Below, in pieces: positions 1-47,239 of a DNA stretch of 47,239 nucleotides. The stretch lies in assembly GCA_016218305.1 (NCBI GenBank), contig JACREJ010000069.1, positions 1 to 47,239 on the forward strand, in the 5' to 3' direction. This DNA comes from Gemmatimonadota bacterium. Its GTDB lineage: Bacteria > Gemmatimonadota > Gemmatimonadetes > Gemmatimonadales > Gemmatimonadaceae. Positions within the stretch are counted from its first letter, which is position 1, and the number at the start of each line of letters is the position of its first letter. Both the position numbers and the translations under genes were made by a program. A model generated the notes under the pieces. The model worked only from the letters and a program-made list of their open reading frames with translations, made no database searches and was not told the origin of the DNA.

Positions 1-834
1 GCCGGAGCTGATGAGCGTGCCGAGCGTGCGCGTGAAGCGCGACACCGCCGACTTGCGGATCACGTCGCCCAGCACCGGCATCTTCAGCATGAGCTTGTCG
101 AGGGCCAGCTTGCCGTCGGGCGTGGCGTACCACTTCTTGATGGCGACGTAGCCGCCATAGGCGCCGCCGGCCACCGCCCACCAGTAGCCCGTCAGGAAGT
201 CCGACATCATGATCACGATGCGCGTCGGCAGCGGCAGCGTGAGGCCGACGCTGGCGAACATCCCCTGGAAGACGGGAATCACGAAGATCAGCAGCACCAC
301 GATACAAATGCCGGCGACGCTCATGATGACGCCGGGGTAGATCATCGCGCCCTTCACCTTGCGCACGAGAGCGTCGTTCTTTTCCATGAACGTCGCGAGG
401 CGCATGAGGATGGTGTCGAGAATACCGCCCGCCTCGCCCGCGGCCACCATGTTCACGTAGAGATCCGTGAACGCGTTCGGGTGCTTGGCCAGCGCGTCGG
501 CCACCGTGTGGCCCGACTCGACGTCGAACACCACCTGGCGCGTCACCGCTGCGAGTGACTTGTTCTCGGTCTGCTTGCTGAGGATGTCGAGGGCCTGCAC
601 CAGCGGCAGGCCCGAGTTGATCATCGTGGAGAACTGGCGGGTGAAGATCACGACGTCGCGCATCGCGATCGACCCGCCCGTCTTGACCTTCGCCTTGCCC
701 TGCTCCTCGACCTTCACGACGTTCATGCGCTTCTGGCGCAATTGCGTCATCACATCGTCTTTGGACGCGGCCTCGAGGGTCCCGGTCTTCAGGTCCCCCT
801 TGGCGTCGCGTGCGGTGTACTGGAAGGACGGCAT
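1..834 (-). CDS. pilC: Type IV pilus inner-membrane platform protein PilC (GspF family), 3' end cut by window
   Basis: Inner-membrane platform of the type IV pilus machine, expected to couple the PilB and PilT ATPases to pilin assembly and retraction. The first 278 codons are visible from an ATG at 834, beginning MPSFQYTARDAKGDL as GspF/PilC proteins do. A GspF cytoplasmic domain (about residues 60-190, with AAGEAGGILDTIL) is followed by a hydrophobic segment (YPGVIMSVAGICIVVLLIF), a second one (WWAVAGGAYGGYVAI), and the beginning of the repeated second domain (FTRTLGTLISSG). The frame runs off base 1 without a stop, so roughly a third of the usual 400 or so residues is missing. It lies 56 nt downstream of pilT in the same direction and is probably co-transcribed with it. 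Confidence 0.93.
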   Translation of the reverse strand, partial: MPSFQYTARDAKGDLKTGTLEAASKDDVMTQLRQKRMNVVKVEEQGKAKVKTGGSIAMRDVVIFTRQFSTMINSGLPLVQALDILSKQTENKSLAAVTRQVVFDVESGHTVADALAKHPNAFTDLYVNMVAAGEAGGILDTILMRLATFMEKNDALVRKVKGAMIYPGVIMSVAGICIVVLLIFVIPVFQGMFASVGLTLPLPTRIVIMMSDFLTGYWWAVAGGAYGGYVAIKKWYATPDGKLALDKLMLKMPVLGDVIRKSAVSRFTRTLGTLISSG

Positions 835-890
835 CGGCGCTCGTTAGCTGGTGCGGCGTGAAAAGGCCCTACTGTAGGACGGTCGAACCC

Positions 891-2078
891 TCACCGGCGC
901 AACCCGCCGGACGACGACCCCGGCTTGCTCCCCGACGCGTCCCGGGCCCCGGTGTCGCCCTCCACCGGGCTCTTGCCGATGAGGCGCAGGAACTCGTTCG
1001 GATCGCTGGAGACGCGCAGGCACTCCTCCTCTGCGACGTCGCGGGCCATGTAGAGCTGGTACAGCGCGTCGTTCATGGTCTGCATGCCGAACTTCTTGCC
1101 GGACTGCATCGACGAGTAGATCTGGTGGATCTTGTCGTCGCGGATCAGGGCGCGGATGGCCGGCGTCACCACGAGGATTTCCGCGGCCATGGCGCGTCCC
1201 TTGCCGCTCTTCTTCGGCAGCAGCGTCTGGGTGATGATGCCCTCGAGCACAAACGCGAGCTGCGCGCGCACCTGCGACTGCTGGTGGCTCGGGAAGACGT
1301 CAATGATGCGGTTGATCGCCTCGGCCGCCGAATTCGTGTGCAGCGTGGCAAACGCCAAGTGGCCCGTCTCGGCGATCGTCAGCGCCGCCTGGATGGTCTC
1401 CAGGTCGCGCATTTCGCCGATGAGGATGACGTCGGGGTCCTGGCGCAGCGCGTATTTGAGCGAGTTCTGGAACGACTTGGTGTCGGTGCCGACCTCGCGC
1501 TGGTTGACGATGCAGTTCTGGTGCCGGTGGATGAACTCGATGGGGTCTTCCACCGTGATGATGTGGCCGTGCCGCTCGCGGTTGATCTTGTCGATCATCG
1601 CGGCGAGGGTGGTGGACTTGCCCGAGCCCGTGGGGCCGGTGACGAGCACCAGGCCGCGCGGCTTTTCCGCCATCCGCGCGATGATCGGCGGGAGGTGGAG
1701 GTCATCGAACGTCTTGATCGAGAATGGGATCTGCCGCATCACGATCGACACGCAGCCGCGCTGCTTGAAGACGTTGCCGCGGAAGCGCGCCAGGTTCTGG
1801 ATGCCGAACGAGAAGTCGAGCTCGTCGTCCATCTCGAAGCGCTTCTTCTGGTTCTCGGTGAGCACTGAGTACGCCAGCTGCAGCGTGTCCTTGGGGTTGA
1901 GCACATACTCGCCGCGCGAGTTCGTGATCTCGCCGTCGATGCGCATCTTCGCGCGCTCGCCGGCGGTGATGTGCAGGTCGGACGCGCCGCGCTCGATCAT
2001 CTCCTCGAGCAGGACCCGCAAGTTGACGCCCTGCTGTTGCGGCGCCGCGCCGGGCGCGGTGGGGGGTGCACCAGTCAT
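891..2078 (-). CDS. pilT: Twitching-motility retraction ATPase PilT
   Basis: Hexameric cytoplasmic ATPase that powers depolymerisation of type IV pili. The 395 residues contain the N-terminal PAS-like part (RGASDLHITAG), Walker A GPTGSGKST near residue 150, an Asp box (TVEDPIEF), Walker B (ILIGEMRDLETIQAAL), a His box (GHLAFATLHTNSA) and the PilT-specific C-terminal AIRALIRDDK motif that distinguishes retraction from extension ATPases. The C-terminus carries a short Gly/Ser-rich tail. The ATG at 2078 gives the family-typical N-terminus after a Pro/Gln-rich stretch of about 16 residues. It sits between pilB (43-nt gap) and pilC (56-nt gap), which is a conventional pilB-pilT-pilC order. Confidence 0.97.
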   Translation of the reverse strand: MTGAPPTAPGAAPQQQGVNLRVLLEEMIERGASDLHITAGERAKMRIDGEITNSRGEYVLNPKDTLQLAYSVLTENQKKRFEMDDELDFSFGIQNLARFRGNVFKQRGCVSIVMRQIPFSIKTFDDLHLPPIIARMAEKPRGLVLVTGPTGSGKSTTLAAMIDKINRERHGHIITVEDPIEFIHRHQNCIVNQREVGTDTKSFQNSLKYALRQDPDVILIGEMRDLETIQAALTIAETGHLAFATLHTNSAAEAINRIIDVFPSHQQSQVRAQLAFVLEGIITQTLLPKKSGKGRAMAAEILVVTPAIRALIRDDKIHQIYSSMQSGKKFGMQTMNDALYQLYMARDVAEEECLRVSSDPNEFLRLIGKSPVEGDTGARDASGSKPGSSSGGLRR

Positions 2079-2121
2079 TGATGATTCCGGGTCATGGAGG
2101 TTCTGCGCCGCGCACCGCGCG

Positions 2122-3951
2122 TCAGGCGCTGGTCTCGCGAAGCACTTGTTCGAGCGGCACGACGCCCTTCAGGACCTTGAGCCAGCCGTCCATGCGGAGC
2201 GTGAGCATGCCGTCCTCGATGCCGCCTTCCCTGATCTCGGCGGCGCCGACGTTCTGCAGAATCAGGCGCCGCAGGCGCGGCGTCATGAACATCACCTCGT
2301 ACAGGCCCTGGCGTCCCTTCATGCCATTGCCGCCGCACTGGTCGCACCCACGCCCGCGCCAGCACGGCACGGACGCGATCTTCGTATCGAGCGTCAGGTC
2401 CTTGACGAAGGGCGCCGCGTCCTTGGAGGCGTTCTTCACCGCGTCGCGGAGCGCCTCCTCGGTGAAGCGCAGGTCGCGGTACGTCGTGTCCCGCGTGATC
2501 TTCGCCGTCTGCATCTCCTCGTCGCTCATGATGTAGTGCTCCTTGCACCCGCCACAGACGCGCCGCACGAGGCGCTGGGCGAGCACGAGGTTGAGCGCCG
2601 AGCTGACATTGAACGGCTCGAGGCCCATGTCCAGCAGTCGGGTCACCGTCTCCGGCGCTGAGTTGGTGTGCAGCGTCGAGAGCACGAGGTGGCCGGTGAG
2701 CGCCGCCTTGATGGCGATGCCGCCCGTTTCCAGGTCGCGGATCTCGCCCACCATGATGATGTTCGGGTCCTGCCGCAGGAACGCCTTCAGCGCCGCGGCA
2801 AAGGTCATCCCGATCTCGTTGCGCACGAGCACCTGGTTGATGCCGAAGATGTTGTACTCCACCGGGTCTTCGGCCGTCATGATGTTCGTGTCGATGCTGT
2901 TCACCTTCGACAGCGCCGAGTACAGCGTGGTCGTCTTGCCCGAGCCCGTGGGGCCCGTCACGAGCACCATGCCGTACGGGTTGCTCACCGCTTCCATGAG
3001 CTCGCGTTCGGCGCGCGGCTCGATGCCGAACTTCTCGAGGTCGAGCGTCAGGTTGCCCTTGTCGAGGATGCGGAGCACCACCTTCTCGCCGAAGATCGTG
3101 GGCAGCGTCGACACACGGTAGTCGATGACCTTCTTGCCCATCTTCAGCTTGATGCGCCCGTCCTGCGGCACGCGGCGTTCGGCGATGTTGAGCGCCGACA
3201 TGATCTTGAAGCGGGAGATCAGCGCCGCCTGCATCTTCTTGGGCGGCTTCATGATCTCCTGCAGCGCGCCGTCGATGCGGTAGCGCACCCGCAGCTCGTG
3301 CTCGAAGCACTCGAAGTGGATGTCCGAGGCGCCGCGATTGACCGCGTCGGTGAGGATGGCGTTGAGCAGCTTCACCACCGGCGCGTCGTCGACCAGTTGG
3401 GCCTGCCCGGCCGCCGCCTCCTCGTCCGCCGTGTCCACCACCTCGACGTCGGCCTCGGCATCCAGCCCCTCGATCTCGTTGAGGAGCGCTCCCATCTGGA
3501 CGTCGGTCGACTCGTAGTGCTTCTCGATCGCGTTCTTGAGCGTGAACTCGCCGGCGATGACCGGGAAGATGTCGTAGCGCGTGATGAACTTGAGGTCGTC
3601 CACGACCCCCATGTTCGTGGGATCGGCCATCGCCACCGTGAGCGTGCGGCCATCGCGCTTGAGCGGCAGGACGAGGTGCTTCACCGCCACGTCGGCGGGG
3701 ACGAGCTTCACGATCTTGGGGTCGACCTCGAACTTCGACAGGTCCACGGCCGGCATCTTGAACTGCCGCGCCAGCACCTTGGTGATCTCGAGTTCGGGGA
3801 CGAAGCCGAGCTTGACGAGGTTGTAGCCCACCCGCGTGCCATTCTGCTTCTGCTCGGCGAGCGCCTTCTCCAATTGCTCCTTCGTGATGAGCCCCTCGCG
3901 GAGGAGGAGGTCACCGAGGCGTTCGGAACCGGAGGAGGCGGGATTGGCCAT
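2122..3951 (-). CDS. pilB: Type IV pilus extension ATPase PilB
   Basis: Cytoplasmic ATPase that drives pilus polymerisation. The 609-residue protein has an N-terminal T2SSE/MshEN domain (LGDLLLREGLITKEQLEKAL, then the MPAVDL region; MshEN domains often bind c-di-GMP), an acidic linker (about residues 165-185), and the ATPase core with Walker A GPTGSGKTT, Asp box (TAEDPVEY), Walker B (IIMVGEIRDLETG) and His box (STLHTNSAPE). Paired cysteines (VCGGC, CDQCGG) form the tetracysteine zinc site of PilB/GspE. An insertion of about 45 residues lies between the two cysteine pairs (roughly residues 480-525). It is the first gene of pilB-pilT-pilC. A run of GGGAGAY heptads lies just upstream at 3969-3998. 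Confidence 0.96.
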   Translation of the reverse strand: MANPASSGSERLGDLLLREGLITKEQLEKALAEQKQNGTRVGYNLVKLGFVPELEITKVLARQFKMPAVDLSKFEVDPKIVKLVPADVAVKHLVLPLKRDGRTLTVAMADPTNMGVVDDLKFITRYDIFPVIAGEFTLKNAIEKHYESTDVQMGALLNEIEGLDAEADVEVVDTADEEAAAGQAQLVDDAPVVKLLNAILTDAVNRGASDIHFECFEHELRVRYRIDGALQEIMKPPKKMQAALISRFKIMSALNIAERRVPQDGRIKLKMGKKVIDYRVSTLPTIFGEKVVLRILDKGNLTLDLEKFGIEPRAERELMEAVSNPYGMVLVTGPTGSGKTTTLYSALSKVNSIDTNIMTAEDPVEYNIFGINQVLVRNEIGMTFAAALKAFLRQDPNIIMVGEIRDLETGGIAIKAALTGHLVLSTLHTNSAPETVTRLLDMGLEPFNVSSALNLVLAQRLVRRVCGGCKEHYIMSDEEMQTAKITRDTTYRDLRFTEEALRDAVKNASKDAAPFVKDLTLDTKIASVPCWRGRGCDQCGGNGMKGRQGLYEVMFMTPRLRRLILQNVGAAEIREGGIEDGMLTLRMDGWLKVLKGVVPLEQVLRETSA

Positions 3952-3962
3952 GTAACGGCAGT

Positions 3963-4000
3963 CGGGAGACGGGAGATGGGTGACGGGAGACCATCACGGA
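3963..4000. repeat. GGGAGAY heptad repeat upstream of pilB
   Basis: About four tandem heptads (GGGAGAC, GGGAGAT, GGGTGAC, GGGAGAC) lie in the 116-nt spacer between pilB and the helix-hairpin-helix gene. The same heptad occurs inside the neighbouring coding sequence at about 4328-4363 and in the inverted pair at 36439-36572. No opposing arm is visible here, so it is a solo arm. Confidence 0.75.
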
Positions 4001-4067
4001 CGGACCGCACCCTCAGCGGGCCGGCCGAGCCTCTAATGAGTGAAGGTCGTCCGCGGGCGAAGGGGTG

Positions 4068-4631
4068 TCAAGGCGCTGCGGGGCGCCGACGGCCCTTGTC
4101 CTTGCGGGTCGGGGCATCCGCTCTGGCAACCCCGGAAAAGGTCACGCGGTCGCGGAGGGCCTTGGCCATCGCCGCGCCCACCCCCTTGACGCGTTGCAGC
4201 CCGTCCAGTGAACCAAAGGCCCCGAACGAGTCACGGTTGGCCACAATGCGGGCGGCGAGGGCGGGGCCGATCCGGGGAAGGGACTCGATGGAGGCAGTGG
4301 GGGCGAGGTCGAGGTCGATGAGGCTGATGGGAGATGGAAGACGGGAGATGGGAGAAGACAGCGCCGCGGCCGGCGGTGCGGCGGACTCAGGATTTCGCTT
4401 TCGGGCCGCTTTGTCCGCGTTGCGTTTGCGCAGGGCGGCGCGCCCGGCCTCGCGGCTGGGGGAATGCGCGACCGCGGAGTCCACGCGGGCGATCTGCGCC
4501 GCCAGGTCGCTCGGCGAGCCCTGCACGAGACGCTCGCCGCCGCGTGCGGCGCGCCAGGCATTGACGCCCACGCCGAGTGCGGCAACGGCGGCGAAGAAGA
4601 GCAGCGCCTGACGTTCGGCGGGCGTGGGCAT
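4068..4631 (-). CDS. Membrane-anchored helix-hairpin-helix protein (ComEA-like)
   Basis: Likely a DNA-binding envelope protein, perhaps for DNA uptake through the adjacent type IV pilus. The ATG at 4631 (GGAAG eight bases upstream) opens a hydrophobic segment (LLFFAAVAALGVGVNAW, about residues 10-26). A charged low-complexity linker of about 70 residues follows, then two helix-hairpin-helix motifs near the C-terminus (IESLPRIGPALAARIVANR and LQRVKGVGAAMAKALRDR), as in ComEA. The tail is basic (RKDKGRRRPAAP). An alternative ATG at 4658 adds nine residues. Residues SPISRLPSPIS just before the HhH domain are encoded by GGGAGAT heptads, the same repeat found between genes, so the repeat appears to have entered this reading frame. 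The competence role is inferred from domain and neighbours. Confidence 0.8.
   Translation of the reverse strand: MPTPAERQALLFFAAVAALGVGVNAWRAARGGERLVQGSPSDLAAQIARVDSAVAHSPSREAGRAALRKRNADKAARKRNPESAAPPAAALSSPISRLPSPISLIDLDLAPTASIESLPRIGPALAARIVANRDSFGAFGSLDGLQRVKGVGAAMAKALRDRVTFSGVARADAPTRKDKGRRRPAAP
4328..4363. repeat. GGGAGAT heptad array inside a coding sequence
   Basis: About five degenerate heptads (GGGAGAT, GGAAGAC, GGGAGAT, GGGAGAA) lie inside the ComEA-like gene and are translated in frame as a Ser/Pro/Ile-rich linker. Three heptads make 21 nt, or seven codons, so expansion by multiples of three units keeps the frame. Confidence 0.7.
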
Positions 4632-4740
4632 GCCACAATCTTCCCGCGCAGGCCCCATCTCGGCGTCACCATTGCATGGCGGGATGGGTCAGATGATTGC
4701 CGATGACTTCCTCGTCACAGGGCAAGGGGGGACGGGGGTT

Positions 4741-4908
4741 CTTCATCACAGAGACACGGAGGAGCACGGAGGGCCACAGAGTACGACCACTTCCTGGGTA
4801 AAGACAGCGCGCCACACAAACATCTGCATGGCGCTCGCAGTTCCCCCAGGAAGTTGCAGTGGCAGTCCTCTGTGGCCCTCCGTGCTCCTCCGTGCCTCTG
4901 TGATGAAG
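4741..4908. repeat. Long inverted-repeat (hairpin) element, CACGGAGG arms
   Basis: The arm 4741-4781 pairs with 4868-4908 at 40 of 41 positions. An inner ten-base stem (ACTTCCTGGG at 4789-4798 with CCCAGGAAGT at 4845-4854) and a central hairpin (GCGCGCCACACAAAC, then TGCATGGCGC) are nested within. The arms are built from cacggag/cacagag words. The element fills most of the spacer between the HhH gene and the cyclase-like gene, both on the minus strand. Its core resembles that of the element at 23259-23402. Confidence 0.9.
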
Positions 4909-4925
4909 AAGCCCCGTCCCTCCTC

Positions 4926-5954
4926 CTACCGCAGCAGCGCCAGCGCGACGTCCCCGACGATCTTCAGCGACGCCGCCGAGAGCTTGTCCATGGTGTCCTG
5001 CAGCGTGTGGTGATACGAGTTGCCGGGCCCGTAGTCGAGGTCAATGACGTTGATGACCTTGAGGCCCACATCGAGCAGCGGGATATGGTCGTCGGTGATT
5101 GCCTGCCCTTCCCGCGCCAGGAAGACGTTGCCGCGCCCCATCTCCGCCGCCTTCGACCAGACGCGCTGCACCACCTCGGGCGCCCGCTGCACGGAGTTGA
5201 TCTCCTGCGGGATGCGCAGGTCGGCATCGCCGATCATGTCGAACAGGACGCCGAATACGGGCCGGTATCCCGGCTCCGGGAGGTGGGACGCGAAGTAGGT
5301 GGAGCCCAGCAGGACATCCACGAGCGGCGGCCCGAACTCACCGTAGTCCTCGCCGTCCACGAACAGGAGGTCCACGCCAAGGGCGGAGGGCTTCTTCTGC
5401 AGGGCGTCGGCGAGCGCTACGAACAGCCCGACCCCCGACGCGCCGTCGTTGGCGCCGTCGATGGCCTTGATCTGGTCGGCGGGATCCATCTCCTCATCGG
5501 CGGTGGGGCGCGTGTCCCAGTGCGTGAGGTAGAGCACCCGCTCCGTGGCCTGCGGATTGAAGCGCGCCAGGATGTTGCGCAGCGGCAGCGTGCGCCCCGA
5601 TTTCGTCTTGTGGTTCCACTGCTGCTCCGTGACAACGGCGCCCCGCTGGATCATCTGCGCGACAATCCAGTCGCCCGCCTTCCTGTGGGCCTCGGAGCCG
5701 GGCACGCGCGGGCCGAACGCCACCTGCGCGGCCGCGTACTGGAGTGCCGCCTCGCCGTCGAACTCGGTGGTCACCACCGGCGGTGTCGGCGGAGCGTCGG
5801 GCTTCTGTGTGCACGCGGCGAGCAGCGTGCTCGCGACGGCGAACATCGCGAGGTTGGAGCAGACGCGCCGCGCGCGCCGCGTCAGCGGCGGCGGCGAGAT
5901 GGTGTCGCTCGTCCGCCCTCTACCATCTACCATCCACCGTCGACCCTCTGTCAT
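4926..5954 (-). CDS. Glutaminyl-cyclase-like M28-fold lipoprotein
   Basis: Probably converts N-terminal Gln of exported proteins to pyroglutamate, or is a closely related M28 aminopeptidase. The ATG at 5954 overlaps the sprA stop (ATGA), so translation is coupled. A basic n-region and short hydrophobic stretch end in lipobox LLAAC (Cys48). The metalloenzyme part shows THWDTRP (144-150), DGANDGASG with the zinc-ligand Asp170, FVDGED (Glu202/Asp203), LFDMIGDAD (Asp239), the DDHIPLL motif (288-294) characteristic of animal-type glutaminyl cyclases, and SYHHT supplying the last ligand. The first dozen or so codons are made of GGTAGAT-like repeat. The family is well supported; cyclase rather than peptidase activity rests on DDHIP, the LFDMIG motif and the sprA linkage. 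Confidence 0.85.
   Translation of the reverse strand: MTEGRRWMVDGRGRTSDTISPPPLTRRARRVCSNLAMFAVASTLLAACTQKPDAPPTPPVVTTEFDGEAALQYAAAQVAFGPRVPGSEAHRKAGDWIVAQMIQRGAVVTEQQWNHKTKSGRTLPLRNILARFNPQATERVLYLTHWDTRPTADEEMDPADQIKAIDGANDGASGVGLFVALADALQKKPSALGVDLLFVDGEDYGEFGPPLVDVLLGSTYFASHLPEPGYRPVFGVLFDMIGDADLRIPQEINSVQRAPEVVQRVWSKAAEMGRGNVFLAREGQAITDDHIPLLDVGLKVINVIDLDYGPGNSYHHTLQDTMDKLSAASLKIVGDVALALLR
5916..5950. repeat. GGTRGAT heptad arm overlapping the start of the cyclase-like gene
   Basis: On the plus strand the words CCCTCTA, CCATCTA, CCATCCA repeat with period 7, matching the right arm of the inverted pair at 12262-12382. The array lies wholly inside the first codons of the lipoprotein gene and encodes its basic n-region. 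No opposing arm is visible. Confidence 0.7.
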
Positions 5955-8900
5955 TTGATCTCCCCCGCAAAGAACGACACCTGCAGCACCGCCGTGAAGA
6001 CGATCTGCGAGAAGCGCCGGTTCAGGTTGTTGTCATACGTGACGATGCGCGCGCCGGTCAGCGAGAACGTGAGGTTCTCGGCCACGTCCGCGTCGGCATT
6101 GACGTTAATCGCCTGCCGGCCGTTGTCGGCGAGGCGGCTCCGCTTGGCGGTGGCGCTCTGGTTCTGCACCCAGGACTGCGCCGAACTCGCCTGGTAGCTC
6201 ACCCGCGTGCGGAGCTCGTTCTTGAGCTTCCAGCGCTCGGGCATCTTGATCCCGCGCGACACATCGGCGTTGAGGTCGCGCGACCGCGACTCGGCGATGC
6301 TCCCCCGGAGCGAGTCGAGGCGGTGGGTGCTGCCGAGCCCGAACGACGTCATGAGCCCCGTGCCGACGTTCCACGTGACGCTGCCGTTGATCGGAGAGCT
6401 CGTGACGCGACTCACGCGCACGTCGGCCGGCACCCCTTCGAGTTCGCTCGGCACGACGCTCGACTGCCGCGTGTTGAGGTAGCGCAGGCTGCCGCCGACG
6501 CTGGTGATCACGCGGCTCGCGAAGCGCGGCCGCAGCGTCAGGCGCAGCGTCAGGTCGGGCAGGGTCAGCTGCTCGCCGTCGATGACGGCCTGCGTGTTGT
6601 CGAACCGGCGCGTCCAGTTGCGCGAGTTCACGCGCTGCATGCGCGTGGTCACCGCCAGGCCCAGCGGCAGGCGCAGACCCGTGCTGATGGTGACCTGCGC
6701 GTTGGTCCCCGCGCTGGTGGCGTTGAGCCCGTTCTGCGCGCGGAAGTGGTCGATGCCGCCCCAGCCGAGCTGGTAGCCAAGCCCCGGCGTGAACGGTGCG
6801 CCGTCGAACGCCGAGACGAGCGAACGGCTGGCCTGGATGTCGATGGGCTGCAGCACCTGGATGAGCACGGGCGTCACCAGCGAGTCGCGCAGGTAGGCGC
6901 GCAGGGCGGCGGGCAGGTCGATGTTGGCGCCGAGCGCGAGGGTCTGCGTGTTGTTGACGCGGCGCGGCAGGTGGTACCCGCCGGTGCTGTCGGCGTCGCG
7001 GACGAGCGTGCGCGAGTTCGGGTCGCGCTGCATGGTGTACGCGCTGGTGAAGTCGAGGCGCGGGCGCATCCAGAAGGCCACCGTCGGCGTGAAGCCGAAG
7101 GCGGCGTTCATCTGGCGCTCCCGCTCGAGGCCGACGTCGAGGCCAAGCACGCGGCTGCGCTCGCTGGTGGCGACGATGGCCGTGGGCGACGAGTCGCCGT
7201 ACTGCCGCAGGTCGCGCAGCGACGTGAAGTCCCAGCGGGCGTTCATCGACTCGAACGGCCGCAGCTCGATGCCGGCGACGTTGCGCCAGACATGCGTCAG
7301 TCCGGTGACGATGCGCCCGGTGTCGGAGAGCGCCTCGGCCGGCTTGAGATAGGCCGTCCGGTGGTCCGTGGCGCGCGCGATGGCGCTGCTGAAGCGTACG
7401 CTCGAGGGGTTCAGGCGCACCTGCGCGTTGCGCACCGCCTGCAGCCACTCGGTGTTCTGCAGCCAGAAGGGAAGCGCCCCGATGGCGCCGTCCATCCACC
7501 GCGGCAGCGGCCGCACCCGCCCCTGCGACGCCATGTTGTAGTCGACGCCGGCATTGAAGTTGGTGCTCTTCCCGCTCTGGTACTCGCTGCGGCCGTTGGA
7601 GGACCCGTAGTTCGCGGTGGCCCCGAGGTTGTTCACGATCGCCGCGAGCCAACCCTCGCGCAGCGGCGTCGTGCGCCGCAGCGCGACGCCGACGCTGGTC
7701 GCCTCGCTGCGAGGCGTGCGGAGTCCGCGAATGCCGTCGCCACGCAGGTCGGAGCGCGACACGAACAGTGGGTTGTTGGCGCCGCTCGAGTGATTCACGG
7801 TCACCGGGATGGCGTATCCCAACCGCGCCGGGAGCAGCTTGTCGAGCCGCACGGACGTGCCGATGTCGAATTGGTTGTCGGACACGTACGACGGCGTCTC
7901 GTTGAGCTGGCGGAAGTTGGCGTCGCGGTGACTGAAGCCGGCGCGGAACGTCCCCACGTCGCCCGCCGTGATGCTCAGTCCCACCTGCGCCGCGTATCCC
8001 GGCGTGTTGTCGACCTGCGTCAGGCGCATGTCGTCCACCCAGAGCTCGAGCGTGTCGCCCGGCAGGACCGCCGAGGCGCCGATGCCGCCCGAGTCGATGC
8101 GGACCATGCCGACGGCGAGGTCCTGCACGGCGGCGAGGTTGGGCGCGCTGATGTTCGGGTCGACCGTGTACACCATGTAGCCATCGGAGCAGGCCGCGTA
8201 GCGGCGGATGCTCACGCCGGCGGGGAGCCCGCTGCGCGCGATGAGCACCGAGTCGGCCCCGTGACAGGCCAGCGAGTCGGGACTGTTCTGCAGGAAGGCG
8301 TTCTGGAGCTTCGCCCGGAGCGCGAAGAACTTCTCGAAGTCGATGCGCACCTCCGGAAGCCAGGCGGCGACCCCGCTGCCGGCACCCACGGGGGTGCGAT
8401 AGAGGTAGAAGTTGTCCGCGTCACGGCCCAGCCGGACGAAGAAGTTCATCTCGCCGTCCTGCCCCCAGCCATTCCCGCGTCCGCGCGCCCAGACCCGCAG
8501 TTCGCGGTACTGCATGAAGTTCCGGCTCCCCTCGGCGAACCGCTGGTACGTCTCGGCGCGCTGGAATGGGGCGAGGTTCTGCGCCGTGAGGCGCATCGAG
8601 CGTTCGTTGATCTGGACGCGCTGGTTCTCGAGCCCGGTGACGATCTGGTCGGGCGCGTCGGTCACCCCGGGCGGCGAATCGTAGATCAGGCCGCTCGTGG
8701 AGTCGCGGTCCATCGTGCCGATGGTGGAGGCCTGCACGCCGCCCGCGCCGGTGCGCTCGCCGGCGATGCCGGTGAGCGTGCGATCGGCGCGCTTGAGCCA
8801 CGACGCCCCCGTGAGCCGGAACAGCGCCAGCGGGACCTGCGTGAACGCGTTGTCCCGCTCCCCTGCCCCGCTGACCATCGTGAGGCGCAGCGCACGCACG

Positions 8901-11900
8901 CGCCGGATGCTCGGGCCGCCCCCGATGGTGTCAAACGGGGCATTGAACGGCAGGCGCACAAAGACCCAGCAGAGCGTGTTGCTCTCCACCGCACCGCCGG
9001 ACGTGTCGGCCTGCGTCACCTCGCACTTGCCGACCCGCGTATACGCCTTCGGATCGGAGAGGTCGACGACGTACCGCAGGAGCCGCTCGCTCTCGCGCTG
9101 CGACGACACGAAGTTGAGCGTGTTGTCGAGATCGATGTCGTGTTCGTCGAGCCGCCCGTTGCGCACCGTACAGTTGGTCTTGGCATCGCCGAGCCGGTTC
9201 AGCTTGACGTCGCCCTTCTGGCACATGGCATGGTTGCGCAGCACGCCGGACGAGTCCGGCGACGTGAACTGGAGCGCCGGCACCACGTCCCCCGGCAGGC
9301 CATTGTCGTCGCGTTCCTGATTGAAGGCGCGCGAGAAGGCGTCACGCTCCGAGTGCAGCGAGTCGAGGCCGACGATGGTGCGCCCCGTGTACAGCGTGTC
9401 GGACGCCGCGCCGCTGCGCGACACCACGAGGCGCGTCGGCGACACGGCTACCGCGTTTTCCGAGACGTCGCCGAAATCAAGCACGAGCGTGGGATTGCGC
9501 GTGCGGTGCGCCGCCGTCGTGTCGATGAGCGTCCAGAACTGGATGTTCTCGATGCGGGACAGGTCGGTGCCGGACGCATTCAACACCGTGCGAATGGAGC
9601 GCCAGCGCCGGCCGAGCGGGGCGTTGTTCACCTGCCACTGGTACGTCTTGGTGGCGTCGTTGTACGCGCCCCCCACGCTCAACGGATACAGGGTCAGCCA
9701 GAGCATCTGCTCCGGCTGCTGCAGTCCGCTGCCGATGATGTTCACCAGCGGGTCGATCTGCGGCAGCGTGAAGGTGATGGTCTGGCCGGCCGCGCTGAGG
9801 CCGTTGTTCTGCCACGCGAGCGTCGCGGCGCGCGTGAGGTCGAGCGCGGGCGCGCCGCCGATCCTTGCCGGCAGGAAGCGGCCGAGCGCGGGCTGACTGC
9901 TGTTCAGCCAGGCCGGGTCGGAGAGGTTCACGTGCGTGCCGCCCTCGCCCTCGAAGCTCTCGAGGTACGCCTGTCCGGCGCTGTTGGCTTGCGGCCGGCT
10001 CGTCGCCACCTCGGCGTCGAGGTGCACGCGCGACGGCGACGTGGTCTGCACGAACGGGAGCCGCTGAAGGGCGCGCGTCAGCGGCGCGGCCTCGAAGTCG
10101 AAACTGCCGCTCACGCCGGCAATGAACGACGACTGCGGTTCGTAGCCGAGCGGCGGACGCGTGAACGTGGTGCGCTGATTCTGCGCGATCGCCATCACGT
10201 TGATCTCGCCCACCTCGAGCGGGAACTGCGACGCGAAGCCGATGATGCTCTTCGGCGCGGCGGCGAAGAGCGGGTTCTCCTCGTAGCGCACCGACACCTG
10301 CCGCGCGCTCGGAAAGAGCGTGTCGGGGCGGAGGAAGGTCACGCGCCCGAGATCATAGTCGACGCGGTAGTCGAGGTCACGCTGGAGCAGCCGGCCGTCG
10401 AGCGTCAGGCGCTCGGAGTTCGGGCGCACCTGCACGGAGCCGAGCGCGAGCGTGCCCGCGTCACCGCCGCCTTCGGCGTCGTAGCGGAGGCGAATGCGGT
10501 ACGTGGACTGCGGATGCTGCGTCGAGTACAGGTATTCGCCCGGCGTCGTGTAGATCGCCTCGCTCGCCGGGTTGCCGGCGGGCTGGGCGAGGCCGGAGCG
10601 GGAGAATGGACGCAGCGACGGGAAAACCAGAAAGTAGTCGCGCAGGATCTTGGTGCCGGCTGCCCCGCCCACCGTGACGTTGGGATCGCCGGGGCGCGGG
10701 AAGAGCCGGTTGTCGATGTCGAAGGTGGCGCTGTTGCCCGACTGCGCGAGCCCGAACAGCTGCAGCCACGTGTCGCTGACCCCGGCGAGTGGCTTCTCCT
10801 GGTCGCCGGCCGCGCCGGTGACGATGCGCGCCGTCACGGTGTGGCGGCGCACGTCCTCGCCGCCCACGCGGTAGACCGAGCGGATCTCGCGGTCGAAGGC
10901 CGGGTCCGTGGGACGCACCTGCGGGTCCCAGAGCAGCGCGGCGTACTGTTCGCGGCTGGTATACTCGAAGTCGGGGGTGCCGCCGGTGGAGGCGATGGTG
11001 GTGTCGCGGCCGTTCATCCGCACCGTGTACGCCACGACCAGCCGCTCGTTGTTGAGGTTGAGCGGACGGACGAGCGCCACCCAGAGCAGCGATTGGTCGG
11101 TGTAATAGTCCACGTTCTCGCGCAGCAGCTCGTAGATCTGGCCGCGACGCGAGGTCGGGTCGCCGATGAGCTTGAACTGCGGACCGTTCGGATTGGGCGG
11201 CTGTCCGCCGATGAGGAGGCGGTAGAGGAAGATGCGCGACGGCCGCAGCGAATCAGGGAGCGACGCGGCGAGCCGCTGGAGCTGCGTCCCGTTCAGCAGG
11301 TCGATGTTGGGGAAGTCGGCGAACCGGTGCGGATCCACGGTGAAGAAGAAGCGCCGCGGCTCGATCTGATAGTCCTCGATCTCGCGGTCCACCGACTGCA
11401 CCGTGCGGTCGCCGACGGTGAAGATCCGGTCCTTGGTGACGTTGCCCTTCTGCTGCGCGACGATGGTGCGGAAGCGCATCGGTCCGAGCTGGCCGACCGC
11501 CTGGAGCCCGTAGTTGCCGCTGGGAATGCCGCCCGTGATGAACCGGCTGGCCGGCGGCTGGAACGTGACGTTGCCGACCTCGAGCTTCTGGATCAGCTCG
11601 TCGCTCTTCCCCTCGTAGTAGACCTGGATGTTGTTGGAGGCGTCGAACTCGCGCTTGCTGTCGTAGTCCACGTTGAGGTGTACGCGCTCGGCCACCACGC
11701 CGCCCGTGCGCACATCGAACTGGAAGTCAAAGAGCGGCTGGAAGCTGCCCTTGCACTGCGAGGCCAGGCTGAAGAACTGGCTGCTGATGCAGCGCTCGTT
11801 CTTGGTGCGGTTGATCTTGCTCTCGAGCCGGCCGTTGAGGGCGAGGCCGAGGTCGGCATACTGGCCGAACAGATCGGCAGCCTGTGCGCGCAACGAGGTG

Positions 11901-12223
11901 TCCGGCGCTGCGGCAACGGCGGGAGCCGCCGCGGCCACCCCCTCGCGAGCGCGCAACGCGGTCCGGATGGAGGCCTGCCACTGCTCCTCGAGGCGGCGCT
12001 GGGCGCGTGCGCGCGTCGCAGCGGCGGCGCGGCGCCCGATTTCCTCGCTCGTCAGCCGCTCACGCACGAGGCTGCCGCCGGGCGCAAGCGCCGGCGGCGG
12101 CACGAACGTGAGCCGGAATGGGGTGAGCACCGACGGCTCGCCTCCCCCCGGCGGTGCGCCCTGTGACTGGGCCGCCAGCGGCAACGCAAGCGAGCAGGCG
12201 GCGAGTAGGCGAAGGGCGCGCAC
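5951..12223 (-). CDS. sprA: SprA/Sov-type type IX secretion outer-membrane translocon
   Basis: Giant outer-membrane barrel that in Bacteroidota is the translocation pore of the type IX secretion system. The product is about 2,090 residues from the GTG at 12223, which places a signal peptide (VRALRLLAACSLALPLAA, then Gln) at the N-terminus; the frame is open to an ATG at 12316, but that extension crosses a heptad repeat. SprA hallmarks include LDYRVDYDLGRVTFLRPD, YLESFEGEGGTHVNLSDPAW, ELWVDDMRLTQVDNTPGY, the LLPARLGYAIPVTVNH segment, and alternating beta strands to a C-terminus with many aromatic residues (VLQVSFFAGEIK). Its stop overlaps the downstream cyclase-like gene (ATGA). It is divergent from lptF. 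Lengths near 2,400 residues are usual in Bacteroidota, so this one is somewhat short. Confidence 0.92.
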   Translation of the reverse strand: MRALRLLAACSLALPLAAQSQGAPPGGGEPSVLTPFRLTFVPPPALAPGGSLVRERLTSEEIGRRAAAATRARAQRRLEEQWQASIRTALRAREGVAAAAPAVAAAPDTSLRAQAADLFGQYADLGLALNGRLESKINRTKNERCISSQFFSLASQCKGSFQPLFDFQFDVRTGGVVAERVHLNVDYDSKREFDASNNIQVYYEGKSDELIQKLEVGNVTFQPPASRFITGGIPSGNYGLQAVGQLGPMRFRTIVAQQKGNVTKDRIFTVGDRTVQSVDREIEDYQIEPRRFFFTVDPHRFADFPNIDLLNGTQLQRLAASLPDSLRPSRIFLYRLLIGGQPPNPNGPQFKLIGDPTSRRGQIYELLRENVDYYTDQSLLWVALVRPLNLNNERLVVAYTVRMNGRDTTIASTGGTPDFEYTSREQYAALLWDPQVRPTDPAFDREIRSVYRVGGEDVRRHTVTARIVTGAAGDQEKPLAGVSDTWLQLFGLAQSGNSATFDIDNRLFPRPGDPNVTVGGAAGTKILRDYFLVFPSLRPFSRSGLAQPAGNPASEAIYTTPGEYLYSTQHPQSTYRIRLRYDAEGGGDAGTLALGSVQVRPNSERLTLDGRLLQRDLDYRVDYDLGRVTFLRPDTLFPSARQVSVRYEENPLFAAAPKSIIGFASQFPLEVGEINVMAIAQNQRTTFTRPPLGYEPQSSFIAGVSGSFDFEAAPLTRALQRLPFVQTTSPSRVHLDAEVATSRPQANSAGQAYLESFEGEGGTHVNLSDPAWLNSSQPALGRFLPARIGGAPALDLTRAATLAWQNNGLSAAGQTITFTLPQIDPLVNIIGSGLQQPEQMLWLTLYPLSVGGAYNDATKTYQWQVNNAPLGRRWRSIRTVLNASGTDLSRIENIQFWTLIDTTAAHRTRNPTLVLDFGDVSENAVAVSPTRLVVSRSGAASDTLYTGRTIVGLDSLHSERDAFSRAFNQERDDNGLPGDVVPALQFTSPDSSGVLRNHAMCQKGDVKLNRLGDAKTNCTVRNGRLDEHDIDLDNTLNFVSSQRESERLLRYVVDLSDPKAYTRVGKCEVTQADTSGGAVESNTLCWVFVRLPFNAPFDTIGGGPSIRRVRALRLTMVSGAGERDNAFTQVPLALFRLTGASWLKRADRTLTGIAGERTGAGGVQASTIGTMDRDSTSGLIYDSPPGVTDAPDQIVTGLENQRVQINERSMRLTAQNLAPFQRAETYQRFAEGSRNFMQYRELRVWARGRGNGWGQDGEMNFFVRLGRDADNFYLYRTPVGAGSGVAAWLPEVRIDFEKFFALRAKLQNAFLQNSPDSLACHGADSVLIARSGLPAGVSIRRYAACSDGYMVYTVDPNISAPNLAAVQDLAVGMVRIDSGGIGASAVLPGDTLELWVDDMRLTQVDNTPGYAAQVGLSITAGDVGTFRAGFSHRDANFRQLNETPSYVSDNQFDIGTSVRLDKLLPARLGYAIPVTVNHSSGANNPLFVSRSDLRGDGIRGLRTPRSEATSVGVALRRTTPLREGWLAAIVNNLGATANYGSSNGRSEYQSGKSTNFNAGVDYNMASQGRVRPLPRWMDGAIGALPFWLQNTEWLQAVRNAQVRLNPSSVRFSSAIARATDHRTAYLKPAEALSDTGRIVTGLTHVWRNVAGIELRPFESMNARWDFTSLRDLRQYGDSSPTAIVATSERSRVLGLDVGLERERQMNAAFGFTPTVAFWMRPRLDFTSAYTMQRDPNSRTLVRDADSTGGYHLPRRVNNTQTLALGANIDLPAALRAYLRDSLVTPVLIQVLQPIDIQASRSLVSAFDGAPFTPGLGYQLGWGGIDHFRAQNGLNATSAGTNAQVTISTGLRLPLGLAVTTRMQRVNSRNWTRRFDNTQAVIDGEQLTLPDLTLRLTLRPRFASRVITSVGGSLRYLNTRQSSVVPSELEGVPADVRVSRVTSSPINGSVTWNVGTGLMTSFGLGSTHRLDSLRGSIAESRSRDLNADVSRGIKMPERWKLKNELRTRVSYQASSAQSWVQNQSATAKRSRLADNGRQAINVNADADVAENLTFSLTGARIVTYDNNLNRRFSQIVFTAVLQVSFFAGEIK

Positions 12224-12261
12224 GAAAGTGATTGGGCGGGGTACGAAGGCGGCGAAAGACT

Positions 12262-12382
12262 GACGGTAGATGGTGGATGGTAGAGGGTAGATGCTATCGT
12301 ACGACCGTCGTTCCACTTCGCTCCGAGATTCGCCCCGCGCGGCGAACCGTCATCTACCGTCCACTATCCACCTTCTACCTTC
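12262..12382. repeat. Inverted pair of GGTRGAT heptad arms, sprA-lptF spacer
   Basis: The left arm (12262-12293, GGTAGAT, GGTGGAT, GGTAGAG, GGTAGAT) and the right arm (12351-12382) are inverted copies matching at about 27 of 32 positions. They flank a GC-rich spacer of 57 nt. The pair sits in the divergent sprA/lptF spacer (12224-12520), where promoters for both genes must lie. No convincing -35/-10 pair could be fixed; TATACG near 12447 is a weak candidate for lptF. Confidence 0.8.
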
Positions 12383-12520
12383 GGCATCACCACAAGCCAA
12401 ATTATCCCCTGACATCTTGCTTCTGAGCGGTCGCCGAGTGGAATATACGGACGGTCCGACACCCTACAACCCTCGGCGTGACCGGCAGTTCCGCCCTTCC
12501 TGCGCCCCGGGGCAGACCCG

Positions 12521-14164
12521 TTGAAGATCACTTCCAAGTACATCCTGAAGGAGCATGTCGGCCCGCTCGTGTTCGCCCTGTCGGCGCTCACGTCGCTGCT
12601 GCTGCTCAACTATGTCGCCAAGAAGTTCGGCGACCTGGTCGGAAAGGGTCTTCCGGTCCGCGCGATCATCGAGTTCTTCGCGCTTTCGATTCCGTTCACC
12701 GTGGCGATGACGCTGCCGATGGCCATTCTCGTGGCCACCTTGCATGCCTTCAGCCGGCTGGCGTCGGAGAACGAGATCACCGCGTACAAGGCCAGCGGCG
12801 TGTCGATGCACCGCCTCGTGGCGCCGGTGCTGGTGGCCGCCTTCGGCTTCACGGTGTTCATGGTCTGGTTCAACGACCAGGTGCTGCCCCGCGCCAACCA
12901 CCGGCTGGCCACCCTGACCAGCGACATCTCGCGCAAGAAGCCGACGGTCGCCTTCAAGGAACAGATCATCAATGAGGTGTCGCCCAGCCGGCTCTACCTG
13001 CGCGCCGGGCATATTGACCGCGCCACGAGCATGATGCGCGAGGTCACGATCTACGACCTCTCGCCGCCGCAGAAGCGCCGCACCATCCACGCCGACAGCG
13101 GCCTGCTCGAGTTGTCGCCCGACCAGTCCGACCTGCTGCTCACGCTCTACAGCGGCTCGATGACGGAGGTGTCGCTGCAGGAGCCGGCGCGGCTGCAGCG
13201 CAACTTCTTCAACACCGACTTCATCAAGGTGCGGGGCGTCGGCAACCAGTTCGAGAGCGAGCCGGCCGACAGCATGTACAAGAGCGACCGCGAGATGACC
13301 ATCTGCGAACTGCAGGATCGCGTGGTCCGCGCGGCGCGCACACGGGACAGCGCATGGCGCGTCCTGTACAGGTTCGACAAGAAGGCGGCGCTCGACGTCC
13401 AGCCCAGCACACTGCGTCCGGGGCTCGGCGCCGCGTATTGCCGCGTGCTGTCCGCCCTGAAGATCCAGACTGCGGCTGCCGCGGTACTGCCGCAGGATAC
13501 GACGAAGAGGCCGGTCGCTACCGCCATGCCGTCGCAGGACACGGCGAAGAAGCCGGCCGTTGCGCCGGCAGCGGCGCCACCGGCGCCATCGGCTCACGTG
13601 CCGGCGGCGCAGGTGCCGGTGGCAACGGACACCGCACAGCCGCAGGCGGCCGCGCCGGCGCCCACCCCGCTGCCGCACGCCGCCGGCGTCCCGCCGTCGG
13701 CAGGCGTCGTCCCCATGGGCGACTCAATCCCCCCGACCGCCATGCCGGTCTTCGTGGAAGGGGCGAAGATCCAGTTCGGCAACGCGGCCAGCATCGTGGA
13801 CGGCCACTCGGTGGAGATCGAGAAGAAGTTCGCCATTGCCGTCGCCTGCTTCATCTTCGTGCTGCTCGGCGCCCCCATCGCCCTGCGCTTTCCGCGCGGC
13901 GGCGTGGGCATGACCATCGGCGTCTCGCTCGCCGTCTTCGGGCTCTACTACGTCGGGCTCATCGTCGGCGAGACGATGGCGGACCGCAACTACGTCACGC
14001 CGTTCTGGGGAATGTGGGCGGCCAACCTGGTCCTCGGCGTCCTCGGCCTGGCGCTGACCGCGCGGCTAGGCGCAGAGGGGACGACGAATCGCGGCAGCGA
14101 GACCACCGAGCTGCTCGACCGTGCACGGCGGCGCCTCGTGCGCCTCATGCGGCGGCGGCGCTGA
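12521..14164 (+). CDS. lptF: LptF/LptG family permease (first copy, with Pro/Ala-rich insert)
   Basis: Inner-membrane permease subunit of the LptBFG transporter that extracts lipopolysaccharide for export. Translation starts at TTG 12521. The N-terminus (ITSKYILKEHVGPLVFALSALTSLLLLNYV) and the ENEITAYKASGVSMHRLV motif are typical of YjgP/YjgQ. About three membrane helices lie in residues 1-125, a periplasmic beta domain follows to about 310, and three helices lie after about 440. Residues about 312-408 form a Pro/Ala/Val-rich insert with imperfect repeats (PQDTTKRPVATAMPSQDTAKKP), which makes the protein 547 residues against the usual 350-400. The stop overlaps the next start by one base, so the two permeases are coupled and presumably form a heterodimer. 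The F versus G assignment is by order only. Confidence 0.88.
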   Translation: MKITSKYILKEHVGPLVFALSALTSLLLLNYVAKKFGDLVGKGLPVRAIIEFFALSIPFTVAMTLPMAILVATLHAFSRLASENEITAYKASGVSMHRLVAPVLVAAFGFTVFMVWFNDQVLPRANHRLATLTSDISRKKPTVAFKEQIINEVSPSRLYLRAGHIDRATSMMREVTIYDLSPPQKRRTIHADSGLLELSPDQSDLLLTLYSGSMTEVSLQEPARLQRNFFNTDFIKVRGVGNQFESEPADSMYKSDREMTICELQDRVVRAARTRDSAWRVLYRFDKKAALDVQPSTLRPGLGAAYCRVLSALKIQTAAAAVLPQDTTKRPVATAMPSQDTAKKPAVAPAAAPPAPSAHVPAAQVPVATDTAQPQAAAPAPTPLPHAAGVPPSAGVVPMGDSIPPTAMPVFVEGAKIQFGNAASIVDGHSVEIEKKFAIAVACFIFVLLGAPIALRFPRGGVGMTIGVSLAVFGLYYVGLIVGETMADRNYVTPFWGMWAANLVLGVLGLALTARLGAEGTTNRGSETTELLDRARRRLVRLMRRRR

Positions 14165-15249
14165 TGCGCATCGTCAAGCCGCTTGACCGCTACGTGCTCG
14201 CCGAGTGGGTGAAGATCTTCTCGGGCACGGCGCTCGGCTTCCCGCTGCTCGTGATCATCATCGATCTCACCGAGAAGCTCGACAAGTACCTCAACCGCAA
14301 CCTGACGCCGCAGGATATCGCGCTCGCGTACCTGTACGGCGTGCCCGACACGATGTTCCTCGTCCTGCCGGCGGCGGTGCTGTTCGCCACCGTGTTTGCG
14401 GTCGGGAGCTTCACGCGCCATTCCGAGATCACGGCGGCCAAGGCGAGCGGGATCAGCTTCTACCGCTTCATCCTGCCAATGGCGTTCGGCGCGCTGCTCG
14501 CCACCGTCGCCGGACTCGGCATCGGCGCGGTGTCGCCGTACACGAACGCACGGCGCGTGGAGCTCCTCAAGGAGCGCCAGTTCACCAACCGCTCGACGCG
14601 CTTCAACTTCACGTACGCCGCCGAGGGCGGCCGCGTCTACACGATCGCGGGCGCCGACGTCGAGCAGCGCGCACTCGACCAGGTGGTGGTGGAGCGAAAG
14701 GGCAAGGACGCGGCGTATCCGACCTATTTCGTGACGGCGCGCTCCGGCAAGTACGACACGCGACGCAAGCAGTGGACGCTGCAGGAGGGCGTGCTGCACA
14801 TCCTGCCCACCGACGCGATGAACATCAGCATCGCCTTTGACTCGCTGCGCGACCGCCGCATGACCGAGGAGCCACGCACGCTGATGGCAAGCTCGAAGGT
14901 GCCGGACGAGATGACCTTTGCGGAGCTCGGGACGTTCATCGCGGCCCTGGAGCGCTCGGGGAGCGACGTGGGGGCGCTGAAGGTGGGACGCATGCTGAAG
15001 ATCGCGATCCCGGTGACCTGCCTGATCATCATGCTGTTCGGCGCCCCGCTCGCCACCAGCACGCAGCGTGGTGGCACCGCCTTCGGCGTCGGCATCAGCC
15101 TCGGCACGACGGTCATCTTCCTGATGCTCGTGCAGCTGACGCAGGCGATCGGGAGCAAGGGGATGGTGCCTCCGAATCTTGCCGCTTGGCTCCCTGGGAT
15201 AGTCTTTGGTACGGTAGGGATCATTCTGCTAGCCAGGGTACGTACCTAG
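14164..15249 (+). CDS. lptG: LptF/LptG family permease (second copy)
   Basis: Partner permease of the LptBFG lipopolysaccharide exporter. The 361 residues start at ATG 14164, sharing the A of the previous TGA. Motifs are LDRYVLAEWVKIFSGTALGF at the N-terminus, RHSEITAAKASGISFYRFI after the third helix, a periplasmic beta domain (about residues 110-270), and three C-terminal helices containing IMLFGAPLATSTQRGG, the conserved loop of this family. Length is normal, unlike the upstream paralogue. The 3' end abuts the left arm of the inverted-repeat element at 15251. Confidence 0.92.
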   Translation: MRIVKPLDRYVLAEWVKIFSGTALGFPLLVIIIDLTEKLDKYLNRNLTPQDIALAYLYGVPDTMFLVLPAAVLFATVFAVGSFTRHSEITAAKASGISFYRFILPMAFGALLATVAGLGIGAVSPYTNARRVELLKERQFTNRSTRFNFTYAAEGGRVYTIAGADVEQRALDQVVVERKGKDAAYPTYFVTARSGKYDTRRKQWTLQEGVLHILPTDAMNISIAFDSLRDRRMTEEPRTLMASSKVPDEMTFAELGTFIAALERSGSDVGALKVGRMLKIAIPVTCLIIMLFGAPLATSTQRGGTAFGVGISLGTTVIFLMLVQLTQAIGSKGMVPPNLAAWLPGIVFGTVGIILLARVRT

Positions 15250-15250
15250 A

Positions 15251-15297
15251 AGAGAAACAACAGAGAGACAACAGAGAGACAACAGAGAAACAACAGA
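15251..15297. repeat. Left arm of inverted-repeat element (11-mer ACAACAGAGAG)
   Basis: Four tandem copies of an 11-base unit (ACAACAGAG plus AG or AA). The arm is complementary to 15789-15835 at 44 of 47 positions. The arm begins two bases after the lptG stop. Confidence 0.92.
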
Positions 15298-15378
15298 GTT
15301 ACGACATCTGCGATTAGTCGGTTGGGTTGGCATTCATCTGGTGACGCACGGGGGCCTCGCGGGGCTTACCGTGCGTTC

Positions 15379-15753
15379 ATGCATCAATACGAGCAGTTGA
15401 CCGTCTGGCAGCGGTCAATGGCGCTGGCTGCCGCGTTGCAGGGCGAGGCACGCGCGGCGCGTCACTACATCGACCGCACGGCGTGGAGCCAGATCATGCG
15501 CGCCGCCAGCAGCGTGCCGGCCAACATCGCGGAGGGAGCCATGCGGTCGAGCCCGCGCGACTTCGCGAACTTCCTCTCGATCGCCATCGGCTCGGCCGCC
15601 GAACTGCACGCCCTCCTGCAGATCGCCGCCGATAGCGGCCTTATCGCCGTCGACCGCGCCAGCAACGCCTCCCACGAGGCCAAGGAGCTCCGCCAGTTGC
15701 TCGTTAGCCTGCGCGGACGCATCCTCGGCCGGAAAAGGCAACACAGCCCGTAG
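15379..15753 (+). CDS. Four-helix-bundle protein (S23/IVS-encoded protein family)
   Basis: Small all-helical protein of the TIGR02436 type, first known from open frames in 23S rRNA intervening sequences and related to the Avd accessory proteins of diversity-generating retroelements. The 124 residues from ATG 15379 show the family words LTVWQRSMALAAAL, WSQIMRAASSVPANIAEGA, DFANFLSIAIGSAAELHALL and EAKELRQLLVSLRGRI. A TTG at 15322 would add 19 residues without family similarity. The gene is enclosed by 47-nt inverted arms (15251-15297 and 15789-15835) and ends shortly before a GC-rich hairpin. Biochemical function of the family is unsettled; RNA binding or scaffolding has been proposed. No reverse transcriptase or rRNA is seen nearby. 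Confidence 0.88.
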   Translation: MHQYEQLTVWQRSMALAAALQGEARAARHYIDRTAWSQIMRAASSVPANIAEGAMRSSPRDFANFLSIAIGSAAELHALLQIAADSGLIAVDRASNASHEAKELRQLLVSLRGRILGRKRQHSP

Positions 15754-15761
15754 AAAGCAGA

Positions 15762-15789
15762 ACCCCGGGAGCCTCTCGGCCCCCGGGGT
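15762..15789 (+). terminator. GC-rich hairpin after the four-helix-bundle gene
   Basis: Stem ACCCCGGGAGCC (15762-15773), loop TCTC, stem GGCCCCCGGGGT (15778-15789), with 11 of 12 pairs, followed directly by the T-rich right arm (CTGTTGTCTCTC). It could terminate transcription or be the inner stem of the larger element. Confidence 0.65.
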
Positions 15790-15835
15790 CTGTTGTCTCT
15801 CTGTTGTCTCTCTGTTGTCTATCTGTTGTCTCTCT
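15789..15835. repeat. Right arm of inverted-repeat element (11-mer)
   Basis: Inverted copy of 15251-15297 with three mismatches in 47. It ends where the stop codon of the TonB-dependent receptor begins (15835), so it also forms the 3' boundary of that gene. Confidence 0.92.
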
Positions 15836-18800
15836 CAGAACGCATATCGTACGCTGAACTGCATCCGGTAGTTCGACGAGATGTTCTGGTCGTTGAACAT
15901 CGTGTACGTCGGGCTGAACGTGAACTTCGGACGCGCCGCCACGCCCGTCGCACCCACCATCGACCCCGTCTCCTTGGTCGAGTAGTTCAGCGGGCCAGTG
16001 ATGGCCGAGTTGGCGCTGGCCGAGCCCACCTTGCCCCAGTTCTTGTTGAGGAAGTTGGCCAGGTTGAAGATGTCGAGCTGGACGGTGAGGTTGTTCAGCG
16101 CCGGCGCGTGCATGCCGCTCGCGAGGCCCATCCGGCCGAGGTTCTGGCGGAGCGTCAGGTTGACGAAGTTGCGGAACTCCTCGCGGCAGCTGTGGCGCTC
16201 CATGATCTTGCCGCGCTGCTTGTTGAGGCAGCTGTTGCCCGAGATGAACTTCTCGAACGCCGCGGCCTGCACTTCCGGCGTGTTGGCGCCGCTCTGCACG
16301 AAGATGATCTCGTTCGGGTCCGTGACGTTCTTCGGGATGTACAACAGGTCGTTGCCGAAGCCGTCGCCGTTCACGTCGCCGGAGCTCGAGCCGCCGATCA
16401 GGTAGTGGAACGGCATGCCCGACTCGCCGATGTAGATGAGCGAGAGGTCCGTGCCGGTCTTCTGGAACGCGTACGAGCCGTTCGCGACCACGCGATGCGG
16501 CTGCTCGAACATCGAATGCGTCAGCTTGGCCGACTCCTGCGGCAGGTAGCCCGCGGAGCGCCCGAAGCGGTACTGCGAGAACGCCGTCGACGACCCAAGG
16601 CTCTGGATGTCGAACGCCTGCGAGTAGGTATAGAACACCGACCCTTCCCAGTTGTTGCGCCAGCGGCGCTGCAGGCCGGCGGTCAGCTGGTAGCTGTAGT
16701 CCTTGTTCTGGTTCGTGACGTCAAGCACGATGTTGCGGCCGGTGAACTTGAGATTCGGGGTCAGCGGCGCCGTACCGTACATCAGGCGGCCGTGCGGGTC
16801 GGTGCCCAGCGGCGCGCCCAGCGCGATGTTCTGGTAGAACAGCGTGTTGATGCCCTTCGTGTACATCGCCTCGAACGTCGCGACGATGCCATCCGTGAGC
16901 TGGCGATCATAGCCGATGTTCGCGCGCAGGTTCTGCGGGAACTTGAGGTCCTTGCTCAGCAGGTCCACTTCGGCTGTGGCCGAGAGCGAGGCCGTGCTGC
17001 CCGTCGCGCACGCCTGCGGCGGGTTGGCGACGTTGGCCGTCGTAAGCGTCGGAGCCGCCGTCGTGTTGCACGTCAGCAGCGCGACGCCCGACAGGCCGGA
17101 GTTCTGGAACGAGTTCGAGAGCCAGACGTACGCCGGACGGCCGGCAAAGACGCCGGCGCCGCCGCGCAGCTGGTTCTTCTGGTCGCCCGTCACGTCCCAG
17201 TTGAAGCCGACGCGGGGCGAGATGGTGGTGTTCCCTGTCGGGATGTCCGCCGTGTTGCGACCGAACTGCGTCACGATGGTCGGGTTCGTGGGCGGCTTGT
17301 CGTTGAAGCTCGGGATGTCGGCGCGCACGCCGGCGGTGACCGTCAGGCGCGGCGTGACGTTGAACTCATCCTGCACATAGAAGCCCAGCATGCTTGCGTC
17401 GAAGCGCACCGCGCCGTCCGTGCCGGCCGGAAGCGGAACGCCCACGATGTACTGGTTGGTCTTGCCGGTCGCGAAGTCGTCCAGCGAGTTGAAGTTCCAG
17501 ACGCCGAAGATCGACTGCGCGAACAGGTTGCGGACCTTGTAGGTCGAGTAGGTCGCGCCCAGTGTGAAGCGGTGCGAACCGATCGGAACCTGCAGGTTGT
17601 CCGTGATTTCCAGGATGTCCTGGTCCAGCTCGTTGCCGTGGCTGAACCGCTCCGAGCCGGAGACGATATCGAAGCCGGTCGTCGAGCGCGCCTGGAACTG
17701 CGGCACGCCGCCGGCGAACGGACGGCGCCGGTCGCGAATGGTGGTCAGGCCGGCGAAGATCTCGTTGTACCAGCCGTTGGCGAACGCCGAACGCAGCTGC
17801 GCGACCGTCGCGCCCTTGTCGGACCGGAACGCATACCCGTTGATCAGCAGCGGGAACGTCGTGCCGGTGAACGAGCGGCCGAAATTGTCATCCTGCGCCT
17901 TGCCGTAGTTGTGGCGCAGCACGAGCGACGAGTTGAACGGAAGCCCCTGGATGTCGAAGCGGACGAACAGGTTCGTCAGCGGGTTCTCGTTCGTCCGCGC
18001 TCCGCCGGTCGAGGTCGGCAGTCCGTACGACGAGGCGATCGCGTTGAAGCGGTCGATGTCCGCATTGGTCGGCAGGTTGGTTGCACCCGCGAGGCCGACG
18101 TACGGCCCGGAGGCCGGTGCGATCTGCTGCTGGATTTCCGGATTGACGAAGAAGTGCAGCCGGTCCTTGATGATCGGGCCGCCGAGCGAGAAACCGGTCT
18201 GCGTCTGGCGGAAGTCGAACAGGTAGGGCTGCGCCCGCGTCATTTCCTGGTCGCGGAAGTACCAGTAGCCCGATCCCTTCCACTCGTTCGTGCCGCTCTT
18301 CGTCACCGCGTTGATGAGGGCGCCGGCGAAGTTGCCGTAGCGCACGTCATACGGGGAGAGGAGCACCTGGTACTGCTTCACCGACTCGAGGCCGATGGAC
18401 TTGCCGCGCGCCTGGCCACCGGGCTGGCCGGTGGAGCCAAGGCCGAACAGGTCCGACTCGGTGGAGCCGTCGATCTGGATGCTGTTGTAGCGGTTGTTGG
18501 CGCCGCCACCCGACAGGCCGGGCCCGGAGTTCGAAACCTGCGGTGTCAACGCGACGAAGTCCGTGAAATTGCGGCCGAGCGACGGCAGGCGAATGAGCGC
18601 GGAATCAGACACAGTGGAACTGGTCCCCGTCTTGGACGAGGCGATGACGGGGTCGATTTCGGTGCTGACCGTCACCGCGGCCAGCGTCGTCGCCGCCTGC
18701 GAGATCGCCAGGTCGACGCGGGCCACCTGGCCAAGCGAGATGTTGACGTTGTCGCGGGTCACCGGCGTGTAGCCGATGCGGCGCACCGTTACGCTGTAGC

Positions 18801-19041
18801 CGGCGCCGACTTCGAGGCCGGGGACGCGATAGCGTCCATCGGCATTCGTCATCGCACCGCGGCTCGCGCCGGTCGAGCTGGATCGCACCTGCACTTGGGC
18901 GCCTTCAACCGGCGCACCAGCCGCATCCGTCACGCGCCCGGCAACCGAGCCGGTCGTGACCTGGGCGAGCGATGCACTGGCGGTCGCGAACAGCAGCGCG
19001 ACCGCAGCACCGAGGTAGGCCCTCAGACGAAAGAGGTTCAT
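15835..19041 (-). CDS. TonB-dependent receptor with carboxypeptidase-regulatory domain (Oar-like)
   Basis: Large outer-membrane transporter or adhesin-like receptor of 1,068 residues. The signal peptide (MNLFRLRAYLGAAVALLFAT, ending ASLA) is followed by Gln27 and a CarboxypepD-regulatory Ig-like domain (VTTGSVAGRVTDAAGAPVEG, about residues 28-115). The plug domain contains LPSLGRNFTDFVALTPQV, NSIQIDGS and SPYDVRYGNFAGALINAVTK. A long beta barrel with many N/Y/F strands ends MQFSVRYAF, a C-terminal aromatic typical of Omp85-assembled barrels. Overall it resembles Oar-type proteins; substrate unknown. A good AAGGA sequence precedes the ATG. A possible -35 (TTGACC, minus strand, 19131-19136) lies about 90 nt upstream without a clear -10. 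A TonB box was not identified. Confidence 0.93.
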   Translation of the reverse strand: MNLFRLRAYLGAAVALLFATASASLAQVTTGSVAGRVTDAAGAPVEGAQVQVRSSSTGASRGAMTNADGRYRVPGLEVGAGYSVTVRRIGYTPVTRDNVNISLGQVARVDLAISQAATTLAAVTVSTEIDPVIASSKTGTSSTVSDSALIRLPSLGRNFTDFVALTPQVSNSGPGLSGGGANNRYNSIQIDGSTESDLFGLGSTGQPGGQARGKSIGLESVKQYQVLLSPYDVRYGNFAGALINAVTKSGTNEWKGSGYWYFRDQEMTRAQPYLFDFRQTQTGFSLGGPIIKDRLHFFVNPEIQQQIAPASGPYVGLAGATNLPTNADIDRFNAIASSYGLPTSTGGARTNENPLTNLFVRFDIQGLPFNSSLVLRHNYGKAQDDNFGRSFTGTTFPLLINGYAFRSDKGATVAQLRSAFANGWYNEIFAGLTTIRDRRRPFAGGVPQFQARSTTGFDIVSGSERFSHGNELDQDILEITDNLQVPIGSHRFTLGATYSTYKVRNLFAQSIFGVWNFNSLDDFATGKTNQYIVGVPLPAGTDGAVRFDASMLGFYVQDEFNVTPRLTVTAGVRADIPSFNDKPPTNPTIVTQFGRNTADIPTGNTTISPRVGFNWDVTGDQKNQLRGGAGVFAGRPAYVWLSNSFQNSGLSGVALLTCNTTAAPTLTTANVANPPQACATGSTASLSATAEVDLLSKDLKFPQNLRANIGYDRQLTDGIVATFEAMYTKGINTLFYQNIALGAPLGTDPHGRLMYGTAPLTPNLKFTGRNIVLDVTNQNKDYSYQLTAGLQRRWRNNWEGSVFYTYSQAFDIQSLGSSTAFSQYRFGRSAGYLPQESAKLTHSMFEQPHRVVANGSYAFQKTGTDLSLIYIGESGMPFHYLIGGSSSGDVNGDGFGNDLLYIPKNVTDPNEIIFVQSGANTPEVQAAAFEKFISGNSCLNKQRGKIMERHSCREEFRNFVNLTLRQNLGRMGLASGMHAPALNNLTVQLDIFNLANFLNKNWGKVGSASANSAITGPLNYSTKETGSMVGATGVAARPKFTFSPTYTMFNDQNISSNYRMQFSVRYAF

Positions 19042-19218
19042 AGGTCCTTAAGGAAGGGGGTGAACATGCACCCTACACCCCAACGGGGGCGGGTTTTGCA
19101 CTCGCGAAAGATGGCAGTTCCAGCAGCAGGGGTCAACGCGCAATTCCAGCACCTACCGAGACGTGACACGACCGTCGATCGGCGAGTAATTGGCCCTCCA
19201 CGGCTTGACTTCCCGCCG

Positions 19219-20574
19219 CTACTTGCTCCGCCGTCCCACCGTCAGGTAATAGACCGGCACGCCGGCCAGCAGCACGCCGAACACGGAGATGGTCATCCAC
19301 CGGCTCGCCGGGTTGATGAAGCCGTTGGCCAGCAAGTAGATAACTGACCCGATGAAGATCAGGGGCACGACCGGATAGCCGGGCACTCGGAACGAGGGTG
19401 AGTAACCCGGTCGCCCGCGCAGCTTGAAGATCGCCGCCACCGCGAGCGCATAGAACGGAAGGAAGGCGGTCACGAAGGCGTCAGCCAGCTGCTCGAAGCT
19501 GCGGAGCAGCACGAAGACGGCTCCAAGGCCCGCCGTCAGGGCGATCGCCACCCACGGGGTCTCGAACTTCGGGTGCACCTTGGCAACGGCCGGGAAGAAG
19601 AGCTTGTCGTCCGCCATCGCGAAGAAGATGCGGGGCGTCGTGAAGAGCGAGGCATTGAGCGTCCCGAACGTGGACAGCATCACGGTGACCGCCACGAAGA
19701 CCACGCCGGCCGGGCCGATGAGCCGCTCGGCGACGTCCGCCGCAACCAGCTTGGACGTACGGATCTCCTCGATGGGCATCACCGACAGGTATGCCACGTT
19801 CGCCAACAGGTAGATGGCACTGACCATCAGCGTGCCGCCAATGAGGGCCCGCGGCAGGACGCGCTGGGGGTCCTTCACTTCGCCCGCCGCGTAGCTGAGG
19901 TCGGCCCAGCCGTCGAATGCCCAGAGCGTCGAAACGAGGGCAAGCCCGAAGGCGGTGGTCGTCACGCTCCCCACCGGGACCGCCGGCGTGAAGTGGCCGC
20001 CGGTCTGTGGCAGGCCGATGGCGAAGGCGATGAGGACAATGAAGAGGAGCCCGCCGTACTTGGCGACCACGGTCAGGTTGGTGACCGCCGCCCCCAGCCG
20101 AACCCCGACAATATTGAATGTCCCAGTCATCAGGATGGCCGCGGCGGCACCAAGCCGCACCTGAAGCACGTGCTCCGGGGCCACCGGATCCACCCCGATG
20201 ACGCGGTGGAAGTACTCGCTGAAGGTGATGGCGATGGCGCCGAGCGACGCCGCCCGGATCATCACCAGCTGGCCCCAGCCGAGGAGGAAGGCGGCAAGGC
20301 GCCCCCACCCGTCGCGGACAAAGACGTAAATGCCACCCGTCTGAGGCAGCGCGCTGGCCACCTCGGCCAAGGTGAGCGCGCCGCACAGCGCGAAGATGCC
20401 GCCCATGACCCAGACCGAGAGCATCGGCAGGGGGCCCGGGAGCTTGTCGGCGAGGCCGGCCGGCGATCGGAAGATGCCGGAACCGATGGTGGAGCCGATC
20501 ACGACCGCGATGGCGGTCCAGAGGCCCAGGCGACGCTGGAGCGTCGGGGCGGCGGGGGACGAGGGTGCGTGCAT
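19219..20574 (-). CDS. APC-superfamily amino acid permease
   Basis: Inner-membrane amino acid transporter of 451 residues with about twelve helices. The start LQRRLGLWTAIAVVIGSTIGSGIFRSPAGLA holds the GSGIF substrate-binding turn of TM1. ALPQTGGIYVFVRDGWG corresponds to the conserved TM2-TM3 region, and FALVSTLWAFDGWADLSYAAGEVKDP (residue identities slightly abbreviated) is the TM6 unwound segment typical of the LAT/basic amino acid branch. The chain ends with a short basic tail (VGRRSK). It is divergent from the ctaB pair. Substrate cannot be told from sequence alone. Confidence 0.92.
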   Translation of the reverse strand: MHAPSSPAAPTLQRRLGLWTAIAVVIGSTIGSGIFRSPAGLADKLPGPLPMLSVWVMGGIFALCGALTLAEVASALPQTGGIYVFVRDGWGRLAAFLLGWGQLVMIRAASLGAIAITFSEYFHRVIGVDPVAPEHVLQVRLGAAAAILMTGTFNIVGVRLGAAVTNLTVVAKYGGLLFIVLIAFAIGLPQTGGHFTPAVPVGSVTTTAFGLALVSTLWAFDGWADLSYAAGEVKDPQRVLPRALIGGTLMVSAIYLLANVAYLSVMPIEEIRTSKLVAADVAERLIGPAGVVFVAVTVMLSTFGTLNASLFTTPRIFFAMADDKLFFPAVAKVHPKFETPWVAIALTAGLGAVFVLLRSFEQLADAFVTAFLPFYALAVAAIFKLRGRPGYSPSFRVPGYPVVPLIFIGSVIYLLANGFINPASRWMTISVFGVLLAGVPVYYLTVGRRSK

Positions 20575-20714
20575 CGCGCTAGTGTAGCAAGCGCGGCGCG
20601 CGGGCGCGAGTGGGCGGCAGGCACCTAATCGACCGGGACTCCGCTAAATTACCTGCGGCGGACGGTGATTCTCCCCCCGCACCCCGCACCACACCCTGTT
20701 CCCTGCACCTCACT

Positions 20715-20972
20715 GTGCCCGTGCCCCTTCCCGTAGTGTTGTGGCTCTCCATCGCCCTTGTGGCCGTCAGCCAGGTCATGATCCTGCGCTCCACGGTGCG
20801 CGCGATGCGCGCCGCCGAGTCAGAGCAGGCGCGACGCGGCATTGAATGGGCCTACGCCGTCGTGCCGGTCATCGTGCTGCTTCTCGTGCTCGTCGCCACC
20901 TGGCAGGCCTCGCAGGAGCACGCGCTCCGGCTGGGCCTGGAGGCGAGCGCCAACCAGTCGGTCGCGCCGTGA
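20715..20972 (+). CDS. Small two-helix membrane protein, resembling the COX2 transmembrane hairpin
   Basis: An 85-residue protein from GTG 20715 (the frame is open further upstream, but that part is Pro/Arg-rich and unlikely to be translated). It has one helix at about residues 5-22 (PLPVVLWLSIALVAVSQVMI) and a second (IEWAYAVVPVIVLLLVLVAT, about 48-68). The second resembles TM2 of cytochrome oxidase subunit II, whose consensus is E-W-x-x-P-x-x-I-L. No copper-A domain follows. The stop overlaps the ctaB start (GTGA), so the two are co-translated, which suggests a role in oxidase or heme O biogenesis. The COX2 likeness is a visual match over about 20 residues and may be superficial. Confidence 0.65.
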   Translation: MPVPLPVVLWLSIALVAVSQVMILRSTVRAMRAAESEQARRGIEWAYAVVPVIVLLLVLVATWQASQEHALRLGLEASANQSVAP

Positions 20973-21868
20973 CCGCGCCCGCCGCCGCCGTGCCTCGCGA
21001 GCCGTCGCTCGCCCGGGACCTGATCGCGCTGACCAAGCCGCGCATCATCTCGCTCCTCCTGCTCACCACGCTGGCACCCATGTTCGTGGCCGGCACGCCG
21101 TCGTGGGCCACGATCCTCTGGACCGGAATTGGCGGCTACCTGATGGCCGGCGGCGCCAACGCCGTGAACATGTACCTCGACCGCGACATCGATCATGTGA
21201 TGGCGCGGACCAAGCTGCGCCCAATTCCCAGCGGGCGCATGGCGGCGCGGGCCGTGCTCGCTTTCGGCATCGCCATTGCCACGGCCGCCACCTGGCTGCT
21301 GGGGCACTTCGTGAACGTCCTCACCGCGGCGCTCGCGCTCTCGGGCTTCTACTTCTACGTCTTCGTCTACACCCGCTGGCTCAAGCGCACGACGCCGCAG
21401 AACATCGTGCTGGGCGGCGCCGCGGGTGCGTTCCCGCCCCTCGTCGGATGGGCCGCCGTCACGGGCCGCGTCGACCTGGCATCGCTCTACCTGTTTCTCA
21501 TCATCTTTTACTGGACGCCGCCGCACTTCTGGGCACTCGCCCTGCTCAAGCAGCGCGACTACGGCAAGGCCGGCGTGCCCATGGCGCCGAACATCTGGGG
21601 CGAGCACGAGACGATCGACCAGATGCTCTGGTACACGCTCCTCCTGATCGGCCTGAGCGCCCTGCCAGTGACCTTTGGCGTGTTCGGCATGTTCTACTTC
21701 GTTTCCGCGATTGTCCTCGGCGGCATCCTGCTCGAGGGAGTGTGGCGCATCCGCCGGCTGGCCGCGCGGGGAGAATCCTGGATTCCGGTGGCCTGGAAGG
21801 TCTACAAGTACTCCCTGCTGTACCTGGCGCTGCTGTTCGTGGCGATGGCCATCGACCGGCACATCTGA
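20969..21868 (+). CDS. ctaB: Protoheme IX farnesyltransferase (heme O synthase)
   Basis: Integral membrane UbiA-family prenyltransferase that attaches farnesyl to heme B to make heme O for heme-copper oxidases. The 299 residues from GTG 20969 (overlapping the previous stop) include LTKPRIISLLLLTTLAPMFV, the Asp-rich NMYLDRDIDHVMARTKLRP site that binds the prenyl diphosphate with Mg, RPIPSGR, the loop VYTRWLKRTTPQNIVLGGAAGAFPPLVGW and the second Asp-rich site YWTPPHFWALALLKQRDYGKAGVPM. About nine helices are evident. Length is typical. No other oxidase assembly gene is in view besides the small membrane protein upstream. Confidence 0.96.
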   Translation: MTAPAAAVPREPSLARDLIALTKPRIISLLLLTTLAPMFVAGTPSWATILWTGIGGYLMAGGANAVNMYLDRDIDHVMARTKLRPIPSGRMAARAVLAFGIAIATAATWLLGHFVNVLTAALALSGFYFYVFVYTRWLKRTTPQNIVLGGAAGAFPPLVGWAAVTGRVDLASLYLFLIIFYWTPPHFWALALLKQRDYGKAGVPMAPNIWGEHETIDQMLWYTLLLIGLSALPVTFGVFGMFYFVSAIVLGGILLEGVWRIRRLAARGESWIPVAWKVYKYSLLYLALLFVAMAIDRHI

Positions 21869-21897
21869 GGCGACTCGGGAGCTGGAGCTCCCGCTCG

Positions 21898-23217
21898 TCA
21901 GTCGTTTCTCCTCGCGAGCATCCACACCACCGCCCCCAGCGCCAGCAGCGCCGTCCCAAACAGTGACATGCGCAGCTCGCTCACGTAGGCGCTCACGATG
22001 CCGACGAGTCCGGCCGCTACGAAGAAGGCCGGGAGCCACGGGTAGCCGAGCGCACGATAGGGCCGTGGTGCGTCGGGGCGCAGGGCACGCAGCCGAAAGA
22101 CCGACGCAGCGCCCAGCGCGAAGAAGATCCAGTCGGCAAACACGACGCCGCCCAGCAGCGTGCCGATGCTCCCGCGCGTGACGAGCAGCAGCGCCAGCGA
22201 CCACCCACCGAGCAGGACCAGGGCGACCCAGGGCGACCCAAAACGAGCATGCACCGTGCCGGCGGCACGCAGGACGGGGACGTCGGACCCCAGCGCAAAG
22301 ACGACGCGGGCGTTGGTGAGCAGCGCGACGTTCACGAAACCCAGGATGGACAGCATCGCCGCCACCGTGATCGCCGTGGCGGCCGCCGCGCCCCCGAACC
22401 GCGCTGCGGTATCGGCGGCGGGCGCGGCGCTCGCGGCAAGGCCGTCACGCCCGAGTGCGCTGAGGTAGGTGCCCGTGACGCCCAGGTAGACCACGATCAC
22501 GATGCCGATGCCGATGGCGAGCGCACGCGGGATGTTGCGGGCCGGGTCACGGATCTCGCCGGCGATCATGTTCATCTGCTGCCAGCCGCCAATGGTGAAG
22601 AGCACCGCGACGAAGGCGGCGGCAAAGCCGCGCGCGAGCGGCGGCGCGACCGGGGTGTCGGCTGGCGCGATCGTTACCGCAGCGTCGACCGGGCCAACCA
22701 CCAGCACCAGTCCGCCGACGATGAGCCCGGCCAGGGCGGCGATCTTCGCGATAGTGAGGACGTTCTGGACCGCGACCCCGGGCCGGATGCCCAGCACGTT
22801 GGTGGCGGTGAGCGCGATGATCGTGATCGCCGCCGCGCCGATCGGACCGCCGACGGCGCCGAGCGGCAGGAACCGCTCGAGATAGCCGGCAAAGCCCATG
22901 GCGACGGCCGCGATGGCGCCGCTCGAAATGAGGCCGGCATTCATCCAGGCCGACAGGAAAGCGGGAAGCGGCCCGAATGCCTCGCGGATGTAGACGTACG
23001 CGCCGCCGGCCTCGGGGAGCATGGCCCCCAGTTCGGCGTAGGTCAGCGCACCGGCGAACGCGACGACACCACCCAGCGCCCAGACGAAGACGACCCAGCC
23101 GGCGGATGGGAGCGCCGCCGCGGTTGCCGCCGGCGTGAAGAAGATGCCGGAGCCGATGATCCCGCCGACGACGACAAGGGCGGCGGAGAAGAGGCCGAGT
23201 TCGCGTTTGAGGGCCAT
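21898..23217 (-). CDS. APC-superfamily amino acid permease (second copy)
   Basis: Second amino acid permease, 439 residues from the ATG at 23217 (LKRELGLFSAALVVVGGIIGSGIFF), with the GSGIF turn in TM1, LPEAGGAYVYIREAFGPLPAFLSAW after TM2, and the TM6 region VAVLFTIGGWQQMNMIAGEIRDPARN. The open frame continues upstream to 23322, but that part runs into the inverted-repeat element and is not expected to be coding. It is convergent with ctaB (29-nt spacer). It belongs to the same family as the permease at 19219-20574 but is clearly diverged from it, so not a recent duplication. Substrate unknown. Confidence 0.92.
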   Translation of the reverse strand: MALKRELGLFSAALVVVGGIIGSGIFFTPAATAAALPSAGWVVFVWALGGVVAFAGALTYAELGAMLPEAGGAYVYIREAFGPLPAFLSAWMNAGLISSGAIAAVAMGFAGYLERFLPLGAVGGPIGAAAITIIALTATNVLGIRPGVAVQNVLTIAKIAALAGLIVGGLVLVVGPVDAAVTIAPADTPVAPPLARGFAAAFVAVLFTIGGWQQMNMIAGEIRDPARNIPRALAIGIGIVIVVYLGVTGTYLSALGRDGLAASAAPAADTAARFGGAAAATAITVAAMLSILGFVNVALLTNARVVFALGSDVPVLRAAGTVHARFGSPWVALVLLGGWSLALLLVTRGSIGTLLGGVVFADWIFFALGAASVFRLRALRPDAPRPYRALGYPWLPAFFVAAGLVGIVSAYVSELRMSLFGTALLALGAVVWMLARRND

Positions 23218-23258
23218 GGGCGGGAAAGGTGCGCGTGGGCGCTCAAACTGCAACTGAG

Positions 23259-23402
23259 ACCGCGAAGAACGAAGGGCGCGAAGGGGCGCGAAGAAGAGCC
23301 TGGTGGAACGACCGCGCGCCACGCAAAGAAATGCGTGGCGCGCGGTCGTTGCTCTGCGAGTTCCTTCGTGACCCTTCGTGCCCTTCAGGCCTTCGTGGTA
23401 TC
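23259..23402. repeat. Long inverted-repeat (hairpin) element, CGAAGGG arms
   Basis: The central perfect 19-bp stem (23307-23325 with 23332-23350) has the six-base loop AAGAAA. Outside it lie AGAGC/GCTCT and imperfect outer arms made of cgaagg words (23259-23293 against about 23361-23399). The element occupies nearly the whole spacer between the M24 peptidase stop (23412) and the permease start (23217). Its core (GCGCGCCACGCAAAG, then TGCGTGGCGC) matches that of the element at 4741-4908 although the arms differ. Confidence 0.92.
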
Positions 23403-23411
23403 AGTGGACGA

Positions 23412-24590
23412 TCAGACGATGAACAAATCCACTTGCGGTTCCTCTGGCGTCACGACGAGCGTCTTGCCATCGACGTACGCGTTGACCTCGCTGCGCATGC
23501 CGATCTCGCCGGCGATGTAGATGCCCGGCTCGATGGAGAACCCGCTGCCGTTGAGCAGCAGGCGCTCCTCGCGCGTCTCGAGGTTGTCGAGATGGGCACC
23601 CGACCCGTGCAGGCCGCTGGCGTCGATGCTGTGCCCCGTGCGGTGCGTGAAGTACTTCCCGAAGCCGCGATCCACGATGACCTTGCGCGAGGCGTCGTCG
23701 GCCTCACCGCCGCGCACCGGCACGCCCGCCGCCAGCTTGTTCCGCAGGAGGGTGATGGCGGCGTCGCGCGCATCGCGGACCGCCGTCCAGATCTCCACGG
23801 CTCGCGCACTCGGCTCGCCAATGCTGGCCATGTAGGTCTGGTCGGCCCACATGCCATCGGGGGCTTTGGCCCACAGGTCGATGAGGACGATGTCGCCCAC
23901 CTTCAGGTGGCGCGGCGCATCGGGCGTCGGGTCGTAGTGCGGCAGGGCGGCGTTTTCGGTGGCCGACACGTTGGGGCCGTGGTCGGTCCAAAGGCCGAGC
24001 CGGGTGAACTCGCTGCGCATCCACTCCGTGAGCTCGTACTCGGTGATCGGTGCGCCGGCGCGGGCCGCCGCGCCCGCCTTCCGGAACGCGGCATACGCGA
24101 TGTCCTTGAGCTGTTCGGCCGCGATGCCGTGCGAGCGGCGCTCCTCGTCGTTCCAGACGGCGAGGAAGCGCGTGACGAGGTCGCCGGAGCACTCCACCGT
24201 CGCCCCCGCGGCGCGCACCATCTCGAGGATGCCGGCCGGTACGTAGTCCACGTAGGGGACGGCGTCGCCCGGCGAGTACTCCATGACGATGCGCTTGCCC
24301 TTCACGCAGCGCGCCACCTCCGCCTCGAGCGCCTGCCACGCGACGTACTGGCGGTTTTCCCACGCCGCCGGCCAGTCGTGCCACGGGTTCTGCTCGATCA
24401 CGTGCGTGATGGCCACCGGCGTGCCCTGCGTCGGCACCCAGACGAACCAGCGCCGCGACACGAAGCCCTTGATGCCGACGAGGCCCTTGGCGATGGCGTT
24501 GATGCCGCGAAAGTCGTAGAGCAGCCAGCCATCCATCCCTGCGTCACGCAGGGCGGACTGCAGGGAGGCAACAGACGTGGGATTGAGCAT
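23412..24590 (-). CDS. M24-family Xaa-Pro aminopeptidase
   Basis: Pita-bread metallopeptidase expected to remove N-terminal residues preceding proline. The 392 residues start at ATG 24590, five bases after the stop of the upstream gene. The N-terminal creatinase-like domain (LQSALRDAGMDGWLLYDFRG) is followed by the catalytic domain with all five metal ligands visible: Asp in IVLIDLWAK, Asp in WADQT, His in THRTGHSID, Glu in FSIEPGIYI and Glu in MRSEVNAYV. No signal peptide, so cytoplasmic. An upstream extension to 24635 is Arg-rich and overlaps the neighbouring gene. Confidence 0.92.
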   Translation of the reverse strand: MLNPTSVASLQSALRDAGMDGWLLYDFRGINAIAKGLVGIKGFVSRRWFVWVPTQGTPVAITHVIEQNPWHDWPAAWENRQYVAWQALEAEVARCVKGKRIVMEYSPGDAVPYVDYVPAGILEMVRAAGATVECSGDLVTRFLAVWNDEERRSHGIAAEQLKDIAYAAFRKAGAAARAGAPITEYELTEWMRSEFTRLGLWTDHGPNVSATENAALPHYDPTPDAPRHLKVGDIVLIDLWAKAPDGMWADQTYMASIGEPSARAVEIWTAVRDARDAAITLLRNKLAAGVPVRGGEADDASRKVIVDRGFGKYFTHRTGHSIDASGLHGSGAHLDNLETREERLLLNGSGFSIEPGIYIAGEIGMRSEVNAYVDGKTLVVTPEEPQVDLFIV

Positions 24591-24595
24591 TGGGA

Positions 24596-25225
24596 TTAGC
24601 CCTTGCCGCGGACGGGACGCCACTCGGCGCGCCATTCGCAGCTGCCTTCGCCGCGCGACGCGCAGCGGACATGGTCGACGGCGCCCACTCCGCCGACCAT
24701 CAGTTGGATGAGTTCGCGGAGCGCCGCTTCATAATAGGCGCAGCCGCCGAGCTTGGGCGCGGCATCACGAGTCACGGAATCCGACACTTCAAGCATGATG
24801 GTGCCGCCGCTGCGGCGCACCGTGCCCTGCAGGTAACGACGGGCGACGCTGCGCGCGTAGCGCAGGGCCAGGGGGCGTGTGAGGAGCGCGGGGAGCGAGC
24901 GCATCAGGCGGCGCAGCACGGGGGAAAACGTGCCGTAGACCTGTCGCGCGAAATTGCGGCCCGCCTCGCGGAAGACCGCCTCCGCGTCGGGGCGCCGGCC
25001 GATGAGGCGCGCAATCCCCGCCGCCTCGCCGAAGTCGGTCCGCTGCTTGCGACGTACCGCCTCGGCAAAGCGCTTGATCTGCGCAAAGACGGTGTCGGAG
25101 AGCCCGAACCGCTTGTTCCGCAGTTCGTGCACGAACTCCGCCTCGAGATCGTTGTCGGGCAGGTCCACCGTGCGGACCGCCTCGAGGAGGCTCAGCGGAA
25201 TGAGGGGATCGACAGGTCCGGGCAT
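24596..25225 (-). CDS. V4R/BchJ-like small-molecule-binding protein (tentative)
   Basis: A 209-residue soluble protein. Its C-terminal half (ARRYLQGTVRRSGGTIMLEV, then CAYYEAALRELIQLMVGG and DHVRCASRGEGSCEWRAEW) resembles the 4-vinyl-reductase (V4R)/BchJ fold, whose end typically reads C-x(4-7)-C-W/F. The Cys pair in VRCASRGEGSC could bind metal. The N-terminal half (LEAEFVHELRNKRFGLSDTV) is helical and charged, with no motif I know. It lies five bases upstream of the M24 peptidase in the same direction, so the two are probably one transcript. The V4R assignment is by eye; ligand and role unknown. Confidence 0.6.
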   Translation of the reverse strand: MPGPVDPLIPLSLLEAVRTVDLPDNDLEAEFVHELRNKRFGLSDTVFAQIKRFAEAVRRKQRTDFGEAAGIARLIGRRPDAEAVFREAGRNFARQVYGTFSPVLRRLMRSLPALLTRPLALRYARSVARRYLQGTVRRSGGTIMLEVSDSVTRDAAPKLGGCAYYEAALRELIQLMVGGVGAVDHVRCASRGEGSCEWRAEWRPVRGKG

Positions 25226-25353
25226 CGGTACCGCAAGCTAACCAGCCACCGCGGGACGGAACAAGCGAGGCGACGCGTTCGCTGCTCGGCTTGCGCGCGC
25301 CGCGACGGCCGCTGAATATCCGTGCGGACCCACCTCGGACTCCTCGCCGCATC

Positions 25354-26160
25354 GTGCTCCTCGACATCATTCCGCGCATGCTGGTTGGCGGCACACTCGC
25401 GGGCGTTGCCGCTGGACACGCGGCACGCAAGCGGCAGCTGACGCTCGGCGGCGAGTACGCCGCGTTCGGCGTCGGCACCGCAGCCGCGGTGGGCGGCGTC
25501 GCGTGGCTGCTGTCGCTGGCGGTGTTCTTCTACAGCTCGGTGCTGTTTACGCGCTGGCGCGCTGGTGACAAGCGCCACCGCTCCCGGTCGATCCTGCCGG
25601 ATACGCGGGCGCGCGATGCCTGGCAGGTGCTCGCCAACGGCGGGCTGTTCGCACTGGCGGCCATCGTGTGGGCGCTCACCGGGTCGTGGCAGGCGGGCCT
25701 CTTCGGGTTCGGCGCGCTTGCCACGGCCACGGCGGACACGTGGGCGACGGAGCTGGGCATGGCGCTCAAGGCGTCGCCGCGGTCCATCCGCACGTGGCAG
25801 CGCGTGGTGCCCGGCACGTCGGGGGCGGTCAGCACGCATGGCACCGCCGCGGCAGTGGTCGGGGCTTTCGTGATGGCGCTGTGCGCCGTCGCCTCGTTCA
25901 CCGTGCCGTTCGACATCCCGCGGCTCGAGGCCGTGTTCGTGGGCGGGATCGCCGGCGCGCTGGCTGACTCGCTGCTGGGCGCGACCGTGCAGTCGGTGCG
26001 GTGGTGCGAGGAGTGCGGGGAGTGGACGGAACGCCGCGTCCACACCTGCGGCTACCGCAGTCACCATCGCAAGGGCCTGCGCTGGATGACCAACGACGTT
26101 GTCAACCTGCTGGCGACGGCGATCGGCGGCCTCACCGCGATCTTCGCGTGGCTGCCGTGA
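25354..26160 (+). CDS. DUF92 / VTE6-like polytopic membrane protein
   Basis: Membrane protein of the DUF92 (TIGR00297) family, which includes plant phytyl-phosphate kinase VTE6. Family words are RDAWQVLANGGLFALAAIV, GALATATADTWATELGMAL, PRSIRTWQRVVPGTSGAVS and GIAGALADSLLGATVQ. About six helices are expected. The segment WCEECGEWTERRVHTCG carries three cysteines in a possible metal-binding loop before the last helix. The start is uncertain: GTG 25354 is used here, with ATG 25378 close by and TTG 25291 the longest option. The stop overlaps the next gene by GTGA. Substrate (a prenyl phosphate?) is not shown by the sequence. Confidence 0.82.
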   Translation: MLLDIIPRMLVGGTLAGVAAGHAARKRQLTLGGEYAAFGVGTAAAVGGVAWLLSLAVFFYSSVLFTRWRAGDKRHRSRSILPDTRARDAWQVLANGGLFALAAIVWALTGSWQAGLFGFGALATATADTWATELGMALKASPRSIRTWQRVVPGTSGAVSTHGTAAAVVGAFVMALCAVASFTVPFDIPRLEAVFVGGIAGALADSLLGATVQSVRWCEECGEWTERRVHTCGYRSHHRKGLRWMTNDVVNLLATAIGGLTAIFAWLP

Positions 26161-26648
26161 CGCTCGTCGATGCCCGCGCGTTTCGGGCGGCGCTCGCGCG
26201 CTTCGCCTCCGGCGTGACGGTGGTGACGGTGCGGGGTGCAGACGGCGCCGACCACGGCATGACGGTCAGCGCGTTCGCCTCGCTGTCGCTGGATCCGCCG
26301 CTCGTGCTGGCCTGCCTCGACACGGCCGCCACACTGCTCCCGCACCTCCGCGCGGCGACGATGTTCGGCGTCAGCATCCTCGCCGAGGGACAGGCGGCGC
26401 TCTCGGCGCGGTTCGCAGACCAGGGCGTGGTCCGCTTCGACGGCGTGGCGGTGACGCACGCCCCCGAGGGGCCGGCGCTGATCGCGGGTGCCGCGGCGCA
26501 CCTCGTCTGCCGGCGCGTCGCCGAACACCCGGGCGGCGACCACGTGATCATCGTCGGCGAAGTGCAGCACGCGGTGACGCTCGGCCATGCCCCGCTCGTC
26601 TACGCGCTCCGTGGGTACGGGACCTTCGTTCCATCCGCCGACGACTGA
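26157..26648 (+). CDS. Flavin reductase-like (FMN-binding split barrel) protein
   Basis: Likely NAD(P)H:flavin oxidoreductase that supplies reduced flavin to a partner monooxygenase. The 163 residues from GTG 26157 match the family: FRAALARFASGVTVVTV, HGMTVSAFASLSLDPPLVLACL (the FMN-phosphate loop with T-x-S-A-F), FGVSILAEGQAALSARFAD and HVIIVGEVQHA. Length is typical. It overlaps the DUF92 gene stop (GTGA), so expression is coupled. No monooxygenase partner is seen nearby. Confidence 0.9.
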   Translation: MTLVDARAFRAALARFASGVTVVTVRGADGADHGMTVSAFASLSLDPPLVLACLDTAATLLPHLRAATMFGVSILAEGQAALSARFADQGVVRFDGVAVTHAPEGPALIAGAAAHLVCRRVAEHPGGDHVIIVGEVQHAVTLGHAPLVYALRGYGTFVPSADD

Positions 26649-26736
26649 CGGCAACGGGGTGGCCGGACGACGTGGCGCGGCCTACCTTCGCAACGTTCCC
26701 TCCCGACGTCCTGACGACCCTTCTCCGGTCCCAGCC

Positions 26737-27441
26737 ATGCGCGACTCCGTCCGTCACTTCCTGTCCGAGTTCATCGGCACCTTTGCGCTGACGTTTGTCG
26801 GCAGTGCGGCCATCATGCAGGCGACCATGCACGACGCGAACGTGGTCGCCATCGCGCTCGCCCCCGGGATTGTCCTGGCGGTCTTTGTTTCGGCGTTCAT
26901 GCATGTCGGGGCCCACTTCAACCCCGCCGTCACCCTCGGCATGCTCGTGGTGCGCCGCATCGAGCCGGTGATGGCCGGGCTGTACGTGGTGGCCCAGCTC
27001 GCCGGCGCGACCGCGGCGGCGCTTGCCCTCAAGTACGCGTTTCCCGCCGCGCTCTTCGCGGCCACGCGCGGCGGCGGCCAGTCGGTGTCGCTGGACGTGA
27101 CGTCAGGGCAGGCGTTCCTGCTCGAGATGGTCGGCACGATGTTCCTGATGTGGGCGGTCTTCGGCACCGCCGTGGACCACCGCGCGCCGCGCATCGGCGG
27201 CATTGGCATTGGCCTGACGATGACCGCCAACATCCTGGCGTTCGGCAGCCTGACCGGCGCCTCCGTGAACCCCGCCCGGTCGTTCGGCCCCGCGTTCGCC
27301 AGCGGCATCTACGAGGCCCAGGGGATCTACTGGCTGGCGCCCATCACGGGCGCGGTGATCGCCGCGCTCGTCTACCAGAAGCTCCTGCTCACGAACGAGA
27401 CGGAGCCGGCGGATCATGGGGCCATCGGGTCGCAACCTTGA
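26737..27441 (+). CDS. MIP-family channel (aquaporin/glycerol facilitator)
   Basis: Inner-membrane water or small-solute channel, 234 residues, six helices. Both half-helix signatures are present: HFNPAVTLGML (first NPA) and SVNPARSFGPA (second NPA). FLSEFIGTFALTFVGSAAI is the usual first helix. Arg after the second NPA is the selectivity-filter arginine, and the short loops favour an aquaporin over a glycerol facilitator. The ATG at 26737 gives the family N-terminus; the open frame upstream (from 26587) overlaps the flavin reductase and is not supported. The first inverted-repeat element of the GATTCGGAT type follows directly. Confidence 0.93.
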   Translation: MRDSVRHFLSEFIGTFALTFVGSAAIMQATMHDANVVAIALAPGIVLAVFVSAFMHVGAHFNPAVTLGMLVVRRIEPVMAGLYVVAQLAGATAAALALKYAFPAALFAATRGGGQSVSLDVTSGQAFLLEMVGTMFLMWAVFGTAVDHRAPRIGGIGIGLTMTANILAFGSLTGASVNPARSFGPAFASGIYEAQGIYWLAPITGAVIAALVYQKLLLTNETEPADHGAIGSQP

Positions 27442-27446
27442 CTACG

Positions 27447-27577
27447 ACTGGGGATTGGGAGCTCGGATGAGGGTTTGCGATGTTGATTGGCGATCGGGAT
27501 CGCGATACTCATTCGGCGCGGCAATCACCATCCGAATCGCAAATCCGAATCGCTCATCCCAATCCGAGCTCCTTATC
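27447..27577. repeat. Inverted-repeat element, GATT/CGGAT type (copy A)
   Basis: The left part (GATTGGGAGCTCGGATGAGG near 27451, then TTTGCGAT) and the right part (ATCGCAAATCCGAATCGCTC, then CCAATCCGAGCTCC, to about 27572) are inverted copies with small gaps, centred near 27515. The words gattggg, agctcggat and gattcggat recur at 28205-28320, 28888-28981 and 33653-33740. It ends about 20 nt before the GTG of the next gene. Confidence 0.8.
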
Positions 27578-27593
27578 CTTATTCGTCTCTTCT

Positions 27594-28205
27594 GTGTCGC
27601 TTGAACTCGAACGCGAGCGCGCCGTCCAGGCCCTCTGCGCCCACTTCGCTCAGGACCACCTGACGACGCAGGAACTCGAGCTGCGGTTCGAGGAGGTGTA
27701 TCGCGCCTCGTCGCTCGAGGAGCTGCACCGCCTGATGACGGGGCTGCCGGCCCTCGCCCCGACGACCGCCACGACGCCGCTGCCGACATACTCCGTTTCG
27801 CCCGCCACGCGCGCGCCGGCGGAGAAGCGCTTCCTCGCCCTGATGGGCGAGGTGAACCGGCAGGGACGCTGGTCCGTGCCGGCCTACATGAAGGTGTCGG
27901 CCATCATGGGGACGGTGCGCCTTGACCTGCGCGAGGCGGAAGTTCCCGCGGCCGGCGTGGACATCGACGCCAACACGGTGATGGGCGAGGTGCGCATCCT
28001 GCTTCCACCCGGCCTGCACGCCGAGGTGGACGGAATGGCGTTCATGGGGGAGTTCTCGGACCGCACGGCCGGCACGGCGACGACGCTCGACGCCCCGCGT
28101 GTCCGCGTACGCGGATCGGCCATCATGGGCACGGTGCGCGTGGAGACGCGCCTGCCGAAGGAAGGTGCCCTGCAGGCGTGGAAGAGGCGGCTGCTGAGCG
28201 GCTGA
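27594..28205 (+). CDS. DUF1707 / LiaF-C-like cell-envelope stress protein
   Basis: A 203-residue protein from GTG 27594. The N-terminal 50 residues (LELERERAVQALCAHFAQDHL, then TTQELELRFEEVYRASSLEEL) are a DUF1707 SHOCT-like helical module. The rest (FLALMGEVNRQGRW, KVSAIMGTVRLDLREAEV, NTVMGEVRILLPPGLHAEV, SAIMGTVRVET) is the repetitive beta-helix-like domain found at the C-terminus of LiaF and DUF2154 proteins, with IMG/VMGEV turns repeating about every 25 residues. Such proteins often sense or respond to envelope stress. No membrane helix is present. Residues encoded upstream of the GTG derive from repeat element A and are excluded. Confidence 0.85.
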   Translation: MSLELERERAVQALCAHFAQDHLTTQELELRFEEVYRASSLEELHRLMTGLPALAPTTATTPLPTYSVSPATRAPAEKRFLALMGEVNRQGRWSVPAYMKVSAIMGTVRLDLREAEVPAAGVDIDANTVMGEVRILLPPGLHAEVDGMAFMGEFSDRTAGTATTLDAPRVRVRGSAIMGTVRVETRLPKEGALQAWKRRLLSG

Positions 28206-28313
28206 TCGAGGATCTGGAGCGCGTAACCGGATTACGGACTTCGATTTCGGACTGCGACTGGCGATTGGGGGGCTCCAGGGAAGTCGCCAGTCACCGTCCG
28301 CGACCTCGCTCCG
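28205..28313. repeat. Convergent spacer with GATT/CGGAT words and a 9-bp stem (copy C)
   Basis: Between the DUF1707 gene and ppa, which converge, lie degenerate words (ggattacgg, cgatttcgg, gcgattgggg) and a perfect stem GACTGGCGA (28256-28264) with TCGCCAGTC (28284-28292) separated by 19 nt. It may act as a bidirectional terminator, though no T-run is present. Confidence 0.55.
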
Positions 28314-28865
28314 TCATCGCGATCCGGATTCCAGGTCCCGCTTCATCTCTTCGTAGCGTGCCATCGACTCCACGATCACGCGCATCGCCTCCTCGCTCTT
28401 GCCCCATCCAACGATCTCGCACCGCTTGCCCTCGAGATCCTTGTAGATGTGGAAGAAGTGCTCGATCTCCAGGAGGTAGTGCTGCGGCATGTCGGCGATG
28501 TCGAAATGCTCCTCGTGGTGCGGCGAGTTCACCGGGACGGCGAGGATCTTGTCGTCCGGCTCGCCGCGGTCCCGGAGTCGCAGCACGCCAATCGGCCGCA
28601 CGTCGATCAGGCACCCCACAAACGTCGGCTCGTTGATGCGCACGAGCACGTCGAGCGGGTCGCCATCCTCGTGCAGCGTCCGCGGAATCAGCCCGTAGTC
28701 GCCCGGGTAGTGCACCGCGCTGTACAGCACCCGATCGAGCTTGAAGAGCCCCGACTCCTTGTCGAGCTCGTACTTGTTGCGGCTGCCGCGCGGAATCTCG
28801 ATGACCGCGGTGACGGTGTCGGGCGGATGGTGGCCCGTCGGGAGGTCGTGCCAGGGGTGAAGCAT
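28314..28865 (-). CDS. ppa: Inorganic pyrophosphatase (family I)
   Basis: Soluble Mg-dependent hydrolase of pyrophosphate, 183 residues. Conserved features are VIEIPRGSRNKYELDKESGL, VHYPGDYGLIPRT, the signature DGDPLDVLV with its three Asp metal ligands, DDKILAVP, and YKDLEGKRCEIVGWG. Length and start (MLHPWHDLPTG) are typical of bacterial enzymes. It stands between two repeat elements: its ATG is about 20 nt from the left arm of element B. Confidence 0.96.
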   Translation of the reverse strand: MLHPWHDLPTGHHPPDTVTAVIEIPRGSRNKYELDKESGLFKLDRVLYSAVHYPGDYGLIPRTLHEDGDPLDVLVRINEPTFVGCLIDVRPIGVLRLRDRGEPDDKILAVPVNSPHHEEHFDIADMPQHYLLEIEHFFHIYKDLEGKRCEIVGWGKSEEAMRVIVESMARYEEMKRDLESGSR

Positions 28866-28887
28866 GGGAAAGGCCGATTGGGGATTG

Positions 28888-28981
28888 GGAGCTCGGATTC
28901 AGATTAAGGATACTGATTGGCGATGGGGATATCGATATCCCGATCGTCAATCCGAATCGCGAATCCCCATCCGAGCTCCCT
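28888..28981. repeat. Inverted-repeat element, GATT/CGGAT type (copy B, loopless palindrome)
   Basis: Arms of 47 nt (28888-28934 and 28935-28981) meet without a loop at GATATC/GATATC. They match at 37 of 47 positions, with identical ends (GGGAGCTCGGAT) and centre (GGGATATC). It fills the spacer between the gamma-glutamyltransferase stop and the ppa start, both on the minus strand. Confidence 0.88.
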
Positions 28982-28989
28982 GTCCTCGA

Positions 28990-30765
28990 TCAGTACCCGA
29001 TCGCTGCGCCATCCCGCCGCGGATCCGCCACCCCGACGAGCTTCCCCTTCACCACCGCAATCGCATGCACTCCGCCGAACATGATGTCCCCGACGCGGGA
29101 GATCGGCAGGTAGCCCTTGTCGCGCAGGGCGGCGTAGACCTCCGGGGCAAAGCCGGCCTCGACCTCCACACCGCGTCCCTGCGCGGGCTGCAGCCGCGGT
29201 GAGGCGATGGCGGTCCACGGATCCTCGCCGAGCGCGAGGTGGCGGAACGTCACCTGCGTGGTGGCCGTCGGGATGTACTGCGAACCAGCCGCGCCAACCA
29301 CCATGCGCACGTCGTTGCCCTTCAGGATGATGGTCGGCGAGATCGTGGAACTGGCGTATCGGTTGGGACCGCGCGTCGACGCGTCAAAATTGTTTGCGCC
29401 CGAGTTGAGGAAGTAACCGTTCACGTACACGCCGGACCCGAACAGCACGCCGACCGTGAACGTCATCGCCACGGCGTTGCGGTCGCCGTCCACCACGCTG
29501 AAGTGTGACGTATACGACGCCGCCGACTCGTCATCCCCGCCGCCGCGCGGCGAGCGCGGCGCGGCGACCCGGTCGCGGCCGAGGGTGCTCGCCCCCCAGC
29601 CGTCGAGCGCGGTGCACGCACCCGAGGGCGCCACCGCGTCGTCGGCCCACGGGTCGCCCGCCGTCGGCGTGGCGCCGCCGTCGAGCGTCGCGAGGATGGG
29701 CGCCCGCTTCTCGGCGAAGGTCGGGCTGGTGAGGCCGCGCGCCGGCACCGCGAAATCGGTCGGGTCGCCGCGATACTGGCCAACATCCGTTCCCGCGACG
29801 CGCATGGCACCAACCAGCTGCACGGCCGCCGCGCCCTGGGTGGTCGGCGAGCCGAGCGGCACGGCATTCGAGGCCGCGAGCAGATTGAGCGACGCCATCG
29901 GCGTCGCGCCGCCAAGCGCGGGCGCCGCGCCGAGCAGCGTGTACCCCATCCACGGCGAACAGAGCGGCCGCTTCACCGCCACGGGATACGCCTTGAAGTC
30001 CTGCACGGTGACCGGGCTCCCCGCGGCCCGCATCTTGGCCACGGCGCGCTCAGCGAGGACCCCTTCATAGAAGGCGGCACGTCCGTCGCGGGCGATCGCC
30101 TCGAGCGTCTGCGCCAGCAGCGGCTGCACCAGCCGCTCTCCCGGCCGCAGCGCCTCGCCGGCCGGCAGGAACAGCGCGGCCGCAGCGCTGTCGGCCGAGA
30201 GCTTGGCACGCGAGCTCTCTGCGGTGCGCGCCAGCAGCGGCGAGACGATGAATCCGTCGCGCGCCAGCGCGATGGCCGGCGCCATCACCTGCGCGCGCGG
30301 CAGCTTGCCCCACTTGCCATGCGCTTCCAGCAGCCCCGCCACCGCACCCGGAACGCCAGCCGCGCGTCCGTTGATCGGACGACGCATGGATGCCGTGTCC
30401 ACCGTTCCCCACTCGGCGGCGGCGCCGGTGCGCGCGTAGAAGTCGAGTGCGTCGACCCGGCGCGCCGCGCGGTGCCAGACGAGCATGCCGCCGGCACCGC
30501 CCAGTCCGGTCTGCGACGGATCAACGACAGAGAGGGCGAAAGCCGTGGCGACGGCGGCATCCACCGCATTGCCGCCCTGGCGCAGGATCGTGGCGCCCGC
30601 CGCCGCCGCATCGGCGTGCGACGCCACCACCATGCCGCGCGTCGACTCCGCGCGCTTGGCGAACAGGGGCGTCGGAGACGACGCGGGCGACGGTAGTCCG
30701 CACGCGGTGAGCAGGACGGCGCCAAGGACGGTGGCGAGCGAACGAAGGGCGATGGAAGGCATCAT
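28990..30765 (-). CDS. ggt: Gamma-glutamyltransferase lipoprotein
   Basis: Ntn-type enzyme that cleaves glutathione or other gamma-glutamyl amides in the envelope. The 591 residues begin with a lipoprotein signal (LATVLGAVLLTAC, lipobox LTAC). MVVASHADAAAAGATILRQGG and GNAVDAAVATAFALSVVDP form the large-subunit start. Autoproteolysis should occur before the Thr of TSHFSVVDGDRNAVAM, followed by the small subunit with LFGSGVYVNGYFLNSGANNF. ISPTIILKGNDVRMVVGAAG and GIHAI-like GGVHAIAV complete the small subunit. All expected elements are present. A hairpin (30786-30816) precedes the gene. Confidence 0.92.
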   Translation of the reverse strand: MMPSIALRSLATVLGAVLLTACGLPSPASSPTPLFAKRAESTRGMVVASHADAAAAGATILRQGGNAVDAAVATAFALSVVDPSQTGLGGAGGMLVWHRAARRVDALDFYARTGAAAEWGTVDTASMRRPINGRAAGVPGAVAGLLEAHGKWGKLPRAQVMAPAIALARDGFIVSPLLARTAESSRAKLSADSAAAALFLPAGEALRPGERLVQPLLAQTLEAIARDGRAAFYEGVLAERAVAKMRAAGSPVTVQDFKAYPVAVKRPLCSPWMGYTLLGAAPALGGATPMASLNLLAASNAVPLGSPTTQGAAAVQLVGAMRVAGTDVGQYRGDPTDFAVPARGLTSPTFAEKRAPILATLDGGATPTAGDPWADDAVAPSGACTALDGWGASTLGRDRVAAPRSPRGGGDDESAASYTSHFSVVDGDRNAVAMTFTVGVLFGSGVYVNGYFLNSGANNFDASTRGPNRYASSTISPTIILKGNDVRMVVGAAGSQYIPTATTQVTFRHLALGEDPWTAIASPRLQPAQGRGVEVEAGFAPEVYAALRDKGYLPISRVGDIMFGGVHAIAVVKGKLVGVADPRRDGAAIGY

Positions 30766-30785
30766 GGCAGGCCCAAGAAGCGAGA

Positions 30786-30816
30786 ACCGGACCCGGCCGT
30801 CGTGGCCGGATCCGGT
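30786..30816 (-). terminator. Hairpin downstream of the STAS gene
   Basis: Stem ACCGGACCCGGCC (30786-30798), loop GTCGT, stem GGCCGGATCCGGT (30804-30816), 12 of 13 pairs. On the minus strand it is followed by a moderately T-rich stretch (TTCTCGCTTCTT). It lies between the STAS gene stop and the gamma-glutamyltransferase start and would separate their transcripts. Confidence 0.65.
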
Positions 30817-30875
30817 AGAATAACGCCGCTGGAAGGCGGTCCGCTGGGGCGCGGGGCCGTCGCGGCCCGCTGCGG

Positions 30876-31187
30876 TCAGTCCTCGAACTCGAACAGCCGC
30901 TCAAGCTGCGTGAGGTGCAGCAGGTGCCGAACCGTCGGCGGCGTGCGCTTGAGGCAGGTGGAGAGGGAGTTCTCGCGGGCACGCTTCTGCAGGAGCACCA
31001 GCACTCCCAGACCGCTGGCATCGACTTCACGCGTTTCGCGCAGGTCGATCGTGATGCGCTTCGCGCCTTCGGCGGCGGCCTTCGACAACCGCTCGAGTGC
31101 GTCCCGCCGGAAATCGAGCCGGTGTTCCGACACGAGCCGTTCAGGGGCCTGCAAGACGACGCGATCCGGTTGGGTATGCGGACTCAT
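30876..31187 (-). CDS. STAS-domain protein (anti-sigma-factor antagonist type)
   Basis: A 103-residue single-domain STAS protein. The start at 31187 is fixed by a strong GAGGAGG six bases upstream; the open frame continues to 31361 but is not needed. The core AKRITIDLRETREVDASGLGVLVLLQKRA carries the phosphorylatable Ser of DASGLG, as in SpoIIAA/RsbV. Partner kinase and sigma factor are not in view. The 500-nt region upstream separates it from the divergent acs gene. Confidence 0.87.
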   Translation of the reverse strand: MSPHTQPDRVVLQAPERLVSEHRLDFRRDALERLSKAAAEGAKRITIDLRETREVDASGLGVLVLLQKRARENSLSTCLKRTPPTVRHLLHLTQLERLFEFED

Positions 31188-31687
31188 GAAATCCTCCTCG
31201 CTGCGTCCGACCGTTGTTATCCGCATTGGTGCTCCGGTTGCTTCGAGTGGCCCTGTCGGCCGTCGCTCACCTTCGGCAGCCGGACAATCTCGGTGACCAG
31301 AGATTCCCTGCGTTGCGGCCCCGCCTCGCGACGGGTGTGCTTGTGTCGGGTGATGCAGCATTCAGTTGTTGCCCCGTAATACAGCGAAAAGCGTGCCAAA
31401 CCATGCGACGCGCTAATGCGTTGCTATATCATGCGTTATACGACCATCACATCGTGACGTGGGCATTACTCCTCGCTTCTCGCGGTCTGCTCGGCAACGC
31501 GCGCGACGCCGTAAACTTCGGTTATAGTCACGTTGTCGGAGTGAAGCGTCACATCGTGCGCGACGCCCGGCGGAACCGGCTTGGCACGTTGCTGACCAGC
31601 GGCGGCGCGACTATCCTCTGTCGCAATCATTGAGCGTCGTTGCCGGTCCCAGGTCGGCAGCGTCCTTCGCCCCAGCCCCGCCCCTCC
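31188..31687. promoter_or_regulatory. 500-nt non-coding region between the STAS gene and acs
   Basis: No supported gene. An open frame at 31214-31633 lacks a Shine-Dalgarno sequence and has an unprotein-like composition. The region includes an AT-richer patch at about 31370-31450 with ATGCG at 31403, 31416 and 31431, the last two as ATGCGTT separated by 15 nt. It also has two copies of TCACATCGTG (about 31446 and 31549). Both divergent genes must have promoters here; hexamers such as TTATAC (31435-31440) are possible -10 boxes but no clear pair could be fixed. The ATGCGTT pair could be an operator. Confidence 0.45.
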
Positions 31688-33652
<1,965 letters not shown>

Positions 33653-33745
33653 CGCAGGATTGAGCGCTCGGATTCGGAGTCTGGAGTGCGAGTTCGGAGG
33701 TCGATTCCGATTGCCTGGGCGCGAGCTCTGGCCCCCACTTTCGGT
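33653..33745. repeat. Degenerate GATT/CGGAT-type repeat region (copy D)
   Basis: The spacer between acs and the kinase gene holds gattgagcgctcggattcgg, gtgcgagttcggagg and gattccgattgcc. These are the same words as in elements A and B but with no clean pairing arms. GAGGTGATCA just before 33756 is the Shine-Dalgarno region of the kinase. Confidence 0.55.
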
Positions 33746-33755
33746 GAGGTGATCA

Positions 33756-34724
33756 GTGACGGTGGACTTGCGCGCGACGCTGCAGGACGCGCTCTCGGCG
33801 GACTACGTCCTCGAGGATGAACTGCCGCGCGGCGGCATGTCGCGGGTCTTCCTGGCGGTGGAACGGTCGCTGAACCGGAAGGTGGTACTCAAGGTCCTCG
33901 ACCCGGAGCTGGCGGCGACCCTGAGCGCCGAGCGGTTCAAGCGCGAAATCGCGCTGGCGGCGCGGCTGCAGCATCCGCACATCGTGCCGCTCCTGCATGC
34001 CGGCGCGGTCAACGGTCTGCTCTTCTACTCCATGCCGTTCGTCGAGGGCGAGTCGCTGCGCGAGCTGATGGTCCGCGAGCGACCCATGAGCATCGATCGG
34101 ATCACGCAGATCCTCGACGAGGTGTCCGGCGCGCTGGACTTTGCGCACGCGCAGGGCGTCGTGCACCGCGACATCAAGCCCGAGAACGTGATGCTCTTCC
34201 ACGGCCAGGCGGTGGTGCTCGACTTCGGCATCGCCAAGGCCGTGAGCGACTCCACCGCGACGAGTCCCGGCTCGACGACGGCCCCGCGCCTGACGCTGCA
34301 GGGCACGAGCCTTGGCACGCCGACGTACATCGCCCCCGAGCAGGCGGCGGGCGACCCGACACTCGATCATCGCGCCGACATCTACAGCATGGGGTGCGTG
34401 GCCTACGAGATGCTCACCGGGCATCCACCGTTCCGCGGCAAGACGCCGCAGGCGGTGATGATCGCGCACGCCAAGGAGACCCCGGAACCGGTGGCCAAGC
34501 GCCGTCCTGACGCGCCGGCGGCGCTCGCGAAACTCGTGATGGCGTGCCTGGAGAAGACGCCGGACCGTCGACCGCGGCGCGCGCAGGAACTCGTCCACGC
34601 CCTTCGGGGGACCTATCCCGGCTCGGGTGCGAAGGGGCTGTTCGCGCGCGCGCCCTGGTGGCTGCCGTGGGTGCTGGCGGGCGTCTCATCCGCCGCCGCC
34701 ATCGGGCTGGCGCTCGCTCGCTGA
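33756..34724 (+). CDS. Hanks-type Ser/Thr protein kinase with C-terminal membrane helix
   Basis: Membrane-anchored regulatory kinase of 322 residues from GTG 33756 (GAGGTGATCA upstream). Glycine-rich loop LPRGGMSRVFLA, ATP lysine in KVVLKVLD, catalytic loop HRDIKPENV, DFGIAKAV, the activation segment ending GTPTYIAPEQAAGDP, and DIYSMGCVAYEMLTGHPPF are all present, so it should be active. The activation loop has many Ser/Thr (SDSTATSPGSTTAPRLT) for autophosphorylation. One helix at the C-terminus (PWWLPWVLAGVSSAAAIGLA) ends after Arg with no extracellular sensor domain. Substrates unknown; the small gene downstream may be co-transcribed. Confidence 0.93.
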   Translation: MTVDLRATLQDALSADYVLEDELPRGGMSRVFLAVERSLNRKVVLKVLDPELAATLSAERFKREIALAARLQHPHIVPLLHAGAVNGLLFYSMPFVEGESLRELMVRERPMSIDRITQILDEVSGALDFAHAQGVVHRDIKPENVMLFHGQAVVLDFGIAKAVSDSTATSPGSTTAPRLTLQGTSLGTPTYIAPEQAAGDPTLDHRADIYSMGCVAYEMLTGHPPFRGKTPQAVMIAHAKETPEPVAKRRPDAPAALAKLVMACLEKTPDRRPRRAQELVHALRGTYPGSGAKGLFARAPWWLPWVLAGVSSAAAIGLALAR

Positions 34725-34760
34725 TTGAAACGTCTTCCCTGTCTCGATCGTTAATCAATC

Positions 34761-35123
34761 GTGCTGAAGCATCTCCTTCCGGAATCGCTCTTCCCGCGCA
34801 AGCTGCCGGTCGCCGCCGAGCGTCGCCTGCGGCTCGCGCAGGCGCGCGCCGAGGAGGCACTCGTGCGCACGCACGTTGAGAACGCCCTCGCGTTCGTGGA
34901 CGCGCTCGCCGAGGAACTGCCGTTCGACCGTGCCATCGACACCTACATCCGGGAGATGTCGGTCGCCGAGCCCCTCGCGTCCGTCGTGGTGACGCGGGTG
35001 CTCGTGGTGCTGGGCCGCGAACTGCTGCCGGCGCGGCGCGAGGAGCTTGGGGATGAGCTGCGGCCCCGGCTGCGGCTCGCTGAGGCGTCGAGTGGCAAGC
35101 GGGATGCGATTAAGCGAGCGTGA
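34761..35123 (+). CDS. Small uncharacterised helical protein
   Basis: A 120-residue protein from GTG 34761, not recognised. It is predicted all-helical and rich in Ala, Leu, Arg and Glu (RLRLAQARAEEALVRTHVENALAFVDALAEELPF). It has a conserved-looking middle (AIDTYIREMSVAEPLASVVVTRVLVVLG) and a basic tail. No signal peptide or membrane helix. It follows the kinase by 36 nt and is followed by a strong terminator, so the kinase and this gene may form one transcript. Confidence 0.6.
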   Translation: MLKHLLPESLFPRKLPVAAERRLRLAQARAEEALVRTHVENALAFVDALAEELPFDRAIDTYIREMSVAEPLASVVVTRVLVVLGRELLPARREELGDELRPRLRLAEASSGKRDAIKRA

Positions 35124-35172
35124 ATACGACTGAGTGAGACAGCGCACGGCAGCGTGAGGCAGCAAATGACCA

Positions 35173-35198
35173 GGGGGCCCGGAATTATCCGGGCCCCC
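35173..35198. terminator. Bidirectional intrinsic terminator
   Basis: Perfect 10-bp stem GGGGGCCCGG (35173-35182), loop AATTAT, CCGGGCCCCC (35189-35198), followed by TTGCGTTGTTCT. It lies between the convergent small gene at 34761-35123 and the VKOR gene ending at 35248. Confidence 0.85.
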
Positions 35199-35247
35199 TT
35201 GCGTTGTTCTCACGGTCTTGCGCTATCGCACTCTCCCCCACGGCGCG

Positions 35248-35670
35248 CTACTTTCGCGACGCCCTCAGCTCCAGCAGCGAAAGCACGAACATGATGCACA
35301 CCAGAATCGCGCTGACCACGCACCACTGGCACCACGCGTGGATGACGGCGGCCTCGAGGTAGGTGAGGTAACCGCTGAACAGCACGCCCCATCCGGTCAG
35401 GGTCACCAGCGCGATGGGAACGCGCCGATCCGCCGCCAACCGCTCGGACGTACCGGCCAGCGCGACGGCAAAGAGCAGGACGTAGTAGGCAACGCCCCAG
35501 AGCGCGACCGGCTGGCCGAGGAAGATCGCCCACGGGCTCGTGTTGACCTTCTCACATCCGCCGATCTTGCAGCTGAGCGTGCCGACGACGCCCAGCTTGT
35601 ACAGCCACAGGTACATCGCCGGAAAGAGCCCGACCAGGGCCACCGCGGCGATGACCATGCGACGTGTCAC
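35248..35670 (-). CDS. Vitamin K epoxide reductase family protein (disulfide oxidase)
   Basis: Four-helix inner-membrane quinone-linked oxidase that re-oxidises a periplasmic thioredoxin-like partner. The 140 residues from GTG 35670 (overlapping the previous stop as GTGA) show the loop Cys pair (LSCKIGGCEKVNTSPWA), GQPVALWGVAYY, and the quinone-proximal CQWC motif in VIHAWCQWCVVSAI. This is the minimal bacterial VKOR size. Its coupling to the DsbA-like gene identifies the electron donor. Confidence 0.92.
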   Translation of the reverse strand: MTRRMVIAAVALVGLFPAMYLWLYKLGVVGTLSCKIGGCEKVNTSPWAIFLGQPVALWGVAYYVLLFAVALAGTSERLAADRRVPIALVTLTGWGVLFSGYLTYLEAAVIHAWCQWCVVSAILVCIMFVLSLLELRASRK

Positions 35671-36380
35671 TTGGCGCCCTTGGCGGTGGTGTCCGCCTTG
35701 CCGACCCGGACGAGCTCCGCGTCAACCAGCTTCTTGACCTCGTCGTAGGGGATGCTGCCCGCGTACTTCTTGCCGCCGATGATGAACGACGGCGTCTCGT
35801 TGATGCCCCGCTTCTCGGCTTCGGCGCCGCTCGCCTTGATGTTCGGGTAGTGCCGCTTGCTGTCGAAGCACTCCTCGAACTTGCTCATGTCGAGGCCGAG
35901 GTCGGTCGCGTAGCCCATCATCTTCTTGCCGGGGTTCGACGTGGACTGCGTGTTCCACAAGTCCTGCGTGTAGAACAGGCGGTCGTGCATCTCCCAGAAC
36001 TTCCCCTGCTCATTGGCGCAGTAGGCGGCATTCGATGCCGACCAGGTGTTCGGGTGCATCGGCAGCGGGAAAACGAAGAACTCGAGCGAGACCATGCCGG
36101 TCTTGACCAGCCGCTCGCGAATGTCGGGCTCGGTGAGCATCGCAAACTGCGCGCAGGCGGGGCACTCGAAATCGGCGAACTCGACGATCTTCACCGGCGC
36201 GTCCGGCGATCCCATCAGGAAGCCCTGGGCCGTGCCGAGCGGCAGGTTGGGGTCGATGGCCTCACTCCCGCCCGTGGACCGCGTGGCGGCCCAGCCGAGT
36301 GCGCCGGCGCCGATGACGACGATGGCGATGAGCAGGAACGTGAACTGCTTCTTGGAGGCTCGCGCGTTTGGACTGGCCAC
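35667..36380 (-). CDS. DsbA-like thioredoxin-fold protein, membrane-anchored
   Basis: Periplasmic thiol-disulfide oxidase. From GTG 36380 the 237 residues start with a basic stretch and one helix (KKQFTFLLIAIVVIGAGALGWAA), then a DsbA-type domain: VKIVEFADFECPACAQFAML with active site CPAC, a helical insert with NAAYCANEQGKFWEMHDRLF and ECFDSKRHYPNIK, and the cis-Pro loop INETPSFIIGGKKYAG. The open frame extends to 36659, but that part crosses the heptad repeats at 36439-36572 and is not credible as protein. Together with the coupled VKOR it makes a complete disulfide-forming pair. Confidence 0.93.
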   Translation of the reverse strand: MASPNARASKKQFTFLLIAIVVIGAGALGWAATRSTGGSEAIDPNLPLGTAQGFLMGSPDAPVKIVEFADFECPACAQFAMLTEPDIRERLVKTGMVSLEFFVFPLPMHPNTWSASNAAYCANEQGKFWEMHDRLFYTQDLWNTQSTSNPGKKMMGYATDLGLDMSKFEECFDSKRHYPNIKASGAEAEKRGINETPSFIIGGKKYAGSIPYDEVKKLVDAELVRVGKADTTAKGAK

Positions 36381-36438
36381 AGGGAAACCGTTGGGTGAGA
36401 GACAGTAGGAAGTTACAGGAGGTAGGGAGCGGGAAACA

Positions 36439-36572
36439 GATGGGAGATGGGAGATGGGAGATGGGAGGCAGCCGGCGGCCGGCGGAACACCGGTCGGTGC
36501 TGCAAGGGTACACCGCGAACCGTAGCTTTGATCGTACGCATCTCCCATCTCCCATCCCCCATCTCCCATCCG
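36439..36572. repeat. Inverted pair of GGGAGAT heptad arms
   Basis: The left arm (36439-36468, four GGGAGAT units) and right arm (36539-36572) are inverted copies with one or two mismatches. Between them lies a GC-rich imperfect hairpin (CAGCCGGCGG with CCGGTCGGTGCTG, about 36469-36503). The pair fills the divergent spacer between the DsbA-like gene and the alpha/beta hydrolase and ends about five bases before the TTG start of the latter. Confidence 0.88.
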
Positions 36573-36577
36573 TCGTC

Positions 36578-37456
36578 TTGACTCGCGTCGACCATATCCG
36601 CATTCCGGTGGGACCCGGCGAGCTGCACGCCGAGCGGTTCGGCTTTGGGGATCACCCACTGGTGCTGCTGCACGGGTTTGGCACCTCCACGTTCCTGTGG
36701 CGGCGGGTGGCCCCCGCCCTGCCGCTCGGCCGGATGACCGCGTGGGCCGTGGATCTCCTCGGATACGGCGAGTCGGACCGGCCCGCCGACGGGGCCTTCG
36801 GGGTGGCGGCGCAGGCGCTCTGCGTGGAGCAGGCCATGACGTCGCTGCGCATCGGACGCGCCACCGTCGTCGGCGTCGACCTTGGCGCCGCCGTGGCGGT
36901 ACAGCTGGCGGCGACCCGCCCCGCCCGCGTGCACGGCATCGTGCTCATCAGCCCGCCGCCGCCGGGGCGCGTGCGCGCCGATGACCTGGCTGAGTTCGGG
37001 CGCCTCACGGGAACACACCTCTTCGAGTCAACGCGCGGAATGCTCGGCGCGGCCGCCGTGCTCGGCCCACTCCTGACGCGCGGCGTGGCCTCGCCCGACG
37101 CGATGCCCGACAAGCTGGTGGCCCGCTATGCCGCCCCATTCGTCGGTCCCGACGGGGTGCGTCACCTCCAATCGCTGGTGAATGCGGTGACCGAGGACGA
37201 CGCCGAGGAGCTGGATCTGGGCCGAATCTCCGCGCGGACGCTCGTGCTCAGGGGAGAGCAGGACGCCTGGTGTGCACCGGGCGACGCCGCCCGGCTGGCC
37301 ACGGCGATCGCGGGAGCCGAACTCCGCACGGTCCCTCGCGCGGGGCGCCTCATCCCGGAAGATGCGCCGGACGCACTCGCCAGCCTGCTCGCCGACTGGG
37401 CGCCCGCGGTCCGCACGTCTGGCCCGGCGCGTCCACTCCCGGGGGTCGACGACTGA
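36578..37456 (+). CDS. Alpha/beta-hydrolase-fold protein with altered catalytic residues
   Basis: A 292-residue alpha/beta hydrolase from TTG 36578; the longer open frame to 36368 only translates repeat. Oxyanion region HGFGTSTFLWRRV, strand VDLLGYGESDRP and nucleophile elbow VVGVDLGAAVAVQLAATRPARV are clear. The elbow residue is Asp (about 101), as in haloalkane dehalogenases and epoxide hydrolases, rather than Ser. The acid is seen in LVLRGEQDAWCAPG. The His expected in the C-terminal GHLIPEE-like motif is replaced by Arg (AGRLIPEDAPDALA, about residue 257). Without that His the ester intermediate could not be hydrolysed normally, so this may be a non-classical or non-enzymatic member. Confidence 0.85.
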   Translation: MTRVDHIRIPVGPGELHAERFGFGDHPLVLLHGFGTSTFLWRRVAPALPLGRMTAWAVDLLGYGESDRPADGAFGVAAQALCVEQAMTSLRIGRATVVGVDLGAAVAVQLAATRPARVHGIVLISPPPPGRVRADDLAEFGRLTGTHLFESTRGMLGAAAVLGPLLTRGVASPDAMPDKLVARYAAPFVGPDGVRHLQSLVNAVTEDDAEELDLGRISARTLVLRGEQDAWCAPGDAARLATAIAGAELRTVPRAGRLIPEDAPDALASLLADWAPAVRTSGPARPLPGVDD

Positions 37457-37549
37457 ACGAACCGCGCGGGAGACGCGTAAAGACCTAGGAATCGAGGGTC
37501 GTCCCGATTACGTTTCTAATACGCTTCTCACACTACTTTTCTGGACGAG

Positions 37550-37837
37550 ATGAACAAGGGTCGAAATAGGAATCGCAGGCCAGGCAACGAGCCGTCGCCG
37601 AAGGATCAGGCGCGCGATGAGTTGTTCCAGCATATCATCAGCTGTGGAGTGGTTGGGTGCGACCCGGAGCACCAGCGGCAGTGGTTTGACGAAACGATGC
37701 GGTACTTCACCGAGCGGTATCACGAACTGTCGGCGGTGGAAATCGCCGAACTTCGCACCCTCGGCGAGCGTTTCGCTCAGCCTCCCCGGTCGGCGTCTTC
37801 GGCGCAGGCGACGGAGAGCATCGGCGCCACCGCGTAG
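37550..37837 (+). CDS. Small uncharacterised protein
   Basis: A 95-residue basic-then-acidic protein from ATG 37550, not recognised. The N-terminus is Arg/Asn-rich (NKGRNRNRRPGNEPSPKDQA). A helical middle follows (ELFQHIISCGVVGCDPEHQRQ, with two cysteines, then WFDETMRYFTERYHELSAVE), and the Ser/Ala-rich tail looks disordered. A strong terminator follows at 37865. The spacer upstream (37457-37549) has TTTCTAATACGCTTCTC, a possible -10 box without a clear -35. The gene is probably real because it is framed by its own terminator. Confidence 0.6.
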   Translation: MNKGRNRNRRPGNEPSPKDQARDELFQHIISCGVVGCDPEHQRQWFDETMRYFTERYHELSAVEIAELRTLGERFAQPPRSASSAQATESIGATA

Positions 37838-37864
37838 GGTCCCACGAAACCACCCAGAAGGCCG

Positions 37865-37895
37865 ACGCCCCGTCGCACTCCGACGGGGCGTTTTT
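37865..37895 (+). terminator. Intrinsic terminator
   Basis: Stem CGCCCCGTCG, loop CACT, stem CCGACGGGGCG, then TTTTT. This is a textbook rho-independent terminator for the small gene ending at 37837. Confidence 0.93.
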
Positions 37896-37938
37896 CGTCC
37901 CTCGGCGTGCCGGCTGGCGACGCCGGAGCCGACCGATC

Positions 37939-38418
37939 CTAGCGTCCGTTGGCGCGACGCGTTCGCAGCACGACGGCGAGGCGAACGCCTTCGCCCAGTG
38001 CGGCCTCCACCGCCGGTGTCCATCGACGGGCGCGTCTCCCCTCGACGCCCAGGATCAGCAGCAGGCCGGCGCGCGCCGGTTCCCCCCCGTGCCGCCGCAC
38101 GGTGAGTCCACCGCCAGCGTACGGACCCCACGCATGCTCGGCGAAGGGATCGAGCAGGAACCGGAGCGCCACGTCGGCGCGTGTGGCAACGACCGTTCCG
38201 TCGTCGGAGTCGGCCACGCCGGCGCCGACGGCGGCGCCGACGCGCACGTAGAGCCCGACCGGGACGTTTGCGCCAATGAGCGCCAGCGCCGAGGCGTGCC
38301 GCGCCACGGACGCCTCGGCTCGCACTTCCGGCTGGACACGCGGCACGAAGACGTAGCCCTGCGCGACCAGCGGCCTCGCGACCAACGCCAGCAGGCATGC
38401 GAGTGCGGTTCGGCGCAC
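37939..38418 (-). CDS. Small exported beta-rich protein
   Basis: A 159-residue protein from GTG 38418, one base after the stop of the CDP-alcohol phosphotransferase, so probably in the same operon. A signal peptide (basic VRRTALACLLALVARPLVA) is followed by Gln20. The mature part is rich in alternating beta strands (VPVGLYVRVGAAVGAGVAD, TVVATRADVALRFLLDPF, GPYAGGGLTVRRHGG, AGLLLILGVEG), as in a small eight-strand outer-membrane barrel. Family not recognised. The longer frame to 38532 overlaps the upstream gene and lacks a reason to be used. Confidence 0.72.
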   Translation of the reverse strand: MRRTALACLLALVARPLVAQGYVFVPRVQPEVRAEASVARHASALALIGANVPVGLYVRVGAAVGAGVADSDDGTVVATRADVALRFLLDPFAEHAWGPYAGGGLTVRRHGGEPARAGLLLILGVEGRRARRWTPAVEAALGEGVRLAVVLRTRRANGR

Positions 38419-38419
38419 G

Positions 38420-38947
38420 CTACGCCCTGACCCGGGCGCGCCAGAGGACGATGGTGTAGTCCACGATGGAAACGAGCGACACGACGCCCACCACGCCCAC
38501 CGCCCACGGGGCGTTCCGCTGGTCCACGACAATGGCGGGCAGCGCCACGAGCTGCAGTACGGTGGCCAGTTTGCCCGAGAAGCGCGCCTTGAACGTGGCT
38601 GACCGCAGCGAGGCGACAGATTTGGCGATGACGAACGCCCCCGCCGTGGCGATGTCGCGCATGATGAAGACGAAATACTCCAGCGTGGTCACCTGCCCCT
38701 CGAGCAGCAGGGTGCAGATGGCGACGAGGACGAAGATGCGATCCGCGAACGGGTCGATAAGCGCGCCGAACGGGCTGAACTGATGGCGACGACGCGCCAG
38801 CCACCCGTCGAGAAAATCCGTCAGGCCGGCGGCGGCGAGAATGAGCAGACGCAGGTCGTGGCCGAGCACGACCGGGAAGAGCGCCGCCAGGAACAGGCGG
38901 GACAGCGAAATGGCGTTCGGCAGCGTCGCCAGGGTGTCGCGCTCCAT
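38420..38947 (-). CDS. CDP-alcohol phosphatidyltransferase
   Basis: Membrane enzyme that transfers a phosphatidyl group from CDP-diacylglycerol to an alcohol, most likely glycerol 3-phosphate (PgsA type) or similar. The 175 residues from ATG 38947 carry the full signature D-G-x2-A-R-x8-G-x3-D-x3-D in DGWLARRRHQFSPFGALIDP, ending in FADR. Six helices are expected. The N-terminus (LATLPNAISLSRLFLAAL) is typical. The acceptor cannot be told from sequence. It is divergent from the cyclic-nucleotide-binding gene. Confidence 0.92.
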   Translation of the reverse strand: MERDTLATLPNAISLSRLFLAALFPVVLGHDLRLLILAAAGLTDFLDGWLARRRHQFSPFGALIDPFADRIFVLVAICTLLLEGQVTTLEYFVFIMRDIATAGAFVIAKSVASLRSATFKARFSGKLATVLQLVALPAIVVDQRNAPWAVGVVGVVSLVSIVDYTIVLWRARVRA

Positions 38948-39042
38948 GCGGGCAACATAACCCGGCGTGCCGAATGCTTGCCAGCGCCGTCGGCGCGGGG
39001 TAGCTTGGCCGCAGACCCCCCGTTTCACCCGCCGAGGGCGCG

Positions 39043-39507
39043 ATGGCCGATTACACCGAACTGCTGAAGGGCGTCGCCATCTTCCAGGACCTGGACGACG
39101 GGGAACTGGCTCGTGTCTCCGAGGTGTGCCGCACGCAGGACTTCGTGTCCGGTGAATACGTCTTCAAGGAAGGCGAACCCGGGAACCGGCTCTACCTGGT
39201 CATCGAAGGCGAGGTGCGGATCAGCCGCATGATCCCGGGCAGCGGCGAAGAGGCGCTTGCCGTGCTCAAGAAGGGAGCGCTGTTCGGCGAGATGGCGGTG
39301 TTCGACCGCAGCGAGCGTTCGACGGACGCCATCTCGACGGGAGGATGCAAGCTGCTCTCCATCTCGCGCAGCGATTTTGAGCTGCTGCTCGACTTCAACC
39401 GCGAACTGGCGTACAAGGTGCTCTGGTCGTGCACGAGGCTGCTGTCCTCGAGGCTGCGGGCGACGAACGATAGCCTGAGAAGCTTCCTTGCCATGAGCAT
39501 GTTTTAG
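39043..39507 (+). CDS. Cyclic-nucleotide-binding (Crp-like sensor) domain protein
   Basis: A 154-residue protein containing a cNMP-binding domain without a DNA-binding domain. Motifs are LLKGVAIFQDLDDGELARVS, GEYVFKEGEPGNRLYLVIEGEVRIS, and the phosphate-binding-cassette region LKKGALFGEMAVFDRSERSTD. The canonical cassette reads G-E-x-A-L-x-x-x-x-R-x-A, so Glu is kept while the Arg is displaced or replaced (FDRSERSTDAI), which leaves ligand binding uncertain. The C-terminal helix (YKVLWSCTRLLSSRLRATN) is the dimerisation helix. An 11-mer repeat element begins right after the stop. Confidence 0.88.
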   Translation: MADYTELLKGVAIFQDLDDGELARVSEVCRTQDFVSGEYVFKEGEPGNRLYLVIEGEVRISRMIPGSGEEALAVLKKGALFGEMAVFDRSERSTDAISTGGCKLLSISRSDFELLLDFNRELAYKVLWSCTRLLSSRLRATNDSLRSFLAMSMF

Positions 39508-39597
39508 AGAGAGACAACAGAGAGACAACAGAGAAACAACAGAGGGCGGGCTTGCGGGCTCGCCCTTCTGGCGTTGGGCCCGGCAGTCTGTTGTCGT
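39508..39597. repeat. 11-mer ACAACAGAGAG element, short form
   Basis: The left arm (39508-39543) contains three units of the same 11-mer as 15251-15297. A GC hairpin follows (39543-39566, AGGGCG with CGCCCT), then a second GC stretch and one inverted half-unit (TCTGTTGTCG, about 39587-39596). Both this copy and the 15251-15835 element place GTCTGTTGTC directly after a GC-rich stretch. It may serve as terminator for the cyclic-nucleotide-binding gene. Confidence 0.75.
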
Positions 39598-39669
39598 TCG
39601 ACTGATTCCGTGGTACTCTGAGTCACCGCTCGCCTGACCATCCCTCGCCTGGGCCGGCACCCTTCCCGC

Positions 39670-40023
39670 ATGCTCGTCTCCGTTCCTCCGCTGATGACGC
39701 ACGACGCGGCTGACTTCCGCGGCGTGCCGTCGTCGCTGCTGCGGGACCAGGCGTCACTGTCGGGACTGTTGATCGCCGCTGCGGGCGCGGCCGGGCTGAC
39801 GACGGTGGAACCGCCACTCATGCGCCTCCTCCCCCGCGGCGGGCTGGTCATCGTCCTGCTGCTGGACATTGGCCACGTGGCCCTGCACACCGTGCCCGAC
39901 GAGGGGGTGCTCGCTCTCGACCTGCTGGTGAGCGCCAAGAAGGACGCGCGGCAGGCGATTGACGTGGTGACGCGACGGCTGAACCTGCGAGCGGTCCGCG
40001 CGACGCACAGCGACCGCGGCTGA
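39670..40023 (+). CDS. SpeD-like (AdoMet decarboxylase fold) protein lacking the pyruvoyl serine
   Basis: A 117-residue protein that aligns along its length with class-1 SpeD: DFRGVPSSLLRDQASLSGLL (helix 1), AAAGAAGLTTVEP, GLVIVLLLDIGHVALHTVPD, GVLALDLLVSAK, RQAIDVVTRRLNLRAV. In SpeD the self-cleavage site reads E-S-H and the Ser becomes pyruvoyl; here it is I-G-H (Gly68), so the cofactor cannot form. The His of HT (73) is kept, but the catalytic Cys of FTCG is Ser (88). It is therefore a non-decarboxylating paralogue or binding protein. It precedes the membrane/barrel gene by 22 nt. Confidence 0.75.
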   Translation: MLVSVPPLMTHDAADFRGVPSSLLRDQASLSGLLIAAAGAAGLTTVEPPLMRLLPRGGLVIVLLLDIGHVALHTVPDEGVLALDLLVSAKKDARQAIDVVTRRLNLRAVRATHSDRG

Positions 40024-40045
40024 CGCGCGCGACGCGGCGGACGCA

Positions 40046-41638
40046 GTGACGCTTCCGGAGTGGAGCCTTCCCGCAGCGCTCGGCGCGGCGGCCCTGGCGC
40101 TGATCGCGTGGAACTTCGGGCATGGCGCGCGACTGGCCGCGCACCCGTCCGTCGGGCGTCCGCTGCGTGTGCTGTCGGGACTTGGCGCATTCCTGTTCCT
40201 GCCGGCCATCCTGATTGCGTTCCTCGCTCCCAGCGCACCCGGCGCGCGCGTGCTGGGTCCGCTCGTCTGGCTCTGGCCGCTGGTGACGCTGGGCGTCGTT
40301 GTGCAGGCGGCCTGGGCGCTGCATCGAGGCAGCGCAAGCCTGCTCATTACCACCCCCATCACGGTGTTCGATGCACTCGTCGCGTGGGTGGCCGCATCGC
40401 GATGGGTGGATGGCATGGGAGGCGCGCTGCCGGAATGGACGCATGCCCCCGGCATGGCGGTCTCGACGCTCGCCGCGGCAGTGTTCGGAACATCTGTCTT
40501 CCCGTGGGGGGCCGCGCTCCTGATGCCGGTGCTCGCCCCAGCCACCCCAGCACGCAGCCGCGCGTCGCGAACGGCGCGCGCCCTGATGGCGATCGGCTGC
40601 ACGACCGCATTGGCGATGACCGTTCTCGCGCTGCCGGGCGCCAACTCCGCGCTGATCGAGACGCGGGCGCTGCTTCCGGCGCCCGTCGAGGTGCCGGCGC
40701 GCGGCGAGTTCGCCATCGGGGTTCGCCTGTTCGGCACGCTCACTGGCCCACCGTCCGCGTCAACCGCACGGCACGAGCTGGCGCTGGCTGACTCCCTCGG
40801 CGTCACGGCGCTGCACCTCGTGCTGGCCGCGGGCGGTGCCAGCGCCTCGGCGCTCGATTCCGTGGCGCGCAGCATCGAGTCGCGTCGTGACTCGCTGCTG
40901 CTGATCGTCACCCTGCCCCTGAGCGGCTCCCGCGCCGTCGCGGACGACGCACAGCGCCAGCGGCACGCGGCGCTGATCGAGCGGGCCGTGCGTCGCCTGC
41001 GCCCGGACGTCCTGGTGCCCGCCGAGCGCGTGACCACAGGCTTCGGAGCTCCCACGATCGAGGAATGGAAGCGCTTCTACGAGAGCGCGGCGACGACGGC
41101 GCGCCGCGCGGACCGCCGGGTCTCCGTCGCCTTGGCGACGGATGCGAGCACCGCGGTGGACAGCGCGCTCACCGACTGGGTGATGCAAGGCGGCTCGCCG
41201 GTGCGTGCCGTGGCGCTCTCCGTGCAGGACCGGGGCGCCGAGCCCGCGCGCCTGGTGCGCGCGCTGAACGCGCTCGCGCGCTGGGCGTCGTTGGCACGCG
41301 TCGTGCCGGATGCCTGGATCCTCGGCGTACCCACTGCCCCCGCGGTGACGGGCGAGGTCGTGCAGCAGCGTCTCGTGGGCTACACGCTCGCGTGGGGCGC
41401 CGCACATCCGTGGGTGCGCGGCGTCATCGCCGGCGACGCCGCGGACGTCACGGCGCCGATGGGCCTTCGCACGGCAGCGGGGCGCGCCCGTCGTGCGCTC
41501 GCCGAGGTGGGCGGCGCGTTGCGCACCCAGCGCGAGACACCCGACGCACCGCCTCCCGTCCCGCCCGTCGTCGTGCCGGAGGCGACGCCCGCCGGCCGCA
41601 GCTTGGCACCCGACTCCCTCAACCCGCCACGAGCATGA
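40046..41638 (+). CDS. Polytopic membrane protein with a C-terminal periplasmic barrel-like domain
   Basis: A 530-residue protein from GTG 40046, family not recognised. About six helices lie in residues 1-205 (for example LPAALGAAALALIAWNFGHG, LGPLVWLWPLVTLGVVVQAA, AVFGTSVFPWGAALLMPVLA). A soluble domain of about 300 residues follows, with alternating beta-alpha units such as GVTALHLVLAAGG, DSLLLIVTLPLSG, RRLRPDVLVPAERV and AHPWVRGVIAGDAA, reminiscent of a TIM barrel (glycosidase-like). The C-terminus is Pro-rich. The stop overlaps the next gene (ATGA). The barrel reading is inference from strand/helix pattern only; catalytic residues cannot be named. Confidence 0.65.
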   Translation: MTLPEWSLPAALGAAALALIAWNFGHGARLAAHPSVGRPLRVLSGLGAFLFLPAILIAFLAPSAPGARVLGPLVWLWPLVTLGVVVQAAWALHRGSASLLITTPITVFDALVAWVAASRWVDGMGGALPEWTHAPGMAVSTLAAAVFGTSVFPWGAALLMPVLAPATPARSRASRTARALMAIGCTTALAMTVLALPGANSALIETRALLPAPVEVPARGEFAIGVRLFGTLTGPPSASTARHELALADSLGVTALHLVLAAGGASASALDSVARSIESRRDSLLLIVTLPLSGSRAVADDAQRQRHAALIERAVRRLRPDVLVPAERVTTGFGAPTIEEWKRFYESAATTARRADRRVSVALATDASTAVDSALTDWVMQGGSPVRAVALSVQDRGAEPARLVRALNALARWASLARVVPDAWILGVPTAPAVTGEVVQQRLVGYTLAWGAAHPWVRGVIAGDAADVTAPMGLRTAAGRARRALAEVGGALRTQRETPDAPPPVPPVVVPEATPAGRSLAPDSLNPPRA

Positions 41639-42366
41639 TCACGCGTCCGTTCGCCGGCTTTCGCCCGGCCGCACTCACGTTCCTGCGCGCGCTGAAGAAG
41701 AACAACCGTCGCGAGTGGTTCGAAGCGAACCGGGAAACCTACGAGCGCGAAATCAAGGCGCAGCTCAAGGCGTTCGTCGAGGAGCTCGACGTGCGCTTCG
41801 CCACCCTCGCGCCCGAGTTCATGGGTGACTCGAAGTCGTCGCTCTTCCGGATTCACCGCGACGTCCGCTTCTCCAAGGACAAGTCGCCCTACAAGACGCA
41901 CGCCGCCTTCTGGATCTTCCATCGCGCTCCCGGCCGCGGGGTTGGGCAGACGGTGGACGGCGGCGCCGGCTTCTACTTCCACCTTGAGCCCGGCGGCTCC
42001 CTGGTGGCCGCCGGCCTGTGGATGCCGCCGCGCCCCAAGCTGCAGCGCGTGCGCGACGCCATCGCCGACGATCCTGCGTCGTGGGAATCGGTGGTGCTGG
42101 CCGCGCCATTCGTGAAGCGTTTCGGCGGACTGAACGAGGAGGACCCGGGCGTACTGCTGAAGCGCTTGCCACGAGGCTTCGCGCCCGGCCACCCCGCGGA
42201 GCGCTGGCTGCGCTACAACTCGTTCACGGTTTCGCGCGCGCTGTCCGACGACGACGCGCTGTCACCCCGGCTCGCATCGGTGGTCATGAAGGACTTCACC
42301 GCCATGCTGCCGTTTGCGCGATGGCTGAACCGGGCCCTGGGATTCCTGCCGAGCGCGCATCGTTAG
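41635..42366 (+). CDS. DUF2461 (TIGR02453) family protein
   Basis: A 243-residue cytoplasmic protein of unknown function, translationally coupled to the upstream membrane protein (ATGA). Family words: FRPAALTFLRALKKNNRREWF, LFRIHRDVRFSKDKSPYKTHAA (kept nearly invariant in the family), GGAGFYFHLEPGGSLVAAGLW, LKRLPRGFAPGHPAERWLRY. Start and length are typical. No function is established for the family. Confidence 0.92.
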   Translation: MITRPFAGFRPAALTFLRALKKNNRREWFEANRETYEREIKAQLKAFVEELDVRFATLAPEFMGDSKSSLFRIHRDVRFSKDKSPYKTHAAFWIFHRAPGRGVGQTVDGGAGFYFHLEPGGSLVAAGLWMPPRPKLQRVRDAIADDPASWESVVLAAPFVKRFGGLNEEDPGVLLKRLPRGFAPGHPAERWLRYNSFTVSRALSDDDALSPRLASVVMKDFTAMLPFARWLNRALGFLPSAHR

Positions 42367-42429
42367 CCTCAAACGCCGCCGCTTCGGGCGCCACGCCGGT
42401 ACACATCACCCGGATGCCATGACCGACGA

Positions 42430-45039
42430 CTAGACGCTGCGCCCCGCGACGCCACGGACTGCGCCTTCGACGCGCCGCGCGGGATCGAGGCACTCGCGTG
42501 CGATGTCCTGCAGGTCCGCGACCGTCACTGCCCGCACGTGCCGTTCGTAGTCAGCCAGCTCACCCAACGACCCGAACAACCAGGCATCCGCGATGTCGCC
42601 CATCACGACACCGCCGCTCTCCTGCCGGAGCGCCCACGTGCCCAGCGCGTACGTCCGGGCGCGCTCCAGTTCCTCGTCGCCAACCGGCGCCACGCGCAGC
42701 CGTTCGATTTCAGCCAGCAGGCCGCGCCGGGCGTCGTCCTCCTTCTCGGGCGACGTTGCGATATACGTCACGAACAGCCCGGCCAGCGGCCGCACCACCG
42801 GCGTGGCGATGACCGTGTATGCGAGCGACTGGCGGTCGCGCAGCGCCTCAAAGAACCGTCCCCCGAGCCCGCTGGTCACGCCGCCGAGCAATCCTGCGGC
42901 AAACCGTCGCGGATCGCTGCGGGACAATCCGGGATACGCCAGCACCAGGGCCGTCTGCGCCTTGTCGCGCCGCTCCGACTCGGCGCCGGGTGTCGTCGGC
43001 CATGCCGGCGACGCGATGGCACGATGCGGTGTGGGAGCAAGGGTCGCGAACGCGCCCGCCGCCAGGGACGCCAGCTGGTCGGGGTCGGCATCGCCGACGA
43101 TCACGACGACCTGTTCGCCAGACGCCACGACTTCGCGGTGCCACTGCCGCAGGTCGGAAGCGGTCAGCGCGCCGAGGCTCTCCTCGGTGCCGTGCGCCAC
43201 ACGCGCATACGGATGCGCGCCCCATGCGGCACGTGCGGCCAGGTGCAGCGGGTAGCGATACATGTCGTCGCGCAGCTGGGCGAGCTGGGCCATCGCCACC
43301 GTTCGTTCACTCTCCAGGGCGTCGTCGGGCATGGCGGGGGCCTGCACCACGTCGGCAAGGAGCGTCAGCGCCCCCTCAAGCCGGGCTGATGGCACCGATA
43401 CCGACCAGTGCATGGTCTCGGCGCCGGCGCCGGACGAAAGCGTCGCGCCCAGCCGCTCGCTCTCCTCGGCGATGTGCGCTGCGTCGCGCGTGGTCGTCCC
43501 CTTGAGCGAGGTGCGCGCCGCCAGCAATGAGACGCCCTGCTGTGCCGTCGGTTCGATATCGCTGCCGGCGCGGACGAAGACCCCGGCGTACGCGATGGGC
43601 GCGCGCGGAGTACGCTTGACGAGGATCGGCACACCCGACGGCGTCCGATAGACGCGCACGCCGGCCGTCTCCCCCTCCACCACCGTGGGGGCAGTTGCCG
43701 CGACCGTGGCGGCGACCGCCGTGCTCGCCGCCACGGGCGGCGGCGAGGCGGCATCGAGGGCGATGCGCAGCGCGGCAGCGTCGGCGACGACGGCATCGGA
43801 ACTCTCGGGCCGGTAGATGACGACCGCCGCTGCGCCCGGATCGAGGACACGATTCGCGACGTCAGCAACGTCCGCCGCAGTCGTGCGCTGCATGGACTCG
43901 AAATGCGCGCTGGCCATGCGCCAGTCGCCGAGGGCCTCCCAGGCGGCAAGGTGATGGGCGCGCCCTTCCATGGTCTCGAGCCGCCGGAGCCACTGCCCCT
44001 CATGCACATGCCGGACGCGCGACAGCTCGTCTTCCGTCACCTCGCCGGCACGAACACGAGCGAGCTGGTCCCATGCGGCGCCGGCGCATTCGAGCGCGTG
44101 CTCCGGTCGAGCCGTCGCGTGCACGACGAAGACGCCGAGATCCACCGGCACGTACTGGTACGCCGAGATCGCCGACGCGAGCTGGCGGTCGCGCACGGCG
44201 CGATAGAGACGCGACGACCGGCCGGCCGCGAGGACGCTGGCGACGACATCGAGGCGCGGCGCATCGGGATGCACCAAGGGCGGCGTGCGCCATCCCATGG
44301 CGATCTCGGCGCGTGAGATGTCGCCGGTCCATTCCCGCAGCCGGAAGTCGCGGCGCGGCGGTTCGAGCGGGCCCCGGTCGCGCTGCACCGGCGCGTCCGG
44401 CAGTGCACCGTACAACCGTTCCACCTGCCGCAGCGCTTCGTCGGTGTCCACGTCGCCGACAATCGCCAGCACCGTGTTGGATGGCTGGTAGTACCGGCGG
44501 TAGAACCCGTGCACATGGTCGCGCGTCAGGGCGCGCAGGCCGGGTTCGCGCCCGATGCGCCAGCGCCGCATGCGATGCCGGTCGTGCAGGAGTTCGAACA
44601 GCGTCTCCGTGGACACGGCGTGCGGACTGTCCGCCTTGCGCTTCGCCTCCTCGACGATGACCTCGATCTCCCGGGCGAGTTCGGTCGCGTCAATCAGCGA
44701 GTTGGCGTATGCATCCGCCTGGACGGCGAGTCCCGCCGCGAAGCCCGCCGCGGGAAGCACCGCGTAGTAGCTGGTGTGGTCGTAGATGGTGCCGGCGTTC
44801 AGGTAGCCGCCCTGCGCCTTGGTCTGGCGGGCGATGTCGCCCACGCCGCGGGTGGGCGTGCCCTTGAAGTACATGTGCTCCAGCACGTGCGCGACGCCGA
44901 CGACGTCATCGGGTTCGTCGAAGTACCCTGCCGACACCCAGGTGACCATCGCCACGATGGGGACGCGGTTGTCCGGGGCAACGAGCACCGTGAGGCCGTT
45001 GCCGAGCCGGTGGCGGTGCACCCGCCCCGGCACGAGCAC
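42430..45039 (-). CDS. Two-domain M16 zinc peptidase
   Basis: An 869-residue fusion of two M16 halves, like pitrilysin/PqqL-type clamshell enzymes. The N-half has the inverted zinc motif HVLEH within VVGVAHVLEHMYFKGTPTRG, with the distal Glu in IEVIVEEAKRK about 75 residues later. A Pro/Ala linker (about 430-460) leads to the C-half (GVRVYRTPSGVPILVKRT), where the HxxEH position reads QQGVSLLAARTSLKGT, so this half is inactive as usual; it keeps the R/Y-type region (ALRDRQSLAYTVIATP). No signal peptide is seen from GTG 45039. It follows the TPR gene by 23 nt. Confidence 0.93.
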   Translation of the reverse strand: MLVPGRVHRHRLGNGLTVLVAPDNRVPIVAMVTWVSAGYFDEPDDVVGVAHVLEHMYFKGTPTRGVGDIARQTKAQGGYLNAGTIYDHTSYYAVLPAAGFAAGLAVQADAYANSLIDATELAREIEVIVEEAKRKADSPHAVSTETLFELLHDRHRMRRWRIGREPGLRALTRDHVHGFYRRYYQPSNTVLAIVGDVDTDEALRQVERLYGALPDAPVQRDRGPLEPPRRDFRLREWTGDISRAEIAMGWRTPPLVHPDAPRLDVVASVLAAGRSSRLYRAVRDRQLASAISAYQYVPVDLGVFVVHATARPEHALECAGAAWDQLARVRAGEVTEDELSRVRHVHEGQWLRRLETMEGRAHHLAAWEALGDWRMASAHFESMQRTTAADVADVANRVLDPGAAAVVIYRPESSDAVVADAAALRIALDAASPPPVAASTAVAATVAATAPTVVEGETAGVRVYRTPSGVPILVKRTPRAPIAYAGVFVRAGSDIEPTAQQGVSLLAARTSLKGTTTRDAAHIAEESERLGATLSSGAGAETMHWSVSVPSARLEGALTLLADVVQAPAMPDDALESERTVAMAQLAQLRDDMYRYPLHLAARAAWGAHPYARVAHGTEESLGALTASDLRQWHREVVASGEQVVVIVGDADPDQLASLAAGAFATLAPTPHRAIASPAWPTTPGAESERRDKAQTALVLAYPGLSRSDPRRFAAGLLGGVTSGLGGRFFEALRDRQSLAYTVIATPVVRPLAGLFVTYIATSPEKEDDARRGLLAEIERLRVAPVGDEELERARTYALGTWALRQESGGVVMGDIADAWLFGSLGELADYERHVRAVTVADLQDIARECLDPARRVEGAVRGVAGRSV

Positions 45040-45062
45040 GGCGTCGAGCAGGGCGGTGGCGC

Positions 45063-46175
45063 TCAGTGGACGATGCGCAGAAGGCCGGCGTCCGCGCAGC
45101 CGCGCAGGAAACTCTCGGCGTCGCCGGATGAGATCAGCATGCCCGTCAGCGAGAAGCCGCGGCGCGCCTCGCTCTGCATGAACTCCTGCACCGTGCGCTG
45201 TCCGGCCGTGGGACTCGCGTCACGCATCTGCTGCACGATCTCCTCCCAGCTGCCGACGTAGCCGCGGCCGTCGCTCCACTCCACGCGGTGCGCATGCTCC
45301 CCGGCGCGCTCGCCGGTGAGCTCGGTGAGCAGGGTGCCGAACAGCTCCAGCTGATCTCGCGCCTCACGGGAGTCCTGCTCGTTGAAGCGCGTCTCGAGAT
45401 CGGAGAGCATCTCGTCCGTGGGATCGATGGCGGGCGCGAGCTCGGCGAGGCGCGCCTCCCACGGCTCGAACGACGGATCGCCGTCGGGCAGCCGCAGATG
45501 CGACTTCCGCAGTTCGATGAGCCGCCAAATGCCGAGTTCGTCCCAGTGATCCTCGGGCTGCGTCTGGTCGAGCTGGTAGAGCGCCGCCTCGAAGTCACCG
45601 CGGTCGTAGAGCAAGTTGCCAAGGTAGATGCGAGCCTCGACGTGCCCGGCATCCAGCTTGAGGGCGCGCCGCAGGGACTCGGCCGCCGCATCGTCCCGGC
45701 TCAGGCGATGCTGCGTGTAGCCGACGAGGGCGACGGCCTCCGCGCTGTCTGGTGCCTGACGCACGGCGACCTCGAAGTACTCGAGCGCCTCCTCGAACTC
45801 GTCGTCCCGGAAGAGCGCGCGCCCGATCTGCTGCATGAGCTCGATGTCGTCCTCATACCCGAGCGCGCGAACGCGGGCGAAGATCCGCTTGGCGGCGTCG
45901 GCCTGCCCGAAGCGGAGCAGCGTCTCGCCGAGGCCGGCGAGCCCATCTTCATGCTCGGGATCGAGGACCAGCGCCTCCTCGAAGCTGCGGCGCGCCCAGG
46001 CGAACTCGTCACGCGCGAGACGGGCATAGCCGACTCCGACGTGAAGCTCGACGGCGGTGGGATACAGGGCCAGCCCCTCGTGCAGCGTGGCGAGGGCAGC
46101 GTCGTAATTACCCTCGTTGTACTGCTGGTGCGCTCGTTCGTCGTACTCTTCGGAACTCAGGAACGAAGACGACAT
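45063..46175 (-). CDS. TPR-repeat protein
   Basis: A 370-residue soluble protein with six or more tetratricopeptide repeats in residues 10-215 (AHQQYNEGNYDAALATLHEG, EFAWARRSFEEALVLDPEHE, EFEEALEYFEVAVRQAPDSA, GDFEAALYQLDQTQPEDHWD). A C-terminal region of about 150 residues without clear repeats follows (WSDGRGYVGSWEEIVQQMRD, then FSLTGMLISSGDAESFLRGC). That tail may bind a partner. AGGAGGT lies 12 bases before the ATG. It is followed directly by the M16 peptidase on the same strand, so the two probably work together, though the basis is adjacency only. Confidence 0.9.
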   Translation of the reverse strand: MSSSFLSSEEYDERAHQQYNEGNYDAALATLHEGLALYPTAVELHVGVGYARLARDEFAWARRSFEEALVLDPEHEDGLAGLGETLLRFGQADAAKRIFARVRALGYEDDIELMQQIGRALFRDDEFEEALEYFEVAVRQAPDSAEAVALVGYTQHRLSRDDAAAESLRRALKLDAGHVEARIYLGNLLYDRGDFEAALYQLDQTQPEDHWDELGIWRLIELRKSHLRLPDGDPSFEPWEARLAELAPAIDPTDEMLSDLETRFNEQDSREARDQLELFGTLLTELTGERAGEHAHRVEWSDGRGYVGSWEEIVQQMRDASPTAGQRTVQEFMQSEARRGFSLTGMLISSGDAESFLRGCADAGLLRIVH

Positions 46176-46263
46176 CGTTCGACTGACCTCCTGCGACGGG
46201 TGAGGGTTGCCCGCAAGCTAAACGGGCGTGCGCTGCGCATTCAACTGGTCGAGCCCGGGATTG

Positions 46264-47178
46264 TCAGCCGCCTTCCCGGAGCGCGACCGCGATCCGGGCG
46301 GCCAGCGAGGCGTTCGCTTCAAGCAGGGCCAGGTTGGCGCCCAGTGATGCGCCCCCGGTCTCTCGTTCGACGGCGGAAAGCAGGAAAGGGGTGACTAGCG
46401 CGCCGCTGACGCCGGCGGAGCGCGCTTCGACGAGCGAGCGCCGCACCGCGTCCTCCACCAGCCGCTCGTCGAGCGCGCTGCCCACCGGGGGCGGCTGCAC
46501 CACCAGCATGGCCCCCGGACGTCCGAGCGCTCGATGCGCCCGGAATGCGTGCGCGATCTCGACGGGATCGTCGGTGGACGCCGCCACCCGCAACCCGGTG
46601 CGGCGCGTGAAGAAGCCGGGAAACTCGTCCGTGCCGAACCCGATCACGGCCACCCCGTAGCTCTCGAGCCGCTCGAAGGTCGCCGAAAGGTTGAGAATCG
46701 ATTTCACCCCCGCGCACACGGTCACGACCGACGTGCGCGACAGTTCGAGCAGGTCGGCCGATTCGTCGAAGGGCGGCTCCCGGTGCACACCGCCAATCCC
46801 GCCTGTGGCGAAGACGTCGATACCGGCGGCGGCGGCCAGTGCGAGTGACGCGGCGACCGTCGTCGCACCATCGAGGGCACGCGCACCGGCCCAGCCAAGG
46901 TCGCGCGCGGAGACCTTCGAGACGCCGTCACGCCGGAGGAAGCGTTCGAGGTCGTCGCCCTCGAGGCCGGCCGTCGGGACGCCGCGCACCACCGCGAGCA
47001 CCGCCGGGGCGGCGTGGTGGGCCGCGACCGCGTCGCACATGCGGCGGTGGGCGTCGCGGTTGGCCGGCACGGGCAGTCCCTGGGCCAGCACCGAACTCTC
47101 GAGTGCAACGACCGCGCGATCGCGCCGCAGGGCCTGAAGGCCGGGTGACCAACGGACGGCGGGAGGATTGGCGCTCAC
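46264..47178 (-). CDS. psuG: Pseudouridine-5'-phosphate glycosidase
   Basis: Cleaves pseudouridine 5'-phosphate to uracil and ribose 5-phosphate (equilibrium favours synthesis in vitro). The 304 residues from GTG 47178 show VVALESSVLAQGLPVPANRD, the catalytic-Lys motif VSKVSARDLG, DVFATGGIGGVHR, TSVVTVCAGVKSILN, ESYGVAVIGFGTDEFPGFF and GVSGALVTPFLLSAVERETGG. Length is typical. No pseudouridine kinase (psuK) is visible; it could lie beyond the window. The longer open frame to 47211 is not supported. An 11-mer repeat arm lies upstream at 47202-47239. Confidence 0.94.
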   Translation of the reverse strand: MSANPPAVRWSPGLQALRRDRAVVALESSVLAQGLPVPANRDAHRRMCDAVAAHHAAPAVLAVVRGVPTAGLEGDDLERFLRRDGVSKVSARDLGWAGARALDGATTVAASLALAAAAGIDVFATGGIGGVHREPPFDESADLLELSRTSVVTVCAGVKSILNLSATFERLESYGVAVIGFGTDEFPGFFTRRTGLRVAASTDDPVEIAHAFRAHRALGRPGAMLVVQPPPVGSALDERLVEDAVRRSLVEARSAGVSGALVTPFLLSAVERETGGASLGANLALLEANASLAARIAVALREGG

Positions 47179-47201
47179 GCCGCAACCATACCACGGGGAG
47201 C

Positions 47202-47239
47202 AGAGAAACAACAGAGAGACAACAGAGAGACAACAGAGA
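47202..47239. repeat. 11-mer ACAACAGAGAG repeat arm, cut by window end
   Basis: Three units of the same 11-base repeat as at 15251 and 39508, running off the window. It probably belongs to another inverted-repeat element upstream of psuG. Confidence 0.8.

Follow-up and report, generated by a model that had tools for sequence, protein, structure and literature searches.

Results

An S23 gene enclosed by tandem arrays

The window, by which we mean the whole stretch of DNA analysed, is the entire contig C19 (47,239 nt) of a 2.0-Mb draft genome in 116 contigs. At the locus of interest, two convergent genes, lptG (PF03739) and a gene for an oar-like TonB receptor, bound a single S23 gene, whose product matches PF05635 with 88.1 bits (curated cut-off 33.8; E = 5.4e-25) and TIGR02436 with 93.2 bits (curated cut-off 24; E = 1.1e-26). 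The gene lies between two inverted arms (15251-15297 and 15789-15835) of 47 nt each, spaced 491 nt apart and 94% complementary. A first-pass annotation of this DNA had described the pairing at 44 of 47 positions, the one S23/TIGR02436-type gene and GC stem inside the arms, and the location of the whole between two protein genes, and all of this was confirmed (Table 1). The arms are not the unique stem that had been supposed, because each is a tandem array of an 11-mer, AGAGARACAAC, that recurs genome-wide; we therefore reject the idea of unique 47-nt arms. The element bears terminal inverted repeats, as MITEs and classical transposons do, and a 594-nt transcript of the locus is predicted to fold with the arms closing it (z -10.2). 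Hairpin-like sequence was seen by eye at the equivalent spacer position in three congeners (G001, G006 and G007). An Rfam scan found no rRNA in the window, and the S23 locus does not lie within a 16S or 23S rRNA gene.

Table 1. Positions of the S23 locus and of the gene-less arrays in the window.
Feature	Position	Strand	Remark
Left array, 4.4 copies of AGAGARACAAC	15251..15298	+	Begins 1 nt past the lptG stop (distance +1)
Spacer 5' of the S23 gene	15299..15378	+	Foldable hairpin, its end near the start codon
S23 / PF05635 / TIGR02436 four-helix-bundle gene, 124 aa	15379..15753	+	Sole ORF between the arms
GC-rich stem-loop	15761..15790		Terminator-like by consensus scan
Right array, inverted, 4.3 copies of AGAGARACAAC	15789..15835	-	Touches the stop of the oar-like receptor gene (distance -1)
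Single heptamer array, C101 S23 type	3951..3991	+	Arm-unit match
Single heptamer array, C101 S23 type	4322..4355	+	Arm-unit match
Gene-less inverted pair, type of the third S23 gene's arms (C87:2434)	27452..27585		Arm match
Second gene-less inverted pair, C87 type	28874..28979		Arm match
Gene-less inverted heptamer pair, GGGAGAT	36438..36570 (36438-36467, 36539-36570)		Unit is that of the arms of S23 gene C101:26353
Gene-less AGAGARACAAC array, 3.4 copies	39508..39546	+	Directly past the stop of a cNMP-binding-domain gene, then a GC stem
Single AGAGARACAAC array	47201..47239	+	Ended by the contig edge; tandem repeat and pattern match

Gene-less copies with the same arms had been noted at 39508 and 47202. 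Both do carry the same unit, but the right arm at 39508 amounts to only about one unit, and the other copy is a single array at the contig end. The window also contains gene-less pairs of two more S23 types of the source genome, those of the genes on C101 and C87. A heptamer array of GGTAGAT type lies at 12265-12293, close to where a long gene that matches SprA_N ends, and a c-di-GMP-I riboswitch aptamer lies at 31272-31351 on the minus strand (43.1 bits against a gathering threshold of 35).

Dispersed arrays past stop codons

A pattern of two AGAGARACAAC units gave 230 matches across the source draft (at most two mismatches), which excludes a chance inverted repeat; the unit is dispersed genome-wide. 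The reversed pattern (194 matches) is unusable as a control because the array resembles itself read backwards. We surveyed arrays in the window and in 35 array-centred stretches, picked among the exact matches listed, with four more stretches around other S23 genes. Genes were called by a codon score trained on those of the window, which makes the gene calls approximate for other genomes. Arrays of three or more units in the window and the 35 stretches number 61; of these, 41 have a coding stop in the sense direction at -10 to +40 nt and three in antisense; at -6 to +10 nt the numbers are 39 and one. Arrays of the source genome mostly lie in sense orientation, directly past stop codons and beside terminator-like stems. 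One 11-mer array (1938-1987 of stretch L047) seems by eye to lie between two tRNA-like sequences rather than past a protein gene; the match to this stretch in congeners reflects tRNA paralogy and not an orthologous junction, and was discarded.

Inverted pairs with at least three units in both arms number 17, against the 61 such arrays overall; they enclose GC stems that vary by locus, where the window locus holds a gene instead. The three gene-less pairs tested (L054, L070 and L069) fold to long, very stable hairpins (for L054, -112 kcal/mol and z -17.5). Arms of one locus are no more similar to each other than arms of different loci (0.906 and 0.911; 17 pairs, permutation p 0.87), and each array therefore follows the genome-wide consensus and not its partner. 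Given also the many arrays that lack a good second arm, the data do not point to selection on a conserved RNase III stem, and we accordingly reject stem pairing as the selected trait.

The same places in congeners

Among 60 genomes, only members of the genus carry the 11-mer pattern: it was found in 9 of the 11 genus genomes and in none of the 49 other relatives. Two of the nine have just 5-6 matches, and the unit is abundant in 7 of the 11. Presence or absence at orthologous lptG junctions had been suggested as a check. At the lptG/oar junction, seven of the 11 genus genomes have the S23 gene with arrays on both sides, and three (G004, G008 and G009) have neither, with a plain GC stem alone; in the remaining one, G003, a different gene follows lptG, and an S23 gene with 8-mer arrays lies about 2 kb farther. 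Gene and arrays are thus jointly present or jointly absent at this junction. A stem resembling the terminator-like stem of the window was seen by eye at all seven filled sites; the oar-like receptor gene of G006 is more distantly related (38-44% identity). The array unit varies by species, both arms switching together: it is CAACAGAGARA in G000 (the source draft), G001, G006 and G007, GCAGAGARAAA in G002 and G005, and a 9/10-mer of ACGACAGA type in G010. In G009 the S23-A gene is located elsewhere, with a 10-mer.

Gene-less sites could be compared for those loci whose flanks lay in sampled DNA. The orthologue of the array at 39508 has the 11-mer in G001 and G005 and that genome's own 10-mer in G009, and its left array is absent in G008; a similar GC stem is found in every orthologue compared (G001, G005, G008 and G009). 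Gene-less sites L062 and L051 carry the 10-mer in G009, the array is missing at the L039 orthologue in G004 and at the L043 orthologue in G009, the L036 array is heptamer-like in G001, and the L048 array is conserved in G001. The comparison of L042 with G005 was weakly aligned and was left out of the firm cases. We conclude that array units have been replaced between species at orthologous places, and that the S23 gene has mostly been inherited in place within the genus. The earlier suggestion of a mobile or RNA-processed element is supported in part: junctions lacking gene and arrays exist in 3 of 11 genomes, but the gene is mostly inherited in place and the spacer differs at those sites, where no target-site duplication was seen by eye.

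Inverted arrays around S23 genes across the order

We then scored the flanks of S23 genes more widely. The set comprised every PF05635 match in the 11 genus genomes at E <= 1e-6 (54 in all) and, from other genera, 39 of the 52 matches listed. One locus at a contig edge was dropped, leaving 92, and a row with a stop inside the match (G028:C18) was kept with approximate ORF ends. Inverted flanks, defined by an inverted-alignment score of at least 35, were found at 70 of the 92 S23 loci, made up of 39 of 54 genus loci and 31 of 38 loci from other genera; the seven lptG/oar orthologues, one inherited case, enter this count seven times. The same score was reached by 4 of 632 control genes (2 of 170 short, 2 of 462 long), and the association of gene and arms is not chance. 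It was found at 66 of the 78 loci encoding proteins under 150 aa and at 4 of the 14 encoding longer ones; the 22 loci below the threshold comprise 10 that encode at least 150 aa and 12 that encode shorter proteins. Most S23 genes lie between inverted arrays of a short unit.

That unit follows the S23 lineage. Set against the S23 tree of the 70, the arm period changes label 28 times, whereas shuffling gave a mean of 42.6 and in none of 200 trials a number as low, labels being uncertain for weakly periodic arms and 23 of the 70 rows unlabelled. An 11-member clade has only units of 8-11 nt and a nine-member clade only 7 or 14, the others having mainly 13 or 24-25. GGG occurs in 50 of 67 arm stretches, and upstream arms are not purine-rich at 6 of 67 loci; a broad S23 alignment gave no searchable motif.

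Several loci differ in detail. L110 (G029) and L093 (G014) have near-identical inverted arms of about 136 and 78 nt with no simple tandem array, and are possibly younger insertions. The flanks of L090, L092 and other loci contain strong direct repeats as well (for example, 181 direct against 79 inverted), which suggests nested or duplicated arms. L141 and L142, on contigs C1 and C2 of G025, show identical tandem repeats at a constant offset in the two contigs, so that C1 is probably a duplicate of part of C2.

S23 type and dispersed unit

Within the DNA sampled, 24 of 50 S23 arms had a copy in the same genome away from S23 genes; by comparison, a copy was found for 93 of 324 pairs from the same genus and for 3 of 526 pairs from different genera. 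Whole-genome counts of three units were examined in the 11 genus genomes. GCAGAGARAAA is found only in G002 (161 matches) and G005 (31), the two with an S23 gene of that unit. The 10-mer, whose search pattern lumps three related words, has 108, 93 and 34 matches in the genomes with such an S23 gene (G001, G010 and G009), 45 in G003, which lacks one, and at most four in the others. The 11-mer has 230, 275, 358 and 178 matches in those with its S23 type (G000, G001, G006 and G007), and 106, 247 and 221 in three without it (G002, G005 and G010). Pooled over the three units, at least ten matches were found in 9 of 9 cases where the genome has the S23 type and in 4 of 24 where it does not (p 2e-5), the ten-match threshold and the choice of units having been set after viewing the data and the counts including the arms of the S23 locus itself. 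The four mismatches, in which a unit is dispersed and no S23 gene of its type was found (the 11-mer in G002, G005 and G010, the 10-mer in G003), come from drafts that may miss the gene.

The broader scan, which reached into other phyla, took the best 80 loci among the matches listed, of which 78 were scorable, two of them from the source genus. A score of at least 35 was reached at 28 of these 78 best-listed loci (26 of 76 outside the genus) vs 3 of 307 mismatched pairs, and upstream period-7 arrays (z >= 4.5) were found at 45 of 70 tested best-listed loci vs 12 of 420 control windows, and downstream period-7 arrays at 26. In a Gammaproteobacteria sample, PF05635 occurs in 67 of 369 genomes; 30 loci among the matches listed gave a score of at least 35 in 15 cases, vs 3 of 234 mismatched pairs, and upstream period-7 arrays in 20. 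One row of this sample with a stop inside the match (G432) was kept with approximate ORF ends.

Three Mesorhizobium genomes with TAGGCAG arms at their S23 gene have 68, 25 and 26 TAGGCAG matches. Seven other genomes comprise five with none and two with 15-16, and the S23 locus known in each of those two bears another unit. Among 20 Mesorhizobium sites sampled, one is an S23 locus; 14 of the other 19 have oppositely directed arrays within about 250 nt of each other, too close for a gene, and several arrays begin, by eye, at stop codons. The tie of S23 genes to lineage-specific tandem arrays is well supported, as is that to dispersed gene-less arrays in the Gemmatimonadota genus and in Mesorhizobium. 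The recurrence in many bacteria of an S23 gene with its own repeat word, also scattered without the gene, suggests one overlooked protein-and-repeat system.

Protein fold and unit number

An AlphaFold model of the window S23 protein has four helices (mean pLDDT 91). Its closest PDB match is 2gsc (Xcc0516; TM 0.82, query-normalised, to 2gsc_B), followed by 2rld and then, weakly, by Avd of the Bordetella phage DGR (4dwl/8ub7, E 0.17). Avd is a pentamer, and the 2gsc and 2rld entries have five chains each. The S23p of X. campestris is described as a homopentameric toroid (PMC4990558). By analogy with these structures, S23 proteins probably form pentameric rings and are probably related to DGR Avd.

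Exactly four units are present in 52 of 65 11-mer arrays, counted from two units up. At a TRF score of at least 44, median copy numbers are 4.4 for 11-mers, 4.6 for 10-mers and 5.3 for 7-mers (quartiles 4.6-8.5), and array lengths are 48, 44 and 37 nt. At a score of at least 30 the medians are 4.4 for 11-mers and 4.6 for 7-mers, and 2.6, 2.2 and 2.8 for periods 8, 9 and 10, where two-copy matches dominate, many of which look like chance or coding repeats. These numbers suggest approximately one array unit per S23 subunit. G-tracts of at least three are absent from AGAGARACAAC and GGG is present in the GGGAGAT arrays of the window; since the GGG-free 11-mer still prefers four units, we reject G-quadruplexes as the general cause of that number.

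Neither reverse transcriptase (RVT_1) nor Y1 transposase (Y1_Tnp, RAYT) was found in the source draft; they were found in 1 and 2, respectively, of the 11 genus genomes, all drafts. One of the two Y1 matches (G010 C122:489-845, L282) contains one internal TAG. On these counts a DGR-type reverse transcriptase or RAYT was rejected as the mover in the genus.

Discussion

On balance, though by no means with assurance, we favour a protein-plus-repeat system in which S23 reads its own array, the window locus being the copy that bears the gene and the gene-less arrays being dispersed sites. Reading of the arrays by S23 is the likeliest cause of their association, and from that association we infer binding. 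S23 would form a pentameric ring that binds its own array, in the transcript or in DNA, with about one unit per subunit, which would explain why copy numbers cluster around 4-5 at unit lengths of 7, 10 and 11 nt. The ring model draws on the analogy of TRAP, a ring that binds tandem RNA triplets. Host processes (template switching, recombination or RNA-mediated copying) might spread and homogenise the arrays recognised by S23, and could do so with no help from the reverse transcriptase or RAYT families that were sought. The system would persist mostly as a selfish passenger beside terminators, and could serve to tune the 3' ends of mRNAs. The short-unit model is at odds with arm classes that have 24-25-nt units or no clear period, and its generality is weakened in that only a third to a half of loci outside the phylum reach the inverted score.

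The position of the arrays could also be read as that of a regulon, S23 being a host regulator that acts on termination or on mRNA 3' ends, the arrays its conserved sites, and the S23 gene autoregulated by them. Sense orientation past the stop codon, the conserved terminator-like cores that adjoin the arrays and the inheritance of S23 at lptG/oar in 7 of 11 genomes all accord with this, but both the dispersed units and the presence of arrays at orthologous genes vary among congeners. Such variation would be expected of fast turnover, not of a conserved regulon, and we regard this explanation as unlikely. We consider it decidedly unlikely that the locus is an RNA-level intervening sequence, whose arms pair into a duplex that RNase III cuts, harmless in the transcript and with S23 dispensable. 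The predicted closed fold of the locus transcript and the long hairpins of the three gene-less pairs speak for it, as do the tandem heptamers that start at the RNase III site in Coxiella (PMC4990558); many arrays are partnerless, however, same-locus arms are no better matched than others, and neither the tracking of units with S23 clades nor the unit shared with gene-less copies is explained.

That the repeats reflect slippage beside terminators or G-quadruplex retention, with an incidental link to S23, is very improbable and already disfavoured. Four-unit heptamers near stops have been explained by G-quadruplexes in Xanthomonas and Nostoc (PMC4692102), and most S23 arm stretches contain GGG, but the 11-mer keeps to four units without it, inverted flanks mark S23 genes far more often than controls, and dispersed units match S23 type. 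We give equally little credence to a hidden catalytic partner (a DGR-like reverse transcriptase, RAYT or other transposase) that moves the arrays with S23 as its accessory, as Avd is for the DGR reverse transcriptase. Avd has an S23-like fold (4dwl, 8ub7) and is essential for reverse-transcriptase-mediated retrohoming (PMC10053308), yet the RVT_1 and Y1_Tnp families are confined to one and two draft genomes while the 11-mer is abundant in seven of the 11, so that these two families are already disfavoured as partner.

The reading of the locus as part of a protein-plus-repeat system invites a broader proposal, which we offer tentatively and with rather more doubt than conviction: that S23 proteins may be ring-shaped, sequence-specific array readers, each paralogue with its own word and each subunit with one unit; that S23 genes and their arrays may form pan-bacterial elements which carry these words to the 3' ends of genes while encoding neither a transposase nor a reverse transcriptase; and that rRNA intervening sequences and unexplained heptamers may both be parts of them. 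S23, with solved structures and no known function, and the bacterial heptamers, abundant and also with no known function, have hitherto been puzzled over separately. Should they prove to be linked, each would help to explain the other, rRNA intervening sequences would gain a parent class, S23 function would become testable by binding with a predicted specificity, and a repeat-spreading system without an evident transposase would come into view.

Comparison with known systems

The S23 gene type was originally seen within rRNA genes. As in the 23S rRNA intervening sequences of Coxiella and Leptospira, the S23 ORF of the window lies between complementary ends, and the likeness drawn by the first-pass annotation is strengthened by Coxiella, where tandem GACAGAT heptamers begin at the RNase III site in the stem and extend up to the S23 ORF (PMC4990558). 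Unlike those sequences, the window locus is placed between protein genes and has 11-mer arrays of about four units, and its unit is dispersed without the gene.

The heptamers GGGAATC and GGGGA(C/T)T of Xanthomonas and Nostoc prefer four units and lie near stop codons, and those of Xanthomonas also occur as convergent pairs (PMC4692102; Rehm et al., 2015). Rehm et al. (2015) discuss G-quadruplexes, to which they ascribe the copy number of four, and still seek a function; S23 or a four-helix protein is absent from the main text of PMC4692102. The Xanthomonas heptamers thus have the same anatomy as S23 arrays, but without a known protein, whereas the repeat classes described here are associated with S23 genes and include an 11-mer that is not G-rich. 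The TAACTGA repeats of Beggiatoaceae are likewise dispersed, mostly intergenic heptamer arrays, of 2-6 copies, but unlike source-genome arrays they are mostly oriented towards start codons (PMC4679880); the main text of PMC4679880, too, has neither S23 nor a four-helix protein. In the portions of PMC4692102 and PMC4990558 consulted, neither links S23 to dispersed repeats, and among the matches listed from open-access PMC text (supplements and subscription papers apart) we found no paper that does so.

The resemblance to the DGR accessory protein Avd lies in the shared fold, a weaker match; unlike a DGR, the genus has no reverse transcriptase found in 10 of its 11 genomes, all drafts. In REP/REPIN-RAYT systems, one gene is flanked by repeats that also occur as many gene-less extragenic copies, and the S23 system shares this layout of a gene with flanking repeats and gene-less extragenic copies. 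It differs from them in that no Y1 transposase was found in 9 of 11 genus genomes, in that S23, unlike RAYT, is a helical bundle without a known catalytic site, and in that its repeats are tandem arrays.
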